DNA of 64,000 nt, from positions 1 through 64,000 of the forward strand of contig JAJECN010000011.1 in assembly GCA_022821965.1 (NCBI GenBank). Reading direction: 5' to 3'. The position numbers and the translations under genes were made by a program. This DNA comes from Candidatus Poribacteria bacterium (GTDB lineage Bacteria > Poribacteria > WGA-4E > WGA-3G). Below the pieces are notes generated by a model. That model was not told where the DNA came from. It worked only from the letters and a program-made list of their open reading frames with translations, and ran no database searches. Positions 1-64,000 of the stretch are shown in pieces (the stretch's first letter is position 1; each line of letters opens with the position of its first letter).

Positions 1-480
1 TCATTGGAAACTTGCGATAAAACTTTGTCGTAAGTTCGACATCCTGTTCTTTGAAGACTTGAATCTTGAGGGTATGAAACGGGTATGGGGAAAACAAGTC
101 TCCGACCTCGCTTTTGGTGAGTTTTCCCAAAAACTCAAGCATCAAGCAAAGAAACGCATTCGTTCTGTGCTGAAAATCAATCGATGGTCGCCAACGACAA
201 AAGTCTGTTGTGTTTGTGGGCATCATAAGAAAGACCTTACACTCACAGATCGACACTGGACGTGTCCAAAGTGTGATACACACCTTGACCGCGACCAGAA
301 TGCTGCGATGAACATTCTCAAGGAAGGGGTAGCTTCCTTTGGATTAGGAGTTGTAAGACCGATTGTCCTATTCAATAGGGTTGTCGGCTGCTCCGTTGAA
401 GCGTGTAGTCCGCTTCTAAATTCCACAAGTGCTTCTGCGTAACTTTTGCAGAAGCCCCGTCCTTTAGGACGGGGTCTATC
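1..480 (+). mobile_element. Right portion of an IS200/IS605 (IS1341-like) element
   Basis: The region holds the tnpB 3' end plus a terminal hairpin at 455-474 (8-bp stem CCCCGTCC/GGACGGGG, loop TTTA). Subterminal hairpins of this sort are the right-end recognition structures of IS200/IS605 elements. The exact cleavage point is not visible, so the right boundary is approximate. In characterised elements the TnpB guide RNA (omega RNA) overlaps the tnpB 3' end and takes its guide from the flank just beyond the right end. Confidence 0.7.
2..442 (+). CDS. tnpB: IS200/IS605-family TnpB (OrfB) protein, 5' truncated by window edge
   Basis: The reading frame is open to the left edge, so only the C-terminal ~146 residues are seen. 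The visible part holds the FFEDLNLEGM segment, which matches the second acidic active-site motif of the RuvC-like nuclease domain in TnpB. A four-cysteine zinc ribbon follows (CCVCG ... CPKC), and then DRDQNAAMNIL with the last catalytic Asp. TnpB proteins are RNA-guided nucleases carried by IS200/IS605 and IS1341-type elements. The first ATG/TTG inside the window is internal, not the true start. A right-end hairpin lies 13 bp after the stop, as expected for this family. Whether a tnpA partner exists lies outside the window. Confidence 0.9.
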   Translation, partial: HWKLAIKLCRKFDILFFEDLNLEGMKRVWGKQVSDLAFGEFSQKLKHQAKKRIRSVLKINRWSPTTKVCCVCGHHKKDLTLTDRHWTCPKCDTHLDRDQNAAMNILKEGVASFGLGVVRPIVLFNRVVGCSVEACSPLLNSTSASA

Positions 481-666
481 ACCACAATGCTATTGTAACG
501 TTTCTTAAAGACAAAAAGCAACAAAAAAGTGGACAGTGCCTCTCAGTTTCGCGAATTTGCAGGAACATTTATGGTGAATTACCAACGTACATAGACATCT
601 CACGGAACACCAATTCGTCCTCTCCACGAATAATAAACCACCCTCAGTTAATTGTGGACTTTACTA

Positions 667-695
667 TTGTCAAATTGGATATATTATGTTATACT
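667..695 (+). promoter_or_regulatory. Sigma70-type promoter for the aldo/keto reductase gene
   Basis: TTGTCA (667-672) and TATACT (690-695) are separated by 17 bp and lie about 50 bp upstream of the start at 744. An AAGGAG ribosome-binding site follows at 730-735. The 443-666 stretch before it holds the IS right end and nothing else I recognise. Confidence 0.65.
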
Positions 696-743
696 TACTG
701 CAGTTAACTAAATTGTCCCTTGAGATAATAAGGAGAAATTGCC

Positions 744-1517
744 ATGGAAATTGTAGCATTAGGAAAAACAGGTTTAAATGTTTCGAGGCTTTCAATTGGA
801 ACTGGATCAAATGGTTGGAACGGTCGCTCAAATCAGACCGATCTGGGGTTTGAAAATTTCCGCGACCTACTGTTATTCTCACACGAAAAAGGCGTAACGT
901 TTTGGGATTCCGCAGACCAGTACGGAAGTCACCCACACGTCAAGGCAGCTCTCAAAGAATTACCGCGTGAGAGTGTCACTATCACCACAAAAACAACATC
1001 TCGGACGCGAGAGACCGTAGAAGCAGACGTAAAGCGATTTCTCAAAGAAATCGGCTCTGACTATGTGGATATTGTGCTGCTCCACTGCCTTACACAGGTA
1101 GACTGGCCACAACGCTATCCAGATGCTATGGAAGCACTCGCCCGTTGTAAGGAGCAGGGATTGATTCGGGCGCACGGCGTATCTTGTCACGATTACGGAG
1201 CGTTCCAAACATCAGCAATGACGGAATGGGTTGAAGTTGTGTTGGCGCGGATTAATCACGCTGGCGTTAGCATGGACGCATCGCCCGCCGATGTCATCCG
1301 AACGATGGAACAGATGGCGTTTGCTGGCAAGGGCATTTACGGTATGAAAGTTTTAGGTATGGGGAAATTGGCACAAGATGCGGAGAGCCAACGCGAGGCA
1401 ATTGAATTTGTGATGGGACTCCCTTGTGTACACGCCATGACTATCGGCATGACTTCTGAGAGCGAAGTGGAAGCGAATGTCACTGTTGTCAACGAATTGA
1501 TGGAGAAAGGTTTATAG
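744..1517 (+). CDS. Aldo/keto reductase family oxidoreductase
   Basis: This 257-residue protein belongs to the NAD(P)H-dependent aldo/keto reductase superfamily (TIM barrel). The catalytic tetrad is visible as D55 (FWDSADQYG), Y60, K83 (TTK) and H114 (LLH). The N-terminal LGKTGLNVSRLSIG strand-turn is typical of the family. At 257 residues it is shorter than the usual ~300-330, so the C-terminal cofactor-binding loops are probably reduced. A strong AAGGAG ribosome-binding site at 730-735 fixes the ATG at 744. The substrate cannot be read from sequence. It lies alone behind its own promoter, between the IS remnant and gatB. Confidence 0.9.
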   Translation: MEIVALGKTGLNVSRLSIGTGSNGWNGRSNQTDLGFENFRDLLLFSHEKGVTFWDSADQYGSHPHVKAALKELPRESVTITTKTTSRTRETVEADVKRFLKEIGSDYVDIVLLHCLTQVDWPQRYPDAMEALARCKEQGLIRAHGVSCHDYGAFQTSAMTEWVEVVLARINHAGVSMDASPADVIRTMEQMAFAGKGIYGMKVLGMGKLAQDAESQREAIEFVMGLPCVHAMTIGMTSESEVEANVTVVNELMEKGL

Positions 1518-1537
1518 AAACTTTTTATTCTATGTTT

Positions 1538-1584
1538 GGCGCGAGGTGCCACTATTTTAACCGCTAATAGCGGCAGCTCGTGCC
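1538..1584. repeat. Imperfect inverted repeat upstream of gatB
   Basis: Arms at 1538-1550 and 1572-1584 (13 bp, 11 matching when one is inverted) enclose a second small hairpin CCGCT-AAT-AGCGG at 1561-1573. There is no T-run, so it is not a clear terminator. It may be a dispersed palindromic element or a leader structure for gatB, 22 bp further on. Confidence 0.4.
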
Positions 1585-1606
1585 GTGTTAAAGCGTGAGA
1601 GAACAC

Positions 1607-3052
1607 ATGGACAAATATGAAATTGTTATCGGTTTAGAAATCCATGCTGAATTGTGCACAGAGAGTAAACTTTTCTGTAATTGTGCTTATGTCTTTGGAG
1701 CATCGGCGAACGATTGCACCTGTCCGATCTGCTTAGGGATGCCTGGAACATTACCGGTCGTCAATAGACGTGCGGTAGAGTTCGCGGTTCGCGCAGGCTT
1801 GGCGATGGAGTGTGAAATCACCGCTTCCAGTAAATTCGATCGGAAGAACTATTTCTATCCCGACCTGCCGAAGAACTACCAGATTTCGCAATACGACATC
1901 CCTTTGTGCCAAAACGGACAGGTAGGGTTTGAATTTGAAGGAGAAACTCGGACTGTTGCCCTTCGTAGAATTCACTTAGAAGAGGACGCGGGGAAATCCA
2001 TTCATGCCGAAGTCACTGGCGATCCAACCCGTAGTTTTATGGATTTCAATCGCGCTGGGGTACCCCTCCTTGAAATCGTCAGTGAACCGGAACTCCACTC
2101 TCCGGAAGAGGCTATTGCCTATTGCCGTGCTGTTAAGGAAATTTTAGAATATATTGAAGTCAGCGACTGCAACATGGAAGAGGGAAGCCTGCGATGCGAA
2201 CCGAATCTCTCCCTGCGCCCCAAGGGCAGTAAGGAACTCGGCACGCGCACAGAAATTAAGAATAAAAACTCGTTCCAAGAACTAATCGAAGCGATGGAAT
2301 ACGAGGTAAAACGACAGGCGCGAATTTTAGATGCAGGTGAGGAAGTCGTCCAAGAGACACTCCTGTTTGACGCAAGTACAGGCAAAACGGTTGCGATGCG
2401 TGGTAAGGAAGAAGCGGACGATTACCGCTACTTCCCTGAACCGGATCTCGTCCATGTCGAAATAAGCGACGAATGGATTGAGGAAGTTCAACCGACACTC
2501 CCCGAACTCCCCGCTGCCCGCCGAGAACGCTTCATTTCAGACTACGGCATCTCGTCCGAAAACGCCGAATTCTTGACCAGTACCCGACAACTCGCTGAAT
2601 TCTTTGACGAAGCTGCACAACTCAGTGGTGAACCTACCGCCTGCGCAAACTGGATGATGGGAGACTTGACACGTCTACTTAACACGGCGGAAATTGAGAT
2701 TCAAGACTCGAATGTTACGCCAGGACACCTCAATGAACTCATTCAGTTAATCGAAGATGCGACTATCAGCGGCAAAATTGCCAAATCTGTCCTTGACGAT
2801 GCCTTTGAAACGGGTAAAACGCCGAAGGAGATTGTTGAAGAAAAGGGTTTGGCTCAGATTACAGACACCTCAGAGATAGAAGCCATCGTCTTGCAAGTCG
2901 TGGAGGAGAACCCTGGTCCTGCCCAAGATTACCGCGACGGCACGAAAAAAGCGATCGGATTCCTTGTTGGACAGGTGATGCGCGCCACTCGCGGAAAGGC
3001 AAACCCGCAACTCGTGAATCAGATTTTGGCACGGGTTTTGTCAACGAATTAA
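1607..3052 (+). CDS. gatB: Aspartyl/glutamyl-tRNA(Asn/Gln) amidotransferase subunit B
   Basis: GatB activates mischarged Glu-tRNAGln or Asp-tRNAAsn, which the GatCAB complex then amidates. The protein starts MDKYEIVIGLEIHAEL, which is the standard GatB beginning. It contains the zinc-binding cysteine cluster (CNC ... CTCPIC), the FDRKNYFYPDLPKNYQISQ and DFNRAGVPLLEIVSEPE signatures, and a C-terminal YqeY-like tail ending in NQILARVL. Its 481 residues fit the family. The frame could start at GTG 1595, but ATG 1607 agrees with homologues. gatA and gatC are not in the window, so the complex is encoded at scattered loci. Confidence 0.96.
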   Translation: MDKYEIVIGLEIHAELCTESKLFCNCAYVFGASANDCTCPICLGMPGTLPVVNRRAVEFAVRAGLAMECEITASSKFDRKNYFYPDLPKNYQISQYDIPLCQNGQVGFEFEGETRTVALRRIHLEEDAGKSIHAEVTGDPTRSFMDFNRAGVPLLEIVSEPELHSPEEAIAYCRAVKEILEYIEVSDCNMEEGSLRCEPNLSLRPKGSKELGTRTEIKNKNSFQELIEAMEYEVKRQARILDAGEEVVQETLLFDASTGKTVAMRGKEEADDYRYFPEPDLVHVEISDEWIEEVQPTLPELPAARRERFISDYGISSENAEFLTSTRQLAEFFDEAAQLSGEPTACANWMMGDLTRLLNTAEIEIQDSNVTPGHLNELIQLIEDATISGKIAKSVLDDAFETGKTPKEIVEEKGLAQITDTSEIEAIVLQVVEENPGPAQDYRDGTKKAIGFLVGQVMRATRGKANPQLVNQILARVLSTN

Positions 3053-3061
3053 GGCACTCCT

Positions 3062-3751
3062 ATGAATATAGCCCAGTTAAAAGACAAACTATCTGAGATT
3101 AACCAGATGGGCTATGTTGTTTCCCTACGAAAAAGCAACACCGGCATAGGCTATACGTTGGAAACTTTGCTTGGGTTAGAGGAAAATAACCTTAAGACTC
3201 CTGATTTCGGAGATATAGAATTGAAATCTCAGAGACTTGGAGTCAATAATCGGGTAACCATGTTTACTTTCAATCGCGGGGTATGGAAGATAAAAACGAG
3301 GGAATTGATTGAGAAATATGGCTATATAGACACGAATGGACGTCCATCCCTATACTGCCCTGCCAACAGTAAACCGAATAATCAGGGGCTTTTCGTCACA
3401 GTTGAACATGAAATCGTCCAACTTTATCATGTAGATGGAACTCTTGTTGCTGAGTGGTTGGGAGAACGTTTGATTGACAGGTTCAGAAGTAAGATGCCTT
3501 CCTTGATTGTTGTTAATGCAGACACCCGTATTAATTCAGATCGAAAGGAAGAGTTCTGGTTCAAGGAGGCATATCTACTAACCGAACCAGACGAAGATAA
3601 TTTTTTGGATCTCATTAAGAAGGACATCATAATCGTTGATGTGAGGATGCATCTGCGAGAAAATAGGGTAGTCAGAAATCATGGTACTGGTTTTAGAATA
3701 GACGAAAGATTTTGGAATCTATGCTTTGGTAAACGAGAAAAATTGATATGA
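3062..3751 (+). CDS. MvaI/BcnI-family type II restriction endonuclease
   Basis: The 229-residue protein resembles the MvaI/BcnI endonuclease family, monomeric enzymes that recognise CCWGG or CCSGG. The segment GIGYTLETLLG followed by PDFGDIELKSQR (residues 47-58) gives the PD-(D/E)xK active site, with D48/D51, E53 and K55. The C-terminal NHGTGFRI is also found in this family. The start at 3062 is 9 bp behind gatB, with AAGG at 3051-3054 overlapping the gatB stop. The gene overlaps the methyltransferase gene by an ATGA (3748-3751), so the two are translationally coupled. The actual recognition site cannot be predicted. Confidence 0.82.
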   Translation: MNIAQLKDKLSEINQMGYVVSLRKSNTGIGYTLETLLGLEENNLKTPDFGDIELKSQRLGVNNRVTMFTFNRGVWKIKTRELIEKYGYIDTNGRPSLYCPANSKPNNQGLFVTVEHEIVQLYHVDGTLVAEWLGERLIDRFRSKMPSLIVVNADTRINSDRKEEFWFKEAYLLTEPDEDNFLDLIKKDIIIVDVRMHLRENRVVRNHGTGFRIDERFWNLCFGKREKLI

Positions 3752-5016
3752 GCAAAGCCAACCTGAAGTACAAAGACGAATCGTGGGATTTTCGAGAGGC
3801 TGATACTAAAGAATATACCCACTGCTTCCACGCATATCCGGCAATGATGATTCCTCAGATCGCAAGGAAGCTTCTTAAGGCGTATGGTGTAGAAAACGGA
3901 TGGCTGCTTGATCCTTATTGTGGCACCGGCACCTCGCTCGTTGAAGCATCTCTGTTCGGTATGCACAGTGTTGGGTGTGATATTAACCCGCTCGTGCGTC
4001 TGATAGCAAATGTCAAATCAACCCGAATTTGCCTGTCTGCTTTAGATGAAACGCTAAATAGGTTGAATAATGATCTCTTTCAGATTGAATTCCAAGAAGG
4101 CAAGGTGCCTGACGCACCGATTCCTGACATTTTGAATCTGACGTACTGGTTTTCCAAGGAAGTCATCAAATCTCTCGCTTATCTCCGTGCTTGGATTAAC
4201 AAGATAGAAGATGAGACTGTGCGAAACTTTATATTGGTCGCCTTTTCAGAAACGGTTCGAGAGGTTTCCTATACGCGGAACGGTGAGTTTAAACTATATC
4301 GCATGTCTGCCGAAAGGCTTAAGGATTTTAACCCTGATGTTTTCGGACTTCTCAGTAAGAAACTGAGTAGAAATCGGCAAGGTTTGGCAACGTTCCTTGA
4401 AAAACGAAAAAACGTTGAAGCATCGGTATCCAACGCAAACACCGTTCAAGGTGAACTTCCACTACCGCGTCCACTTGGAGGCTATGACTTAGTTGTAACA
4501 TCTCCGCCGTATGGAGATTCGCACACCACGGTAGCGTATGGGCAGTTTTCTCGGCTTGCAGCAGAATGGATAGGCTTGCCGAATGCTCGCAAAATCGACA
4601 AAATCGCAATGGGTGGGCAGCGTTCAAAAGAAACGCTGACAGACTCACCCGTATCGTCCGCCATTGAGAAAATCCATTCGGTTGACGAAAAGCGGGCGCG
4701 TGAAGTATTGGCGTTTTATATCGATCTTGAACGTAGCATCAATTCAGTGGCACAAATGCTTTCACCGAATGCTACAATTTGCTATGTTGTTGGAAATCGT
4801 CGAGTCAAAGAGGTTATGCTGCCAACTGATGCGTTTATCGTCTCAGCGTTTCGTCAGCACGGATTTACCCATAAGGCGACTATTGTGAGAAACATTCCAA
4901 ACAAACGGATGCCAAAGAAAAACAGCCCTTCCAACATTGCCGGTCAAACCTCCACAACAATGCACGAGGAAAACATTGTCATTTGTCAGAGGACGACACG
5001 TAACCACAACTTTTAG
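3748..5016 (+). CDS. Site-specific DNA methyltransferase, probably N4-cytosine, of the R-M system
   Basis: The 422-residue protein carries an AdoMet-binding motif I (LDPYCGTGTS, ~54-63) and the catalytic motif IV TSPPYGDS (~251-258). SPPY is characteristic of N4-cytosine methyltransferases and fits the m4C enzymes paired with MvaI/BcnI nucleases. Nearly 190 residues separate the two motifs, so the target-recognition region probably lies between them. The start overlaps the endonuclease stop by 4 bp. It presumably protects the host from the preceding endonuclease. CHFHAYPAMM-like sequence near the N terminus is common in this MTase group. Confidence 0.88.
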   Translation: MSKANLKYKDESWDFREADTKEYTHCFHAYPAMMIPQIARKLLKAYGVENGWLLDPYCGTGTSLVEASLFGMHSVGCDINPLVRLIANVKSTRICLSALDETLNRLNNDLFQIEFQEGKVPDAPIPDILNLTYWFSKEVIKSLAYLRAWINKIEDETVRNFILVAFSETVREVSYTRNGEFKLYRMSAERLKDFNPDVFGLLSKKLSRNRQGLATFLEKRKNVEASVSNANTVQGELPLPRPLGGYDLVVTSPPYGDSHTTVAYGQFSRLAAEWIGLPNARKIDKIAMGGQRSKETLTDSPVSSAIEKIHSVDEKRAREVLAFYIDLERSINSVAQMLSPNATICYVVGNRRVKEVMLPTDAFIVSAFRQHGFTHKATIVRNIPNKRMPKKNSPSNIAGQTSTTMHEENIVICQRTTRNHNF

Positions 5017-5020
5017 AACG

Positions 5021-5032
5021 CTAACCGGTTAG
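5021..5032. repeat. 12-bp perfect palindrome CTAACCGGTTAG
   Basis: The palindrome lies 4 bp after the methyltransferase stop and 40 bp before the ABC ATPase start. It could be a protein-binding site for either gene. There is no T-run for a terminator. Confidence 0.35.
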
Positions 5033-5071
5033 AATCCTATCTAAATCTGGCAAAACCCAATCGTTAAAAAA

Positions 5072-6163
5072 ATGCTTGTAGGTCAGATTACTCTCACATC
5101 TGTAACAAAACGGTTCGGCGATACAGTCGCAGTCGATGATGTGTCGTTACAGATAGAGGGTGGCGAGTTCTTTTCGCTACTCGGACCGAGCGGGTGTGGA
5201 AAAACGACAACGCTGCGCATCATCGGCGGATTTGTGTATCCTACCACAGGAGAGGTTCACATCAACGATGAATTGATGGCAGAAACACCGCCTTATCGCC
5301 GTCCAGTCAACACCGTCTTCCAAAATTACGCCCTATTTCCACACAAAACCGTCGCACAGAATATTGCATTCGGACTACACATGAAAAAGGCATCGAAATT
5401 AGAAATTTCAGATGCCGTTGAACGTTCATTAGATTTAATTCAGTTACCAGGGTACGGGCATAGGAAACCGAGCGAACTCTCCGGTGGCGAGAGACAGCGC
5501 GTGGCACTCGCGCGCGCGCTAATCAATGAACCCACTATCCTATTGTTAGATGAGCCGCTCTCAGCACTCGATTTAAAACTCCGAAAACAGATGCAATCGG
5601 AACTAAAAGCGTTGCAACGTAAAGTCGGTATTACATTCGTTTACGTCACGCATGATCAAGGTGAAGCATTGGCACTCTCTGATCGCATAGCGGTAATGAA
5701 TGGCGGGAAAATCCTTCAGGTCGGAACACCCTCTGAAATCTATGACGCACCGCAGAGTCGTTTTGTCGCTGACTTCATCGGCACATCTAATTTCTTTGAA
5801 GGGACACTTATCAGCGAAAATGAGGTCTCGCTGGCGATGGAACCGCCTTCTAAAATTGTCTGCGCACCGACCAGCGATATCCCGGTGAATACACCTGTCA
5901 CCGTTGCGATCCGCCCAGAACGTATCGACCTGACAACAACTCCGACCGCTGATGCCGTGAATCTCTTACACGGCACCATTCAGGACGAAAGTTACCTCGG
6001 CACGACGCTTCAATACACGGTGCAGACTGATTACCCTACGCCACTTATCGCTCACCAACAGAATACAGGCATGAGAGATACACATCACTTCCAACGCGGT
6101 GATACGGTCTATCTGCAATGGGCACCTGAAAATGCGATTGTCCTGAAAACTGGGGAAGACTAA
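5072..6163 (+). CDS. ABC transporter ATP-binding protein, PotA/spermidine-putrescine type
   Basis: This 363-residue ATPase would energise import of a small solute such as a polyamine, Fe3+ or similar. It has Walker A GPSGCGKTT (38-46), a Q-loop (FQNYALFP), the signature LSGGERQ (136-142), Walker B ILLLDE (156-161) and the switch His194 (VTHDQGEA). A C-terminal TOBE domain follows the ADFIGTSNFFEG linker, as in PotA/FbpC/CysA. No permease or binding-protein gene is nearby, so it is an orphan subunit here. Its stop overlaps by 4 bp the stop of the convergent oxidoreductase. Confidence 0.9.
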   Translation: MLVGQITLTSVTKRFGDTVAVDDVSLQIEGGEFFSLLGPSGCGKTTTLRIIGGFVYPTTGEVHINDELMAETPPYRRPVNTVFQNYALFPHKTVAQNIAFGLHMKKASKLEISDAVERSLDLIQLPGYGHRKPSELSGGERQRVALARALINEPTILLLDEPLSALDLKLRKQMQSELKALQRKVGITFVYVTHDQGEALALSDRIAVMNGGKILQVGTPSEIYDAPQSRFVADFIGTSNFFEGTLISENEVSLAMEPPSKIVCAPTSDIPVNTPVTVAIRPERIDLTTTPTADAVNLLHGTIQDESYLGTTLQYTVQTDYPTPLIAHQQNTGMRDTHHFQRGDTVYLQWAPENAIVLKTGED

Positions 6164-7158
6164 CCGCCAGACAACGGCAGTTTGACTTTCCCATTGTCTT
6201 GCTGTTGTGAGGTTAAGAAGCCGATGATAATCTGGACGACTTTGTAACCTTCACTTCCAGGCGAAACGGGTTGCCCACCCTCTGCAACAAGACCTACCAG
6301 CTCTCGAACGCCTGCGGGGATACCGGTCATATCCCATGTCGGTGCCTCAATCGTTTCAACAACGTCATCTTGGTGAAGTGTTGCTCCCTTGTCACTAATA
6401 AGAATGTAACCGTTAGTGCCAACAATCTCCACGCGAAATCCAGAGAGGGTCGTCTTCGGGCCGCCAGCATAATAACCGCGCACGCCGTTTGCGAAATGAA
6501 TATATCCGTGTGCCGATGGTTCTGTTGCTGGAACATGTCCACCATCACCTTTATACTCGTTGTAGTCCTCGTAGCCGTCTTCTAATTCGGCAGAGACCCA
6601 CTCTGGATCTGAATCGGCAAAATAACAGATCGCATCAACAAGGTGTGTTCCGTTACGGAAGAGCATTGCGCGACCACCACTCAACGTGCCGATAACATAT
6701 TGGACATCGCCAATACGTCCACCGCCGACAATCACATCGTGCGTATGCCGCCATAACGGTTGCCACCGTCGTGTGTGATCGATAGACAGAATAGTGCCGT
6801 TTCGTTCGGTAGCCTCAATCATTCTGTCCGCATCTGCGATGCTCGTTGCCATCGGTTTTTCACAGAAGACACCCTTTACACCGGCGTTCGCCGCGTCAAC
6901 AACGAGGTCGGCATGTCGGTGATCAGACGTTGCCACCGTCACGACATCCAAATTCTCAGCGGCGAGCATTTCCTGATGGTTGGTATACAGAGAGATGTTA
7001 CCCCAATTGTCCTGATATTTTTCCTTGAAAGCGTCTAACGTACTCTGAACAAAATCGCAGCCAGCGGCTAACTCAACATTCGGCATACCGATCAACCCGG
7101 ATGCATGCGTCGTGCCGATACCGCTACAACCAATAACCCCAACGCGTAAATCTGCCAT
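6160..7158 (-). CDS. Gfo/Idh/MocA family oxidoreductase
   Basis: The protein is a NAD(P)-dependent sugar or inositol-type dehydrogenase. An N-terminal Rossmann motif (GVIGCSGIGTTHAS) and the EKPMA motif with catalytic Lys (~residue 101) are visible. The C-terminal alpha/beta domain (~120 on) contains GTLSGGRAMLFRNGTHLVD. Two in-frame ATGs exist at 7164 and 7158. AGGAGGA at 7166-7172 is only 2 nt from the first but 8 nt from the second, so 7158 is chosen, giving 332 residues beginning MADLRVGV. It is a single-gene unit, convergent with the ABC ATPase. The substrate is unknown. Confidence 0.9.
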   Translation of the reverse strand: MADLRVGVIGCSGIGTTHASGLIGMPNVELAAGCDFVQSTLDAFKEKYQDNWGNISLYTNHQEMLAAENLDVVTVATSDHRHADLVVDAANAGVKGVFCEKPMATSIADADRMIEATERNGTILSIDHTRRWQPLWRHTHDVIVGGGRIGDVQYVIGTLSGGRAMLFRNGTHLVDAICYFADSDPEWVSAELEDGYEDYNEYKGDGGHVPATEPSAHGYIHFANGVRGYYAGGPKTTLSGFRVEIVGTNGYILISDKGATLHQDDVVETIEAPTWDMTGIPAGVRELVGLVAEGGQPVSPGSEGYKVVQIIIGFLTSQQQDNGKVKLPLSGG

Positions 7159-7289
7159 GTTCATATCCTCCTCTATCCAGTAATTTCATGCCAATGTGTT
7201 TCACTTCTTTTCCCTGCGAAAAAATTGTATCCTGCAGCAGATTATATGTCAAGTTTTTATGGCACAGAAGAAAATGAATTCCAAACAAT

Positions 7290-7318
7290 TTGATATAAGC
7301 CTTAAATTATGGTAAAAT
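7290..7318 (+). promoter_or_regulatory. Sigma70-type promoter for the DUF433/DUF5615 pair
   Basis: TTGATA (7290-7295), a 17-bp spacer and TAAAAT (7313-7318) sit ~45 bp before the DUF433 start. GGAGG at 7348-7352 is the ribosome-binding site. Confidence 0.6.
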
Positions 7319-7360
7319 ACTGGTGCAAGATTAACAAATTTCATTATGGAGGATATTATT

Positions 7361-7600
7361 ATGGTTAGAATAGTTGCTAATCCAGGGATCCTTGGCGGAA
7401 AACCGATTGTTGAAGGCACGCGTTTGAGCGTGGAGCACATATTAGGGTTATTGGCGAGCGGTATGTCACATGCGGAGATTATTGCAGACTATCCGGATCT
7501 AACTGAGGAAAGCATTCGGGCTGTGCTCGGCTACGCAGCACGTGCGTTAAAGAATGACATCGTTATAGATATGCCTTTTCCGCGCGAGGGAGCATCTTGA
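7361..7600 (+). CDS. DUF433 domain protein, probable antitoxin
   Basis: The 79-residue protein begins MVRIVANPGILGGKPIVEGTR, the hallmark of DUF433, followed by a helix-turn-helix-like VEHILGLLASGMSHAEIIADYPDLTEESIRAVL. DUF433 proteins are often encoded directly before a PIN-like DUF5615 protein and are regarded as VapB-like antitoxins. The ATG at 7361 is preferred to one at 7346, because GGAGG at 7348-7352 is correctly spaced for 7361 and would lie inside the longer version. The gene's stop region abuts the start of the next gene. Confidence 0.88.
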   Translation: MVRIVANPGILGGKPIVEGTRLSVEHILGLLASGMSHAEIIADYPDLTEESIRAVLGYAARALKNDIVIDMPFPREGAS

Positions 7601-7602
7601 CA

Positions 7603-7962
7603 ATGCTGCCCCCACTTGTTGCCGATGCCAATATTGCTTTTTCGGTAGTTCGATTCCTAAGAGCTCAAGGTATTGATGTGCTATATACTCGCGAAGAAGG
7701 TTGGCAGCACTATGAGGACGAAGAAATTCTGTCAAATGCCCACGCTATGCAGCGATTTGTTTTAACGCACGATTCTGATTTTGGACATCTCGCTGTTTAT
7801 CTGAAACAATCAATTACCGGGATCATCCATCTGCAACCAGGTGAGCGTCCTGCGTCTGAAGTCATTGATGATTTGCAAGAGCTGCTCAAAATAGAAGTGG
7901 ATTGGACACCGCCATTAATTGCAGTCTACAGATTCGGACGTTTGCGGATCCGCAGACTTTAG
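7603..7962 (+). CDS. DUF5615 PIN-like protein, probable ribonuclease toxin
   Basis: The protein is ~119 residues and belongs to the DUF5615 (PIN-like) group. Acidic residues typical of PIN nucleases are at VADANI near the N terminus and LTHDSDFG in the centre. The VVRFLRAQGIDVLYTREEGW segment matches the family. ATG 7603 is used, with GAGGGAG at 7586-7592 as ribosome-binding site. TTG 7597 overlapping the upstream stop is the alternative. Paired with the DUF433 gene it forms a likely type II toxin-antitoxin unit. RNA cleavage is inferred from the fold family and not shown. Confidence 0.85.
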   Translation: MLPPLVADANIAFSVVRFLRAQGIDVLYTREEGWQHYEDEEILSNAHAMQRFVLTHDSDFGHLAVYLKQSITGIIHLQPGERPASEVIDDLQELLKIEVDWTPPLIAVYRFGRLRIRRL

Positions 7963-8067
7963 CGGAAATTCACGGAAACCCGTTGCTCGTTCGATGGGAA
8001 AATAAGGCGTTGAATCCATGGGAAACAGCGGAATGTTTTAGGTTTAACTAAATGAAAGGAGCAATTT

Positions 8068-9336
8068 ATGGAATTCATGGAACGTACATGGCATGGTCGG
8101 GCAGTTCAAATACACAAAGGATCAATTAGTGAACTTCTTAAAAAGATCCCTGAATTTGGAAGGTATCCTTTCAGTGTAGAGGAAGGGATTGAAAACGAAT
8201 ACTTAGATCTCATTGCGCGCAAACCACATCTTGAGGATGAAGGACATGTACCAGTCGCTGCGGTTTCAAAAGAATATGGTTTTGTTAAACACCATGAAGT
8301 AATTGAAAGCGTCTTGTCAGCACTAGCAAACTTTGTTGATAATCCACGGTCACTCAAAGCGGAATTGCAACTTTCTAAATATGGGGCCCGAATGTGGATT
8401 AACTTTCTTTTGCCTAATTGTAAATTCGATCCTGGCGATGGATATCCTATTGTGCTTCAAGTTAATTGTCTAAATTCGGTCGATAAAAGTATTGCAGTAC
8501 GGATACATCTTTCTTGGTATCGTGAAGAATCTGATACCGAAATGATAGGCAGGGGCGAAAAATGGTACCACACTGAATCATTCAAAACCGAGCGGATTGA
8601 AGAATTCTTAGCGTATCAATTTCGCAGGTTTTCAAAGGAAGAAAGTTTATATAAAAAGTGGTACGAAACGAAACTTGATTGGAATTCAGTTGTGAGATGG
8701 TTGAATAAAACTGTTGCGAATAAATGGCAAGGTTCAACTGCCGTTAGAGCTTACCACATTGCCAAGACCGGAATTGATGTTGAAGTTAATGGTACTTATC
8801 ATATTCCCAAAACCGAGCAGGAAATTCACGATACACCTACCTCTGAATATCCGCAAACGAGACTCTTTGAGGATAGAACAGAGGAAAAGAGGCAAAGTGT
8901 AACCTATCCATACAGCAATTTTAAAAGTGTACGATTAGGTAGAGGACCACTTGAGTTGAAGAATTTTGATATTGTTGGTACTTATTGTGCTTGTGTTAAG
9001 AAGGCAGAGAGTATGTCTGTAGTCAGCAGCATATTGAGAAATGGGAACACAGGACCGCAAACCTTTGAAACAAATGTAGCAGAAGATGTATGGCGAAGCG
9101 GAAAAGCACGTTTCATAAAAGTTGAACTGATTGGAGTAGTTCCTGGATTATTCACTCCTGTCGAAAATGTTTATCATGTCAGTCAAGTGCTGAGTTGGAT
9201 CGCCAGCCAACAAGAAACAATACAGGGACAACTTGAACGAATGGGGCAGATTCACGGTTTAATGGATGCTTTATTGAAGCAGGAAAAACTACCACTTATA
9301 TTGCGACTTGGCAAAGAATACAAAAGATCTAGGTAA
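8068..9336 (+). CDS. Conserved hypothetical protein, distantly DUF932-like
   Basis: The 422-residue soluble protein has no signal or membrane segment. The region ~50-170 (from YGFVKHHEVIESVLSAL, via SKYGARMWINFLLP, to NCLNSVDKSIAVRIHLSWYREE) recalls DUF932, a phage/plasmid-associated family. The match is weak and read by eye. The C-terminal third is helical (QQETIQGQLERMGQIHGLMDALL). AAAGGAG just before ATG 8068 supports the start. It stands alone between the toxin-antitoxin pair and a convergent membrane-protein gene. A mobile-element origin is possible. Confidence 0.6.
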   Translation: MEFMERTWHGRAVQIHKGSISELLKKIPEFGRYPFSVEEGIENEYLDLIARKPHLEDEGHVPVAAVSKEYGFVKHHEVIESVLSALANFVDNPRSLKAELQLSKYGARMWINFLLPNCKFDPGDGYPIVLQVNCLNSVDKSIAVRIHLSWYREESDTEMIGRGEKWYHTESFKTERIEEFLAYQFRRFSKEESLYKKWYETKLDWNSVVRWLNKTVANKWQGSTAVRAYHIAKTGIDVEVNGTYHIPKTEQEIHDTPTSEYPQTRLFEDRTEEKRQSVTYPYSNFKSVRLGRGPLELKNFDIVGTYCACVKKAESMSVVSSILRNGNTGPQTFETNVAEDVWRSGKARFIKVELIGVVPGLFTPVENVYHVSQVLSWIASQQETIQGQLERMGQIHGLMDALLKQEKLPLILRLGKEYKRSR

Positions 9337-9505
9337 AGAATTGGCTTGAAACTGTAAGTGAGATTTCCTAACCGCTATACCTTGGATGCAACAATTGAAT
9401 GTTCCAAGAGGATTAAACTTCTATCTTTCCTAAAATTGCTTGTCTGTATCAGCAAGGCACTTCAGATACCGCAAACCTTTAAAAAAATCGTTATGAAAGT
9501 TTAAT

Positions 9506-10105
9506 TCATTCTGATAAACCTAACCATCCAAAAATTTGGTGGAAAAATTTTACAACAGAATCCCAACCAGCGATAACAGAAAATAGGGAGCCCAAAAGGG
9601 TAATTGTGCCTGCAAATTTATCTGACAAAGAATGGTTTCTGACCTTATTTTTCCTGTTAACATTTATGATTCCAACTGAACGGAGGAGCCAAAGAGTGGC
9701 ATCAATTAATATCCATCGGACAGTTCGTGTCAACCAAATAAAAGGATTGAAAAATTCCCATTTCTTTTTAGAAATAAGGTAATCCAGTTTACCGATATGG
9801 CGTTCTAAAGTATCCTGATTTTCGGAATGCGATCTATAAAAATCAACACGTCTCGTTCCTTCCATTTCATCGTTTATCCTATTTGAATTACAGTGCATCC
9901 AACGATGCAAGCGTTTATAATGCTCATTATCAGACGAACTGTGCATCCATTGTCGATACCTTGAAAGATATTTCTCCGCAAAAATCCTTCGTTTTCTGAG
10001 TAAATAAAGATCATAAACCAATCCAATGATACCGATAGCAGCTAAGGTGCAAAATATCGTAAAAATGTCTCGTTCTGCTAATTTTATCAAATACTGCTTT
10101 ATCAT
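9506..10105 (-). CDS. Hypothetical membrane protein
   Basis: I do not recognise this 199-residue protein. One clear transmembrane segment is near the N terminus (~14-36, IFTIFCTLAAIGIIGLVYDLYLL). A basic, charged middle region follows, and a second hydrophobic stretch is near the C terminus (~164-188). Ribosome-binding site support at 10105 is poor. The gene is convergent with the DUF932-like gene and 68 bp downstream of the protease gene on the same strand, so the two may share a transcript. Confidence 0.55.
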   Translation of the reverse strand: MIKQYLIKLAERDIFTIFCTLAAIGIIGLVYDLYLLRKRRIFAEKYLSRYRQWMHSSSDNEHYKRLHRWMHCNSNRINDEMEGTRRVDFYRSHSENQDTLERHIGKLDYLISKKKWEFFNPFIWLTRTVRWILIDATLWLLRSVGIINVNRKNKVRNHSLSDKFAGTITLLGSLFSVIAGWDSVVKFFHQIFGWLGLSE

Positions 10106-10173
10106 TGTTTCTTATCAATTTTTTAACTGAGATGGCACTTAGCATAACTACTGCAACTGGTTATTACCTGACA

Positions 10174-11181
10174 TTATTCCACTATCTCAAAGGCAAGAAT
10201 CCTAAATTTCACTGAGCCTCCAGATTTTACCATTTTCATGACATCATCATCATGCATAAAATTACTATAGTGCCGCTTCGCTAAACCTGCAGGGATCGTC
10301 TCTTGAAAAGTAATGGTCTGTACATCAATTGGATCGCTTAATCTGTCATAGAAAATTATGTAAAAATATACATTCTTCACATCTTGGCGGAGATGGTTAC
10401 GCAGAGAAAAAGTGAGATAATGATTTTTCTTTGTTATCTTGTCAATGACGACCCCTTCGATACTTTTATCCCCGAGACCACCTAAGATAGAACGTTTTGA
10501 TCTGGTAGGCTTTCCTTCCAACAAAGGTTTTACGGGGCCTATTTGCCCCAACAATCCTCTGAGATAGTTTGACGGAATAGCGAAATTGAGATTTTGTCCT
10601 CCACGGAAAGTTGCTACAGAAACGCCGATAACTTGTCCTTTGTCGTTTAGCACAGGCCCACCGCTACTCCCTGGAGAGATTGGGGCGGTGAGCTGCAGAA
10701 TCTTGTCCGTTCCGACTTTTCTAATGCTACTGATAATTCCTTGCGAAAACGTACCTTCCAATCCCCGTGGGTTGCCCACAGCGTAAATAGGCGCGCCAAC
10801 TTGAGCCATATCACTATCACCAAGAGGAATTATCTGTACCCCAGGAACGGGAATCTTTAGGATAACCAGATCGCGCTCCGCATCAACTGCTGTGATGCCT
10901 TCAATATCGTACTTTGTTTTCTGATTTACTAATTTTGCGTAACCTCGCGAGGCACCTTTAACAACATGAAGGTTCGTTGCAACTTGACCATTCCGGACAA
11001 AGAATCCACTACCGAGTGAAAGCGGTTGACCGTTAGTATCCTCCATGACCAAAAGCACCGTGGAAGCTAACGCTTTTTTGGCAATTTGCTGTGGACTTTG
11101 GGCATTCGCTGCAGTCATCCCATAGAACAGGAAAATGATCAAACCTATGAAAGGCAGTAGCGATTTTTTGTTATATTCCAT
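10174..11181 (-). CDS. Secreted trypsin-like serine protease (S1C/DegP-like core)
   Basis: The 335-residue protein starts with a Sec signal peptide (residues 1-27, cleavage after ANA). The protease core shows the catalytic triad H72 (ATNLHVV), D104 (ERDLVIL) and S173 in PGSSGGPV. The family includes periplasmic Deg/HtrA quality-control enzymes. The usual PDZ domain is absent. The C-terminal ~120 residues form a beta-rich domain (IEGVVIDKITKKNHYLTFSL) resembling FxLYD-type folds. It probably acts in the periplasm or at the cell surface. Confidence 0.88.
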   Translation of the reverse strand: MEYNKKSLLPFIGLIIFLFYGMTAANAQSPQQIAKKALASTVLLVMEDTNGQPLSLGSGFFVRNGQVATNLHVVKGASRGYAKLVNQKTKYDIEGITAVDAERDLVILKIPVPGVQIIPLGDSDMAQVGAPIYAVGNPRGLEGTFSQGIISSIRKVGTDKILQLTAPISPGSSGGPVLNDKGQVIGVSVATFRGGQNLNFAIPSNYLRGLLGQIGPVKPLLEGKPTRSKRSILGGLGDKSIEGVVIDKITKKNHYLTFSLRNHLRQDVKNVYFYIIFYDRLSDPIDVQTITFQETIPAGLAKRHYSNFMHDDDVMKMVKSGGSVKFRILAFEIVE

Positions 11182-11331
11182 TATGTAGTCTTTCTTATGT
11201 TAAATTTCATTCCCATAATTTCGTAGTCCAAATTAATTTTACCGCAAAGTTTGCGTCGTTTGGCTGAGCCACTGGAAAAATTTCTGAATCCGAATTCCAA
11301 ATTAACTGATCGAAAAATGTCAGAAAATGCC

Positions 11332-12294
11332 TTAATATCCATCAGTATACCAAAAGACATGATGCGACTTGATACCTTGTGCCAAAGGTGGTGGTTGGTT
11401 GTGTAGTAGATCCGGGATTGAATCATACGGATTGGAAAGCGCATCGGGCTGATTGATACGATACATCGTACTGCCGTGTTCATCAATCACAGGAGCATTA
11501 AAACCATCTGCGATAGGTGCTGGATAGACCACCTCCAATGATTCCGCATCCATTTGTGCTATAATATTAGAGAGCATGCCTTCAAAAAGTTGTTTATCTC
11601 TTTCTTGTGCAAAGAACGTTTCCGCAGCGATGAACTCTTCAACGTTCAGCTGATCTTCACGCCGGACAATGGAAACATAACCTTCAACATTGCCATCACG
11701 TTCAGCAACCCAAGCGTTCTGCGACTCTGTCCGCACCCACTTCGTCCAATATGCCATCTCATCTCTCACGAAGGTACCATTAAATTTACGGGCATATCCA
11801 TCGTAGAGCGTAGCGATTCGCTGAACTTCGGTTTCATCGTCAAAATTGACTGGACGTACCTCCCATTCTACCTGTTTCTGAGCAGCGAACGATTGTCTGG
11901 CATAGTAGCGTGGCACTTTCTCCCATCCCTCCATCGAATAAATACGTTGGCTTCCATGGAGCGAGGAGAGGACAATACCGCTGTCTTCCATGAACTCTAT
12001 CGAATCCTTAAGCAATTGTGAAGCAAGTCCACGCCGCCGGTATTCTGGGCGCGTGCTGACTTCGCCGATACCACCAACAGTTACCGGTTCACCGTGCAAA
12101 AACATCTTACGGATAAAGACGCGCACCGTGCTAACAATCTTACCATTGTCAACTGCAACACGGATACCTTCCGGGTCTCTCCACGGATCGTTGTGCCAAT
12201 GATTAGAAAAGTATTGGCGACCGCCTGTAAAGACGTGCGTGACATGATCCAGCCACGCCTCCAACTCTTCAGGATAAAGGGCGCGAAACTCCAT
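11332..12294 (-). CDS. GNAT family N-acetyltransferase, Eis-like
   Basis: The 320-residue protein has the GNAT acetyl-CoA-binding motif EYRRRGLASQLL (~84-95) preceded by VGGIGEVSTRP, as in Eis-type and related acetyltransferases. The following HGSQRIYSMEGWEKVP segment is also family-typical. The C-terminal half likely forms a second GNAT-like domain. It carries no secretion signal and is probably cytoplasmic. The substrate is unknown. The ribosome-binding site is weak. Two tandem hairpin repeats lie directly upstream (12315-12378). Confidence 0.87.
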   Translation of the reverse strand: MEFRALYPEELEAWLDHVTHVFTGGRQYFSNHWHNDPWRDPEGIRVAVDNGKIVSTVRVFIRKMFLHGEPVTVGGIGEVSTRPEYRRRGLASQLLKDSIEFMEDSGIVLSSLHGSQRIYSMEGWEKVPRYYARQSFAAQKQVEWEVRPVNFDDETEVQRIATLYDGYARKFNGTFVRDEMAYWTKWVRTESQNAWVAERDGNVEGYVSIVRREDQLNVEEFIAAETFFAQERDKQLFEGMLSNIIAQMDAESLEVVYPAPIADGFNAPVIDEHGSTMYRINQPDALSNPYDSIPDLLHNQPPPLAQGIKSHHVFWYTDGY

Positions 12295-12314
12295 TTTTAT
12301 AGATAGACCTCACT

Positions 12315-12378
12315 TTTGGAAACGGCACAGGGACTGTGCCTACTACTTTGGAAACGGCACAGGGACTGTGCCTACTAC
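12315..12378. repeat. Two exact tandem copies of a 32-bp hairpin unit
   Basis: The units 12315-12346 and 12347-12378 are identical. Each contains the inverted repeat GGCACAG-GGA-CTGTGCC. The pair fills the gap between the NHL gene stop and the GNAT gene start. It might end NHL-gene transcription or protect mRNA ends, but there is no clear T-run. It looks like a dispersed palindromic element with one tandem duplication. Confidence 0.85.
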
Positions 12379-12380
12379 TT

Positions 12381-14396
12381 TTAAAACTTTATGGTCAACT
12401 CGCCAAGGAACTGGCGCGCCTCATTGCGACTCCCAAACACCTCATAGAGGTCCCCGGAGACATCGTAAAACCTACGGATAAAATTGCGACTCGTTTCGGC
12501 AGGGTTGAGATCTGCATAGCGAAGCCAAAGATTTGCCCTTGACCAGATATCCCAATTGAGTTCAACAACCGTAGAATTCGCATCGCCGGTGTCTATTCTG
12601 CGCTGTTTGTTGAGATCAGGAAAGAGCGCGTCCTGCATCAAATCAGACGTGCCGTCAACGCGCCCAACAGACAAATTGAGTTCCTTATACCGATATGGAT
12701 TTGGATTCGTGATAAACTTCAGGTTCGCAGCGAACGCATTCTCTAACGCTTGTGTCTCAAAATCGTAACTATCCTCTACCTTCGCCGGGGTAACATAGCG
12801 TTCATCCTGCTCACCGTACGTTAATTCGTCAAGGAATGTCAAGTGCCACCGTTCAGAGAGACTGTAGGTCCACCCAAATAGATTTTTAAGTTCCAATTGG
12901 CTGAGTTCATCTTGGACATCGGTTGAAAAATCGATGTCCTCATAATCTTCCAAATAGTTGTTGTTCAGACGCGCAGCGCGAACGCTATAGAACCCGTTCA
13001 TGTGCGAGGGCTTCACGGTAAATCCACTGACAGAATATTGCGCTATCGTAAAATCGCTGGCATCGCGTAGATAGAGGTGCCCCGCAGCATCCAAATCCAA
13101 GAAGGTCAGATCGTGCTTTTCTTCGCTAAGCTGATCCGTCTCATAAACGATCCGTCCCAGATACCGCCCGTTGGGGTCAAACTTCTGAACGCGTGAGATG
13201 ACATTATGAAAAAGCGTCAAGCGAATGTCTTTTCGCTTGAGTTCTTCAGCGAGTTCTTCTTTATCCTCGTCATAGATTTCATCGGCGTAGTATCGACTGT
13301 ATTCTGCTTCCTCAAGCAACCGTATACGTCTATTCAAGGCGGCAGTGTCGGCGGCTGCAGCTGGGCTCTGTGCAAACGGACCATATCGTGGCTGCGTCGC
13401 ATTCACAATAGTATCCGCGAGTTCCGCTTGCCCCGGTGTACTTTCCGTTAGTTGCGTCAACGTCGGTGAGAGTGCGACAACTTCCGGCAGTCCACCGACT
13501 TTCCTACGAAATCGACTGGCATCTTTAACAAGGATTTCGCCCGTCGGCAAGGTAACGAGTGCCATCGGCTTCACAAATTCGCCGTTGCCGCGTCCTTCTC
13601 TCCCGAAATTATCGAGAGATTTCCCTGCTGCATCAAATCTCACAATGCGGTGATTACCGGTATCTGCAATAAGAACGTTCCCACGCGCATCAATGGCGAT
13701 GTCCGCGGCATCCATATCAAATTCACCCACACCTGCGCCGTATCTACCAAAGGTAATCAACTTTTCTCCTTCGGCATTGAACTTATGGACACGTCCCAAT
13801 TCTGCGTCTAAAACATAAAGTTCATTTTGGGCATTGAGGGCGACGCGGAGAGCTCGGTCGTGCCCCTTGGGCTGAATGGCGAAAGCCGTTTTCCCTTCTT
13901 CATCAATAATGAGACTCACGGGTAAAACAACCTTCGGATGCACATCCACCGGATCAACAAAGTAAGTGTCTAACAATTCACCCGTTCCACTGAACTTGTA
14001 GACACACGGCGCGAACATGTAAACTTTCGGATCCGTGCTCTCAGCGATATGATGCACGGTCACATCGGCAACATAAATATTTCCCAAAGTATCCACAGCA
14101 AGATGCCTCGGTTTCCGTAGGATATTATCCAAGGATTCTGGTGCTTCCGGGATCTGAAACAGAAATTCTCCTGTTGCCGACAATTTCTGGATAAGCCGAT
14201 TCTCAGTGTCGCTGACGTAGATGTACTGCTTATCAAAGGCGAGATGAATGTCCTTACCGAACCGTCCTTGCGTTGAGCCTTTGCCTGCAAATTCACGCTC
14301 TAATTGAATAAAATCCACCGAAAAAGCGGAAGGTAATCCGATACATAGCGAACAGAAAATGGATAAAAGTGTTAAGATAACAGTGTGTTTTTTCAT
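12381..14396 (-). CDS. Secreted NHL-repeat beta-propeller protein with C-terminal outer-membrane-like domain
   Basis: The 671-residue protein has a Sec signal peptide (1-26). NHL repeats (for example GNIYVADVTVH and GNVLIADTGNHRIVRFD) form a propeller in the first ~300 residues. A charged linker rich in Glu/Ala follows (~330-395), then another propeller-like portion. The last ~180 residues alternate polar and aromatic residues and end in LTIKF. A terminal Phe is a common feature of outer-membrane barrels, so partial insertion in the outer membrane is possible. AGGAAACT before the ATG supports the start. The binding partner is unknown. Confidence 0.8.
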   Translation of the reverse strand: MKKHTVILTLLSIFCSLCIGLPSAFSVDFIQLEREFAGKGSTQGRFGKDIHLAFDKQYIYVSDTENRLIQKLSATGEFLFQIPEAPESLDNILRKPRHLAVDTLGNIYVADVTVHHIAESTDPKVYMFAPCVYKFSGTGELLDTYFVDPVDVHPKVVLPVSLIIDEEGKTAFAIQPKGHDRALRVALNAQNELYVLDAELGRVHKFNAEGEKLITFGRYGAGVGEFDMDAADIAIDARGNVLIADTGNHRIVRFDAAGKSLDNFGREGRGNGEFVKPMALVTLPTGEILVKDASRFRRKVGGLPEVVALSPTLTQLTESTPGQAELADTIVNATQPRYGPFAQSPAAAADTAALNRRIRLLEEAEYSRYYADEIYDEDKEELAEELKRKDIRLTLFHNVISRVQKFDPNGRYLGRIVYETDQLSEEKHDLTFLDLDAAGHLYLRDASDFTIAQYSVSGFTVKPSHMNGFYSVRAARLNNNYLEDYEDIDFSTDVQDELSQLELKNLFGWTYSLSERWHLTFLDELTYGEQDERYVTPAKVEDSYDFETQALENAFAANLKFITNPNPYRYKELNLSVGRVDGTSDLMQDALFPDLNKQRRIDTGDANSTVVELNWDIWSRANLWLRYADLNPAETSRNFIRRFYDVSGDLYEVFGSRNEARQFLGELTIKF

Positions 14397-14510
14397 AGTT
14401 TCCTAAGGGAGTTGTAAGTTTAATTTTCTGATTGTGGATTGCTTTTTTAATGATACGCGGTATTCGTCCCAATGTCAAGGCAAAACGTTTGCAGTCCTGT
14501 AGTGCCGTAG

Positions 14511-14608
14511 GTTGGGTAGAACAAAAATGAGAAGACAGATACAGGTGTTCCAAATACCTCAAATCCAACATATCGTCTTATACATTCAAAAATATAGTGA
14601 AACCCAAC
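14511..14608. repeat. Possible remnant palindromic element (GTTGGGT / ACCCAAC arms)
   Basis: GTTGGGT at 14511-14517 and ACCCAAC at 14602-14608 flank ~85 bp between the NHL gene and the DUF6785-like gene. The arm sequences resemble a widely dispersed bacterial palindromic repeat ending in GTGAAACCCAAC. The element looks interrupted. Nothing else is recognised in 14397-14614. Confidence 0.3.
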
Positions 14609-14614
14609 TTCATA

Positions 14615-16546
14615 CTAATCCGGTAAGATCCGGTATCCTGTACTAATTCCAGTAATCATCCCAATAATCGCCCAGAGTCCAGCGCATGTCATCTCTCCGA
14701 GAACGAGTCCAAGGAATATCGGTCTTGCACTCCGATACGCCTTCAAGCCACCATATTTCACAATGCTAAACTTCAAGCCCCACCCTAAGAATATAGAGAA
14801 CCAGAGTTTAAACGTCGCCCACGAACTCAGCATCGTATAACCGAGAGGATGCAGGGGCCACCATACAAAGGTCTGACGCATCCACATCAACCAAATGGTG
14901 AACCCGCTTCCGAATACCATAAATCCTGTGTTTGTCCAATTCGTGCTTGTTTTCGGGCTTACAAGCAGTCCCTCAAGTTGTCGCATAAACCAACTACCAC
15001 CGGTATAAGGTGCCCCATGTGCGTAGCTAACTTTGATCGCAGAGTAATAAGAGACACCAAGCCCGATAACCATTGCGACTGCCATAGCGATGAGCAGCTG
15101 CCGTCGCTTGATACGTGCTTCATCCGCAGCTTTTAGACCGTTCATAATGTTCGGCATCATAAATTCACGAAGGTCTAATGTGAGACACACAGGGTGCATC
15201 ATCAGTGAAGTCAACGTGGAAGGGTGAATTTTTGAGGTGCCTAAGGTGGTCAGGAAGAAACTCTGTGGTGAAAACGATGGATTGATAAATGGAATGCCCC
15301 CGTTAATCACCTGCCACGTCAGTAGGACATACATTGCAAGCAGAAATAGGACGAAGCCGAACGCGAATACGAGAGACATCCCCATCAAATGATTGAAAAA
15401 CGCCAATACACAGATACCTCCAAGAAGCCCAAAGATCGTAACACCATGCGGTAAAGCTTCGTCGGAAGGACGGAACTGGAACATGCTTTTTATGTGATGT
15501 CTCGCTTTCCAGAGTGCGATGGCAACAAACGTCAGACATGCCCCCGCTTCCTGTGCAGCACTAAATGATTTACCCGTCCACTGCACACCCGGACCCGAAG
15601 TGAGTTGGAAACCGAGGATTACACCCAAAAGGCATTGAAGTTTGTAGAACACAAAGAAAAACCAGATGCTAAAAGATACCTCCAGAGTGAGCAGATAACT
15701 AAACCCTACCATTGACCAAAAAATAACAACCTGAAACGGACGTAACGCGTTCCAAGGACGCTCAACGAGATATTGATTGAGCCAGAAATCGCGGGGAACA
15801 TGCGGCATGGACGGAAAAAACGTATGGAGACCATTCATCGTATGAAGGAATACCGGGAACGCAAAGCCGAACCAGAGCGCGCTGTTTTTAAAGAGCGGAC
15901 CGAGGCTTCCGCGACCTTGTGCTGCCATTTCCACAGGTAACTTAACAAGAGGGAAGGCGCAGCGTTCGTATTCCACCCACTGTCTGCGGAGTAGCACCGA
16001 CAGGCAGATCATCACGAAATAGACAACCAGGACATAAGCACTCCACGTTAAGATAGGAACTATCCATGCACCCCACGGCACTGATTCTCCTGCGAATAAG
16101 CCTTCAAAGAAAGACTGCGCTGCGGTGTGATCGCGAACGACGCGCCAGTGTGGAATGTAGTGGTGGAATAGGGACTCCCAGTCGTTTTCGGGTGTAGCGA
16201 GGTATTGATAAGCCACCATCGGGCTGAGAGCATAGCGCATCATTCCTGAAGACGGAATGCCTGCCGGTGCGATCATGATACACCAGATTGTGACGAGTTC
16301 TCCAGGCGAAAGTGCCGAAGCGGGGCGGACCTGCTTCAGGAAAACGTTGATACCCAACACAAAAATTGTGAGGACAAAGAAGGGCGCGACAGGAAAGTGA
16401 CCGCCTGCGAGGAAGATGTTGCGGATGACGTAATCGTTATAAGGCGCAAAGAGACACTCAATAGTGGCGCATGTCAAACCGATCAGTACAGCACGCCATG
16501 TGAGACTATCTCGGGTTCGTTCCTGAATCAATTTATTGCCTTTCAA
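14615..16546 (-). CDS. Polytopic membrane protein, DUF6785/DUF6784-like
   Basis: The 643-residue protein has about a dozen hydrophobic segments spread along its length, so it is an integral inner-membrane protein. The opening LTWRAVLIGL ... APYNDYVIRN and the SPGELVTIWCIM segment are typical of the DUF6785 family as I know it from Poribacteria and Planctomycetes; it has some resemblance to oligopeptide-transporter-like folds. A transport role is possible but unproven. The start codon is TTG at 16546 without a good ribosome-binding site, and no better start is visible. It lies 90 bp downstream of the histidine kinase gene. Confidence 0.72.
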   Translation of the reverse strand: MKGNKLIQERTRDSLTWRAVLIGLTCATIECLFAPYNDYVIRNIFLAGGHFPVAPFFVLTIFVLGINVFLKQVRPASALSPGELVTIWCIMIAPAGIPSSGMMRYALSPMVAYQYLATPENDWESLFHHYIPHWRVVRDHTAAQSFFEGLFAGESVPWGAWIVPILTWSAYVLVVYFVMICLSVLLRRQWVEYERCAFPLVKLPVEMAAQGRGSLGPLFKNSALWFGFAFPVFLHTMNGLHTFFPSMPHVPRDFWLNQYLVERPWNALRPFQVVIFWSMVGFSYLLTLEVSFSIWFFFVFYKLQCLLGVILGFQLTSGPGVQWTGKSFSAAQEAGACLTFVAIALWKARHHIKSMFQFRPSDEALPHGVTIFGLLGGICVLAFFNHLMGMSLVFAFGFVLFLLAMYVLLTWQVINGGIPFINPSFSPQSFFLTTLGTSKIHPSTLTSLMMHPVCLTLDLREFMMPNIMNGLKAADEARIKRRQLLIAMAVAMVIGLGVSYYSAIKVSYAHGAPYTGGSWFMRQLEGLLVSPKTSTNWTNTGFMVFGSGFTIWLMWMRQTFVWWPLHPLGYTMLSSWATFKLWFSIFLGWGLKFSIVKYGGLKAYRSARPIFLGLVLGEMTCAGLWAIIGMITGISTGYRILPD

Positions 16547-16636
16547 ACAAGATTTCTACAGACTATCCTAATAACACAGCACAGTATACCACAGTCTCTT
16601 TTTCTATAAAATCTAATTCCATTTCAACGATACATC

Positions 16637-18019
16637 TTATAACGGCAACCACAACGATATTTCTGTTCCTTCATCGGAGACACTTTTAATTTCTACGCTA
16701 CCACCATGTTCCTCAAGAATCCGCTTGACATTCGCCAATCCCAGTCCTGTCCCCCTCGTTTTCCGAGTGAAGAACGGTTCAAACAGATGTTCTAAGTCTT
16801 CCTCTGGTATCCCAACGCCAGTGTCCACAACCTTTATGCACATACTGTTGTCTTCCGTAAATGTAGACACCTTCAATACACCACCCTGCGGCATCGCCTC
16901 CATTGCATTCAAGACGACATTCATAAACGCCTGCTTCAATTTATCTGAATCAAATTGGATTTCTGGGGTTGCAGGTAACAAGTCTAAGACTAACTGGATT
17001 TTGTGATGTGCTAAGTTGGCTTCCATCAAATCCAAAACGGATTGTAGAACGGGCGCGAGCGGTTGTTGCTTGAGGTCAAGGCTCGAGGGACGCGCGAAGT
17101 CCATCAACCCTTTAACTATCGTGTCAATCCGTTCAATTTCCTCAAGGATATACTGGAGAGATTGTTGATGTTGTTCCTGCGACATTTCAGGTTTCTGCAT
17201 TAACATCTGCGCTAACATCCGCATCGACGACAACGGATTACGAATCTCGTGTGCAAACGAGGCAGACATTTTTCCTGCTGTCGCCAAGCGTTCCGCTTGA
17301 ATTAACTGGTCTCTTGATTGCTTAAGGTCCCGCGTCATCTGATTAAATGCAGCAGCAAGATCACCGATTTCATCGTGTGTTGTAATCTCACACTCCTCAT
17401 CTAAGTCGCCTGTTGCGACGCGAGCCGTGGAGTCGACCAAAATTTTAATCGGATTCGTCAAATTCTTCCCAATACGATAACTGATGAAAGCAATCAGTGC
17501 CATAACGAGAACAGCGATGCCTAACATATACCACGTCAGGGTTCGTTTCGCTTCGGCGATCTTATCCATCGGACGCAACAAGCAGTAAAACCGCCCAGGA
17601 TTGATTGAAAGATAAAAAACTTTATAAGGCTTTCCAGCGAGCGTTACATCGTGTGTGAAGGGGGACCCATCCGCTTTTTGGAAATGCTTTTTTACCTCAC
17701 TCAACTGCATCTTTTTCGCTAAATTTTCCCAATCTCGCTCAGCATCGGAAAGCCCAACCAATGTACTATCATTAAGCGTGTAATCGGAACCGAAAATCAT
17801 AATTTCTACACTATATGCTTTCTTGACTTTCTCACTATCTTCCCGAATAAACCCAGTTTCTACAATGGTGTTGAGCCATCCTTGGGTTTCACTTGTAAAC
17901 TGTTCACTGTACTTCCACGCGAAAAGCTCAACCGTTAGCAACGGCACAAAGACAGTGACACAAGCAAAGAGGAGCAGAAATGGAAGAACAATTTTGGTTT
18001 GAATGCTATACCGACGCAT
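16637..18019 (-). CDS. Membrane sensor histidine kinase (HAMP, HisKA, HATPase_c)
   Basis: The 460-residue kinase has a first transmembrane helix at ~10-32, a periplasmic sensor region of ~130 residues and a second helix at ~162-182. A HAMP domain follows (~183-236), then HisKA with phospho-acceptor H257 (FAHEIRNPLSSM). The ATPase domain shows N box VLNAMEAM, G1 DTGVGIP and G2 GTGLGLANVK. The C-terminal half resembles NtrB-type kinases. No response-regulator gene is adjacent, so it is an orphan here. GAAGGT precedes the ATG at 18019. Confidence 0.92.
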   Translation of the reverse strand: MRRYSIQTKIVLPFLLLFACVTVFVPLLTVELFAWKYSEQFTSETQGWLNTIVETGFIREDSEKVKKAYSVEIMIFGSDYTLNDSTLVGLSDAERDWENLAKKMQLSEVKKHFQKADGSPFTHDVTLAGKPYKVFYLSINPGRFYCLLRPMDKIAEAKRTLTWYMLGIAVLVMALIAFISYRIGKNLTNPIKILVDSTARVATGDLDEECEITTHDEIGDLAAAFNQMTRDLKQSRDQLIQAERLATAGKMSASFAHEIRNPLSSMRMLAQMLMQKPEMSQEQHQQSLQYILEEIERIDTIVKGLMDFARPSSLDLKQQPLAPVLQSVLDLMEANLAHHKIQLVLDLLPATPEIQFDSDKLKQAFMNVVLNAMEAMPQGGVLKVSTFTEDNSMCIKVVDTGVGIPEEDLEHLFEPFFTRKTRGTGLGLANVKRILEEHGGSVEIKSVSDEGTEISLWLPL

Positions 18020-18481
18020 CGGGACCTTCTTTTTTTAATTTCTTACATCATACAAAATTTCGGTTTTTCTGAAATTATGCACCTTTTTTACTTACAAATC
18101 GCGTCACTAACAATAGGGACTTATTTCACTTACGAGATAATTTTAAATGCTAAAGTTGCCCTTAGTATAGCCGAAAGCAGTTGCCCTGTCAACTGAAGCA
18201 ATTAGGATAGAAAATCTATTTGTGAAATGTCATAATAGAAGCACGTTACGATTTTACAAATTTTTGCCAGACATGCAGTTCGGGAGATAAAGATTTTAAT
18301 CGAACAAAATCCTAATCAAATCTGTCTAAATAATGTGCAGAAATGGAAACTTTAAAACACAAGAAAATGGAAACTTTCTGGCAACTATGGTGTGTAATCT
18401 TTAAGCCATTTTGCGTTCGATGATGGCATTACAAACTTAGGTCCCTCAAATTTAACTTCGTTCAATATGGAGGTAACACGC
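18020..18481. other. Divergent intergenic region between histidine kinase and ECF sigma gene
   Basis: This is AT-rich non-coding sequence that must carry the kinase promoter on the minus strand and the sigma promoter on the plus strand. Apart from the direct repeat at 18341-18377 I see no structured element. The short reading frames here have no ribosome-binding sites or family likeness. Confidence 0.5.
18341..18377 (+). promoter_or_regulatory. Direct repeat AAATGGAAACTTT, possible ECF-type -35 elements
   Basis: AAATGGAAACTTT occurs at 18341-18353 and again at 18365-18377 (24-bp period), ~105 bp before the sigma gene start. GGAAACTT is close to the GGAACTT -35 box of RpoE-like sigma factors, so the gene may control itself. 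The matching -10 is uncertain. Confidence 0.35.
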
Positions 18482-19126
18482 ATGGCTTATCCCCGGAAAT
18501 TCGCCACTGCCTACACAGCGTCGGAGCTTGAACACATTGACGAGGATGCACTTGTCAATCGGTTTAAGGATGGCGACATAGAGGCATTTAATCCTCTTGT
18601 TCTCAAATACGAAAAGAAAATTTACAACCTCATGTACCAGCGGGTTCGCGATCGAGAGACGGCAAAAGACCTTTGCCAAGAGGTCTTTCTGAAAGCGTTT
18701 AAAGCACTGCCCGACTTCAAAGGTGGCTCTGCGTTTTACAGTTGGATTTACCGGATTGCTATCAATTGCAGCATCGACTTTCAGAGGCAGTGTAACCGTA
18801 GTAAATTTATTACATTTGAGGAATTACCACCTGATGCAGACGATGTCCTAACAATGATGGATTCTCACCCATCGCCTGAGAAACTGCTTGAGGAAAAGGA
18901 ACTTGGTAAAATGATTCGGAAGGCGGTGCGGAAACTTCCACCCGGTCAACGTCGCGTTTTCAATCTACGACACCGAAGAGAACTCGCGATTAAAGAGATA
19001 GCAGTGCTGCTAAATAGATCGGAAGGCACAATTAAAACACACTTGCACCATGCACATCGGCGACTCCAAGATATGCTGCTTCCTTATTTACGAAACGAAC
19101 CACTGGAATGGCATGGAGAAATTTAG
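18482..19126 (+). CDS. ECF-type RNA polymerase sigma factor
   Basis: This 214-residue protein is a stand-alone RpoE/SigW-like sigma factor. Region 2 (~30-105) contains DRETAKDLCQEVFLKAFKAL and FYSWIYRIAINCSIDF. Region 4 (~145-200) contains LPPGQRRVFNLRHRRELAIKEIAVLL and the recognition helix EGTIKTHLHHAHRRL. ATG 18482 is chosen because GGAGG at 18469-18473 is 8 nt upstream; ATG 18467 would place the ribosome-binding site inside the gene. No anti-sigma gene follows. Unlike the five sigma proteins at 42-61 kb it has no membrane helix or propeller. Confidence 0.92.
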   Translation: MAYPRKFATAYTASELEHIDEDALVNRFKDGDIEAFNPLVLKYEKKIYNLMYQRVRDRETAKDLCQEVFLKAFKALPDFKGGSAFYSWIYRIAINCSIDFQRQCNRSKFITFEELPPDADDVLTMMDSHPSPEKLLEEKELGKMIRKAVRKLPPGQRRVFNLRHRRELAIKEIAVLLNRSEGTIKTHLHHAHRRLQDMLLPYLRNEPLEWHGEI

Positions 19127-19193
19127 AAAATCCCTGAAACACCATTAGAAGATAGACTGAAACAATACACTGCCGAAAAAAGTGACAATTTCC

Positions 19194-19222
19194 TTGACAC
19201 AATATTTTATATATCGTATAAT
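19194..19222 (+). promoter_or_regulatory. Perfect-consensus sigma70 promoter of the tRNA island
   Basis: TTGACA (19194-19199), a 17-bp spacer and TATAAT (19217-19222) lie 24 bp before tRNA-Ser(TGA). A perfect match is typical of strongly expressed stable-RNA genes. Confidence 0.88.
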
Positions 19223-19245
19223 TAATACGGAAACTAAGTAGCGTA

Positions 19246-19333
19246 GGTGGGATGGCAGAGTGGACGAATGCGGCGGTCTTGAAAACCGTTATGGCGAAAG
19301 CCATCGTGGGTTCGAATCCTACTCCCACCGCCA
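19246..19333 (+). tRNA. tRNA-Ser(TGA)
   Basis: The acceptor stem GGTGGGA/TCCCACC, anticodon loop CTTGAAA (anticodon TGA), long class II variable arm (ATGGC-GAAA-GCCAT) and T-loop TTCGAAT are all present. Discriminator is G and CCA is encoded at 19331-19333. Confidence 0.97.
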
Positions 19334-19336
19334 TAA

Positions 19337-19421
19337 GGAGAGGTGCAGGAGTGGTTGAACTGGATCGCCTGCTAAGCGATTATGGCGAAAGCCATCGTGG
19401 GTTCGAATCCCACCCTCTCCG
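19337..19421 (+). tRNA. tRNA-Ser(GCT)
   Basis: The acceptor stem GGAGAGG/CCTCTCC, anticodon loop CTGCTAA (anticodon GCT) and class II variable arm identical to that of the preceding tRNA-Ser are present. CCA is not encoded. It lies 3 bp after the previous tRNA, so the two are processed from one transcript. Confidence 0.96.
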
Positions 19422-19505
19422 TCTGTAAACAGAAAATTAGGTATAAAGAGGTGTATGACGGACAGAAAGTCTTGCCCGACACCTCAATGCCGGAGATGTA
19501 AACGC

Positions 19506-19579
19506 GCGCCTGTAGCTCAGCGGATTAGAGCATCTGACTACGGATCAGAAGGCCGGGGGTTCGAATCCTCTCAGGCGCT
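19506..19579 (+). tRNA. tRNA-Arg(ACG)
   Basis: The acceptor stem GCGCCTG/CAGGCGC and anticodon stem TCTGA/TCAGA hold the loop CTACGGA (anticodon ACG). A34 of this tRNA is the classical substrate of TadA, whose gene starts 25 bp downstream. The discriminator is T and CCA is not encoded. Confidence 0.95.
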
Positions 19580-19603
19580 TCAAAACCATTTGTTGGACAG
19601 AAT

Positions 19604-20062
19604 TTGGATAGCGATTCTTTCTGGATGCGACGAGCACTTAAATTAGCGCGGCAAGCAGGTGAAAAGGGTGAAGTCCCCGTTGGTGCTCTGCTTGTGAGTG
19701 GTGACACCTTGGTGGCTGAAGCGCACAACTTGCGCGAAACGTGCGGCAGTCCTATTGCCCACGCAGAAATGCTGGTTATACAAGCAGCATCCCAAAAAAT
19801 CGGCGATTGGCGGTTTATTGATACGACCCTTTATGTAACTTTAGAACCCTGCCCAATGTGTGCAGGGGCAATCGTATTAGCGCGTATCCCGAAAGTCGTT
19901 TACGCCGCAGCGGACCCAAAATCAGGGGCAGCCGGGACACTCTATAACATCCTCCAAGATGAACGGTTAAACCATCGGGTTGAATTGGTGAGTGGCGTGT
20001 TGGCAGAAGAGAGCAGCACCCTGTTAAAATCCTTCTTTCAAGAACGTCGTCGTCCATTGTAA
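19604..20062 (+). CDS. tadA: tRNA-specific adenosine deaminase
   Basis: TadA converts A34 of tRNA-Arg(ACG) to inosine, letting one tRNA read CGU, CGC and CGA. The 152-residue protein has the zinc and catalytic motifs HAE (IAHAEMLVI) and PCPMCAGA of cytidine/deoxycytidylate-type deaminases. It starts at TTG 19604 to give MDSDSFWMRRALKLA, in line with the WM..AL segment just after the N terminus in homologues; ATG 19625 would cut this helix. It sits directly behind the tRNA-Arg(ACG) gene and may be cotranscribed with it. Confidence 0.95.
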   Translation: MDSDSFWMRRALKLARQAGEKGEVPVGALLVSGDTLVAEAHNLRETCGSPIAHAEMLVIQAASQKIGDWRFIDTTLYVTLEPCPMCAGAIVLARIPKVVYAAADPKSGAAGTLYNILQDERLNHRVELVSGVLAEESSTLLKSFFQERRRPL

Positions 20063-20130
20063 GAAGGGACTATCAAAGTTCGGACGTACACACTATCCCG
20101 TCGCTATAGGGTAGATAGTTTATATCAGAA

Positions 20131-20215
20131 GGAGAGATGCAGGAGTGGTTGAACTGGACAGTCTCGAAAACTGTTGTGGCGCAAGTCACCGTGGGTTCGA
20201 ATCCCACTCTCTCCG
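20131..20215 (+). tRNA. tRNA-Ser(CGA)
   Basis: The acceptor stem GGAGAGA/TCTCTCC, anticodon stem ACAGT/ACTGT with loop CTCGAAA (anticodon CGA), and class II variable arm are present. Discriminator is G and CCA is not encoded. Confidence 0.95.
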
Positions 20216-20253
20216 TTTTCTCGCTTAATAATAGGACTCAAAAAGATTTTACT

Positions 20254-20279
20254 GTCGCAAAATGCCTAAGTTTTGCGAC
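20254..20279. other. Perfect 9-bp hairpin between tRNA-Ser(CGA) and tRNA-Ala
   Basis: GTCGCAAAA (20254-20262) and TTTTGCGAC (20271-20279) enclose an 8-nt loop and end 4 bp before tRNA-Ala. There is no following T-run, so processing or a dispersed palindrome is more likely than termination. Confidence 0.5.
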
Positions 20280-20283
20280 TTGT

Positions 20284-20356
20284 GGGGCAGTAGCTCAGTT
20301 GGGAGAGTGCATCCCTCGCACGGATGAGGTCACGGGTTCAAATCCCGTCTGCTCCA
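20284..20356 (+). tRNA. tRNA-Ala(CGC)
   Basis: The acceptor stem GGGGCAG/CTGCTCC includes the G3:U70 pair that identifies alanine tRNAs. The anticodon loop is CTCGCAC (anticodon CGC) and the discriminator is A. CCA is not encoded. Confidence 0.95.
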
Positions 20357-20368
20357 TACTTAATGGTG

Positions 20369-20453
20369 GTCAGTTGTCAGTCGTCAGTTATCGGTTAAAG
20401 AGGGAGCTTGTCGAGCTAACCTCGCTCTTAACTGACAACCGATAACTGAAAAC
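20369..20453. repeat. Palindromic element with degenerate heptanucleotide arms
   Basis: The left arm is built of TTGTCAG/TCGTCAG/TTATCGG heptads (20374-20394). The right arm is built of CTGACAA/CCGATAA/CTGAAAA (20432-20452). An inner imperfect stem AAGAGGGAG/CTCGCTCTT lies between them. The same heptads recur at 24873-25011, 38512-38546, 40964-40991 and 54026-54053. It sits between two tRNA genes. Confidence 0.75.
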
Positions 20454-20461
20454 TATAAAAC

Positions 20462-20553
20462 GGAGAGATGCAGGAGTTGGCTGAACTGGCATGACTGGAA
20501 ATCATGTGTGCTGTTTTGCAGTACCGTGGGTTCGAATCCCACTCTCTCCGCCA
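20462..20553 (+). tRNA. tRNA-Ser(GGA)
   Basis: The acceptor stem GGAGAGA/TCTCTCC, anticodon stem CATGA/TCATG with loop CTGGAAA (anticodon GGA) and a class II variable arm are present. CCA is encoded at 20551-20553. It is the fourth serine isoacceptor in the island. Confidence 0.96.
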
Positions 20554-20573
20554 GTTTTTTAATAATTAACGCC

Positions 20574-20846
20574 TTGGCTATGCTAGGTGGGGAGGTAGCG
20601 GTGCCCTGTATCTGCAATCCGCTAAAGCAGAACTGAATCCCCAGGATGCGGCCTGTTTCTGTGGGGTCTGTCCCGCGCACGTGGTGTTGATGGTTGGGTC
20701 TTGAGCAACGAGTGCTTGTTGAACCCCGTCAGGTCCGGAAGGAAGCAGCGGTAGGTGAGTTCCTCGTGTGACGCAAGGGTGCCTGGCCTGAGTTAACGAC
20801 GTGGGCAACGCCTGGAGGAGTTTGTCAACCTTGGGTGCATAGTCAT
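20574..20846 (+). ncRNA. ffs: Signal recognition particle RNA, long bacterial form
   Basis: The conserved domain IV sequence GTCAGGTCCGGAAGGAAGCA at ~20728-20747 is diagnostic. The 5' part (GCTAGGTGGGGAGGTAGCGG ...) matches the Alu-like domain of long bacterial SRP RNAs. GGCTATGC (20576-20583) pairs with GCATAGTC (20837-20844) and closes the molecule, giving ~270 nt. The ends are therefore placed from this helix. It lies immediately upstream of dnaX. A minus-strand reading frame across it is spurious. Confidence 0.94.
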
Positions 20847-20917
20847 CTTTCGGGCGTATTCGTTGGACTGACCACACTCCATGCCTAAACTCGGGTCGTA
20901 CAACAAAGGATTGCCTA

Positions 20918-22666
20918 ATGTCTTACGAGGTTCTCGCCCAGAAATGGCGTCCCCAAAACTTTAGTGACGTTGTCGGACAGGAGCACGTTACGACAACGCT
21001 AAAGAATCAGATCCTATCTGGACGTATCGGGCATGCCTACCTTTTCTGGGGACCACGTGGCACTGGTAAGACCACAGTCGCTCGCATTCTCGCCAAAGCC
21101 GTCAACTGTCCTAACCGATTTCAAGAAACCGAATTTGACTCCATCAAGACCGCGGAACCCTGCAATCAATGCGAATTTTGTAACGACATCTCTCAAGACA
21201 GATCCTTCGATGTCATTGAGATGGATGCCGCCTCCAACCGCGGTATTGATACAATCCGAGACCTCCGTGAAAACGTCAAACTCTCGCCAGCTACCTGTAC
21301 CTACAAAATCTACATCATAGATGAAGCGCACATGCTCTCACCGGAGGCATTCAACGCCTTGCTGAAAACGCTTGAAGAACCACCGTCGCATGTTATATTC
21401 ATCATGGCAACAACTGAACATGCCAAGATCCCAAAGACAATCAGTTCTCGTTGTCAAGATTTCGATTTCCGACACCTTGAAGATGAAAAAATAATTGAAC
21501 GCCTACAATTACTCATCAAGGAGGAGGATGTTTCAGCTGATTTGGACGTACTTGCCCTTATCACTCGCCAATCCGAGGGGTGCTTACGGGACGCAGAAAA
21601 CCTATTAGAACGGCTTATATCTTCTGTAGGCAAGGATTTGACGGTTGAAACCGTTGGGCAGACTATCGGGCTTAGTTCGAGCTCGCTTCTTGCGGAACTT
21701 ACAGCGGCAATTACGGAAAGAGATCTCGCAAAAGGATTAAAAACACTAAATAACCTAATGAAACAAGGGACTGATTTGTCGCAATGTTTAGATCAACTGA
21801 TAGGTCATTTCCGAGACCTCCGGCTTTTGGCAATTGATAATGTTCTTAGTGAACAGGTTCAGAGTCCGAGATCAGATCTGCCCAAACTCAAGCAAGAGGC
21901 AGAACGGATGTCCGTAGGTAGGCTCTCACGGATTATCAAGATTTTAATGCACACCAGTCGCGATATCAAACAATACGGTTATCCTCAACTTCAATTAGAA
22001 ACAGCACTCATTCAACTAAACTCGCTCGAAGAAGGCATCCCGCTTGAGGAAATTCTCAACAAATTGTCTGCGTTGGAACAGAAGTTTGATTCAGCAGGAC
22101 CTTCCGCAACGGTGCAATCCGCACCACATCCACAAGAGACATCACCACAGATGCCTCTGCTCACAAACCAAGATACCCCTCCCTCTAAGGAAACAGCAAG
22201 GACGCATTACGAAGAACAAACCCCAACGCCACCTTCATTGGACTTGAACACATCAACTTCTTTTTCTGTCTCACCTGGACACCAAGATTTAGCGAATCTG
22301 CCGTCATTTTGGGACACGGTAAAATCAAAGCTCCCAGTAAAACTCAGGCACGGTTTGTTAGAGGGGGCTGTCCCCACTGTGAACGGCACAAACATCGTCG
22401 AAATTGCTTGTTCACCCTCTTATCTTTCTATAACAACGGATGAGGACAGAAAAATTGTAGCCGATACACTAACGCAAGAAGTCGGTAAACCTGTGAAAAT
22501 TGAGTTAGTTGCCTTAGATACCGTCCCGCAACAGGTAGCCGCTGAGGATGAGACAAAGGAAGCGACACGAAAGACACCGCTCATGCGTAAAATTGAAGCC
22601 CAAGATGATCCACAACTTAAAACCGCACTCGAACTTTTTGAGGCAACAGTTGTTGAAACCCAATAA
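20918..22666 (+). CDS. dnaX: DNA polymerase III subunit gamma/tau
   Basis: DnaX is the clamp-loader ATPase of the replicative polymerase. Its N terminus MSYEVLAQKWRPQNFSDVVG is canonical. Walker A GPRGTGKTT is at 45-53, the zinc module uses C64, C82, C85 and C88, and the Walker B/DEAH is IIDEAHML (~133-140). The sensor motif SSRCQDFDF follows. After ~residue 370 comes a Pro/Thr/Ser-rich linker and a C-terminal tau-like domain. No obvious slippage heptamer for a short gamma form was seen. The order ffs-dnaX-ebfC-recR is as in Firmicutes. Confidence 0.97.
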   Translation: MSYEVLAQKWRPQNFSDVVGQEHVTTTLKNQILSGRIGHAYLFWGPRGTGKTTVARILAKAVNCPNRFQETEFDSIKTAEPCNQCEFCNDISQDRSFDVIEMDAASNRGIDTIRDLRENVKLSPATCTYKIYIIDEAHMLSPEAFNALLKTLEEPPSHVIFIMATTEHAKIPKTISSRCQDFDFRHLEDEKIIERLQLLIKEEDVSADLDVLALITRQSEGCLRDAENLLERLISSVGKDLTVETVGQTIGLSSSSLLAELTAAITERDLAKGLKTLNNLMKQGTDLSQCLDQLIGHFRDLRLLAIDNVLSEQVQSPRSDLPKLKQEAERMSVGRLSRIIKILMHTSRDIKQYGYPQLQLETALIQLNSLEEGIPLEEILNKLSALEQKFDSAGPSATVQSAPHPQETSPQMPLLTNQDTPPSKETARTHYEEQTPTPPSLDLNTSTSFSVSPGHQDLANLPSFWDTVKSKLPVKLRHGLLEGAVPTVNGTNIVEIACSPSYLSITTDEDRKIVADTLTQEVGKPVKIELVALDTVPQQVAAEDETKEATRKTPLMRKIEAQDDPQLKTALELFEATVVETQ

Positions 22667-22791
22667 TCGCTTCTTTCCAAATTGGAGAAGCAGATTCTAT
22701 AAGGAAATTTCTAACGTTCCAAGCATTTTTGTAACAAGACCAAAATCCACACAGATATGATACAAAGCCGCTTGGGAACAGGACCAGAATT

Positions 22792-23100
22792 ATGAAGATG
22801 AATGACCTGATGAAACAGGCACAGCAAATGCAAAAGCGGATGCTTGAAATTCGAGAGGAACTCGCAAATCGCACCGTTGAAGCAACCGTCGGAGGCGGAA
22901 TGGTAACCGCTGTCGTCAATGGACAACAGGAAGTTGTATCGCTCCGTATTACACCGGAAGTCGTTGATCCAGAAGATACAGAAATGCTTGAAGATCTAAT
23001 CGTCGCAGCTATCAATGAAGCGCTGCAACAATCACAAGAAATGATGTCAGCAGAAATGAGCAAATTAACCGGTGGCATTAAAATTCCAGGGCTCCCGTAA
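22792..23100 (+). CDS. ebfC: YbaB/EbfC family nucleoid-associated protein
   Basis: The 102-residue protein begins MKMNDLMKQAQQMQKRMLEIREELANRTVEATVGGGMV, the conserved YbaB/EbfC start, and contains a helical tweezer-like pair around a small beta sheet. Such dimers bind DNA and are almost always encoded between dnaX and recR, as here. Confidence 0.95.
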   Translation: MKMNDLMKQAQQMQKRMLEIREELANRTVEATVGGGMVTAVVNGQQEVVSLRITPEVVDPEDTEMLEDLIVAAINEALQQSQEMMSAEMSKLTGGIKIPGLP

Positions 23101-23287
23101 TAAGAAGCGTAAAAGGTGAAGGCACAGGTGTCTCTACCTTATCATGAAGATTAAGAATTTAGATAGGTAATCTCGTCGATTCTCTAACGGTAAGACCTTT
23201 CATCAAACCGAAGTGGGTATCGTCACGAAGTCACCCTATTGCTCTTTTAATCCTCATCTCTGCTGCGGGAATTAGCACAAAAAATCT

Positions 23288-23902
23288 ATGCAAGAATACC
23301 CGAAACCGCTGGCGAAACTCATCACAGAGCTCCAAAAGCTGCCAACGATTGGTCAGAAGACAGCACAACGCTTGGCATTTTTTATGCTAAAGTTACCTGA
23401 CGCCGAGACTGCTCAAATTGCCGAAGCCATCGCACAAGTGAAACAAGAGTTATGTTACTGTGACGTATGTGGCACTATTACAGACACAAACCCGTGTTAC
23501 ATCTGTACAAGTCCACGCCGCGATCGGCAGGTGATCTGCGTTGTCGAAGAATCCGATGATCTTTGGGCAATCGAACGAACCAACGGTTATAAAGGGCTTT
23601 ATCATGTACTTGGTGGTGTTCTTTCACCGCTTGACGGAACTGGACCCGATGAACTCGGAATTAACACTCTGTTTCAACGAATTCAAACTGCCGCTGTAAA
23701 CGCAGAACCGGTGCAAGAAGTCATCCTCGCGACAAACTGGACAACAGAAGGACAAGCGACGGCACTCTATCTTACACAACACTTGGAAGCGTTTGAAATC
23801 ACTATCACTCGAATCGCTTATGGTATTCCTGTCGGGGGCGATTTGGAGTACATTGATGAGGTAACCCTCGCAAAAGCACTGGAAGGCAGACGGAAAGCTT
23901 AA
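23288..23902 (+). CDS. recR: Recombination protein RecR
   Basis: RecR works with RecF and RecO to load RecA at gaps. The 204-residue protein has the helix-hairpin-helix (LQKLPTIGQKTAQRLAFFML), a four-cysteine zinc finger (C58, C61, C70, C73), a Toprim domain with VVEESDDLWAIE, and a Walker-like C-terminal end. The next gene begins at the base after its stop, so they are cotranscribed. Confidence 0.97.
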   Translation: MQEYPKPLAKLITELQKLPTIGQKTAQRLAFFMLKLPDAETAQIAEAIAQVKQELCYCDVCGTITDTNPCYICTSPRRDRQVICVVEESDDLWAIERTNGYKGLYHVLGGVLSPLDGTGPDELGINTLFQRIQTAAVNAEPVQEVILATNWTTEGQATALYLTQHLEAFEITITRIAYGIPVGGDLEYIDEVTLAKALEGRRKA

Positions 23903-24871
23903 ATGAGAAAGCAGTGGTTCGTAGTACTTTTAATCAGTTTGTGCTACAGCGTATTGAGTATTGCATGCGCGGAATCAGACGCGAATAATCCAAACGCTGA
24001 ATCAAGAGACACCGCTCAAGTTCGGGCAAGTACGTCACGCGCAGCGAGTGCTACTTTCGATGCACAGCGTGCCTTTGCAATACTGAAGAAACAGTGCGAA
24101 TTTGGACCACGACCGCCGGGCTCCGCAGCGCATATTGAAACGCGGGATTATCTATTCACGGAACTCCAGAAATATGCGAACAGCGTAGTCCTCCAACCGA
24201 ATCAGTATAAAACTGGAAAGGTAACGCTTCATCTGAACAATATCTTGGCAGAATTCGGACCACCAACCAGTGGGGAGACACTTTTACTTGCAGCACATTG
24301 GGACACGCGTCCCTTCGCTGATAGAGACCCAAAGCCAGAAAATCGAGACAAACCGATCCTTGGTGCTAACGATGGTGCCTCTGGCGTTGCTGTCCTCCTT
24401 GAAATCGCGAGAGTCTTAAAAATACATCCACCGCCACGTCGAGTTGTTATTGTTCTTTTCGATGGCGAGGACTACGGCAGATCCATTGAGCACATGTTTA
24501 TCGGCTCCCGATTCTTCGCACGAAATTTGGGAAAATGGAAACCGGACTATGGCATTCTGCTGGATATGGTTGGAGACAAGGATTTGGCATTCCCGATAGA
24601 ACGCTACTCTTGGGAAGCAAATCGGGACTACACGGAGGCAATTTGGCGACGCGCAGCAACACTCGGTTTAACGCCGTTTCAACATCGCTTAGGGGATAAA
24701 ATCATGGACGACCATGTTCCGTTAATCGAGGTAGGCATCCCGATGGTTAACATTATAGACTTCACCTATCCGTATTGGCACACAGTCGAAGATACAGTCG
24801 ACAAATGTAGCCCGAAAAGCTTAGAAGTTGCTGCCATGCTTGTTATCAGTATCATTTATGATGGACTCTAA
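23903..24871 (+). CDS. Secreted M28-family peptidase, glutaminyl cyclase-like
   Basis: The 322-residue protein has an N-terminal export signal that ends ...LSIAC, possibly a lipobox, so it may be a lipoprotein. The M28 zinc-hydrolase domain shows AAHWDTRPF (His/Asp ligand region), GANDGASGVAVLLE, FDGEDYG and YWHTVEDT. The GANDGASG and DGEDYG forms are frequent in bacterial glutaminyl-peptide cyclotransferases as well as aminopeptidases, so the exact reaction is open. The ATG directly follows the recR stop. Confidence 0.88.
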   Translation: MRKQWFVVLLISLCYSVLSIACAESDANNPNAESRDTAQVRASTSRAASATFDAQRAFAILKKQCEFGPRPPGSAAHIETRDYLFTELQKYANSVVLQPNQYKTGKVTLHLNNILAEFGPPTSGETLLLAAHWDTRPFADRDPKPENRDKPILGANDGASGVAVLLEIARVLKIHPPPRRVVIVLFDGEDYGRSIEHMFIGSRFFARNLGKWKPDYGILLDMVGDKDLAFPIERYSWEANRDYTEAIWRRAATLGLTPFQHRLGDKIMDDHVPLIEVGIPMVNIIDFTYPYWHTVEDTVDKCSPKSLEVAAMLVISIIYDGL

Positions 24872-24872
24872 T

Positions 24873-25011
24873 TAGCCATCAGCCATCAGCCGTCAACCGT
24901 CAGTTAATACCTGTGGTGATCGCAAATGTTTTCACTGCCACAAAAATTCTCTTAACTGATAGCCGACAACCGATGACTGAAAGCCTGCACAGCAGGCGAA
25001 CCGATAACCCT
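24873..25011. repeat. Heptanucleotide-repeat palindromic element abutting mnmG
   Basis: Inverted heptad arms lie at ~24873-24905 (CATCAGC-type units) and 24956-24983 (CTGATAG, CCGACAA, CCGATGA, CTGAAAG). A small perfect hairpin GCCTGC-ACA-GCAGGC follows at 24983-24997, then one more CCGATAA. The element ends ~7 bp before the mnmG ATG and occupies the position of its leader. Confidence 0.72.
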
Positions 25012-25017
25012 AAAAAA

Positions 25018-26895
25018 ATGAACACCTATAACAAACATTATGACGTTATCGTAGTCGGTGCAGGACACGCAGGTTGCGAAGCCGCACTTGCCGCCGCACG
25101 AATGGGCTGCGAAACACTCATCGTTACTATCAATCTGGATACCATCGCAAAGATGTCCTGCAACCCCGCGATTGGTGGACTTGCCAAGGGGCATCTCGTT
25201 AAAGAGATAGACGCGCTTGGCGGTGAGATGGCAAAAAACATTGATAAAACTGGGATCCAATTCCGACGTTTGAATACTAAAAAGGGACCAGCAGTTCGCT
25301 CAAGTCGCGCGCAAGCCGACAAAAAAGCGTATCAAGACGAGATGAAACGAGTCCTTGAAGCACAACAACGGCTTGACATCAAACAGGTATTGGTTGAAGA
25401 GCTGCTCGTGGAAAACGGGCAATGCATTGGAATCCTCAGCCAGACTAAAACCGCTTATTTCGCGCAGACTGTGATTTTGACCACCGGTACCTTCCTGAAA
25501 GGTATAATTCACATCGGGGACGTATCATATAGTGCGGGTAGGGCAGGCGAATCTTCCGCAGAGAAACTCTCGGAAAGTTTCTTGAGTCTTGGGTTTGAGA
25601 TCGGCAGACTCAAAACCGGCACGCCACCGCGCGTCAATGCCCAAACGGTTGACTTCAACCAGATGGAAATCCAACCGGGAGATGAAAACCCTCTCCCTTT
25701 TTCATTTTCAACTGAACGAATTACGCAGCCGCAACTCCCGTGTTACCTAACTTACACAAATGAAAAAACACACGATGTCATCCGCGAAAATCTTCACCGA
25801 TCTGCGATGTATAGCGGTCGCATTGTCGGCATCGGTCCCCGTTACTGCCCTTCAATCGAGGATAAGGTCGTCCGCTTTGAAGAAAAAACAGAGCATCAAA
25901 TCTTTGTGGAGCCAGAGGGACGAGATACCGATGAGATTTACCTCAACGGCATCTCTGCGAGTTTGCCCGAAGACGTGCAGGTGGAGATGGTACATAGCAT
26001 CAAAGGGTTGGAAAATGCTGAGATCATGCGCTTCGGATATGCAGTAGAATACGATTTTGCACCAGCAACCCAATTACAACCGACGCTTGAGACCAAACAG
26101 GTACCGGGACTCTATTTCGCGGGACAACTCAATGGCACCACGGGGTACGAGGAAGCCGCCGCGCAAGGACTTATGGCGGGAATTAACGCCGCCTTAAAGG
26201 TCAAAGATGAACAACCACTTATTCTTGACAGATCACAAGCCTATATAGCAGTCCTTATTGATGATCTCGTTAGCTTGGACATCCGTGAACCTTACCGTAT
26301 GTTCACATCGCGTGCTGAATATAGGTTAACACTGCGAGAAGACAACGCGGATTTGCGACTCACCGAAATTGGCAGACAGCTCGGACTGGTCGATGATAAT
26401 ACATATCACCGATTCCAAAAGAAAGTAGAGGACATTCAGACAGAATTGAAACGGTTGCAAGAGACACGTCTCAAGCCAAACACTGCGACGCTCAATAATT
26501 TGCCAGGCATCCGCGAGACAGGTGAACTAAAGCAACCGACATCGTTGGCGGAACTTCTAAAGCGTCCTGAACTTCGTTACGAGCAGATAAGCCAGATTGC
26601 GCCGTCCTCTGAAATTCTGTCACCAATCGTGGCAGAACAGGTGGAAATTCAGATTAAATATGACGGATACATTCAACGACAACAGCGACAGATCCACCAA
26701 TTCAAAAAATTGGAAAATTTCCGAATTCCGGATACGTTTGATTATACCGATGTTCACGGATTAAAAACGGAAGCGCGCGAGAAACTTGCGAAGATTCGGC
26801 CCGCCTCTATTGGGCAAGCATCGCGTTTGCCCGGTGTTTCGCCAGCAGACATCTCGATTTTGACGGTTATCCTTCATCAACACAACGCACAATAA
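25018..26895 (+). CDS. mnmG: tRNA uridine-5-carboxymethylaminomethyl modification enzyme MnmG (GidA)
   Basis: MnmG with MnmE installs the cmnm5 group on wobble uridines. The FAD motif VVGAGHAGCEAALAAARMG is at the N terminus, CNPAIGGLAKG follows, and the C-terminal helical domain ends GVSPADISILTVIL. ATG 25018 gives 625 residues with the standard MNTYNKHYDVIVVG start. A longer frame from 24913 would translate the repeat and is rejected. No Shine-Dalgarno sequence is seen, because a repeat element abuts the start. rsmG follows by 16 bp, the classic gidA-gidB order. Confidence 0.96.
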   Translation: MNTYNKHYDVIVVGAGHAGCEAALAAARMGCETLIVTINLDTIAKMSCNPAIGGLAKGHLVKEIDALGGEMAKNIDKTGIQFRRLNTKKGPAVRSSRAQADKKAYQDEMKRVLEAQQRLDIKQVLVEELLVENGQCIGILSQTKTAYFAQTVILTTGTFLKGIIHIGDVSYSAGRAGESSAEKLSESFLSLGFEIGRLKTGTPPRVNAQTVDFNQMEIQPGDENPLPFSFSTERITQPQLPCYLTYTNEKTHDVIRENLHRSAMYSGRIVGIGPRYCPSIEDKVVRFEEKTEHQIFVEPEGRDTDEIYLNGISASLPEDVQVEMVHSIKGLENAEIMRFGYAVEYDFAPATQLQPTLETKQVPGLYFAGQLNGTTGYEEAAAQGLMAGINAALKVKDEQPLILDRSQAYIAVLIDDLVSLDIREPYRMFTSRAEYRLTLREDNADLRLTEIGRQLGLVDDNTYHRFQKKVEDIQTELKRLQETRLKPNTATLNNLPGIRETGELKQPTSLAELLKRPELRYEQISQIAPSSEILSPIVAEQVEIQIKYDGYIQRQQRQIHQFKKLENFRIPDTFDYTDVHGLKTEAREKLAKIRPASIGQASRLPGVSPADISILTVILHQHNAQ

Positions 26896-26911
26896 TCTGG
26901 GTGCATAGCAA

Positions 26912-27583
26912 GTGGCGAAGTACGAGCAAGATTTAAAAGAGACATTCAATCATTACGGATTTCCATTAACAGCGCATCAGGTAGCACAATTTGACCGATA
27001 TCGCACTGAGCTGCTGCGGTGGAATAAACACATTAACCTGACAGCGATCACAGATAATGACGAAATTATTCATAAACATTTTCTTGATTCGCTGAGCGTC
27101 TTGGAACACATCTCACTAAAAACAGGTGATTCCGTGATTGATATTGGAACGGGTGCCGGATTTCCAGGGATTGCGTTGAAAATTTACATTCCTGACATAC
27201 GGTTAACGCTCGTTGAATCGTCGAAAAAGAAGGTGGGTTTTCTAAAATTTCTGGTTCCACAATTAGACTTGCACCGAAAAACCACCGTTGAAATCCTCGC
27301 GGAACGTGCGGAAGTCTGTTCGCAACAGCAGGAACACATTGGAACTTACGATTGGGTATTTACCCGTTATCTCGCAGCGATTCGGGATTCCGCTGTGTAC
27401 TGCATGCCTTTGCTGAAACCGACTGGAAAGTGGGTAGCGTATAAATCTGGTGAAGAAACAATTAAAGCTGAAATTGACGAAAGTGCTACGTGTCTTAGGG
27501 CACTCGGCGGAACAATTGAAAATGCCCTCCAAAACCCAAAGTTCGATCGGAGTTATATTGTGATGCGTCGCGTCAAGCTATAG
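26912..27583 (+). CDS. rsmG: 16S rRNA (guanine527-N7)-methyltransferase RsmG (GidB)
   Basis: RsmG methylates G527 of 16S rRNA. The 223-residue protein has N-terminal RYRTELLRWNKHINLTAI and HFLDSL motifs and the AdoMet site VIDIGTGAGFPGIALKI. The C-terminal FTRYLAAIRD and KPTGKWVAYK segments are family-typical. It starts with GTG at 26912, 16 bp after mnmG. Confidence 0.96.
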   Translation: MAKYEQDLKETFNHYGFPLTAHQVAQFDRYRTELLRWNKHINLTAITDNDEIIHKHFLDSLSVLEHISLKTGDSVIDIGTGAGFPGIALKIYIPDIRLTLVESSKKKVGFLKFLVPQLDLHRKTTVEILAERAEVCSQQQEHIGTYDWVFTRYLAAIRDSAVYCMPLLKPTGKWVAYKSGEETIKAEIDESATCLRALGGTIENALQNPKFDRSYIVMRRVKL

Positions 27584-27714
27584 AATAGAATTCACCTTAT
27601 TTTTTTATGTTTTGTACGTTCCACAGGAATTATAATAGTATCTCACATTACGGTGATGCAAGGCGAAATCATAAAAAATACAAAACGCTGACTAAAAATA
27701 CTAAGGAAAATACT

Positions 27715-28053
27715 ATGAATTTCGAGACAACGATTGGGGAAGAAAATATTTCCATTCTTCACGTGGAAGGGAAAATTCTTGGAAATGCGGCAGATGTGTT
27801 TCGCAGGAAAATGAACGACCAACTTCAAACTGGACGTGATAAGTTAGTGGTTAATCTAATGAACGTTCCATTAATCGATAGCAGCGCATTAGGCGCAATC
27901 GTGATTACTTTGAAGTCCTGTCAGCAATCAGGCGGAAAGTTAGTTCTACTCAGCCCACAGAAAGCCGTTAGGGAAGTTTTGGAGGTAACGCAGCTCAACA
28001 CCGTCATCGAGATTTATGATACGGAGGAAGGCGCGTGTGCCGCTTTCGCATAG
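27715..28053 (+). CDS. STAS-domain anti-sigma factor antagonist
   Basis: The 112-residue protein is a SpoIIAA/RsbV-like STAS domain. The phosphorylatable serine is in LIDSSALGAIV. In partner switching it binds an RsbW-like kinase when unphosphorylated. ATG 27715 with AAGGA at 27703-27707 gives the usual MNFE start; an upstream extension to 27607 lacks family likeness. It opens the signalling cluster that continues to 33.8 kb, with the kinase/phosphatase genes on the same strand. Confidence 0.9.
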   Translation: MNFETTIGEENISILHVEGKILGNAADVFRRKMNDQLQTGRDKLVVNLMNVPLIDSSALGAIVITLKSCQQSGGKLVLLSPQKAVREVLEVTQLNTVIEIYDTEEGACAAFA

Positions 28054-28129
28054 AGACTGGATCCAAGACAACACGTAGCGTGTTGCTTGATGTCTCGGTA
28101 TTAGATAGAAAACGCGCCAGTAAACTACC

Positions 28130-30529
28130 GTGGCGAACATAAAAGATAAAAATCCTACGAAGCGCTCTCGGTTTAAGGTGGGTTTACGCGGTCAACAGGT
28201 AGTTCTATTCCTGTTAGTCGCCCTGATGCCGTTGTTTGTCGTTTCATTAACCATCAAGTTTTTAGGTGAAAATGCACTAAAAGAGACCGTTGGCGAAAAC
28301 CTCGTTCTTCTCGCACAAGAAAAACTTGCCCGCGCGGACAACGCCATCTCCGAAAAAATTACAAAGATACAAGTAGAACTTCCAAACATTCAATCAGCAG
28401 TTGTCTATTCAAATACTGCTAATGACAAACAGATCGTATTTCTCAGCGCATGGGAGCGGCTCGAAGATAGCATCCGTTTGCTTGAAACGTATGCAGGCTA
28501 TAAAACCGAAGTAACCATTACGAACGCCTTCGGGTATGTCCTTCGCTCGAACAACCAACGACTGGATTACGACACAACAAAAATGCTCCCGCACCAAGTG
28601 CAGGACAGGCATTGGTGGCAAAGAGCCTATAACAATGGCATAGGTTACCCATTTGTGGAAGATGTCATCTATGATGAAACGCGGGGCGTACATCTTCTTC
28701 CAATTGCACTGCCAATTGTCAATCGAGAAAAAAATAATACGGTGGGTGTGCTGAGAACGTTTCTATTTCTACCTGAACTCACCAGTTTAGTTGAGTCAAA
28801 ACCGGAATTGACTGAAACATACACGATTTTAACAAACGAATCTGGTAAAATTGTTGCTGCCTCACCTCAAAGCGGGTATCAAGTAGATAGTTATATAGAA
28901 ATGAGCAACGCTGCAGAGGAGGCAATTATTGAGGCAAAAAAGGGCATTGACGGAAAGTTTTACGATTATGAACCGGAAGGTGAGACCGATGTATTTGCTG
29001 AACCCCGCATCTATGGCTGGGCACGGACACAACCTTTAAATACAGAACCTTGGAAGGTTCAACAAAACTTTAGCAACTGGATCGTTTTTACTTCGCGCCC
29101 TATTTCCTCCGCTTATGCTGGTGTCGTCGAACTGAATAGATATATTTTTTATGTTACCATCGCGTCAAGTTGTATCGTTATACTAATTGCGTGGTGGGCG
29201 GCACAGCGGATAGCGACACCTATACTGAAAGTTGCACAAGCAGCACGTAACGTTGGGCAAGGCGAATTCGACAGCGAAATTACCGTTAACAGTGATGACG
29301 AAGTCGGGGTCCTCGCTGAAGAATTCAATGAGATGCGTCGGAATCTGAAAACCGCGGTCGATCAACTCACACAGGAGGAAAGGAAACTTACAGCTATCGT
29401 AGACAATCTCGGAGAAGGTCTGATTGTTGTTGAACCTACTGGACGGGTCCTGTACGTCAATCCTGTGGCTGAACGTCTTCTGAATCTGGGAAATACTGCT
29501 GATTATGAGAACTTTATCGCCATCGACACAGGAGCAGGCACAATCAGCTGGAGGAAAACATCTGAAAATGCCGAGGACGCAAAGACAGAGACAAGAATGG
29601 TTGAGACGAAAATGTTGTCTTCCTCTCAACGTGAAATGACGCAACACCAAACAATGATTGTTGAGGTAAATGTCAACGGGAATCAATCAAACGGCGACAA
29701 TTCCCGGGTCCTCCGCATTATATCAAGTCATTTCTCTGACGAACATAACAACGTTGCTGGCACTGTTTATGTCTTTGATGACATCACGAATGAACACGAA
29801 ATAGAACAAATGAAGTCGGAGTTCGTTTCCCTTGTTTCGCACGAATTGCGAACACCGCTGACATCCATCATCGGATTTATTTCGCTAATACTTGATGGGA
29901 AAACTGGCAAAATTAATCAGAAACAGCACGAGAGCCTGAGTCGAGCGCATCGCCAGTCGAAACGACTCGCCGCCCTTATTAATGATCTGCTTGATGTTTC
30001 CCGAATTGAAGCGGGACGCATCGAACTGAAGCAGGAGCAAGTAGAAATAGACTGGATAGCCGAACGCAGAATCGAAGAACTTCGTCCACAAGCAGACGAG
30101 AAAGCCATCTCTCTATTCTTGAAGGCACAATCTAATCTACCATCAATGATTGCGGACGCAGATCGAATTGGACAAATTTTTGTTAACCTCATCGGAAATG
30201 CTATCAAATTTACACCAGACAATGGAAAGGTGACGGTCCGAATATCACAATCTCAGCAGAATGGGAGCCTTGCCGAAGGGGTTCACGTTGAAGTCGTTGA
30301 CACAGGACCCGGAATCCCCACTGAAGAGAGGGAAAAGGTTTTTGATAAATTCCGACAACTTGGGAGTGTTCAAACTCGACAACCTTATGGAGGCACTGGC
30401 TTAGGGCTTTCAATCGCCGCTGGAATAGTTGAAGCACACGGCGGACGCTTATGGGTGGATGCCGGTGATAATGGAATGGGGTCCAACTTCCAGTTTTTCA
30501 TCCCGTTGGAAAAGAGGAAAAATGGCTGA
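28130..30529 (+). CDS. Membrane sensor histidine kinase (sensor, HAMP, PAS, HisKA, HATPase_c)
   Basis: This 799-residue kinase starts at GTG 28130. Transmembrane helix 1 (~23-46) and helix 2 (~338-360) enclose a ~290-residue extracytoplasmic sensor of dCache-like size. HAMP, a PAS-like domain (~420-540, GEGLIVVEPTGRVLYVNP), HisKA with H in SLVSHELRTPLTSII (~570) and an ATPase domain (DTGPGIP, GGTGLGLSIAAGIVEAHGG) follow. Its last 8 bp overlap the REC-PP2C gene, so the two are translationally coupled and very likely a cognate pair. Confidence 0.93.
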   Translation: MANIKDKNPTKRSRFKVGLRGQQVVLFLLVALMPLFVVSLTIKFLGENALKETVGENLVLLAQEKLARADNAISEKITKIQVELPNIQSAVVYSNTANDKQIVFLSAWERLEDSIRLLETYAGYKTEVTITNAFGYVLRSNNQRLDYDTTKMLPHQVQDRHWWQRAYNNGIGYPFVEDVIYDETRGVHLLPIALPIVNREKNNTVGVLRTFLFLPELTSLVESKPELTETYTILTNESGKIVAASPQSGYQVDSYIEMSNAAEEAIIEAKKGIDGKFYDYEPEGETDVFAEPRIYGWARTQPLNTEPWKVQQNFSNWIVFTSRPISSAYAGVVELNRYIFYVTIASSCIVILIAWWAAQRIATPILKVAQAARNVGQGEFDSEITVNSDDEVGVLAEEFNEMRRNLKTAVDQLTQEERKLTAIVDNLGEGLIVVEPTGRVLYVNPVAERLLNLGNTADYENFIAIDTGAGTISWRKTSENAEDAKTETRMVETKMLSSSQREMTQHQTMIVEVNVNGNQSNGDNSRVLRIISSHFSDEHNNVAGTVYVFDDITNEHEIEQMKSEFVSLVSHELRTPLTSIIGFISLILDGKTGKINQKQHESLSRAHRQSKRLAALINDLLDVSRIEAGRIELKQEQVEIDWIAERRIEELRPQADEKAISLFLKAQSNLPSMIADADRIGQIFVNLIGNAIKFTPDNGKVTVRISQSQQNGSLAEGVHVEVVDTGPGIPTEEREKVFDKFRQLGSVQTRQPYGGTGLGLSIAAGIVEAHGGRLWVDAGDNGMGSNFQFFIPLEKRKNG

Positions 30530-31766
30530 AACGATTTTGGTTGTCGATGACGATCTCGATATCCTTGAATTGCTGAAGATGAATCTCGAACCGGAGGGCT
30601 ACAACGTACGGACTGCAAATGACGGTGAGAGTGCAGTGCAAAGCGCATATATGGATCCGCCGGATCTTATCCTTCTTGATGTAATGATGCCACATAAAGA
30701 TGGTCTCCAAGTCATTGAAGAATTGAAGGATACGGAACACACAAAAAACGTTCCAGTCATTTTACTCACTGCCCGCGGACAGACGGAGGATAAAGTCCGC
30801 GGGTTGGATACCGGCGCAGACGATTATATCACGAAACCTTTTGATCTCCGTGAAGTAACGGCGCGGGTCGAAGCTGTTTTAGGCAGAACTCGACCCATCA
30901 AATATATCAATCCGTTAATGCATGCAATGGGAGACGCGTTCAGTGAAGAAGGGGTGCAACAACTCGCGGGGCATCTTCAAGCCGCCGCCGCTATTCAAAA
31001 AAAATTATTACCGGAACAGGCACCAAGTCTCGAAGGATTCGACATGGCAACCCTGCTTCAAAGTTCAACATCCGTCTCTGGAGATTTCTATGATTTCATT
31101 CCGTTGAGCGAAACACAGATAGGGATCGTTCTTGGTGATGTAAAGGGGAACGGCATTCCGGCAGCACTCTTAATGGTAATGATTCGGACAGCACTCCGTT
31201 TACTCTGTCATGAGGAAGATACCCCGGCGTTAATTCTCAAACGGATTAATGACTTAGTGGTACGTGACACCGAAGCAGATCTGTTTGCAACAATGATTTA
31301 CGGTATATTGGACCTAACGAAGTCAACTTTCACATATTCAAATGGAGGACACTGCTATCCATTCCATCAGAAGAATACGAAAGAGATGACCCTCCTAAAA
31401 ACAGGGGGCATGTTGATAGGCGCGTTTGAAGAAGCAACATTTGCATGCGAGACCTGTTCGTTATCTCCGGGCGATGCCCTCCTTTTTTATACCGACGGTA
31501 TTACTGAAACAGCTGCCAGTAATAGCGCAGTTTCTGGTGAAAATCAGGGAGAGTCTACACAGTCAATACAAGATGACGCGTTCCAAGATGTAATACCGAT
31601 GGATATGTTTTACGGTGGAGACAGGCTCGCCGCCTGCCTTTCCAAAAATGCAGCGTTGCCAGCATCAGCGTTATGCGAAGCAGTTGTTGACGATTTAGCA
31701 GTGTTTAGTGGAAGCACAACACCTCATGACGACAGAGCATTAATAATTATCAAACGAGACACTTAA
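30522..31766 (+). CDS. Response regulator with PP2C (RsbU/SpoIIE-type) phosphatase output
   Basis: The 414-residue protein has an N-terminal REC domain (VVDDDLDILELL, phospho-acceptor D53 in LILLDVMMP, Lys in YITKPFDLRE) and a C-terminal PP2C-like domain. The metal-binding motifs are SVSGDFYDF, GDVKGNGIPAALLM and FYTDGITETA. By family knowledge it dephosphorylates a STAS protein, here one of the two neighbours. ATG 30522 overlaps the kinase stop by 8 bp, with AAAGAGG just upstream. The longer frame from 30429 lies within the kinase gene and is rejected. Confidence 0.93.
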   Translation: MAETILVVDDDLDILELLKMNLEPEGYNVRTANDGESAVQSAYMDPPDLILLDVMMPHKDGLQVIEELKDTEHTKNVPVILLTARGQTEDKVRGLDTGADDYITKPFDLREVTARVEAVLGRTRPIKYINPLMHAMGDAFSEEGVQQLAGHLQAAAAIQKKLLPEQAPSLEGFDMATLLQSSTSVSGDFYDFIPLSETQIGIVLGDVKGNGIPAALLMVMIRTALRLLCHEEDTPALILKRINDLVVRDTEADLFATMIYGILDLTKSTFTYSNGGHCYPFHQKNTKEMTLLKTGGMLIGAFEEATFACETCSLSPGDALLFYTDGITETAASNSAVSGENQGESTQSIQDDAFQDVIPMDMFYGGDRLAACLSKNAALPASALCEAVVDDLAVFSGSTTPHDDRALIIIKRDT

Positions 31767-31832
31767 ATCAAGACGGGCACACAGCACTGAACTGCCCGTA
31801 TAATGTATTTTTGGCATAATGAATCTTAACAA

Positions 31833-31847
31833 TGCCAAAATTTGGCA
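31833..31847. promoter_or_regulatory. 15-bp odd palindrome TGCCAAA-A-TTTGGCA
   Basis: The perfect palindrome lies ~90 bp before the RsbW-like gene, with another TTGGCA at 31811-31816. It could be an operator for the downstream half of the cluster. No -35/-10 pair is clear. Confidence 0.35.
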
Positions 31848-31935
31848 AAAATAACGAAAGGCGGGATCATTCCTAAACCCCGTCTTGTAGTTGCCTTTGG
31901 AAAATATCCAACGGCACAAAGAAGGAGCTTCAAAG

Positions 31936-32640
31936 GTGGGTGAGAGAACTAAACAGGTTATTACACTTTCTCTCCCAAGTTCAATGCAACATGTTGATCT
32001 GCTCAAGGTTATTGTCACAGAGATTTTGAAAGAGACTGATTTTACCGAGGACATACAAGAGCAGATTAATCTTGCTGTCATTGAAGCGGGTACAAACGCA
32101 ACCAAGCATGGCAACGAAGAGGATCCAGGCAGAAAAGCTGCTTTCCGGCTAATTCTTGCCGAGGATAAACTCACCATTGACACCGAAGACGAAGGCGAAG
32201 GGTCTACACCCAAAGATACTGAAACTGAACACGTCATCACGCTTACGCTTCCAAGTTCAATGCAACATGTTTACCTACTTGACGTTGTTGTCACGGAGAT
32301 TTTGAAAGAGACTGATTTTACCGAGGACATACAAGAGCAGATTAATCTTGCTGTCATTGAAGCGGGTACAAACGCGATCAAACACGGCAACAAAGAGGAT
32401 CCCAACAAAAAAGCGACCCTCGAATTCACTATTGCTGAGGATAAACTGGCGATCCTCATTAAAGACGAAGGGGTCGGGTTTACACGCAAAGAAGTCGCCG
32501 ATCCGCTTGACCCAGAGAATCTGCTCAAAAGCAGTGGTAGAGGTTTATTTTTGATGGAAGCCTGTATGGACTCTGTAACCTACGAATCCAATGGTACCAT
32601 CATCAAAATGGTTAAATATAAGGAAACCCCAGAACCGTAG
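31936..32640 (+). CDS. RsbW-like anti-sigma/serine kinase with internal tandem duplication
   Basis: The 234-residue protein holds two HATPase_c_2-type (RsbW/SpoIIAB) modules. Each has LPSSMQHV, an N box EAGTNA(T/I)KHGN and a G1-like DEG motif. Only the second is complete (KDEGVGF, GRGLFLMEACMD); the first stops after DEGEG and lacks the G2 loop. The DNA repeats with a 276-bp period and 32020-32099 is identical to 32296-32375. GTG 31936 is chosen because AAGGAG at 31922-31927 is correctly spaced. It would phosphorylate STAS partners and may sequester a sigma factor. Confidence 0.9.
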   Translation: MGERTKQVITLSLPSSMQHVDLLKVIVTEILKETDFTEDIQEQINLAVIEAGTNATKHGNEEDPGRKAAFRLILAEDKLTIDTEDEGEGSTPKDTETEHVITLTLPSSMQHVYLLDVVVTEILKETDFTEDIQEQINLAVIEAGTNAIKHGNKEDPNKKATLEFTIAEDKLAILIKDEGVGFTRKEVADPLDPENLLKSSGRGLFLMEACMDSVTYESNGTIIKMVKYKETPEP

Positions 32641-32669
32641 CAACATCCACTCTCGAACAAGGAACTTCT

Positions 32670-33035
32670 ATGCAAGTCAACCTTCGACACAAAGGCAGTA
32701 TTACAATTCTGGATATTGAGGGAAGAATTATTGGGGCAGATGCCTTAGCTCTCAAAGCCATCATTGATCAACAAATTCAAGCAATAGATAGTGAAGATGA
32801 GCACGGGGAGAAACTCAATTTAATTCTAAATATGGAGCGGGTCCAGATGATGGACAGTTCCGGCTTAGGAGCACTTGTTGCTTCTCATACCACCATCCAA
32901 CGCGGTGGAGGGAACGTCGTACTCTTGAACCTCGGGGGCAACGTCAGAAGTCTAATTGTCATGGCAAAGCTGATGACAATTTTTGACTGCTATGATACAG
33001 AAGCAGAAGCGATAGCCGGAATTATGAAGTCGTAA
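32670..33035 (+). CDS. STAS-domain anti-sigma factor antagonist (second)
   Basis: The 121-residue STAS protein has the conserved phosphoserine region MMDSSGLGALVASH and VVLLNLGGNVRSLI. It is 29 bp behind the RsbW-like gene, so it is the likely direct substrate of that kinase. It differs from the STAS protein at 27.7 kb, and the two may mark separate inputs or outputs. Confidence 0.92.
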   Translation: MQVNLRHKGSITILDIEGRIIGADALALKAIIDQQIQAIDSEDEHGEKLNLILNMERVQMMDSSGLGALVASHTTIQRGGGNVVLLNLGGNVRSLIVMAKLMTIFDCYDTEAEAIAGIMKS

Positions 33036-33059
33036 ATGTTTAGCACCAGGATAAAAAAC

Positions 33060-33782
33060 ATGGAAACGCGTATTTCTAAGGACACTGAACAGAGCGTTAG
33101 TCTGTGGCACAAATGTACCCAGTGTCAAGAGTTCGCTTTTAGGAGTGAACTCGAACGTAACCTCTATATCTGCTCATACTGCGGAGCACTGTTCCCACTA
33201 CTTGCTGAAAAACGGCTTGAGTTCCTGTTAGACGATCTAACAACCGCGGAAGTCAGAGTTACTGAGAACACGGGGCTCATTGCCGAAGGGCTGATTTCAG
33301 AGCATCCCACTTGTGTATTCATCGCAGATATGGATGTACTCCCTACTGAGATCGATATTTCTTTTTTTCTCACAGCAATTGAAAGTGCCTTGCAAAAACA
33401 AATTCCATTGATTACAATTATCGCGTGCCAACCAAACGGGTCGCGACCAGCTCTGACAGAAATCACCTACTTAACAATGCAGATGGAGCGGTTAGCGGAG
33501 GCCTCACTTCCCCACATCACTGTTTTAACTGAAACAGAGGTGTATCCACTAGCTACGCATCTCCCGGTCGGCGAGTTAATTATCGCAGAGGGCGCAGCAC
33601 CCCCTAAAAAGACAGCACCACCGAATTTACAACCCGCACTGCACGCACCGGAAGAACAACTGCTGACGCAGACACCGACATCAGAAACTGACGTAGTGCC
33701 TAACATAAGTGTTGATTGCTATGTCCCTCGTGAAGAGCTGCCGAGTACGCTCGGATTATTTCTGAAATTCTTTTCAGTATAA
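33060..33782 (+). CDS. AccD-like zinc-ribbon protein with shortened carboxyltransferase-like domain
   Basis: The protein (~240 residues) begins with a zinc ribbon CTQCQEF ... CSYCGALF followed by AEKRLEFLLDDL. This closely follows the N terminus of acetyl-CoA carboxylase AccD. The following crotonase-like region is short and lacks the usual glycine-rich AccD signatures. The end is Pro/Thr-rich (~180-225). It is probably not a functional carboxylase. ATG 33060 has AGGA at 33048-33051; ATG 33036 directly after the STAS stop is an alternative. Its place in the partner-switching cluster suggests a regulatory or scaffold role, which is inference. Confidence 0.7.
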   Translation: METRISKDTEQSVSLWHKCTQCQEFAFRSELERNLYICSYCGALFPLLAEKRLEFLLDDLTTAEVRVTENTGLIAEGLISEHPTCVFIADMDVLPTEIDISFFLTAIESALQKQIPLITIIACQPNGSRPALTEITYLTMQMERLAEASLPHITVLTETEVYPLATHLPVGELIIAEGAAPPKKTAPPNLQPALHAPEEQLLTQTPTSETDVVPNISVDCYVPREELPSTLGLFLKFFSV

Positions 33783-33818
33783 TTCGCGAGAACCACACCT
33801 TCCATAAAGGATATTGTC

Positions 33819-35081
33819 ATGATAACAACCAGGACGGTTGAAAATCGCGTCTCCTTCGCTACACAGAAATTTAAAGAAATCTTCGGTAGCCCATCCACAT
33901 TCACCGCATCAGCCCCCGGCAGAGTAAACCTCATCGGTGAACACACGGATTACAACGATGGTTATGTGTTTCCAGTCGCGATTGATAAGTATCTCAATAT
34001 CGCCGCACGTCAACGATCTGACAGATACGTCACGTTACACGCCTTAGATGTCAAAGATTCTTACGAATTCAGCCTTAGCAGCCTTCCGTCTACTGAACAA
34101 GCACCTGCATGGAGCCATTACCTCTTAGGGGTCGCGTCCCTCCTACAAGCATCTGGGAAAAGAATATCTGGTATAGATGCTGTCATCACAGGTGATGTCC
34201 CAATCGGGGCGGGCTTGAGTTCCTCAGCAGCACTTTCAGTCTCAGCAGCGCTCACTTTTTTAACTGCCAGTTCTGAAGACTTGTCACCTGAAAGTCCACC
34301 AAAACCAGAGATTGACAATAAAGAACTCGCCGCGTTGTGCCAACAGGTGGAACACGAATTTGCGGGTGTTAATTGCGGTATTATGGACCAGACCATTTCC
34401 CTGCTCGGACGGGAAGACCAAGCACTTTTCCTCGACTGTCGATCGCTTGAACATGAGCATATCCCCCTCAATTTGAAAGCGCATCATATTGCCATTTGCA
34501 ACACGAAAGTAAAGCGCGAGCTCGCTGCTTCTGAATATAATAAACGACGTGCAGAATGCGAAAGAGGTGTTGACATCCTCAAACAGTGGTTACCTGGTAT
34601 CTCCGCGCTCCGCGATATTTCGTTAACAGATTTCAAAAAATATGAAGATGAACTTCCGGCATTAACACAAAAGAGGTGTCGGTATGTGATTGAGGAGAAC
34701 ACGCGCGTACTCGAGGCAGTTTCCGCACTCAAGACGCGACACTCGCAAACAGCAGAGAAAACAGACGAATCGCTTATACAATTTGGTAGACTCATGGACG
34801 TATCACACAATGGACTGCGGGACGATTATGAGGTCAGCTGCACGGAGTTAGATTTGCTTACTGACCTGGCGCGCAGCATTGAAGGTGTGATCGGAAGCCG
34901 AATGACAGGGGCTGGTTTCGGTGGGTGCACAGTCAATATCGTTCACGAAGACGCTTTAGAAACGTTCCGAACGCTCGTGACCACGGAATACTACAAACAG
35001 ATCGGCATTGAACCCGAAATTTATCTCTGTAATGTCAGTGACGGTGCACAAGTTTTTTGGAATTCGGAGTCATCTTCCTAA
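33819..35081 (+). CDS. galK: Galactokinase
   Basis: GalK phosphorylates galactose to galactose-1-phosphate. The 420-residue GHMP kinase shows the galactokinase signature GRVNLIGEHTDYNDGYVFP, the ATP loop PIGAGLSSSAALSVS and the C-terminal GAGFGGCTVNIV. Its length is somewhat above the usual ~390, with a short insertion near 140-155. It is followed by a ROK kinase, forming a small sugar-kinase unit. Confidence 0.94.
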   Translation: MITTRTVENRVSFATQKFKEIFGSPSTFTASAPGRVNLIGEHTDYNDGYVFPVAIDKYLNIAARQRSDRYVTLHALDVKDSYEFSLSSLPSTEQAPAWSHYLLGVASLLQASGKRISGIDAVITGDVPIGAGLSSSAALSVSAALTFLTASSEDLSPESPPKPEIDNKELAALCQQVEHEFAGVNCGIMDQTISLLGREDQALFLDCRSLEHEHIPLNLKAHHIAICNTKVKRELAASEYNKRRAECERGVDILKQWLPGISALRDISLTDFKKYEDELPALTQKRCRYVIEENTRVLEAVSALKTRHSQTAEKTDESLIQFGRLMDVSHNGLRDDYEVSCTELDLLTDLARSIEGVIGSRMTGAGFGGCTVNIVHEDALETFRTLVTTEYYKQIGIEPEIYLCNVSDGAQVFWNSESSS

Positions 35082-35095
35082 ATTATAAACAAAAA

Positions 35096-36133
35096 ATGAG
35101 ATATAGCATCGGCGTTGACCTCGGCGGAACAGATATCAAGGCAGGATTAGTTTCTTCAGTAGGTGATATTTCTTGCCGTGTTATTCTTCCTACAGATGTG
35201 GAGATCGGCGGTCCCAAAGTCGTGGCGGCTCGAATCGCGGAAGCTGTTCGTCAAGTACTTGTGAAGGCACCTGAAAATCACCGAGACACAAGTGAGATTT
35301 GGATCGGATTGGGAGCACCCGGACTTATCATCGCTGAAACAGGTGTTGTCCATTTTTCTCCTAATTTCCCCGGCTGGAGTGACATACCACTTGTCGATTA
35401 TGTGAATGCTGAACTGGCGAAGTTGAGCATTCCGAAGGATGCTGGAAAGCCTAACTCACAAATCGAGAACTACAAACTCATATTAAAGGGTATGGATAAC
35501 GACGTGAACGTGATGACATTAGGTGAGTTTCGGCACGGTGCTGGTGTCGGATACGAAAGCATTGTCGCACTAACGCTCGGTACAGGTGTCGGTGGAGGTG
35601 TTGTTATTGATGAGAAACTCTACCATGGAAGTCAAAATACTGCCGGGGAACTCGGACATACGATCGTTGACCCCAACGGGCGTTACTGTGGCTGTGGCAA
35701 TCAGGGGTGTCTTGAGGCGTATGCTGGCGCGAAAAATATCGTTGAACGCACCCACGCGAAGATCGAAATAGGGCAACAGACGATTTTAACCGAAGTCACA
35801 AAGGACGGTGAATCACTAACACCACGGCAAATAGCGGAGGCAGCCCAAGCAGGCGACCGACTCGCAATGGAAATTTTTGCTGAAACAGGACGGTATATCG
35901 GCATCGCGCTCACTTCAATAGCGCATATTCTCAATCCACAAATCGCAATCATCGGAGGTGGCATCGCGGAAGCCGGTGAAAAACTCCTTTTTGAACCGAT
36001 TCGCGCTGAACTCGCCAAACGTGCCATGGATATTCCAGCACAAATGAAAATTGTAAAGGCACACCTCGGAAATGATGCCGGCATTGTAGGTGCAGCGATG
36101 CTCGCCTTTGAAAGTCAGAAGCCGGTATTGTAA
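35096..36133 (+). CDS. ROK family sugar kinase (glucokinase-like)
   Basis: The 345-residue protein starts MRYSIGVDLGGTDIKAGLV, containing the phosphate-1 loop. The ROK zinc motif CGCGNQGCLEAYA and EXGH-type GELGHTIVDP are present. ATG 35096 begins a frame that also opens 39 bp upstream inside galK, but only the 35096 start fits the family. Glucose or N-acetyl-sugar phosphorylation is likely. It lies 14 bp after galK. Confidence 0.92.
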   Translation: MRYSIGVDLGGTDIKAGLVSSVGDISCRVILPTDVEIGGPKVVAARIAEAVRQVLVKAPENHRDTSEIWIGLGAPGLIIAETGVVHFSPNFPGWSDIPLVDYVNAELAKLSIPKDAGKPNSQIENYKLILKGMDNDVNVMTLGEFRHGAGVGYESIVALTLGTGVGGGVVIDEKLYHGSQNTAGELGHTIVDPNGRYCGCGNQGCLEAYAGAKNIVERTHAKIEIGQQTILTEVTKDGESLTPRQIAEAAQAGDRLAMEIFAETGRYIGIALTSIAHILNPQIAIIGGGIAEAGEKLLFEPIRAELAKRAMDIPAQMKIVKAHLGNDAGIVGAAMLAFESQKPVL

Positions 36134-36178
36134 AACGTAATGTTCAGATTTCTCATAAACCTACTATGGAGAAGACAA

Positions 36179-36814
36179 ATGAAAAATAAGATAAATCCGT
36201 TACAAATTTTAGCAGTCCTTTGTTTGTCATTAATTCTGTTGAGTTGTTCAAAGGTTCCGGATTTCATCAAAGACACTTTCCAACCGGAGATGATCGTCCC
36301 TGTGTTCGACCCAGATGCCCACATTATGCCGCAGACGGGGACCGTCGGCTATGTCAAAAATGGCGTGAAAGTGATGGCAGTACCGCTTAACGACGTAAAG
36401 GCAGTTGATGCGTTTGGTATTTTTATTTATAACGGGACCAACCACTGGATCTCTTTCAAACAGAAGGACTGTCAGATGCTGGATGGGACAGGGAACGTTA
36501 CGAAACCCATTGATAAGTCCCAGGAATCTTTTTATTTAAAAAAGAATTTCAAACCGAAGCTGCCGGCTGAGTTTGGGGCAGAAGTGTTTCGATGGGACAA
36601 GTCTATTCGGATACAAGGCGGTCCGGCGGTTCTTCCGAGAGAGGACCTCGAGCGAACGACAGTGATGCCGGGTCAATATGCAAGATTCTTCCTCTACTTC
36701 CGTAAACGAAGCATTAATTACAGCAACTTGCGAATTATTGTTCCCAGAATCACAAGTGATTTTAATGAACAGCAAACGACATTCGTCTTCAAATTCAGGG
36801 TGCAACGCGGCTAA
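36179..36814 (+). CDS. Predicted lipoprotein of unknown function
   Basis: The 211-residue protein has a lipoprotein signal: hydrophobic ILAVLCLSLILLSC with the lipobox LLSC. The mature part is beta-rich (TVGYVKNGVKVMAVPLNDVKAV ...) and ends FVFKFRVQRG. GGAGAAG at 36168-36174 supports ATG 36179 over 36140. I recognise no family. It precedes an NHL-repeat lipoprotein and a giant outer-membrane protein on the same strand, so a joint envelope role is possible. Confidence 0.75.
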   Translation: MKNKINPLQILAVLCLSLILLSCSKVPDFIKDTFQPEMIVPVFDPDAHIMPQTGTVGYVKNGVKVMAVPLNDVKAVDAFGIFIYNGTNHWISFKQKDCQMLDGTGNVTKPIDKSQESFYLKKNFKPKLPAEFGAEVFRWDKSIRIQGGPAVLPREDLERTTVMPGQYARFFLYFRKRSINYSNLRIIVPRITSDFNEQQTTFVFKFRVQRG

Positions 36815-36830
36815 ATACATACCCAATGAA

Positions 36831-37844
36831 GTGAAATTCCAAACATCACTCCTGAAGTCCGCCCAAAGTGCCATTAGCAGTTTCGTTTGTTTCCTCCTTG
36901 TGCTCTGTGCGAGCTGCAGCCTGCCCGAAGGTGAAGTTGCACAGCCGGTTGAAACTCTATTTTCAAATCGCGAAAGGAATGCCCCACCTATATTGGGTGT
37001 CCGCTATATTGAAACACTTGGTAGAACAGGACAAGGAGCAGGTGAATTTCGGACACCATTGGGACTTACTATAGACGAAGCGGACAGGATTTACATTGCT
37101 GACGCTGGTAACAATCGGGTGCAAGTGATTGATGATGCCGGCAATTTCATGACGGAATTCGGAAGTCGCGGGTGGCAAACAGGGGAATTTGACCATCCAA
37201 CAGACATCGCTCTGAGTTTCCAACGCAGTTACCGCCTCTATGTAGCAGATACAGGTAACAATCGAGTACAATACTGCAATTTCGTTGACCGTATTTTCTA
37301 TCCACTCAGTGAAAGCGTAGATGATATTCTATTAGACCGCCCCGAAGGTATCGGTATCGGACGAAATGGCGAGGTTTACGTCGTTGATACAGGCAATCAT
37401 CGCTGGATTGAATTTAATGTCGCAGGGGTACCCGTTGTCGCACGCGGAAGTTTCGGGAGTGGTAAAGAACAACTCTGGAACCCAACAGACTTGGACGTTG
37501 ATGCGCACGGAAACGTTTATGTCGTTGATACAGGGAACCACCTCATTAAAAAATACGACTTCAGTGGTAACCCTATCAACACATGGGGCGGCGAAGGCGA
37601 CGCGCTTGGACAACTCCGGGAACCGAAGTGCATCACCTTGGACGAATGGAATTACCTTTATGTAACGGACAGCGGCAATCAACGTATCCAAGTCTTTGCG
37701 CCTGATGGCAAAACCATCACAGAATTCAGTGCCGCTGCGCTCTTAGACCCCGCAGGCATCGCTGTCTCAAAAACAGGACGTGTCTTCGTGAGCGATGCCG
37801 AAGCGAATGACATAAAGGTGTTTCAGGTTTTTCGTAAAAAATAG
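36831..37844 (+). CDS. NHL-repeat beta-propeller lipoprotein
   Basis: The 337-residue protein carries a signal with a probable lipobox (VLCASC) and a single six-bladed NHL propeller. Its repeats include IYIADAGNNRVQVID, LYVADTGNNRVQY, VYVVDTGNHRWIEF and LYVTDSGNQRIQVF. GTG 36831 is chosen, because the longer frame runs back into the preceding lipoprotein gene. NHL propellers bind proteins or ligands; the partner is unknown. It lies 16 bp behind the lipoprotein gene. Confidence 0.85.
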   Translation: MKFQTSLLKSAQSAISSFVCFLLVLCASCSLPEGEVAQPVETLFSNRERNAPPILGVRYIETLGRTGQGAGEFRTPLGLTIDEADRIYIADAGNNRVQVIDDAGNFMTEFGSRGWQTGEFDHPTDIALSFQRSYRLYVADTGNNRVQYCNFVDRIFYPLSESVDDILLDRPEGIGIGRNGEVYVVDTGNHRWIEFNVAGVPVVARGSFGSGKEQLWNPTDLDVDAHGNVYVVDTGNHLIKKYDFSGNPINTWGGEGDALGQLREPKCITLDEWNYLYVTDSGNQRIQVFAPDGKTITEFSAAALLDPAGIAVSKTGRVFVSDAEANDIKVFQVFRKK

Positions 37845-37907
37845 TTTTTTAATGTTCCTTGCGGTCAATTAAGCACGTCTGGCATATAACAATCGATGAG
37901 AGAATCC

Positions 37908-37928
37908 AGTCTCACCGACGGTGAGACT
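37908..37928. other. 21-bp odd palindrome upstream of the giant outer-membrane protein gene
   Basis: AGTCTCACCG-A-CGGTGAGACT is a perfect inverted repeat with a one-base centre, 64 bp after the NHL gene stop. A weak T-run (CTTTT) follows about 8 bp later, so it might act as a terminator. It may instead be an operator. Confidence 0.4.
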
Positions 37929-38012
37929 TAGTGTCTTTTGCCAGAGATTGTAAGCCCAAGCATCGCACCGGGCTGGATATACGGGCAGGGACGTTCTTGC
38001 GAAATTTCCCTA

Positions 38013-38036
38013 AACGAACCGCAAGGAAAATTAAAA
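38013..38036 (+). promoter_or_regulatory. Leader with ribosome-binding site, shared with a sigma gene at 59 kb
   Basis: The 24 bases before ATG 38037, including AAGGA at 38023-38027, are identical to the 24 bases at 59011-59034 on the minus strand before the sigma gene start at 59008. The two genes are otherwise unrelated. Confidence 0.6.
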
Positions 38037-41000
38037 ATGCGTATTTTACTTTTTCTCCTTGCGTTTTGTTTATGTATACCCCCCAGTCTCGGAAAAACAG
38101 CGCAAGCCCCTCCTGACGACGCAGAAAAAGTCCTTGAACTCCCTACCTTTTCGGTCCTCCAGAAAGCGGAACGCTTTGAACTGAAAGCAGAAACGCAGGA
38201 ATTTACGGTCAAGTATCCACCGATTCTTCCAAACAGCGAACGGATAATGGAAGCCGGTGGAAAAGTACTTGTGCGAGGGGTTGATTACCAGATTGATTTC
38301 TATTTGGGAAAAATCACTTTAGGAGAGCGTCACGCTACAACTGAAGCGTCTACGGATCGTCCATATAAGTTAGATATAACCTACCGAACACTGCCCTTCG
38401 CAATCAAACAGGTTTATAAACGCGATCTCTACGGAAACCCAGCAGGCGATAGTCAACAAGATAGCAGTCAGTCAACAACCGACACCTCCCAACAGCAAAC
38501 AGATTTTCTTGCTGACAACCGACAGTCGACAACTGACAGCCAATTAGAAGTGTCTGGAAGCCAAACATTTGGCATCTCAGTCGGCAGTAACCGCGGCGTG
38601 ACGCAGAACCAAGAACTCCGCGTCAACGTAGAAGGTAAAGTATCCGAGAATATCAGCGTTCTCGCACTGCTATCCGACCAAGATTTGCCGATCCAACCCG
38701 AAGGAACAACCGAAAATATCCAAGACATCGATCAGAAACTGATTCGTATTACACATCCGAACATGAGAGGCACCTTAGGCGACTTTGAAGGATCTCTCGG
38801 TCCATCAGAGTTTATTTTTTTTCCACGTGCATTGGAAGGCGTACAAGTTGAAGGCGATTTCAAGTCGGTGGACTTTCACCTCATTCCGAGTGCCATTCCG
38901 AAGGGACAATCCACAAGTTTAGTCCTTCAGGGTGAGGAAGGACGGAGTGAATATCGACTCACCGTTGATGGACAATACGTCATCGTGAAAGCAGGGAGTG
39001 AAATCGTTTGGCTGAACGGCGAGAGGATGCGACGCGGCGAAAATAACGATTACATCATCCGTGAATACGGGGACCCGATTGTCGAGTTTAACAGCAAACA
39101 TCTGATAACAAGCAACGACGTAATTCGGATTGACTTTGAATACATCCCCGAAGAGCGTGCGTATCAACAGAATCTTTACGGACTTAGCAGTATCTTCACG
39201 CTGCCCGGTGAACGTTTAACCTTCGGAGCATCTTATGCTGTTGAGGCAGATCTAAATCAACCAGAACAGGCTTTAATCGATTTTAACGATGAGGAGCTGG
39301 AAGCCCTTCGCCAAAATACCCTTGATTTAGAGGAAGAGGGATCCCTCCTCATAGCACCTCAGAAGCATACTGTATGGGGAGTGGAAAGTCGCCTGAACGT
39401 CACCGAGCAAGCGTGGATCCAAGGTGAACTCGCTTACAGCAACCTTGACGAAAACACCTATTCCACTGTCGATCGGAAAGAGGTGAGTCGGGCATGGAAA
39501 TTGAGCGGTTATGCCGATTGGGACTTCACGATAGGATCGGACCAGTTGCGCCCTCAACTGACCACAAACCTCGACATACGGTCGATGGATGCTAACTTCG
39601 TACCTGTCGGTGCCTCAAGCAGCAACCGGACCCGTTCCCGTTACGAAACACAATATGCCAAAGAGGGTTTCGATGACGCGTTTCTGCTCAATCTCGAAGG
39701 TCCTTCGCGAACACCTCAAGACGAGAGAACCCTGAACTTTGACATCCAGATGATTCCGATAGATTGGTTAGAGGTTGACGCGGGGGTCGGTAGGAGTGAA
39801 GAGAGAGAGCCAGAACGCGAAAATATCGTTCAGGAGATGACAGAGTCCGCAGACGCTCGTACAGACGAGGTCACCTCGCCCCTACAAACCGCAAACGCAA
39901 CCATCCGCAACAATTTCAACTGGGGGGTTAACTTCAACCGGCGTTCAGGCGGTGGAATCGCATCCTTTACCGGCATCCGGGCAAACACACGCAGAGACAG
40001 GCAAGAGACGAATACCGTCGCATCGGAACAGCGCACATCTGCAGGAACAGGGTTACTGAGGAAGTTACCGAACCTCCGCTGGGACGACTATCGGAGCAAT
40101 TCTCGGACGGAAGGTGAAGATTCAACAAGGGCACAGTCGCTGCAGAAGTCACGACAGGAAGGTAATTTGTCGTACCCTCTCGGTCCGTTCAGAATCTTAG
40201 GAACATTGGGACGAGTGGAATCGAACGAGGCACTTAACGCGACGCTCAACCGAAAGCGGAATCGGGCAACCGGACGCGTTGACCTTGCTGAGTTCAAGTG
40301 GGCATCTCTGAACACGAGCTACGAACTCGAGGAGGCTTTCGCGAAAGAACCGTTACTCACCGTGGATGACAAGCCTATCGGATTGTCGGATTGGCAGCGA
40401 AGTACGACCGCACGGACTTGGAAAATCGGCATCTTATCGCAACAGGAATCCTTTCTCAGCGGCGGAGTGAATCTGACTGCAAACCTTGCGCGTCGGATGT
40501 TAAAGGCACACACCGATCTCGGTGCGAATACGACGACCCAACTCGCGGATGTCAATCTCCAACTCACACCACTCAGTCGAGCAATTGATATAGAAATCAG
40601 TTATGAATTAGATAAAAAGCTGACAAGTCAACGCCGCGAAGTCTACACCGATATCCATCCACATACTGGTGTGATGCTCCAACCCGGTGAAGGATACTAC
40701 GTGAAGTTGGACGATCTGCACTATGTAGAGGATCCCGAAGAAGGCACCTACATCAAAATCTATCAAAATGTCGGAGATAAACCGACAACAGCAGTAGATG
40801 CAGAATTCCGAATGCGCTTTCAACCCCGTCAGTTTTTCGCACGGCGTGCCAGAGCACAACAACAGCGACAACGGGACTTACTGCGGACGGGTGATAGTTT
40901 ACGCCCGAATAGCCGTCGGCAAGGGGGCATTAGGGCGGATAAAACGTCTGCAACTGCCGAGAGCCGACAGCCGACAACCGACAGCCGATTAGAGTGGTTC

Positions 41001-41822
41001 CTGAAGGCTCTCAGAGGTCAGACGCGGTTGTGGCTGACCGAGGAACAGGAGGTAGAGGATGCGGTGTCTCTCTATCTGCTCCAAAGCCTACAAGGTTCAG
41101 AAACGCTTTTCGGGCGGTTGAACCAACACCATCGGCTCGAATTTTCGCCCTCACCGGCGTTCAATTTCGAGATCAACCTTCGCGCAGGTGAGACACTCAA
41201 CCGGAGAATCAATAACCAAGAACGGCACAGACGACATCGCACATGGGATGTTGGTTTTTCCGTGAATCCAACACAACGCTTATCTGTCGGGGCAAACTGG
41301 GAACAACGCCGAGAAACTGAGAAATATAGCCAATTCCAATTTGAAGAACTCGCGGGGGAAATCGAACCTATGAAGAACGTCGCAGAATTGCCATCAATGC
41401 CCATCTCAAACCTACGCCAATTTGAGCAGACGACTGAATTGAGCCTCCGGTATGAATTGAGCAATTCAATAAGATGGAGTGGTATTGGCGGATATAAACG
41501 CACAATCGACGAGGAGCAGCTCGACGAGGAACCTGAAGCGAAAACGCGTACTTTCTCGTTTGAAAACCGCGTCACCTACAGTCTCATCGGCAAGGGACGC
41601 ATTGATGTCAACTACAAACTCGGCTATGGCGACAGCAGCGGTGGGATACCCTTTGCGCAATACACTTTCTATGAAGGCATCAGTCACGAAGTCCGTACGA
41701 CAGCAGATTACAGATTGCGCAAATTCACCGATTTGCTGTTTCGTCTCAATTACCGTTTACTCTCCACAAAACAGCGAAAGCCCGAACACCGTATGGAGAT
41801 GACGGTCAGTGCGGAACTTTAA
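38037..41822 (+). CDS. Very large secreted/outer-membrane beta-barrel-like protein, SprA-like N-terminal domain
   Basis: The 1261-residue protein has a Sec signal peptide (MRILLFLLAFCLCIPPSLG). The region ~160-260 (LEVSGSQTFGISVGSNRGV, LRVNVEGKVSENISVLALLSDQ, QPEGTTENIQDIDQ, TLGDFEG) resembles the domain seen in large outer-membrane proteins of several diderm phyla and, distantly, SprA. The remaining ~900 residues alternate strands and end with an amphipathic strand (MEMTVSAEL). Two insertions of heptanucleotide repeats are translated within it (DNRQSTTDSQ and SRQPTTDSRL). ATG 38037 is favoured by AAGGA and the signal peptide; a longer frame to 37938 is rejected. A surface or transport role is inferred. 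Confidence 0.78.
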   Translation: MRILLFLLAFCLCIPPSLGKTAQAPPDDAEKVLELPTFSVLQKAERFELKAETQEFTVKYPPILPNSERIMEAGGKVLVRGVDYQIDFYLGKITLGERHATTEASTDRPYKLDITYRTLPFAIKQVYKRDLYGNPAGDSQQDSSQSTTDTSQQQTDFLADNRQSTTDSQLEVSGSQTFGISVGSNRGVTQNQELRVNVEGKVSENISVLALLSDQDLPIQPEGTTENIQDIDQKLIRITHPNMRGTLGDFEGSLGPSEFIFFPRALEGVQVEGDFKSVDFHLIPSAIPKGQSTSLVLQGEEGRSEYRLTVDGQYVIVKAGSEIVWLNGERMRRGENNDYIIREYGDPIVEFNSKHLITSNDVIRIDFEYIPEERAYQQNLYGLSSIFTLPGERLTFGASYAVEADLNQPEQALIDFNDEELEALRQNTLDLEEEGSLLIAPQKHTVWGVESRLNVTEQAWIQGELAYSNLDENTYSTVDRKEVSRAWKLSGYADWDFTIGSDQLRPQLTTNLDIRSMDANFVPVGASSSNRTRSRYETQYAKEGFDDAFLLNLEGPSRTPQDERTLNFDIQMIPIDWLEVDAGVGRSEEREPERENIVQEMTESADARTDEVTSPLQTANATIRNNFNWGVNFNRRSGGGIASFTGIRANTRRDRQETNTVASEQRTSAGTGLLRKLPNLRWDDYRSNSRTEGEDSTRAQSLQKSRQEGNLSYPLGPFRILGTLGRVESNEALNATLNRKRNRATGRVDLAEFKWASLNTSYELEEAFAKEPLLTVDDKPIGLSDWQRSTTARTWKIGILSQQESFLSGGVNLTANLARRMLKAHTDLGANTTTQLADVNLQLTPLSRAIDIEISYELDKKLTSQRREVYTDIHPHTGVMLQPGEGYYVKLDDLHYVEDPEEGTYIKIYQNVGDKPTTAVDAEFRMRFQPRQFFARRARAQQQRQRDLLRTGDSLRPNSRRQGGIRADKTSATAESRQPTTDSRLEWFLKALRGQTRLWLTEEQEVEDAVSLYLLQSLQGSETLFGRLNQHHRLEFSPSPAFNFEINLRAGETLNRRINNQERHRRHRTWDVGFSVNPTQRLSVGANWEQRRETEKYSQFQFEELAGEIEPMKNVAELPSMPISNLRQFEQTTELSLRYELSNSIRWSGIGGYKRTIDEEQLDEEPEAKTRTFSFENRVTYSLIGKGRIDVNYKLGYGDSSGGIPFAQYTFYEGISHEVRTTADYRLRKFTDLLFRLNYRLLSTKQRKPEHRMEMTVSAEL
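38512..38546. repeat. Heptanucleotide repeats inside the giant gene (first)
   Basis: Five consecutive heptads CTGACAA, CCGACAG, TCGACAA, CTGACAG, CCAATTA are read in frame. They encode a Ser/Thr/Gln/Asp-rich linker just before the conserved LEVSGSQTFG strand. Confidence 0.8.
40964..40991. repeat. Heptanucleotide repeats inside the giant gene (second)
   Basis: Four heptads CCGACAG, CCGACAA, CCGACAG, CCGATTA are read in frame as part of a polar linker (SRQPTTDSRL) before a hydrophobic strand. Confidence 0.8.
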
Positions 41823-42634
41823 TAGCGCGAGTCCAATAATAAACGCCTCTTAATATTTCCCCACGTTGTAGCGACTTTATCCTTCGGCGAAACCGCGAAC
41901 AAGGTACCCCGCATCACAGCTCTGATTTCGGTTTCACTGAGCGCACGACTCCATATCGCGACTTCGTCAATAGAGCCATTTTCAAATGCATACTTGGGTT
42001 TACCTTCAGCACACCCAATCCGCAAATCCTGATCATTGGCACCATTGAAGCGAGGATGTTTTCTCGTATCAAGATCAAGGATGTTTTCTCCATCAAGGTA
42101 CATTTTCACAGAGGAATCTGCACACACCCCAACAATGTGATGCCACATGCCATTCTTCATCTTGTTGTTGATTAAAATCGTTTCCTGGAATTCATCCCTT
42201 CCTAATATAATCCCGAGACCACCAGGATCAAGATCCTTTTTATCGTAGACTACCATACCATATTGGCTGTGGGATCGGTTATAACTCCCCTTATCAAGCC
42301 ATTGGGAAGAACTACCCTTCCAATTCTCGTGATATACCCATGCCATCATCGTGATCTCTTCACTGATTTCCAGTTCATCAGCGGCAGGGACATTCACACA
42401 ATCTTCGGTATCATTAGTAATATGAACAGCGTTCCCATATTTACCCTTGACAAATTTGGTGTCTTTGACAACTTCGGCATCAAGTCCGTTGCCAGATTCA
42501 TCGAGAATCCGTTTACCCTTGACGTTGTCGAACGTAAAGTAAACGACAAGATCTTTATCAAGATTTGCGGTTGCATATCCGCTTGTGATAAGCGTCAGAG
42601 CGATGAGTGAAGCGTAGAGAAATGATCGTTTCAT
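41819..42634 (-). CDS. Secreted LamG (concanavalin A-like) domain protein
   Basis: The 271-residue protein has a Sec signal (MKRSFLYASLIALTLITSGYA) and one LamG/laminin-G-like fold: LVVYFTFDNVKGKRILDESGNGLDAEV, AVHITNDTEDCVNVP, WHHIVGVCADSSVKMYLDGE and IDEVAIWSRALSETEIRAVM. Such domains bind carbohydrates or proteins. The C-terminal tail FAVSPKDKVATTWGNIK closely resembles the tail of the TolB-like protein at 62.6 kb. ATG 42634 has AGGAGA at 42644-42649, overlapping the stop of the upstream sigma-WD40 gene. The two are thus one operon and the LamG protein may be a partner of that sensor. Confidence 0.87.
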   Translation of the reverse strand: MKRSFLYASLIALTLITSGYATANLDKDLVVYFTFDNVKGKRILDESGNGLDAEVVKDTKFVKGKYGNAVHITNDTEDCVNVPAADELEISEEITMMAWVYHENWKGSSSQWLDKGSYNRSHSQYGMVVYDKKDLDPGGLGIILGRDEFQETILINNKMKNGMWHHIVGVCADSSVKMYLDGENILDLDTRKHPRFNGANDQDLRIGCAEGKPKYAFENGSIDEVAIWSRALSETEIRAVMRGTLFAVSPKDKVATTWGNIKRRLLLDSRY

Positions 42635-42647
42635 TCTGTTTGGTCTC

Positions 42648-45599
42648 CTATTTGAAAACTTCATCCCAATCCCACAAGAAGATTGTACCATCCATGGCAG
42701 TGCTGACGAGTGTTTTCCCATCAGGTGAAAATTTCAACGTCTCCACTTCCTGCGTATGTCCATCAAGCGCAGCGATTTGGTCGCCCGTCGCAACTTCCCA
42801 TACCAGGATCGTTCCGTTGCTCGTTCCATTGACAAGAATCGCACCATCAGGAGAAAATACCAACGGTTTAGGGTAATTACGGAATGTCACTCTACCTCGT
42901 TTATACACACCACTAACCGAAAAAATTTTATGACCAGTATTCACATCCCATAAATGGACTTGACTATGCGTCCCGACAGCAAGCAAGGTCCCGTCCGGAG
43001 AAAATGCCAACGCAGCAATCAGCCCCAGATTCTTTTGCGCTGTCGGTTCTTCAAAAGCAGCCAAGGCTCCGCCAGTCACAACGTCCCACATCTGGATTTT
43101 CCCTTGATACGTTCCACTGACGAGCCGTGCGCCATTCGGAGAAAATGCCAACGCAGTAACCCTCGGCATGCTGAAAACATCAGTTTTCAGATCAGCGAGA
43201 GGGATTTCCTGTTCGACACCGGTTTCCGTATTCCACAAGCGAATTTCACCAGTACCACTAAACGCCACCGTCTTGCCATCAGGCGAAAAGGTCAGGTCAT
43301 CGGTGCCTTTACCGTACGGCAGCGTTGCTAATTCACGTCCTGTACCGACATCAGTCAAACGAATTAGATGATCTGACCGCACGCTGGAAAAAGATATACC
43401 GTGACTTCCGTCGAAAATTATAGTGCTGTCTGCACCAACGCTGGCGAGTTTCGTACCATTAGGTGAAAATGCCAAGGTTGGGAACCAATCCCGATACCCG
43501 GCATCTTGGATAGCGGACTTCTGCGATGTTTCTACATCCCAAAAGGTAATTACACCATTAAACGCCACACTTGCAAGTGTGGAACCCCCCTGAAAGAAAG
43601 TCACCGCCTTCATTGACTGTGTGTGTCCGGTGATAAGGTTATCTACCGGAGTACCCGTATCTGTCTGCCAGAAACGGACCGTGCCGTCCGTACTGCTGCT
43701 GACAAGCGTTTTACCATCGGGTGAAAACGCTAACGCAGTAATACCGTTGATATGTCCAGTGAGTATTGTGAGCAGTTCACCGGTGGTAGTATCCCACAAT
43801 TGGACTGTTTTATCGGTACTCCCGCTGGCAAGCATCGCTCCGTTTGGAGAGAACGCTAATACATTTGTCCAACCTGTATGTCCTCGAAGTGTGACCCATT
43901 CGTCCTTGCTGGTGAGATCCCATAATCGCACCGTTTTATCTTTACTTCCGCTGGCAAGACGCGTGCCATCAGGCGAAAACACCACTGCTGAAACCTTCGG
44001 AAAAAACGATGATCTGCGACGCAGGGACTTATCAAGCTGTTTAAGGGACAAATCAAGTGGTTTAACGGACAAATCTGTATGTCCTCTGAGAGTGGATAAC
44101 TTCTTGCGGGTCGCTACGTCCCACAATTGAATCTTCCCGTCCGCTTTTCCAATCGCAACTTTATCATCTGTGAGCGCGTAAACACCACTAAAATCCTCTG
44201 AACTAAACAGACCGATACCGAACAGTCCAGTTTTGAGATGCTTTGTTTTCCCTCTGCCAGTCTCAACATTCAACTTGGTAATCGCATTTCCTGAAACACT
44301 TAAACTGATAAGTGTTTTCCCATCCGGAGAGAACCGTAGTGCCGAGGCGGAAGCATACCGATCAATGAGCGACATTTCACGTCCGGTCGCTACCTCCCAC
44401 ACTTGAATTTCTGTCCTTCCAGAAGAACCACCGCTACTGGCAAGGAAACGACCCTCTGGCGAAAATGCAAGGCATAGAGATTTACCAGCAAACAGAGACC
44501 TCTCTTTGCCTGTCTCTACATCGTAGAGCCAGACCCCGATATTACTACCGACTGCGAGTTGTGCGCCATCGGGTGAAAACTGAATTACGTTAACGCCACC
44601 CTTTCCCAAACGCGCTTTCGCCTTTTCAGGCAGCTTCCATTGTGTCCAATCTTTGAAGGTTTCATCCGATTCCGCAGCGGCAAACCGCACGGGTACTTCA
44701 TCAGGTCGCTTTTCGGAGACACTGTTCTTGTTCGATGTAGGGACGGGACTGCCGAATTGCGTCCGAACATCAGGTTTAGATTCAAGGTTTAGCACGACAG
44801 GTGCCTCAATCAGCTCCACCTTCATTTCCGAGGCAGCATCGAAACTATAAGGTTTTTGGAATCGGGATAAGTATCGGTTGCCTACACCTAACATCAAAAG
44901 TACCACTGCCAATGTAGACGCAGCGATCGCCCACGGCACGAGCGGTTTACTGCCAGATGGCGCAACCGGTTTCAGACGTGAAATCTCTTGCATGATATTT
45001 TCTGTGAGGTTCGGTGTAATTTGGAAGTTGCCTAAAGCTTCTCGAATCATGGGTTCCTCCTTCTTTAAACGGCGACGCGCCCGGTAGAGACGATTCCGAA
45101 TCGTCGCTTCCGATACGCCTAAAAAATTGCTAATTTCCTCGTAAGTCATTCCCCCGAGGTAATGGAGCGTTATGACTGTTCGGTCACTTTCTTGTAACTT
45201 CGCAAGCAATTTCTTGACGACTTCGCGTTGTGTTTCCTCTGTCACTCGCTCGTTCTCCTCAATGATATATCCGGAATAAGTCGCTTTCTCTACCTGGGCA
45301 CTGCTTGTGTTTTCCAACGATTGCACCCACGACTGTTTCTTACGGAGCCATGCCTTGCACTGGTTTGCCGTTATGACATACAGCCAACTCGCAAAAGACT
45401 GTGGCTCCTTTAGCGTAGACAGCTTCTGATACGCTTTCAGGAACGTATCTTGCGTAATATCCTCGGCGATATGGAAATCCCCAATCTTCCGCCACGCCAG
45501 CGCGTGAACGGATCTCTGATATTTTTTCACGAGTGTGGAGAACGCAGTCTCATCGCCTTCAAGGACGCGTTGGATAAGCTGAACATCGTCATTTTTCAT
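42648..45599 (-). CDS. Membrane-tethered ECF sigma factor fused to WD40 beta-propeller (paralogue 1)
   Basis: The 983-residue protein starts with an ECF sigma factor. Region 2 is at ~15-88 (AEDITQDTFLKAYQKL, FASWLYVITANQCKAWLRKK) and region 4 at ~125-182 (LQESDRTVITLHYLGGMTYEEISNFLGVSEATIRNRLYRARRRL). A conserved linker and one transmembrane helix (~220-240) follow, then the juxtamembrane block YLSRFQKPYSFDAASEM. WD40 repeats (FSPDGTRLASGSKDKTVRLWD) fill ~330-983. Sigma must be cytoplasmic, so the propeller is presumably outside. Extra LDLSLKQ units form a 7-residue tandem repeat between blades. It has a dedicated promoter at 45643-45684 and cotranscribes a LamG gene. Confidence 0.9.
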   Translation of the reverse strand: MKNDDVQLIQRVLEGDETAFSTLVKKYQRSVHALAWRKIGDFHIAEDITQDTFLKAYQKLSTLKEPQSFASWLYVITANQCKAWLRKKQSWVQSLENTSSAQVEKATYSGYIIEENERVTEETQREVVKKLLAKLQESDRTVITLHYLGGMTYEEISNFLGVSEATIRNRLYRARRRLKKEEPMIREALGNFQITPNLTENIMQEISRLKPVAPSGSKPLVPWAIAASTLAVVLLMLGVGNRYLSRFQKPYSFDAASEMKVELIEAPVVLNLESKPDVRTQFGSPVPTSNKNSVSEKRPDEVPVRFAAAESDETFKDWTQWKLPEKAKARLGKGGVNVIQFSPDGAQLAVGSNIGVWLYDVETGKERSLFAGKSLCLAFSPEGRFLASSGGSSGRTEIQVWEVATGREMSLIDRYASASALRFSPDGKTLISLSVSGNAITKLNVETGRGKTKHLKTGLFGIGLFSSEDFSGVYALTDDKVAIGKADGKIQLWDVATRKKLSTLRGHTDLSVKPLDLSLKQLDKSLRRRSSFFPKVSAVVFSPDGTRLASGSKDKTVRLWDLTSKDEWVTLRGHTGWTNVLAFSPNGAMLASGSTDKTVQLWDTTTGELLTILTGHINGITALAFSPDGKTLVSSSTDGTVRFWQTDTGTPVDNLITGHTQSMKAVTFFQGGSTLASVAFNGVITFWDVETSQKSAIQDAGYRDWFPTLAFSPNGTKLASVGADSTIIFDGSHGISFSSVRSDHLIRLTDVGTGRELATLPYGKGTDDLTFSPDGKTVAFSGTGEIRLWNTETGVEQEIPLADLKTDVFSMPRVTALAFSPNGARLVSGTYQGKIQMWDVVTGGALAAFEEPTAQKNLGLIAALAFSPDGTLLAVGTHSQVHLWDVNTGHKIFSVSGVYKRGRVTFRNYPKPLVFSPDGAILVNGTSNGTILVWEVATGDQIAALDGHTQEVETLKFSPDGKTLVSTAMDGTIFLWDWDEVFK

Positions 45600-45642
45600 C
45601 GGACACCTCTAAAAAGGGAATGTTCATTGTTTCATATCAACA

Positions 45643-45684
45643 TATAGTGACGCGATAAGAGGAAAAATAATCTCACAATTCTGC
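45643..45684 (-). promoter_or_regulatory. Array promoter copy 1 (sigma-WD40 paralogue 1)
   Basis: On the minus strand, GCGTCACTATA (complement of 45643-45653) is the -10 side and the GAATTGTGAGA block (~45672-45682) the -35 side. The start codon is ~44 bp downstream. It is one of seven copies in the right part of the window. Confidence 0.7.
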
Positions 45685-46041
45685 AAACTTCGCAGGAAGA
45701 TGCGGATTCATGAAAAGGAACTTGAGATTCTGTTCTGGTGATAACGAGGGTAAGAAGAACTTGTAGGCATTGGATTTGCTTCCGCTTCTATCTGTTAGCA
45801 GAATTATAACATAAATCTGGCTAAAAGGATATAGATTCGGAAAAGCAGATTTTCAAAAGAGATTGCTTTTAAGGTAAGTTCAGTAGACTCCGTCCATGTA
45901 GAAACTTGGATACCGTCTGGAGATGACAGTAGTGCGGAGATTTAACGTGAGGCGTGCAAGGTTAAGTGGACGTTTGAATGGGGCAAGGATAAGACGGCAA
46001 CCACTTGCAATCCGCAAGTGGCTACCGCCTCTACAATCTTT
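45685..46041. other. Intergenic region between the two sigma-WD40 genes
   Basis: The right end lies behind the stop of the upstream sigma gene. A hairpin CCACTTGC-AATCC-GCAAGTGG spans 46001-46021 but lacks a T-run. The half nearer 45.6 kb is similar to the region upstream of paralogue 2 (49051-49200), so the leader was duplicated along with the gene. Nothing else is recognised. Confidence 0.5.
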
Positions 46042-48966
46042 TTACCATTCTTCGCTTTTAGATGAACCCTTGAAGACTTCATCCCAATCCCACAAGAGGA
46101 TTGTACCATCTGCGGCAGTGCTAACGAGTGTTCTCCCATCAGGAGAAAATTTCAACGTTTCCACTCCTTGCGTATGCCCGTCAAGTGCAGCGATTTGATC
46201 GCCAGTCGTAACGTCCCACAATTGAATTGCACCGTTGGTAAGTCCGTTAACAAGAATCGTTCCATCTGGCGAAAAAACTAACGGTTCAGGATAGCCATAG
46301 AATCTCGTGTTACCTCGCTTATGTTCGGTGCTAACCGAGAAAAACTTATTAGGGGGATCGACCTCCCATAAATGGATGTGATTATGTGTGCTAACGGCAA
46401 GCAAGGTTCTGTCTGGCGAAAATGCCAACGCAGAAATACCGCCAGGATTCTCTTGCTCCATCGGTGCTGCGAAGGCAACTAAGGCTTCACCGGTTGCAAC
46501 GTCCCACATTTGGGTTTTTCCATCTTGAGTTCCACTGACGAGCCATCTACCATCTGGCGAAAACGCCAATGCCGAAACTGTTGGTATATTGTGAGGCATA
46601 CCAGTTTTCAGATCAGCGAGAGGGATTGTTTGTTCATTACCGGTTTCCGTATTCCACAAGCGAATTTCACCAAAACCACTAAACGCCACCGTTTTGCCAT
46701 CCGGTGAAAAGGTGAGTTTATCAGCACCACTAAAATACTGCAAGGTTGCCAGTTCACGACCGGTCTTTACATCCGTCAGGCGAATCAGATGATCCGGCCG
46801 CCAAGAGACTGTAGTCCCTTCTGCCCCTACACTGACGAGTTTTGTGCCATCGGGTGAAAATGCTAAAGTTGGGAACAAGTCCCGATGTCCCGCAGCTTGG
46901 ATCGTGGACTTTTGCGATGTTTTCGCATCCCAGAAGGTGATTACACCATTAAACGCTACACTTGTAAGCGTGGAATTATCCTGAAAAAAAGTCGCTGCTT
47001 TCACCGACTGCGTGTGTTCAGTGATACGGTCAGGTAGCGGAGCACCAGTTCCTGTATTCCAGAACCGGATGGTGCCATCTGCACTTCCACTTGCAAGCGT
47101 GGTGCCATCGGGTGAAAATGCTAACGTAGTAATACCGTTGATATGTCCAGTGAGCGTCGCGAGCGGTTCTCCAATGGCAGTATCCCACAATTGCACCGTT
47201 TTATCTGTACTCCCACTTGCAAGCGTTGCGCCATCGGGTGAAAACGCTAACGCGTTTATCCAACCTGTATGTTTTTGGAGTGTAATCCATTCATCCTCGC
47301 TGGTGAGATCCCATAATCGCACCGTTTTGTCCTTACTTCCACTGGCGAGACGCGTGCCATCAGGCGAAAATGCCAACGCTAAAACCTGATTTTTTCGGTT
47401 CGGCATAAACGCTTGTCTACGAGGAGAGGACTTATCCAGCGGTTGAAGCGACAAATCTGTATGTCCTCTAAGGGTCGATAACGCTTTGTGGGTTGTTGTG
47501 TCCCATAACTGAATCTTCCCATCCATCTGCCCAATCGCGACTTTACCGCGTGTAATTGTGTACACTTCATTTCCCCCTTTAAACTCGCCAAAGGGGTTAC
47601 TCTTGAAAGGTCTTGCAGATGCCCTGCCACTTTCAACATCCAAGCTGATAATTGAATCCCCCGCACCACTCACACTGACAACCCTTTTCCCATCTGAAGA
47701 GAACCGTAATACCGAAGCAGAATCATACGCATCAGCGAGCAACACTTCACGTCCGGTAGCTATCTCCCACAATTCGACTTTTGGCACATCAGAATATCCA
47801 CCACCATTGGCGAGGAAACGACCATCCGGCGAAAATGCGAGGGATCGGCACCCGCCCATAAACACGGACTTCTCTTCACCTGTCTCCACATCATACAGCC
47901 ACACACCGATGTTACTCCCCACTGCGAGTTGTGTCCCATCGGGTGAAAACGCAATCATATTAATGCCGCCTTTTCCTAAACGCGCTTTCGCTTTTTTGGG
48001 CAGTTCCCATTGCGTATAATTTTCAGAGGTTTCATCCGATTCAGCAGCTGCAAATACAACTGGTCCCTCATCAGGTTGCTGCGCAAACACAACGCTTTTA
48101 CCCGAGGCAGTGGAACTTCCAACTTGTGTTCGGACATCTGGTTCGGATTCAAGATTTAGCACGATTGGTGCTTCGATGAGTTCAACTGTCATCTCTGAAG
48201 CTGCGTCGAAACTGTAAGGTTTCTGGAAGCGCGATAAGTATTGACTACTAACACCCAACATTAAAAAAACGACGACTAACGCCGAAACACCTATTGCCCA
48301 CGGCACGAGTGGCTTACTACCTGACGGAGTAATAGGTTTCAGACGCGAGATTTCTTGCATGATATTTTCTGTCAGATTTGGTGTGATTTGAAAATTGTCT
48401 AAAGCCTCTTTTACCATGGGTTCCTCCTCCTTTAAGCGGCGACGTGCTCGGTAAAGCCGGTTCTTAATCGCAGCTACCGAGACCCCTAAAAACTCGCTTA
48501 TCTCTTCATAAGTCATTCCCCCGAGGTAGTAGAGCGTTATGACAGTCCTGTCACTTTCTTGTAATTTCGCTAATAGTTTCTTGACGACTTCGCGCTGCGC
48601 TTCTGCCGTTGTCCGCTCGTTTTCCTCAATGACATATCCAGAATACGTCGCTTTTTCTAACTGTGCACTGTTCGTATCTTCCAATGACTGTGTCCACAGA
48701 CGTTTTTTCCGGAGCCACGTGCTGCAATGGTTCGCTGCTATCACATAGAGCCAACTTGCGAAACGCTGTGGTTTCTTTAGTGTAGAGAGTTTCTGATACG
48801 CCTTCAGGAATGTATCCTGCGTGATGTCCTCAGCGATATGGAAATCTCCAATCTTCCGCCACGCCAGCGCGTGAACCGACTTTTGATATTTTCTCACAAG
48901 CGCAGAGAACGCGGTATCATCACCTTCAAGTATGCGTTGGATGAGTTGCGTATCATCATTTTTCAT
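46042..48966 (-). CDS. Membrane-tethered ECF sigma factor fused to WD40 beta-propeller (paralogue 2)
   Basis: The 974-residue protein has the same plan as paralogue 1 and is its closest relative. It has sigma region 2 (~15-88), sigma region 4 (~125-182), one transmembrane helix (~220-240), YLSRFQKPYSFDAASEM, and WD40 repeats to the end. Region 4 carries LQESDRTVITLYYLGGMTYEEISEFL. Promoter, leader and ribosome-binding site are also near-duplicates of those at 45.6 kb, so the two arose by tandem duplication. It is the only member of the array without an adjacent secreted-protein gene in the same unit. Confidence 0.9.
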   Translation of the reverse strand: MKNDDTQLIQRILEGDDTAFSALVRKYQKSVHALAWRKIGDFHIAEDITQDTFLKAYQKLSTLKKPQRFASWLYVIAANHCSTWLRKKRLWTQSLEDTNSAQLEKATYSGYVIEENERTTAEAQREVVKKLLAKLQESDRTVITLYYLGGMTYEEISEFLGVSVAAIKNRLYRARRRLKEEEPMVKEALDNFQITPNLTENIMQEISRLKPITPSGSKPLVPWAIGVSALVVVFLMLGVSSQYLSRFQKPYSFDAASEMTVELIEAPIVLNLESEPDVRTQVGSSTASGKSVVFAQQPDEGPVVFAAAESDETSENYTQWELPKKAKARLGKGGINMIAFSPDGTQLAVGSNIGVWLYDVETGEEKSVFMGGCRSLAFSPDGRFLANGGGYSDVPKVELWEIATGREVLLADAYDSASVLRFSSDGKRVVSVSGAGDSIISLDVESGRASARPFKSNPFGEFKGGNEVYTITRGKVAIGQMDGKIQLWDTTTHKALSTLRGHTDLSLQPLDKSSPRRQAFMPNRKNQVLALAFSPDGTRLASGSKDKTVRLWDLTSEDEWITLQKHTGWINALAFSPDGATLASGSTDKTVQLWDTAIGEPLATLTGHINGITTLAFSPDGTTLASGSADGTIRFWNTGTGAPLPDRITEHTQSVKAATFFQDNSTLTSVAFNGVITFWDAKTSQKSTIQAAGHRDLFPTLAFSPDGTKLVSVGAEGTTVSWRPDHLIRLTDVKTGRELATLQYFSGADKLTFSPDGKTVAFSGFGEIRLWNTETGNEQTIPLADLKTGMPHNIPTVSALAFSPDGRWLVSGTQDGKTQMWDVATGEALVAFAAPMEQENPGGISALAFSPDRTLLAVSTHNHIHLWEVDPPNKFFSVSTEHKRGNTRFYGYPEPLVFSPDGTILVNGLTNGAIQLWDVTTGDQIAALDGHTQGVETLKFSPDGRTLVSTAADGTILLWDWDEVFKGSSKSEEW

Positions 48967-49009
48967 CGGACACCTCTGAAAAGGGAATGTTCATCATTTC
49001 ACATCAACA

Positions 49010-49050
49010 CATAGTGACGCTACTTGAAATAAAAAAGTCTCATAATTCTG
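49010..49050 (-). promoter_or_regulatory. Array promoter copy 2 (sigma-WD40 paralogue 2)
   Basis: The minus strand reads GCGTCACTATG at the complement of 49010-49020, with an AGAATTATGAGAC block one base closer than in most copies. The gene start is ~44 bp downstream. The rest of 48967-49274 holds no other recognised feature. Confidence 0.65.
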
Positions 49051-49274
49051 AAAAAATCGGAATAGGTTCATGAAAAGAGGGTTAAAGTTCTATTTTTCAC
49101 GGCGAGAGGTAAGGAGGTTTTACAGTTGCCCGATTCGCTTCCGTTTTTCTTGTCCGTAGAATTATATCACAGATCCAGGTAAAAATATACATCCTCATGA
49201 AAAAAATTGGAGGACGCAGCAGGAAATCAATAGAGATTGCCTCTGTGATACGGTGCGTCAATCAGGGCAAGGGT

Positions 49275-50555
49275 TCACCTTTGTGATTTTTCCGAGGTGG
49301 CTAATACGAAGGCGTAGCCTTCCGCAACTGCCAGACTTATCGGGCGATTCGACTGCAGCGGCGTGGCAGATATAACAAACCATTTCTCCCGCAATTCATC
49401 TACGCGACGCAGGTTTAATTTGGATTTGATAAGGCGTTTTATAGAAAAGAACCCCTTTGCGTTGACGACGTAAAGCACATCCCCTAAAATTTGAAAATCT
49501 GTGACAGGTCCCAATAATCGCTTGTTAGCGACATCTATCTTTTCTGTTGATGGGTCCTGATCGATTTGTTGCATCTTTCCAGCAACGACGGTATACACAA
49601 TTTTCGGATGTCTGCGAGTAAGCGTCTTTACTCCCATCGCGGAGAGATAGTCGCGATATTCCCGCTCTACGTTATAATAGCCCATCCCTTGTGATGCTTG
49701 ATGATCATTAACGATGTGTGCATCGAAAGTGAACAGATCATACATCGGATCCTTCAAACTCTCGACGCCCAGAATTTCAGATGATGCGCGGACTTTCTCC
49801 CCTTTGCTGCTGAGTTGTAAAAATCCGCGTTGTGACAGGAGCGGGTTCAAGAGATCTCCCGAAATAGGGTGTGAAGTCGAGAGTGGAATCTGTTTCACCT
49901 TAGGACCGCCAGCTTCTGGACTTAGCAACCACCAGCGTTTTTCCAATTCAATGGATTTGACGAGCCGCGCCTGTCCGAAAACGAGGGAAAAGACGTAAAG
50001 GTAGTCATTCGCGCCTATAATATAGAGGTAAGTGTCAAGAACATCAAAGTCTTTGATCGCATTTCGCTGGGGTAAATACATGGTAGGTTGCAGCACAGGG
50101 TGCGATGGTTGTGAAATATCGACGAGATGAGACTTTTTTCGGCTTGCGACAACGAGATAGTCTCCAAAGGCAAGAACTTTGCCGATTTTAGCAGGAAACT
50201 CAAGAGATGTCAGATAAGACGGACGTTGTGGGATAGAAACATCAACGACGTGCAGACGTCGTTCGGTCGTGAGATATACGTGTTTTCCCGAAAGGATGAC
50301 AGTGTTGTTTGGACGAACGCGAAAGGGTAATTGGATAGAAGCCGCGAGGGTCGGATATTCCAAATCCTCGAGCTCTATAACGGTGAAAATGCTCGTCTCT
50401 TTGGGTTTTGCAGAAGAAACAACTTTTTGACGCTGCTCAGGAATGTTTTGCGAATTCTGCTCAAGGCTCCTTGCACTGCCCTCCATGTTAATAACAGAAA
50501 GTAGTAGCATCACTGCCATAAACGAAAGGATTGATTTGGCAAAAATTTTTAGCAT
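49275..50555 (-). CDS. Secreted LVIVD-type beta-propeller protein
   Basis: The 426-residue protein has a Sec signal peptide (~1-30). Its repeats resemble LVIVD: LHVVDVSIPQRPSYLTSLEFP, DYLVVASRKKSHLVDISQPSHPVL and LYIIGANDYLYVFSL. AGGAGAAAACA precedes ATG 50555. It lies 64 bp behind the sigma-BNR gene (50620-53631) on the same strand, so it is probably the second gene of that operon. It has some resemblance to a secreted sensor ligand or partner; this is inference. Confidence 0.8.
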   Translation of the reverse strand: MLKIFAKSILSFMAVMLLLSVINMEGSARSLEQNSQNIPEQRQKVVSSAKPKETSIFTVIELEDLEYPTLAASIQLPFRVRPNNTVILSGKHVYLTTERRLHVVDVSIPQRPSYLTSLEFPAKIGKVLAFGDYLVVASRKKSHLVDISQPSHPVLQPTMYLPQRNAIKDFDVLDTYLYIIGANDYLYVFSLVFGQARLVKSIELEKRWWLLSPEAGGPKVKQIPLSTSHPISGDLLNPLLSQRGFLQLSSKGEKVRASSEILGVESLKDPMYDLFTFDAHIVNDHQASQGMGYYNVEREYRDYLSAMGVKTLTRRHPKIVYTVVAGKMQQIDQDPSTEKIDVANKRLLGPVTDFQILGDVLYVVNAKGFFSIKRLIKSKLNLRRVDELREKWFVISATPLQSNRPISLAVAEGYAFVLATSEKSQR

Positions 50556-50619
50556 TGTTTTCTCCTATAGAGAAGCATCGCATTCGCAACACCAGGTGAT
50601 TACTGCCCTGAAATATGTC

Positions 50620-53600
50620 TCACTCTTCATTGAGGGTGAAGCGAAGCATACCGCTGCTTTGTGTCCCGACGTACAACATGTTCCTATCAGCAGCAAGCGA
50701 GGTCACTCTATCTGGCACTTCCGGTGTGAGTTGTTTCCATGTGACACCATCACTCTGCAACCGATAGACGTTCGTCTCGGAAGCCCCATAAACATTTGTG
50801 CCATCAACAGCCAATCGTTCCATGATAAGATGCGTTCCCGCTGTATCGGTAATAGCACGCCAACGTTTTCCGTCGCTCGACGTAGCAACCCCTGCGTCTG
50901 TTGCCACGTACACCGTAGAACCTGCAAATACGATCTCTTTGAAAACCTTAACAGGGAATGGCAGGATTGGAGTGACATCAATCCAATTATTTCCCCTATC
51001 AAACGAGACGACGAGGTGCCCATCCCGTTTTCCGACGTAGACAGTATTCCCTGAAACGGTAAGTTTGAACCCTTCCATTATCTTATGCCATACATCAACG
51101 TCAAGTTCAGCGGTTTCCTCCAGTTCGGTGTCGTACCATTCTGTATCCCCTGGCTCCCATCGGAAGAGTTTAAAGTTGTATTCCATATAGAACGTGTCGT
51201 CGCTGACAGCAAACGCGCCACGCAATCCGCCATCGACCAGTCGATCAGTTTGTCTCGGGTCCGCTGCCAGTTGTTTGAAGAACTGGGTTGCCCCCGGAAA
51301 ATTTTTTTGTAAGTGTTCAACGAGCGACCTACGTTGTAAATCAAGACGACCCCGGCCCATTTCTCTCCTGAACATTCCTGAGTTAAAGCGTGGTATCCCT
51401 TGAACCGGCACAAGCCTATTATCATCCGCGGACACGCGATATAGGTGTATATCATCAGGTGTGCTACCTTTTGCATAAAGCACGCCATCAGATTTGGTTA
51501 CGTGTACTATGGGTGGATGTGGATTTCTAACAGGTACTTTCATCGGTATCTCTGCATGAACAGGCTTCCAAGAGTGCCCAGAGTCGGTAGTTTTCATTAT
51601 CTCTTCTTTGATTCTTCCATAGAGCGTCGTAGGGGTATCCTGTCCGTTCCCGGTTTCTTTAAAGGCGACCAGGTCATGGATTTGTCCATGACGACCTATA
51701 TTGACAAGGTCCCACGATTCACCGCCATTAGTGCTATGATAAAGGCCAGTATTTCCGGCAACATAAATGGTATTCTCAGCCACTGTGGCGGCGGCGTATA
51801 TCGGAGACAAAGGAAAAGAAGTCCCTGGTGGTTGCGGAGCCAGCCATGTCCCTCCACCATCCGTAGAACGCACCATACCTCCGTAGAGCTCGCTCGCCAA
51901 AAGCGTTTCACCGACAGCAACGAGTTGGATCCAAGGTGCCCTCCCTTTTATGGGCCAAGCGTTGGTTGGCGTTATATCTTCCCATGAATTCCCAAAGTCG
52001 CTCGAGCGGAACATCCACCACGTCCGCTGCTCTTCACGGTCTGCTTTTCGAAGATCTACTTGATCCCAATGTAACTCTACCGAAACATAGAGTCGGTTTT
52101 CAGTCGTCGCGACTGCACGAATGACCTTGGCTGGCACGGGGAGTTCCAAGCGTTGCCAACCGCCACCCTCGAGCCGGTAAAGTCCATCCTCCGTTCCAGC
52201 AAATATTGGTGATGATCCCAAATGGACTGTATTCCGGATCGCCGCTATGGATTCTATTTCGCCTGTCAACCCATCGTTTATCGCCTCCCAGGTCTTACCG
52301 CCATCTTCAGAACGAAAAATACCGTTCTCAAAAGCGAGATAAAACGCTTGATCCGTTAGCACCAATGCAACCGGATTCCAATACTTCTGTTCTTCCTGCC
52401 AAGAGTAGAGCAAATCCCATGTCACGCCACCATCTGTTGAAGCAAAAAGTTGGTCAGATGGAACAACATAGAAGGTATCGTTCCACTTTGCGACAAGTGA
52501 TCTTGTTGCCCAATGGGTATCCAATGACCTCATGTCGGAGATATACTGCCATTTCTTTCCATCGGCTGATAATTTGTGCATATTCAGGTCACCATCAACT
52601 ACGTAAAGTTCGTCTTTAGGTGTCGAAAATACCGTAGTTAGCCAAGTGCCTCTGGCAGGCTTCGCCTGCACCCACTGTCGTTTAGAGACAGAAACGTCTG
52701 CACCCTCTGTCTGCGCGGCAGCAAACAAAACCTCATCAGGCTGCTGGGCGGCCCCATTGTTCTTACCTTCTGCGTTGGTATTTCCGAGTTGCGTTCGGTC
52801 ATCCGGTTCGGATTCAAGATTCAGCACAACAGGCGTGTCAATCAGTTCAACCTTCATCTCTGAAGCAGCATTGAAACTGTAAGGTTTCTGGAAACGCGCT
52901 AAATATCGACTGCTTACACCCAACATCAACAACACCACTGCTAACGTAGAAACAGCAATCGCCCACGGCACCAACGGCTTACCCCCAGAAGGTGCTGCAG
53001 GTTTCAGGTGTGCAACTTCTCGCATGATGTTATCGGTTAGGTTCGGGGATACCTGAAAATGGTCGAGTGCTTCTCTAATCATTGTCTCCTCCTTTTGTAA
53101 ACGTTGTCTGGCACGCCTGAGACGACTTTTAATTGTGCTTGCCGACACGCCTAAAAATCGGCTAATCTCTTCAACCGTCATCTCACCAAGGTAGTGAAGC
53201 GCCATCACTGTGCGTTCGCTCTCTTTCAACTTCGCGAGCAGCTTTTTGACCACTTCGCGCTGTGATTCCGCTGCGGATTTTGTCCGATCTTCCACGACAT
53301 ATCGTGAGTAAGCATCTCTTTGTGGCATTGTTTTCTCTGCGTCCTCCAAAGGTTGGGTTTGTATCCGTTTTTTGCGAAGCCACGTAGCACATAAATTTGC
53401 CGTAATCACATAGAGCCACCCAGAAAACTGATGCGGATCTTTCAGCGTCCGAAGTCCTTGGTATACTTTCAGAAAGACCTCTTGGGTAATGTCCTCGGCG
53501 ATGTGGAAATCTCCAATTTTTCGCCACGCCAATGTATGAACCGGCTTTTGGTATCTTTTCACAAGTTCAGCAAAAGCGATTTCATCACCAGCGAGAATTC

Positions 53601-53631
53601 GCCGAATAAGTGCAACATCGTCGTTTTTCAT
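50620..53631 (-). CDS. Membrane-tethered ECF sigma factor fused to BNR/Asp-box propeller (paralogue 3)
   Basis: The 1003-residue protein has ECF sigma regions 2 and 4 (AEDITQEVFLKVYQGL; LKESERTVMALHYLGEMTVEEISRFLGVSASTIKSRLRRARQRL), one transmembrane helix (~220-240) and the RFQKPYSFNAASEM juxtamembrane block. The large external part has Asp-box/BNR repeats (STDGGVTWDLL, SEDGGKTWEAI, SSDFGNSWEDI, STNGGESWDLV, SFDRGNNWIDV), as in YCF48/sialidase-like propellers. ATG 53631 (MKNDD, like the paralogues) is chosen over 53664. GGAGG at 53638-53642 is 6 nt from it, and 53664 would fall at or before the predicted transcription start. Confidence 0.9.
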   Translation of the reverse strand: MKNDDVALIRRILAGDEIAFAELVKRYQKPVHTLAWRKIGDFHIAEDITQEVFLKVYQGLRTLKDPHQFSGWLYVITANLCATWLRKKRIQTQPLEDAEKTMPQRDAYSRYVVEDRTKSAAESQREVVKKLLAKLKESERTVMALHYLGEMTVEEISRFLGVSASTIKSRLRRARQRLQKEETMIREALDHFQVSPNLTDNIMREVAHLKPAAPSGGKPLVPWAIAVSTLAVVLLMLGVSSRYLARFQKPYSFNAASEMKVELIDTPVVLNLESEPDDRTQLGNTNAEGKNNGAAQQPDEVLFAAAQTEGADVSVSKRQWVQAKPARGTWLTTVFSTPKDELYVVDGDLNMHKLSADGKKWQYISDMRSLDTHWATRSLVAKWNDTFYVVPSDQLFASTDGGVTWDLLYSWQEEQKYWNPVALVLTDQAFYLAFENGIFRSEDGGKTWEAINDGLTGEIESIAAIRNTVHLGSSPIFAGTEDGLYRLEGGGWQRLELPVPAKVIRAVATTENRLYVSVELHWDQVDLRKADREEQRTWWMFRSSDFGNSWEDITPTNAWPIKGRAPWIQLVAVGETLLASELYGGMVRSTDGGGTWLAPQPPGTSFPLSPIYAAATVAENTIYVAGNTGLYHSTNGGESWDLVNIGRHGQIHDLVAFKETGNGQDTPTTLYGRIKEEIMKTTDSGHSWKPVHAEIPMKVPVRNPHPPIVHVTKSDGVLYAKGSTPDDIHLYRVSADDNRLVPVQGIPRFNSGMFRREMGRGRLDLQRRSLVEHLQKNFPGATQFFKQLAADPRQTDRLVDGGLRGAFAVSDDTFYMEYNFKLFRWEPGDTEWYDTELEETAELDVDVWHKIMEGFKLTVSGNTVYVGKRDGHLVVSFDRGNNWIDVTPILPFPVKVFKEIVFAGSTVYVATDAGVATSSDGKRWRAITDTAGTHLIMERLAVDGTNVYGASETNVYRLQSDGVTWKQLTPEVPDRVTSLAADRNMLYVGTQSSGMLRFTLNEE

Positions 53632-53676
53632 CAGCCGCCTCCAGAAAGCGATAGTTTGATTCATAACATATCAGAC

Positions 53677-53720
53677 TATAGTGACGCAAGATAGGGGCAA
53701 AACGGTTGCTTAATTCCGCA
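53677..53720 (-). promoter_or_regulatory. Array promoter copy 3, proximal (sigma-BNR paralogue 3)
   Basis: On the minus strand GCAACC is followed by 16 bp and then GCGTCACTATA (complement of 53677-53687), with GGAATTA just upstream of the GCAACC. The start codon is ~46 bp downstream. Confidence 0.72.
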
Positions 53721-53790
53721 AAAAAGAAAGAGTTCTTAAGGAAAAGAGGAAAACAGTGGTAGGAAAGGCGGCACTTATCCTCCGATCACC

Positions 53791-53834
53791 TATAGTGACG
53801 CGACTTAGAAGTGAAGCTGGTGCATAATTCTGCA
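53791..53834 (-). promoter_or_regulatory. Array promoter copy 4, distal (sigma-BNR paralogue 3)
   Basis: The minus strand reads GAATTATGCACC, 17 bp, then GCGTCACTATA (complement of 53791-53801). It is a tandem duplicate of the proximal copy, 114 bp further upstream. Confidence 0.7.
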
Positions 53835-53891
53835 AAAACACAAACATTAGTGGATTTTATACCATTTCTGAAAGTTTATATCGCATTAACC

Positions 53892-53903
53892 GCCCTGCAG
53901 GGC
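53892..53903. repeat. 12-bp palindrome GCCCTGCAGGGC with adjacent small hairpin
   Basis: The perfect palindrome is followed by AGACT-AAC-AGTCT (53906-53918). It lies in the 444-bp gap between the sigma-BNR unit and the preceding operon. It looks like a degenerate dispersed element; function is unknown. Confidence 0.35.
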
Positions 53904-53997
53904 ACAGACTAACAGTCTATGCTACAATGGAACACAACCTATGAAGTTTATGCTACAATTTCAATCAGAAATGGTATTAGAATTAATTGGACACGCT

Positions 53998-54024
53998 AAA
54001 AAGGCGAGGTTACAAACCTCGCCT
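53998..54024 (-). terminator. Rho-independent terminator of the 59.0-54.1 kb operon
   Basis: On the minus strand a perfect 10-bp stem AGGCGAGGTT/AACCTCGCCT with a 3-nt loop (54002-54024) is followed by a run of T. It sits ~50 bp after the stop of the last gene (54076), separated by a heptad repeat. Confidence 0.75.
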
Positions 54025-54025
54025 A

Positions 54026-54053
54026 CCGATAACCGATAACTGACAACCGACAA
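54026..54053. repeat. Heptanucleotide repeats next to the terminator
   Basis: Four heptads CCGATAA, CCGATAA, CTGACAA, CCGACAA lie between the gene stop at 54076 and the terminator hairpin. Confidence 0.75.
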
Positions 54054-54075
54054 CTAATCTCGATGTCTTCCGAAC

Positions 54076-55923
54076 TTATTGCATCTGGACCATTTGACCC
54101 ATCATCGTTATCATTTGTATAAACTGTTTGAAATCACCGAGATCAATGAACAGTTTCGCACCAATGCTATTGCCCCGTCTTTTGGCGGAAAGACCGATAC
54201 TGTAGTTTTCCGGTAGATTCATGAAGAGTCCGGCAATAATTTGCATTCCCGCATTGTCCGGGTCCATTCTCCCAAGTATCGGCGCAGAATTTTTAGCAGC
54301 GATAGTTGGGGAGACCGCAACGAAAATGTTGTTATCAGTCCCCAAGTTCTCAACGAGTTTCTGATAACTCGGATGATCAGAAAACCTTTCTTCGTTTCCG
54401 ACTCTTCTATCAAGTGCCATTTGAATTGATTCTGGACCCGTACCCGCTGAGAAAAGCAGTTGTCCGTCAGTAAACGCATAAGACCAGTGCCATTCGGTCG
54501 GGATTAAACCAGAAATCTCTTCCGGCAACTCGGCTGGAAGTGCCTCTTTGAGACTGGGAAAGAGAAAGACGTAACTTTTAATCTCAACGCGGTTATGCAT
54601 TATCGATTTACCCACATGAATGCCTTGGGTGTTGAGTTGTTCCAGAAATACCTCATCCATATAAACTCTGGCAGCCTCTTCATCTTTCAGTTCATAAATG
54701 AACAGATAATCCGGTGAAATGTTATCCCCAAAAGTGGCAGAAACACTGCATTGATTCACGAGAGATTCATGAAAATCTTTCACCTGTTCGAGGAGTAAAT
54801 CCTGTCGCGCCTGTTTCTCTGGAGTTTCGTTTGGTAAAATAGGTAACCAGAGCCGACTCAGCTCACTCAGCAACCGTGGACAACCTTGAACGGCACCATT
54901 CGTAGCTGCACGATTTGGTAACTCATCCAGGAAACCCAATTCATTAGACCTCTCTTCCAGGAGTTCCAAAAATTCACTACCGCTTCCGAATTTCAGGAAC
55001 GGCTTGATTTGAAGATTGGTTCCGTCTATTTCAATTCTCGTGCTTACAGCCAGCAACTGCTCAATGAATTCTACTTGCTCTACGGACATCTCATCGAGGT
55101 AGGATCCAACTATCTTGGATGCTTCGTCTCCCTCCTTGAGGGTGTCCGTGATTGATTCCAATTCTTCCCCAAGCGGACGATCAAGGGTGGCAGCAAGGGT
55201 GGCAATATCAAAGCAGACTCCCACCTGATCGTCCTCTGCCAAAATATCGGCAAAGAAAGTGCTGTAGTTTGGGTTCTGTGTGATAGCCTGCCGCGCCCCA
55301 TTATAGGTATCAATAACGTTTTCACAAGCCCCAGCAGGTATTGAAAAAACGAGGGTATCCTCTAAAATAGCAAAACTTTGGTTCCCTTTGGTGGTGTTCC
55401 AATAGGTTACACCTTTATATTCCCTGGGTGTGCTTCCTTCCGCTTCAAGCACCCGTTTCATTACTCCAGGATCTGTCAGACGCATGAGTGCGGAGAGATG
55501 CAGTGGCTGCAAACTGGTAATAAAAATTGCGAAGTCTTGATTTAAATCCAATCCGATTTTTTCAAAATCGGTTAAACCTTCAAATTTATCCACGAAAATA
55601 TCCGTCAAAAGTTCCGCCGGGAAGATATGCGCCAAGGCTTTCGCCGGTATTTCGAGTGCTTCGGATCCAGGGGAAAGTTCAGTTATCAGTACGTTAATCC
55701 TATTATCTGCTTCCAGTATGTTGGGGCAATAGACAACACCCAAAGTCTCTTTCGGAATTAGGTTCAGAATATTGCTGTTTGGAACAATTCGTGTATTTTC
55801 AGATTTTTGTAGAGGCGTATCTGTGGGTGTCTGTTCCGATTCTGCTACATTAAAACCGGCAAATAGAAACGTTGTCAGAAGCACAAACGCGATGAAGGAT
55901 GAGTGTAAACATTGCTTTTTCAT
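54076..55923 (-). CDS. Secreted protein of unknown function, weakly DUF3352-like
   Basis: The 615-residue protein has a Sec signal (~1-28) and an extended mixed alpha/beta mature part. Segments such as NLIPKETLGVVYCPNI and AILEDTLVFSIPAGACENVID recall DUF3352-type proteins, a weak match. It ends with a Met/Gln-rich helix (QMITMMGQMVQMQ). AGGAGAAAACA precedes ATG 55923, the same ribosome-binding site as at 50555. It lies 55 bp behind the second sigma-BNR gene and is probably the second gene of that operon. Confidence 0.65.
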   Translation of the reverse strand: MKKQCLHSSFIAFVLLTTFLFAGFNVAESEQTPTDTPLQKSENTRIVPNSNILNLIPKETLGVVYCPNILEADNRINVLITELSPGSEALEIPAKALAHIFPAELLTDIFVDKFEGLTDFEKIGLDLNQDFAIFITSLQPLHLSALMRLTDPGVMKRVLEAEGSTPREYKGVTYWNTTKGNQSFAILEDTLVFSIPAGACENVIDTYNGARQAITQNPNYSTFFADILAEDDQVGVCFDIATLAATLDRPLGEELESITDTLKEGDEASKIVGSYLDEMSVEQVEFIEQLLAVSTRIEIDGTNLQIKPFLKFGSGSEFLELLEERSNELGFLDELPNRAATNGAVQGCPRLLSELSRLWLPILPNETPEKQARQDLLLEQVKDFHESLVNQCSVSATFGDNISPDYLFIYELKDEEAARVYMDEVFLEQLNTQGIHVGKSIMHNRVEIKSYVFLFPSLKEALPAELPEEISGLIPTEWHWSYAFTDGQLLFSAGTGPESIQMALDRRVGNEERFSDHPSYQKLVENLGTDNNIFVAVSPTIAAKNSAPILGRMDPDNAGMQIIAGLFMNLPENYSIGLSAKRRGNSIGAKLFIDLGDFKQFIQMITMMGQMVQMQ

Positions 55924-55978
55924 TGTTTTCTCCTTAGGAGGGTGAGGTTTGTAAATACATCCACTTCATGTTTGGATG

Positions 55979-58900
55979 TTAATTTTGAGTTAATGAATCA
56001 TTTTCTGTTTCAAGTGAGACGTGAAACATCCCACGCTGTTCAGTGGCTATATAAAGTTTATTGTCATTGACCACAATATCACAGATGCTATCAGGAATCT
56101 CCGGCGAGATTTTTTCCCACCTGTTTCGACTGTTCAACTGATAGCCCCCAGCCTTACCAGCACCATAAACCTTCGCGCCCGCCACAGCCAAGCGATCTAT
56201 GACGATGTGCGTCCCGACTTTATCGGTTATCGCACGCCAATTCTCCCCTGTTTGTGATGCCAAAACACCTGCGTCCGTGGCGACATAGATTGTTGAATCG
56301 GCAAAGACTATCTCGTTGAAACGTGTAAAACGGAGCGGCAAATTCGGAGTCAGGTTTCTCCATGTGTCTCCACCATCGAGTGATCGAAAAAGATGACCGT
56401 CGCGTTTTCCTACGTAGACCGTCTCCCCGGAAACCGCTAATTGGAATCCCCTGTCGAATTCATCATCAGGTTGTTCACTTGCATCTATTAGTCCCGTGTT
56501 CACCCATTCCGGGTCACCCGACTTCCATTTGAAAAGTCTCCGTTTATATTCAAGATAAAATGTGTTCCCACTGACAGCAAATCCACCAGCCTCTACCAAT
56601 TCCAGTTCTTCCATTTCCTCTTGTAGTGCTTCAAGGAGATCGCTGAACATACCAGCTACCTTACCTGCTTTTTCGCTGGCATTGGCGGCATCATTTGCCA
56701 TAACGTCTTCATACGCTTCCTCCAGCTCGGCTTCTCGCACATTTTTGGAAACATCTTTTCCCAAAACGGGCATGCCTGCAATTGAAGTTAGTGTGTTGCC
56801 GTCAACAGACATACGGAAAACGCGCAGTTTGCTTTTTTCCGGTGTAACAATGTAAAACACACCATCGGCAACCGTTAACTTTGGATGGTGGACTCGATCT
56901 GTGCGGTTTCTCTTCTCTATCGGTTCAAGGGCAGAGACACTAAAATCAACAAAAACACGTTTCCAAGACTCCCCATCGTCAAACGATTTGACAACAGTTG
57001 TGCCGGTATTGGCGTAGAGACCATTTTTAAATCCCACTAAATCCAGTATTCTGGTCCCCACCATATTTGCCATAAAGCGATGCCATGACGCGCCACCATC
57101 AATTGAACGTGTAGCACCAAGAGGTCCCACCCTAAAAAAAGTATTTTCGTTTACCGCTGCAGCGGGAAATATACCCAATGTCATTGTATTCTCATTAAAG
57201 GCGAGCTCTGTCCACGTTTGTCCGCGGTCGGTTGAACGAAATCCACCCATCCCAAGCACCAAGAGGGTATCACCGACAGCCACGACTCTGATACTCAGTG
57301 ATATTATTCTGGTAATAGATCTGTTTGTGGGCGTTATCTCAGTCCACGAATCTCCCAAATCAGTTGAGTGGAAAATCTCGTATGCCCCTTTATTGTTGAT
57401 GAACATTTGCCCCAACATCTGTCCTATTGCCACGGGATCAATTTCCTCATTGCATTCATAAAGATCCAGTCCTGTCCCTATATAGAGATTGTTTCCAGAA
57501 ACCGCCAAGGACTGAACGGATTTGGTAGTCTCTACCGATAACTTTTCCCAAACGCCTGAGCTTAGGCGATAGAGACCTCGATTCGTGCCAACAAATACAG
57601 TATCTTCAAGCGCAGTCAGTGCGAACATTTTTCCATCCAATGTCCCATCAGTTAGAGAAGTCCACTGCTTACCGGTATCCGTGGACCTGAAAACCCCTTT
57701 CTCCCGAAGCCCAAGATACAATGCCTTATCCGTCACCACTAAACCGACAGCAGATCCCTTCGGACGCATACCAAGCGACTGCCATGTTTCGCCTCTATCG
57801 GTCGAGGCAAATACCTTATCAATGGAAACAAGATAGAGGACATCACCTCGCTCTGCCATCGGTATCAGGCCAGAGGGTTCGGAATTTGGTGGATCGGTAA
57901 TCGGAAGGGTGGTGTTGACAAGCGTCCATGCCTGAGCCTCTGGACTCAACCTATAGATACCAATGGATGAGGCAGCATAGACATCTCCGCTGGAACTTGC
58001 CAGCAAACCCGATATCGCACCGCCTTCCGGTCCACTTGCTTGTATCCACTGTTGCTCCGCTGACGGTCGCGTCTCTTCTTCTATCTGTGCTGCACCAAGT
58101 GCAACAGGTTCCGAAAGTTGTGCACCAGCGCCGACATTCTTGCCAATGGTATCAAAACGCCCCGCTTGGTTCCGTAAATCGGGCTTTGCCTGCGTGTCAA
58201 GGACGATGGGCGCGTCAATAATTTCAATGGTGGTTTCCGATTGTGCGTCTACGTTGTAGGGTTTCTGAAAGCGGGCAAGGTATTGAGAGCCTACTCCCAT
58301 TATGAGAAAAATAACAATGGCTGTTGCTGCAGAAAGTGCCCACGGCATTAACGGCTTACCACCAGACGGTGCAGTAGGCTTCATACGTGAAACCTCTCGC
58401 ATGATGTTCTCCGTTAGATGCGGTGTGATTTTGAAATTTTCCAACGCCTCTCTTATGAGTGGCTCCTCTTTCCGTAAACGCTGCCGAGCACGCTGAAGAC
58501 GACTCTTAATCGTATTTACTGATACACCTAAAAACTCACCGATTTCTGCAGCCGACATTTCGCTGAAATAATGTAGAGTCATCACCGTGCGTTCACTCTC
58601 TTGGAGTTTCGCAAGCAATTTTTTCACGACTTCACGCTGCACTTCCGCCGCTGTTCGCTCGTTTTCCTCAACAACATATCCTGAATAGGTCGATTTTTCT
58701 AACTGTGCAACACTCGTTTCCTCTAATGACTGCATCCGTAAACGCTTTTTACGGAGCCATGTACTACAGTTATTCGCCGCTATAACATAAAGCCAACCCG
58801 CAAAACGTTGCGGTTTCTTTAACGTCGCCAGTCTCTGATACGCTTTCAGGAACGTATCTTGGGTAATCTCCTCAGCGGTGTGGAAATCACCAAGTTTCCG

Positions 58901-59008
58901 CCACACAAGTGCGTGAACGGGCTTTTCATATTTTTTCACAAGCTCGCTGAAAGCATTATCATCACCATCAAGAATCTGCTGAATGAGTTGAACATCACTG
59001 TTTTTCAT
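55979..59008 (-). CDS. Membrane-tethered ECF sigma factor fused to BNR/Asp-box propeller (paralogue 4)
   Basis: The 1009-residue protein has sigma region 2 (AEEITQDTFLKAYQRL), sigma region 4 (LQESERTVMTLHYFSEMSAAEIGEFLGVSVNTIKSRLQRARQRL), one transmembrane helix and a variant juxtamembrane block YLARFQKPYNVDAQSE. Asp-box repeats (STDRGETWQSL, STDTGKQWTSL, STDLGDSWTEI, SIDGGASWHRF, SLDGGDTWRNL) form the external propeller. ATG 59008 gives the family MKNSDVQLIQ start; the longer frame to 59104 runs through the leader. Its leader bases 59011-59034 are identical to those before the giant gene at 38037. Confidence 0.9.
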   Translation of the reverse strand: MKNSDVQLIQQILDGDDNAFSELVKKYEKPVHALVWRKLGDFHTAEEITQDTFLKAYQRLATLKKPQRFAGWLYVIAANNCSTWLRKKRLRMQSLEETSVAQLEKSTYSGYVVEENERTAAEVQREVVKKLLAKLQESERTVMTLHYFSEMSAAEIGEFLGVSVNTIKSRLQRARQRLRKEEPLIREALENFKITPHLTENIMREVSRMKPTAPSGGKPLMPWALSAATAIVIFLIMGVGSQYLARFQKPYNVDAQSETTIEIIDAPIVLDTQAKPDLRNQAGRFDTIGKNVGAGAQLSEPVALGAAQIEEETRPSAEQQWIQASGPEGGAISGLLASSSGDVYAASSIGIYRLSPEAQAWTLVNTTLPITDPPNSEPSGLIPMAERGDVLYLVSIDKVFASTDRGETWQSLGMRPKGSAVGLVVTDKALYLGLREKGVFRSTDTGKQWTSLTDGTLDGKMFALTALEDTVFVGTNRGLYRLSSGVWEKLSVETTKSVQSLAVSGNNLYIGTGLDLYECNEEIDPVAIGQMLGQMFINNKGAYEIFHSTDLGDSWTEITPTNRSITRIISLSIRVVAVGDTLLVLGMGGFRSTDRGQTWTELAFNENTMTLGIFPAAAVNENTFFRVGPLGATRSIDGGASWHRFMANMVGTRILDLVGFKNGLYANTGTTVVKSFDDGESWKRVFVDFSVSALEPIEKRNRTDRVHHPKLTVADGVFYIVTPEKSKLRVFRMSVDGNTLTSIAGMPVLGKDVSKNVREAELEEAYEDVMANDAANASEKAGKVAGMFSDLLEALQEEMEELELVEAGGFAVSGNTFYLEYKRRLFKWKSGDPEWVNTGLIDASEQPDDEFDRGFQLAVSGETVYVGKRDGHLFRSLDGGDTWRNLTPNLPLRFTRFNEIVFADSTIYVATDAGVLASQTGENWRAITDKVGTHIVIDRLAVAGAKVYGAGKAGGYQLNSRNRWEKISPEIPDSICDIVVNDNKLYIATEQRGMFHVSLETENDSLTQN

Positions 59009-59010
59009 TT

Positions 59011-59034
59011 TTTTAATTTTCCTTGCGGTTCGTT
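59011..59034 (-). promoter_or_regulatory. Leader with ribosome-binding site, shared with the 38-kb gene
   Basis: The 24-base block includes AAGGA and is identical in sequence to 38013-38036 on the plus strand. Confidence 0.6.
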
Positions 59035-59110
59035 CAGGCAGGTATGGTGAAATTGCTCGACACCGTATATAGACCTGCCACTTCGTTCCAAGAATTCCCT
59101 TCAATCACTT

Positions 59111-59154
59111 TATAGTGACGCTACTTAGAGATGAAAAGGGTGCATAACTTTGCA
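59111..59154 (-). promoter_or_regulatory. Array promoter copy 5, proximal (sigma-BNR paralogue 4)
   Basis: The minus strand reads GTTATGCACC, 17 bp, GCGTCACTATA (complement of 59111-59121). The start codon at 59008 is ~103 bp downstream, so the leader is longer than at other copies. Confidence 0.7.
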
Positions 59155-59218
59155 AGCATATTATACCATAAACAAAATGCGAATTGACAAACGAGGTATA
59201 ATTCTGACCCAACTGCCC

Positions 59219-59260
59219 TATAGTGACGCTGTTTAGAAATAAAAAGGGTGCATAATTCCG
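59219..59260 (-). promoter_or_regulatory. Array promoter copy 6, distal (sigma-BNR paralogue 4)
   Basis: The minus strand reads GAATTATGCACC, 17 bp, GCGTCACTATA (complement of 59219-59229), a tandem copy 108 bp upstream of copy 5. The remainder up to 59465 holds one weak hairpin (GTAGCA at 59387-59392 with TGCTAC at 59408-59413), a possible end signal for the sigma gene that stops at 59466. Confidence 0.68.
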
Positions 59261-59465
59261 AGAAAATGGATAAAGGAATCCTTAAATAATATAGGATGGA
59301 CGGAAAGGTTTGTTCTTTGGTGAGATTGAGGAAGAAAAAACAACGGAATGGGAAAACCGAGAATTGGACAGATTAATAATGTGCTTGTAGCATAAAATTT
59401 TAGTTTGTGCTACCCCAACCCCTTTCAGAAAAGTTGGCTTATGATATTTACTTTCAGAAATAGTA

Positions 59466-60794
59466 TTATTCAGTGCCTATAGAGATTTTCGCGAGAAAAG
59501 AATTGACCTTTTCTTCCCCACTGAACGAATTACCGGTAGCACCTAACTTAAAGCGTGTGCCTTCGTCAAAAAGGTGCGTGATCCTCCCTGCTTTACCGGG
59601 GATGATCCCTGATGCTGAGGTGAGTACAACTTCAGGCATACCGTCCGTGGAAAATTCGCTGTCGCTCGCGAACAGAATGAACGCGCCAGCAGCCTCTGCA
59701 CTCCCAATCCAGAGATCAATCGTGAGTACGCCGCCATCTTTAAACGCTGTCGCGTCGATTTCAACGACAGTATAATCTTGAGTACCCGCCACCGGTGTTC
59801 GCAAAATGCTCAAGACATTCTGTGAAGGTTCTTCATCGTTGAGGACAACCTTCTTTGCTTGTGCTGAAAGAAACCTCGGCACATATTCTGGTTGATCTGT
59901 GTTCGGGGCAAGTCCACCGCCTTTACTGGGGATTTCCGTAGACTTCCCCAGTTGCGTCCGCACATCCGGTTTCAACGTAAGATCCAGGACAATGGGTGTA
60001 TCGATGAGTTCTATCGTCATCTCCGATGGCGCATCAAAATTGTAAGGCTGTTGGAAACGTGTTAAGTACTGATTGCTGGCTCCAAACGCCATCACAACGA
60101 GGACAAGAGTCGAAGCAGCAATCGCCCACGGCACAAACGGTTTACCAAAAGAAGGCGGTGTAGGTGTGATACGGGAAATCTCTTGCATGATATTTTCGGT
60201 GAGATTCGCCCTAATTTGGAAACCTTCCAGTGCCTCTCGGATCATCGGTTCCGCTTTCTTTAAGCGAAGTCGTGCGCGACGGAGCCGACTTTTAACAGTA
60301 CTCGCCGACACACCCAAAAACCTGCTAATCTCTTCACACGTCATTTCTCCGAAGTAGTGAAGCGTGACGACGGTGCGTTCACTTTCCCGCAGTCGGGCAA
60401 GCAATCTTTGGACGATGTCGCGTTGCGCATCAGTCGCAGCTCTCTCCTGCTCCTCAGCGATATACTGAGAGTACGTCATCTTTTCTATCAAGTTGGCATC
60501 TGTGTCTTCAAGCGATTGTGTCTGCCTTCGTTTCTTTCTCAGCCACGCGTGGCATTGACGCGCAGCAATTCTATAAAGCCACCCAGCAAAACGATGCGGA
60601 TCCTTTAGCGTCGCCAATTTCTTATAGACTTGCAAAAAGGTGTCCTGTGTAACCTCTTCAGCGACATGGAAATCGCCTATCTTCCGCCACGCAAGCGCGT
60701 GGACATGCTTTTGGTATTTTCTCACCAACGTAGCAAAAGCGTTTTCATCGCCTGTGAGACTGTCTTGAATCAGTTCAGCATCGTCATTCTTCAT
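59466..60794 (-). CDS. Membrane-tethered ECF sigma factor with small beta-rich external domain (paralogue 5)
   Basis: The 442-residue protein is the shortest of the array. It has sigma region 2 (AEEVTQDTFLQVYKKL), sigma region 4 (LRESERTVVTLHYFGEMTCEEISRFLGVSASTVKSRLRRARLRL), one transmembrane helix and the block YLTRFQQPYNFDAPSEM. Instead of a propeller it has a ~120-residue beta-rich domain (VLSILRTPVAGTQDYTVVEIDATAFKDGG ... GTRFKLGATGNSFS). This domain is homologous to the C-terminal domain of the protein encoded just upstream. GGAGG is 6 nt before ATG 60794. No array promoter precedes it, so it is presumably transcribed from the promoter at 63.8 kb. Confidence 0.9.
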   Translation of the reverse strand: MKNDDAELIQDSLTGDENAFATLVRKYQKHVHALAWRKIGDFHVAEEVTQDTFLQVYKKLATLKDPHRFAGWLYRIAARQCHAWLRKKRRQTQSLEDTDANLIEKMTYSQYIAEEQERAATDAQRDIVQRLLARLRESERTVVTLHYFGEMTCEEISRFLGVSASTVKSRLRRARLRLKKAEPMIREALEGFQIRANLTENIMQEISRITPTPPSFGKPFVPWAIAASTLVLVVMAFGASNQYLTRFQQPYNFDAPSEMTIELIDTPIVLDLTLKPDVRTQLGKSTEIPSKGGGLAPNTDQPEYVPRFLSAQAKKVVLNDEEPSQNVLSILRTPVAGTQDYTVVEIDATAFKDGGVLTIDLWIGSAEAAGAFILFASDSEFSTDGMPEVVLTSASGIIPGKAGRITHLFDEGTRFKLGATGNSFSGEEKVNSFLAKISIGTE

Positions 60795-60884
60795 CCGTTA
60801 CCTCCAAAGCCGGATAACTTCATTATACATCGCGACGGCATCTTTTGCCAGTGCGCTCTTTAAGTGTGTCAGCAGAAGATGATG

Positions 60885-61736
60885 TTAGTGTTTATCCTCT
60901 TCTTCGGGGATGGGGGTTACAAAAATTGTAGCGTGAAAGGCGTTGATACTCCCTTCCTCACTGAACCAACTGCCAGTACCGCCCAACTTGAAAACTTTCC
61001 CTTGGTCGAAACGATACTTGATTGTTCCCTTTTTACCGGGGAGAATATCCCATGCAGAGGCGAGCGCGCTGTGAGGCGTACCCCGTGTAGGAAGTTCAGT
61101 GTCACCATCATAGAGGTCGAACGAGCCCTTGGAGTCAGCACTCCCTACCAAGATGTTAATAATAAGTAGCCCCTCGCCCTTAAACGCTGTCGTATCAATT
61201 TCAATGACAGTATAATCTTGGTATCCTGATTTTGGTGTCCGAAAAATGTTGAGAACTTCCCGCTTAGGTTTTTTACTCGTGAGTATGACTTTCAAATCCT
61301 TTGAAATAGCAGCATCTAATTCAGAAAGAGACTCCGAATCAGGTTCCGGTGAAGTTTTCGAGGTATCCTCGCCGAATCCAGGGCGTTTTCCTGCTAAGGA
61401 CTCCTGGAGAAACGTCAAGTAAAGTCTCGGTGTGTTTCCACCAGCAAAAAGAAGTTCATTGACAGGTTGCCTACCCATCAATTCAAACGTCGGCGATATA
61501 ACCAAACAATCTACGGGCGAACCTTTCTTCCAACTCTTTATGATGGCTTGCGCTAAAGCATGCGTCGTATCAAATGTCTTAGATTCGCGCTCGCGTCTCT
61601 TAGCAATCGGTTCCCGCAGACTTGGGACGCGCCCTAATTCGGAATTGGGGACCCAAGTGTTGATGAAATTTTCGTTCAAGTATTTTATAATTCGGTCACT
61701 TGAGAGGACACCTGCCCTCAATGATTTGCCACTCCC
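60885..61736 (-). CDS. Candidate selenoprotein, C-terminal part after in-frame UGA (thioredoxin-like plus shared beta domain)
   Basis: This part continues in the same frame directly after the TGA at 61737-61739. Read through, the junction is ADEAC-U-GSGKSLRAGVLSSDRIIKYLNENF, a Cys-Sec thioredoxin-like active site followed by helix alpha1. VDCLVISPTFELMGRQPV carries the cis-Pro region of the thioredoxin fold. The last ~110 residues (VLNIFRTPKSGYQDYTVIEIDTTAFKGEG) match the external domain of the neighbouring sigma factor. An independent start at TTG 61721 is possible but would remove the active site. Read-through gives ~561 residues in total. Confidence 0.7.
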   Translation of the reverse strand, partial: GSGKSLRAGVLSSDRIIKYLNENFINTWVPNSELGRVPSLREPIAKRRERESKTFDTTHALAQAIIKSWKKGSPVDCLVISPTFELMGRQPVNELLFAGGNTPRLYLTFLQESLAGKRPGFGEDTSKTSPEPDSESLSELDAAISKDLKVILTSKKPKREVLNIFRTPKSGYQDYTVIEIDTTAFKGEGLLIINILVGSADSKGSFDLYDGDTELPTRGTPHSALASAWDILPGKKGTIKYRFDQGKVFKLGGTGSWFSEEGSINAFHATIFVTPIPEEEDKH

Positions 61737-61739
61737 TCA
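61700..61739 (-). promoter_or_regulatory. In-frame UGA with SECIS-like hairpin
   Basis: The UGA codon is the complement of 61737-61739. After 15 nt a 7-bp stem TTGAGGG/CTCTCAA (one G:U pair) occupies 61700-61721 and holds an 8-nt loop containing GGU. Distance to the loop (22 nt), stem length and loop guanines fit the known bacterial SECIS pattern. No sel genes or tRNA-Sec lie in the window. Confidence 0.55.
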
Positions 61740-62570
61740 GCACGCCTCGTCGGCGAGCGGTCCATCAATGGAGATAACGTGAATTGGCTTTTCTTGTGCT
61801 GGTGCCATCTCCAATGCCTCCTCCAACGATACCCAGTTGATCTGCTGCGATTTGTAAAAACGCAGTATTAAGGCACGTTCAGCTGCTGCTTGGGTAATAG
61901 ATTCCGCAAACTTGATATCCGATACACCTTCTGGTGCCTTAGTACGGAGTTCCATTTGCGGACAAAAACCGACATCTATAGCTCCAGTACTGTTTCGTCC
62001 GACGTCAAAATTCAGTACACCTTCAGGAACATACATCTTGAAGAAAGCAATCTCCTCTCTAATTCGATCAATAACAAGATGTCCTGTAAACTGAGACGGG
62101 GTGAACCGACCATCGTTTAAGACGAATTCTGCATGGATGCGGAATACAATCTCAGCAACTTCATCATTGTAGGCGCGCAGACATGCCCATAGTCCACGGG
62201 AATCTCCCACATTGATGTCCAGGTCCAGCCGCGGATTGGGGTTCAGTTGTCTCAGTAATTCCAGCGCACCCTCTTCCTCAATCTGCCAGAGATCGCCGAC
62301 AGAAACCGCTTTGGAGGGCAGAAAAGCACGAAAAACCGATGTTGGATACCGTTTCTCCGGTTCAGCAACCCGCAAATTTGCCAATTCATCCCATTCCACA
62401 TGGTAATTGTATTGTGTATATTCAATTGGGGCAATAAAGCCTTCCACTAACACTTCTGATGCCCCATCAAGACTAAGTGTAATTTTCTTGTTAGCTGCCG
62501 AATGGTCATCGGCATTCAGCTGTCCATTCATTATTACCAGTATCAAAAAACTAATCGTTAAAGTCTTCAT
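61737..62570 (-). CDS. Candidate selenoprotein, N-terminal part up to in-frame UGA
   Basis: The 277-residue part starts with a Sec signal (MKTLTISFLILVIMNGQLNA) and AAGGAG upstream of ATG 62570. A beta-rich domain of no recognised family follows (~30-235). The last segment KPIHVISIDGPLADEAC is the first strand and active-site Cys of a thioredoxin-like fold, ended by TGA. The reading frame continues on the other side of this single TGA to 60885, so the two parts are described as one gene. A nonsense mutation is the alternative. It is 32 bp behind the TolB-like gene. Confidence 0.75.
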   Translation of the reverse strand: MKTLTISFLILVIMNGQLNADDHSAANKKITLSLDGASEVLVEGFIAPIEYTQYNYHVEWDELANLRVAEPEKRYPTSVFRAFLPSKAVSVGDLWQIEEEGALELLRQLNPNPRLDLDINVGDSRGLWACLRAYNDEVAEIVFRIHAEFVLNDGRFTPSQFTGHLVIDRIREEIAFFKMYVPEGVLNFDVGRNSTGAIDVGFCPQMELRTKAPEGVSDIKFAESITQAAAERALILRFYKSQQINWVSLEEALEMAPAQEKPIHVISIDGPLADEAC

Positions 62571-62602
62571 TTTTGAAATCTCCTTATACTTTAATAATTA
62601 TC

Positions 62603-63640
62603 TTAATCGGTTTTGATTTTTCCCCACATCGTCCTTAACAATTGCACCGAAGGTGAAACGCTTAATGTTGGGTCAAACCAATCCGGGCTCGAATTCCTCC
62701 CGTCGTGCGTCAGTCGCATTGGGTTATGGTCGTTCAAATTCGTTTTGAAGAGTTGCGAAGACTCCCAAGCGTAGTAAATCAGTTTATTGCCATCTGGGGA
62801 CCAGGTGGGGTCAGAGGAAGCTTCGTCAGTAATCTGATGAAGTCCTGTGCCATTGCTGTTCACGGTGTAAATTGTCCCCTTTTTAATCCGAAGAAAGCCC
62901 TGTCCGTCAAATGCAGCACCGTCGAGTTTCGCAAAGGCGATTTTGTCGCCTTGTGGAGACCAACTCGGATCAAATATCCACGGCATCTCTTTTGAGATGA
63001 GCGTTTTTTGGGAGCGTTTCCTCAAGTTGTAAATACCCAGTAGCGTACTTTTGCGACCACCCACCACAAAGGCTATTTCGTGCCCATCAGGAGACCAACT
63101 CGGACCAAATCCATCCGTCAATTTCTCAACGGAGTCTCCATTTAGTGTTGCCGTGCAAAGCGTAAGATCCGCATAAGGGACAAATCGTAATCCTGCTTGT
63201 AACTTTGCCTTTTCTGGATCTCCTTGTGCATAGGCGATGCGTTTGCCATCGGGCGACCAGGCAGGATCCATTCTATATTTGCTGTTTTTGAGTACTTTCC
63301 GGACGTTTGCGCCATCGGCGTCCATAAGATACAAATCGAAGATCCCGTCTCGATCTGAACTGAACAAGATATACTTCCCATTTGGCGACCACACCGGCAC
63401 GTAATCGGCTGCACGGTGTTGGGTGAGATTGACCTGATCGCTTCCATCGGGATTCATAATATAGATTTCAGGGTTGCCGTCCCGCTTCGACATAAACACG
63501 ATTTTCGCTGTCTCTGGAGCCTTTGCCCACACAGCAGTACTACTGCTGAACACAAGTAACACGGTGACAGCGTAACTTAATATCGTAAACTTGGTATAAC
63601 CCCGCTCCATTGAACAAAGAAAAACAGACTTGCGCATCAT
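62603..63640 (-). CDS. Secreted TolB-like PD40 beta-propeller protein
   Basis: The 345-residue protein has a signal peptide (ending ~AVWA). PD40/TolB-like blades include [53 protein letters not shown] and [15 protein letters not shown]. The C-terminal tail [18 protein letters not shown] resembles that of the LamG protein at 41.8 kb. A ribosome-binding GGGAG lies before ATG 63640. It is the first gene of the unit that includes the candidate selenoprotein and sigma paralogue 5. It is predicted to be periplasmic or on the surface. Confidence 0.87.
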
Positions 63641-63763
63641 AGGATGCTCCCGATTATAGATAAATTTTGATCTTTTATTTTCCCTATACTGAATTATAGG
63701 AGATATTTTACGTAAACATCCTCTCTACAGAGGGTTCTGTTCGCGTAGATTCTGACCTTAATA

Positions 63764-63806
63764 TATAGTGACGCGGGTGACAGACAAAACGGTTGCCTAA
63801 TTTTTC
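63764..63806 (-). promoter_or_regulatory. Array promoter copy 7 (TolB-selenoprotein-sigma operon)
   Basis: The minus strand reads GCAACC, 16 bp, GCGTCACTATA (complement of 63764-63774). It is ~124 bp before the TolB-like start. The leader holds two small hairpins (CCTATA/TATAGG near 63680-63700 and CCTCT/AGAGG near 63709-63723). Nothing else is recognised between 63641 and 63930. Confidence 0.7.
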
Positions 63807-63930
63807 AAAAAATCGGAGCAATCGAACACAAATCCGGTAGAAAATACAAAAACAATTAGCACAAGCCGTAGACTTTAGTAATTTTAATAACGGCAATTTT
63901 ATCTTTCAGTCGATTGCCACGCGTATTCCT

Positions 63931-64000
63931 TTAGAGTCCTCTTAGGAGGGATACCCACCGTTCCCATACGGCTTTGGTGGCAGTTTTCTGTGCTTCGTTG
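63931..64000 (-). CDS. Possible C-terminal end of a gene entering from the right edge
   Basis: A frame open to the right edge ends at TAA (complement of 63931-63933) and reads NEAQKTATKAVWERWVSLL followed by RGL. The amphipathic composition is protein-like. With only 22 codons visible, chance cannot be excluded. Confidence 0.3.
   Translation of the reverse strand, partial: NEAQKTATKAVWERWVSLLRGL

Follow-up and report, generated by a model that had tools for sequence, protein, structure and literature searches.

How a single in-frame UGA codon is read, and what kind of protein results, are the questions raised by one locus of the window, the stretch of 64,000 nucleotides of DNA from a sponge-associated Candidatus Poribacteria bacterium analysed here. 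An earlier note on this DNA had put forward a candidate new selenoprotein, in which one TGA (61737-61739) separates two reading frames of the same phase and directly follows Cys in a thioredoxin-like active site, and this observation is borne out. The gene, called SelN-like here for its likeness to selenoprotein N (SELENON), lies at 60885..62570 on the minus strand and spans 561 codons from ATG 62570 to TAA 60887-60885. Its frame, preceded by a Shine-Dalgarno-like AAGGAG at 62585-62580, is interrupted solely by the TGA at 61739-61737, with one ORF of this frame on either side (62570-61737 and 61721-60885, minus). Read through, the gene yields 561 residues, and the UGA codon (61737..61739, minus) would supply a selenocysteine (Sec), U278, in the active site ...PLADEAC-U-GSGKSLRAGVLS..., that is, in the context DEAC-U-GSGKSLR.

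Selenocysteine machinery of the genome

The genes that the earlier note had proposed to look for, selA, selB, selD and tRNA-Sec, are all present in the window's own genome (5.69 Mb in 62 contigs, 95% complete). A tRNA-Sec with the anticodon TCA (UCA) scores 78 bits and lies ~60 bp from selB, while selA and selD score 600 and 359 bits, respectively. The selD gene (contig C15, L050:1568-2600) itself contains a TGA, at L050 1617-1619, in the context CAG-U-ASKL, where SelD is known to carry Sec; this genome thus already has one independent selenoprotein.

UGA recoding to Trp or Gly occurs in other bacteria, and this precedent lends some support to the idea that a reassigned code or a suppressor tRNA, with insertion of Trp or Cys, accounts for the read-through. 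However, the window also uses TGA as an ordinary stop: it terminates three further long ORFs downstream of which the frames are short, so that no global change of the code is indicated. With a complete Sec system in the genome, a UGA at the known position of SelD and a SECIS-type hairpin conserved right after the UGAs of the family, decoding other than as Sec has a very low probability.

Across Poribacteria, co-occurrence of the family with selA is blurred by MAG gaps, and eight genomes bearing the family were found without a full-length selA. Four of these have a tRNA-Sec above the cut-off, one has a full selB with an adjacent low-scoring tRNA-Sec-like gene, and three, which are incomplete MAGs (73-83% complete), gave neither a detectable tRNA-Sec nor a full selB. 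In a relative with SelN-like UGA genes, a tRNA-Sec-like gene next to selB (G062:C54:31679-31784) is 106 nt long and scores just 39.5 bits, as if it had undergone insertion or decay. The window itself holds, at 19246-20553, a tRNA cluster made up of four tRNA-Ser (TGA, GCT, CGA and GGA anticodons) together with tRNAs for Arg and Ala.

Conservation of the UGA codon in Poribacteria

Ten more homologous ORFs occur in the same genome, clustered on contigs C10, C42, C34, C19, C60 and C37, and all of them have TGA at the same column, within the motif D-E-[SA]-C-U-[GA]-[SNT]-G-K-x-L-R. A scan of public genomes returned 77 loci, every one from Candidatus Poribacteria MAGs, and when these fetched loci are taken together with the own genome, TGA is present at 161 of 161 distinct homologous sites; neither Cys, for which the earlier note had suggested that homologues be aligned, nor an unrelated residue takes its place. 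When 85 Poribacteria genomes were searched with a profile, the family was present in 65, with up to 16 copies each, an unusual number for one Sec family, and among the matches listed every family member had exactly one internal TGA. If any codon is allowed at the Sec position, the motif has 393 occurrences in the 85 genomes (sum of per-genome counts), whereas its Cys version has 0. Among the any-codon matches listed, one in a genome without the family (G004) has a codon other than TGA and looks like a chance occurrence. A tblastn search against plasmids and phages gave zero matches, and the sole match of an IMG/VR scan (L159), a long phage ORF that contains LNENFIN by chance, was rejected. Within the reach of these searches, the window protein is a member of a large paralogous family limited to Poribacteria.

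This conservation bears on two simpler explanations. In a MAG of 62 contigs one might suspect faulty sequencing or assembly, or a mutated pseudogene; yet the TGA recurs at all 161 sites in many assemblies, including single-contig genomes (e.g. G080, G082-G084), and coding is conserved on both sides of it. The read error at 61737-61739 for which the earlier note had allowed is thereby excluded, and the probability of an artefact or a decayed gene is negligible. Alternatively, the UGA could be a true stop between two separate proteins, the second of which would start at TTG 61721, a codon 15 nt past the TGA and preceded by the purine-rich GAGGGAG, and the ordinary use of TGA as a stop by the three other long ORFs of the window would fit such an arrangement. 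Against it, a stop at 61739-61737 would cut the thioredoxin active site in the middle, all homologues are split at exactly this codon, and the residues encoded between TGA and TTG include Gly281 and Lys282, which never change across homologues although their codons vary synonymously. Two separate proteins are therefore very improbable, and read-through of the UGA is preferred.

A SECIS-type hairpin downstream of the UGA

A hairpin with GGU at its apex had been described at 61700-61721, 15 nt downstream of the UGA, and it was found there with the apical loop AGGU. The core of this bSECIS-type element, GAGGGC-AGGU-GUCCUC (61704..61719, minus), begins 18 nt after the UGA, and weaker flanking pairs extend it to 61721-61700. 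With a 4-nt loop, a 6-bp stem, a spacing of 23 nt and an energy of -11.4 kcal/mol (50-nt stretch), the element conforms in all four respects to the rules published for bSECIS elements. Taken alone, the window hairpin is no more stable than its shuffles (z = -0.07), and the RNA evidence is comparative, drawn from a set of 148 distinct sequences, or 41 after reduction at 85% identity.

In the 148 sequences, a six-pair stem closes a loop of AGGU or AGUU at 18-33 nt past the UGA. Since the mean folding energy downstream of the UGA differs little from that of synonymous shuffles (z -0.6 to -1.7), a pair-specific test was used instead. The two arms pair at 96% in register, a figure that drops to 45-82% once either is shifted against the other by 1-3 nt, and the pairing exceeds that of 300 out of 300 synonymous-codon shuffles, in which codons were swapped only between sequences. 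Coupled changes are seen in the stem, from GAGGGC/GUCCUC to GAGAGC/GCUCUC and GAGGAC/GUCCUC, and from AGG..GUC to AGA..GCU, and the inner pairs are missing in ~10 of the 148 hairpins, those in which codon +10 is GAG or GAA. Codon choice follows the same pattern: at +7, where Arg is invariant, the codon is AGG or AGA without exception. AGG is used there by 34 of the 41 reduced sequences, although it makes up 7% of the Arg codons in the rest of these genes; likewise, 40 of 41 encode Leu +11 by CUC, which has a share of 18% elsewhere. The binomial values for these choices overstate significance because the sequences are related, but the contrast is nonetheless large. Judged from these alignments, it is the hairpin that forces rare synonymous codons at +7 and +11.

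Because the Sec machinery is present, TGA is kept at all 161 sites read, Cys versions number zero in the 85 Poribacteria genomes and the hairpin is conserved, the UGA of the window gene is very likely decoded as selenocysteine.

Domain architecture and proposed chemistry

The product had been pictured as a secreted protein of three parts, an unknown domain, a thioredoxin-like one and a sigma-linked one, and the predictions agree with this picture. A signal peptide without a lipobox Cys is predicted at aa 1-20 (MKTLTISFLILVIMNGQLNA; 62511..62570, minus) from sequence, hydropathy and a helix at 2-19 of the model. The AlphaFold model, computed from a 40-sequence alignment with Cys replacing Sec, has a mean pLDDT of 84 and superseded a single-sequence prediction with a pLDDT of 34. 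It arranges in order the signal helix, a beta-rich N-terminal domain (~aa 30-215; 61926..62483, minus), a thioredoxin-like domain (~aa 226-392; 61395..61895, minus) whose active-site helix starts with Cys277-Sec278, a linker modelled with low confidence (401-423), and a C-terminal beta-sandwich (~aa 424-553; 60912..61301, minus), which recurs at the C-terminal end of neighbouring ECF sigma fusions. The number of beta-sandwiches varies among relatives: in the own genome, four genes for SelN-like selenoproteins stand in tandem (L043, C10:174000-184500), of which some encode a single C-terminal domain of this kind and others two, and like arrays occur in many Poribacteria loci.

The window protein had zero matches in Pfam and NCBIfam, and PDB sequence searches gave nothing meaningful. 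Foldseek matched the model to Thioredox_DsbH, ERp18, and collagen-binding and protease-associated beta-sandwiches, of which the first two are assigned to the middle part of the predicted structure and the beta-sandwiches to its C-terminal part. Model and structural matches support the thioredoxin-like active site. Thioredox_DsbH (DUF255) and ERp18/TXNDC12 share the predicted fold and the active-site position with the window protein, but they have CxxC whereas it has C-U with Gly at +3, and the sequence matches are sub-threshold, the score against Thioredox_DsbH (PF03190) being 13.8 bits versus a Pfam gathering cut-off of 27. Set against the ERp18 motif, Sec of the window protein appears to occupy the site of the attacking Cys of CxxC, Gly replaces the +3 Cys, and the partner Cys stands at -1.

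On this basis a mechanism can be proposed, in which SelB, tRNA-Sec(UCA) and the downstream hairpin would insert selenocysteine at the UGA and, after export, the thioredoxin-like domain would act as a periplasmic thiol/disulfide oxidoreductase. Sec278 would replace the attacking Cys of CxxC and the neighbouring Cys277 would be the resolving residue, so that catalysis would proceed through a Cys-Sec selenenylsulfide and not through the usual +3 Cys. The C-terminal beta-sandwich may be a targeting or ligand-binding module.

Relationship to selenoprotein N

Selenoprotein N (SELENON/SEPN1) is an animal protein, the loss of which leads to human muscle disease and the enzymatic role of which is unsettled; we know of no solved SELENON structure. 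In BLASTP against a provisional sequence of human SELENON, not copied from a database, the window protein aligned at 30% identity over 203 aa (E 7e-29), with Sec on Sec, and the alignment covers the N-terminal as well as the thioredoxin-like domain. Paralogues with W-G-x-L/F-D-D-E-S-C-U are closer to the provisional sequence (E 3e-37). As a check on this sequence, published residue numbers were compared: human Sec462, which stands in SCUG, and Gly463, Arg466 and Arg469 (PMC8967691, PMC3541580) line up with U, U+1, U+4 (Lys/Arg) and U+7 (Arg) of the family. The family is, as these alignments suggest, very probably homologous to eukaryotic SELENON.

It may be argued that the protein is a selenoprotein whose likeness to SELENON reflects a generic thioredoxin-like fold with a CU motif, considering that the human sequence was provisional, that the EF-hand and type II ER topology of SELENON were not seen, and that Pfam sets the domain weakly near Thioredox_DsbH. 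Nevertheless, the similarity extends past the thioredoxin-like domain into the N-terminal domain (FTPSQFTGH... / FSPAQFTGH...), the later part of which, FTPSQFTGHLVIDR...PQMEL, shares homology with the luminal portion of the provisional human sequence; E values range from ~1e-28 to 1e-37 while a reversed-sequence control gave E 0.26 at best of the matches listed, and the published G463, R466 and R469 fall in register. A merely generic likeness is hence quite unlikely, and homology is preferred.

The two proteins have in common a Cys-Sec-Gly active site in a thioredoxin-like domain (SCUG in most members, ACUG in the window protein), a preceding N-terminal domain, a non-cytosolic location, and Gly at +1 in most, Lys/Arg at +4 and Arg at +7, the bacterial family having S/A-C-U-G/A, K/R at +4 and R at +7. 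They differ in that SELENON has a membrane anchor and a 3'UTR element, whereas the window protein has a signal peptide, an in-gene bacterial SECIS and an extra C-terminal beta-sandwich, and its family reaches up to 16 copies per genome. Moreover, Pfam did not find the EF-hand of SELENON in the bacterial protein, and in place of a type II ER membrane topology there is only an N-terminal signal-peptide-like segment in a bacterial host, so that the protein is a homologue of SELENON and does not have the same architecture. A compact SelN-like ORF of the own genome (L048, C37:2548-3528, minus) stops after the thioredoxin-like domain without the C-terminal beta-sandwich; its product is among the closest to human SELENON, by the provisional sequence, and this architecture is possibly ancestral.

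Taken as a whole, the explanation as a secreted bacterial selenoprotein homologous to SELENON, a periplasmic Cys-Sec oxidoreductase that would receive Sec via SelB, tRNA-Sec and the hairpin, is favoured with high confidence. It is conceivable, though rather unlikely, that the poribacterial family is the bacterial sister of animal SELENON, or its source. In that case the gene would have moved between Poribacteria living in sponges and early animals, a 3'UTR element would have taken over from the in-gene bacterial SECIS, and the bacterial proteins would have kept the original catalysis without the calcium-sensing part. Bacterial homologues that are soluble and lack the EF-hand could be amenable to expression and structure determination, which would make the C-U chemistry directly testable.

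A catalogue of prokaryotic selenoproteins from 2026 holds 119 families, of which SelD/SEPHS2, GPX, deiodinase-like, SELENOW-like and MsrA are common to eukaryotes (PMC13188914, May 2026). Neither this catalogue nor one earlier catalogue has a SELENON-like or SCUG-type entry; KCU-star, SaoC, MbdU and HgcA (PMC13188914) share the adjacent Cys-Sec pair but belong to other families with other domains. Searches of open-access papers gave none on bacterial SelN or Poribacteria selenoproteins. The proposal of a new selenoprotein is supported, and the family is absent from PMC13188914, Pfam and NCBIfam; the SELENON homology and the large paralogous family had been missed.

Neighbouring ECF sigma factors

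The description of the C-terminal domain as sigma-linked proved to be real, as the same domain recurs in the adjacent gene (59466..60794, minus), in which an ECF sigma factor is fused via one TM helix to the beta-sandwich (~59849-59475). An ECF sigma factor fusion lies near the SelN-like gene in 23 of 52 well-covered loci, and the one beside the window gene is its probable functional partner. Because a single TM helix separates the sigma part from the beta-sandwich, the latter would be placed outside the membrane, like the exported selenoprotein, and a membrane ECF sigma with the same external module suggests, speculatively, that a common partner is probably recognised by the enzyme and by the sensor. 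The selenoprotein may, in turn, be under sigma regulation. At 55979-60794 the window encodes two ECF sigma factors in tandem. Each is fused via a single TM helix to a large extracytoplasmic region, which is a beta-sandwich in one protein and a set of BNR/sortilin-like repeats in the other, and the two may be one-piece transmembrane sigma sensors that operate without a separate anti-sigma factor.
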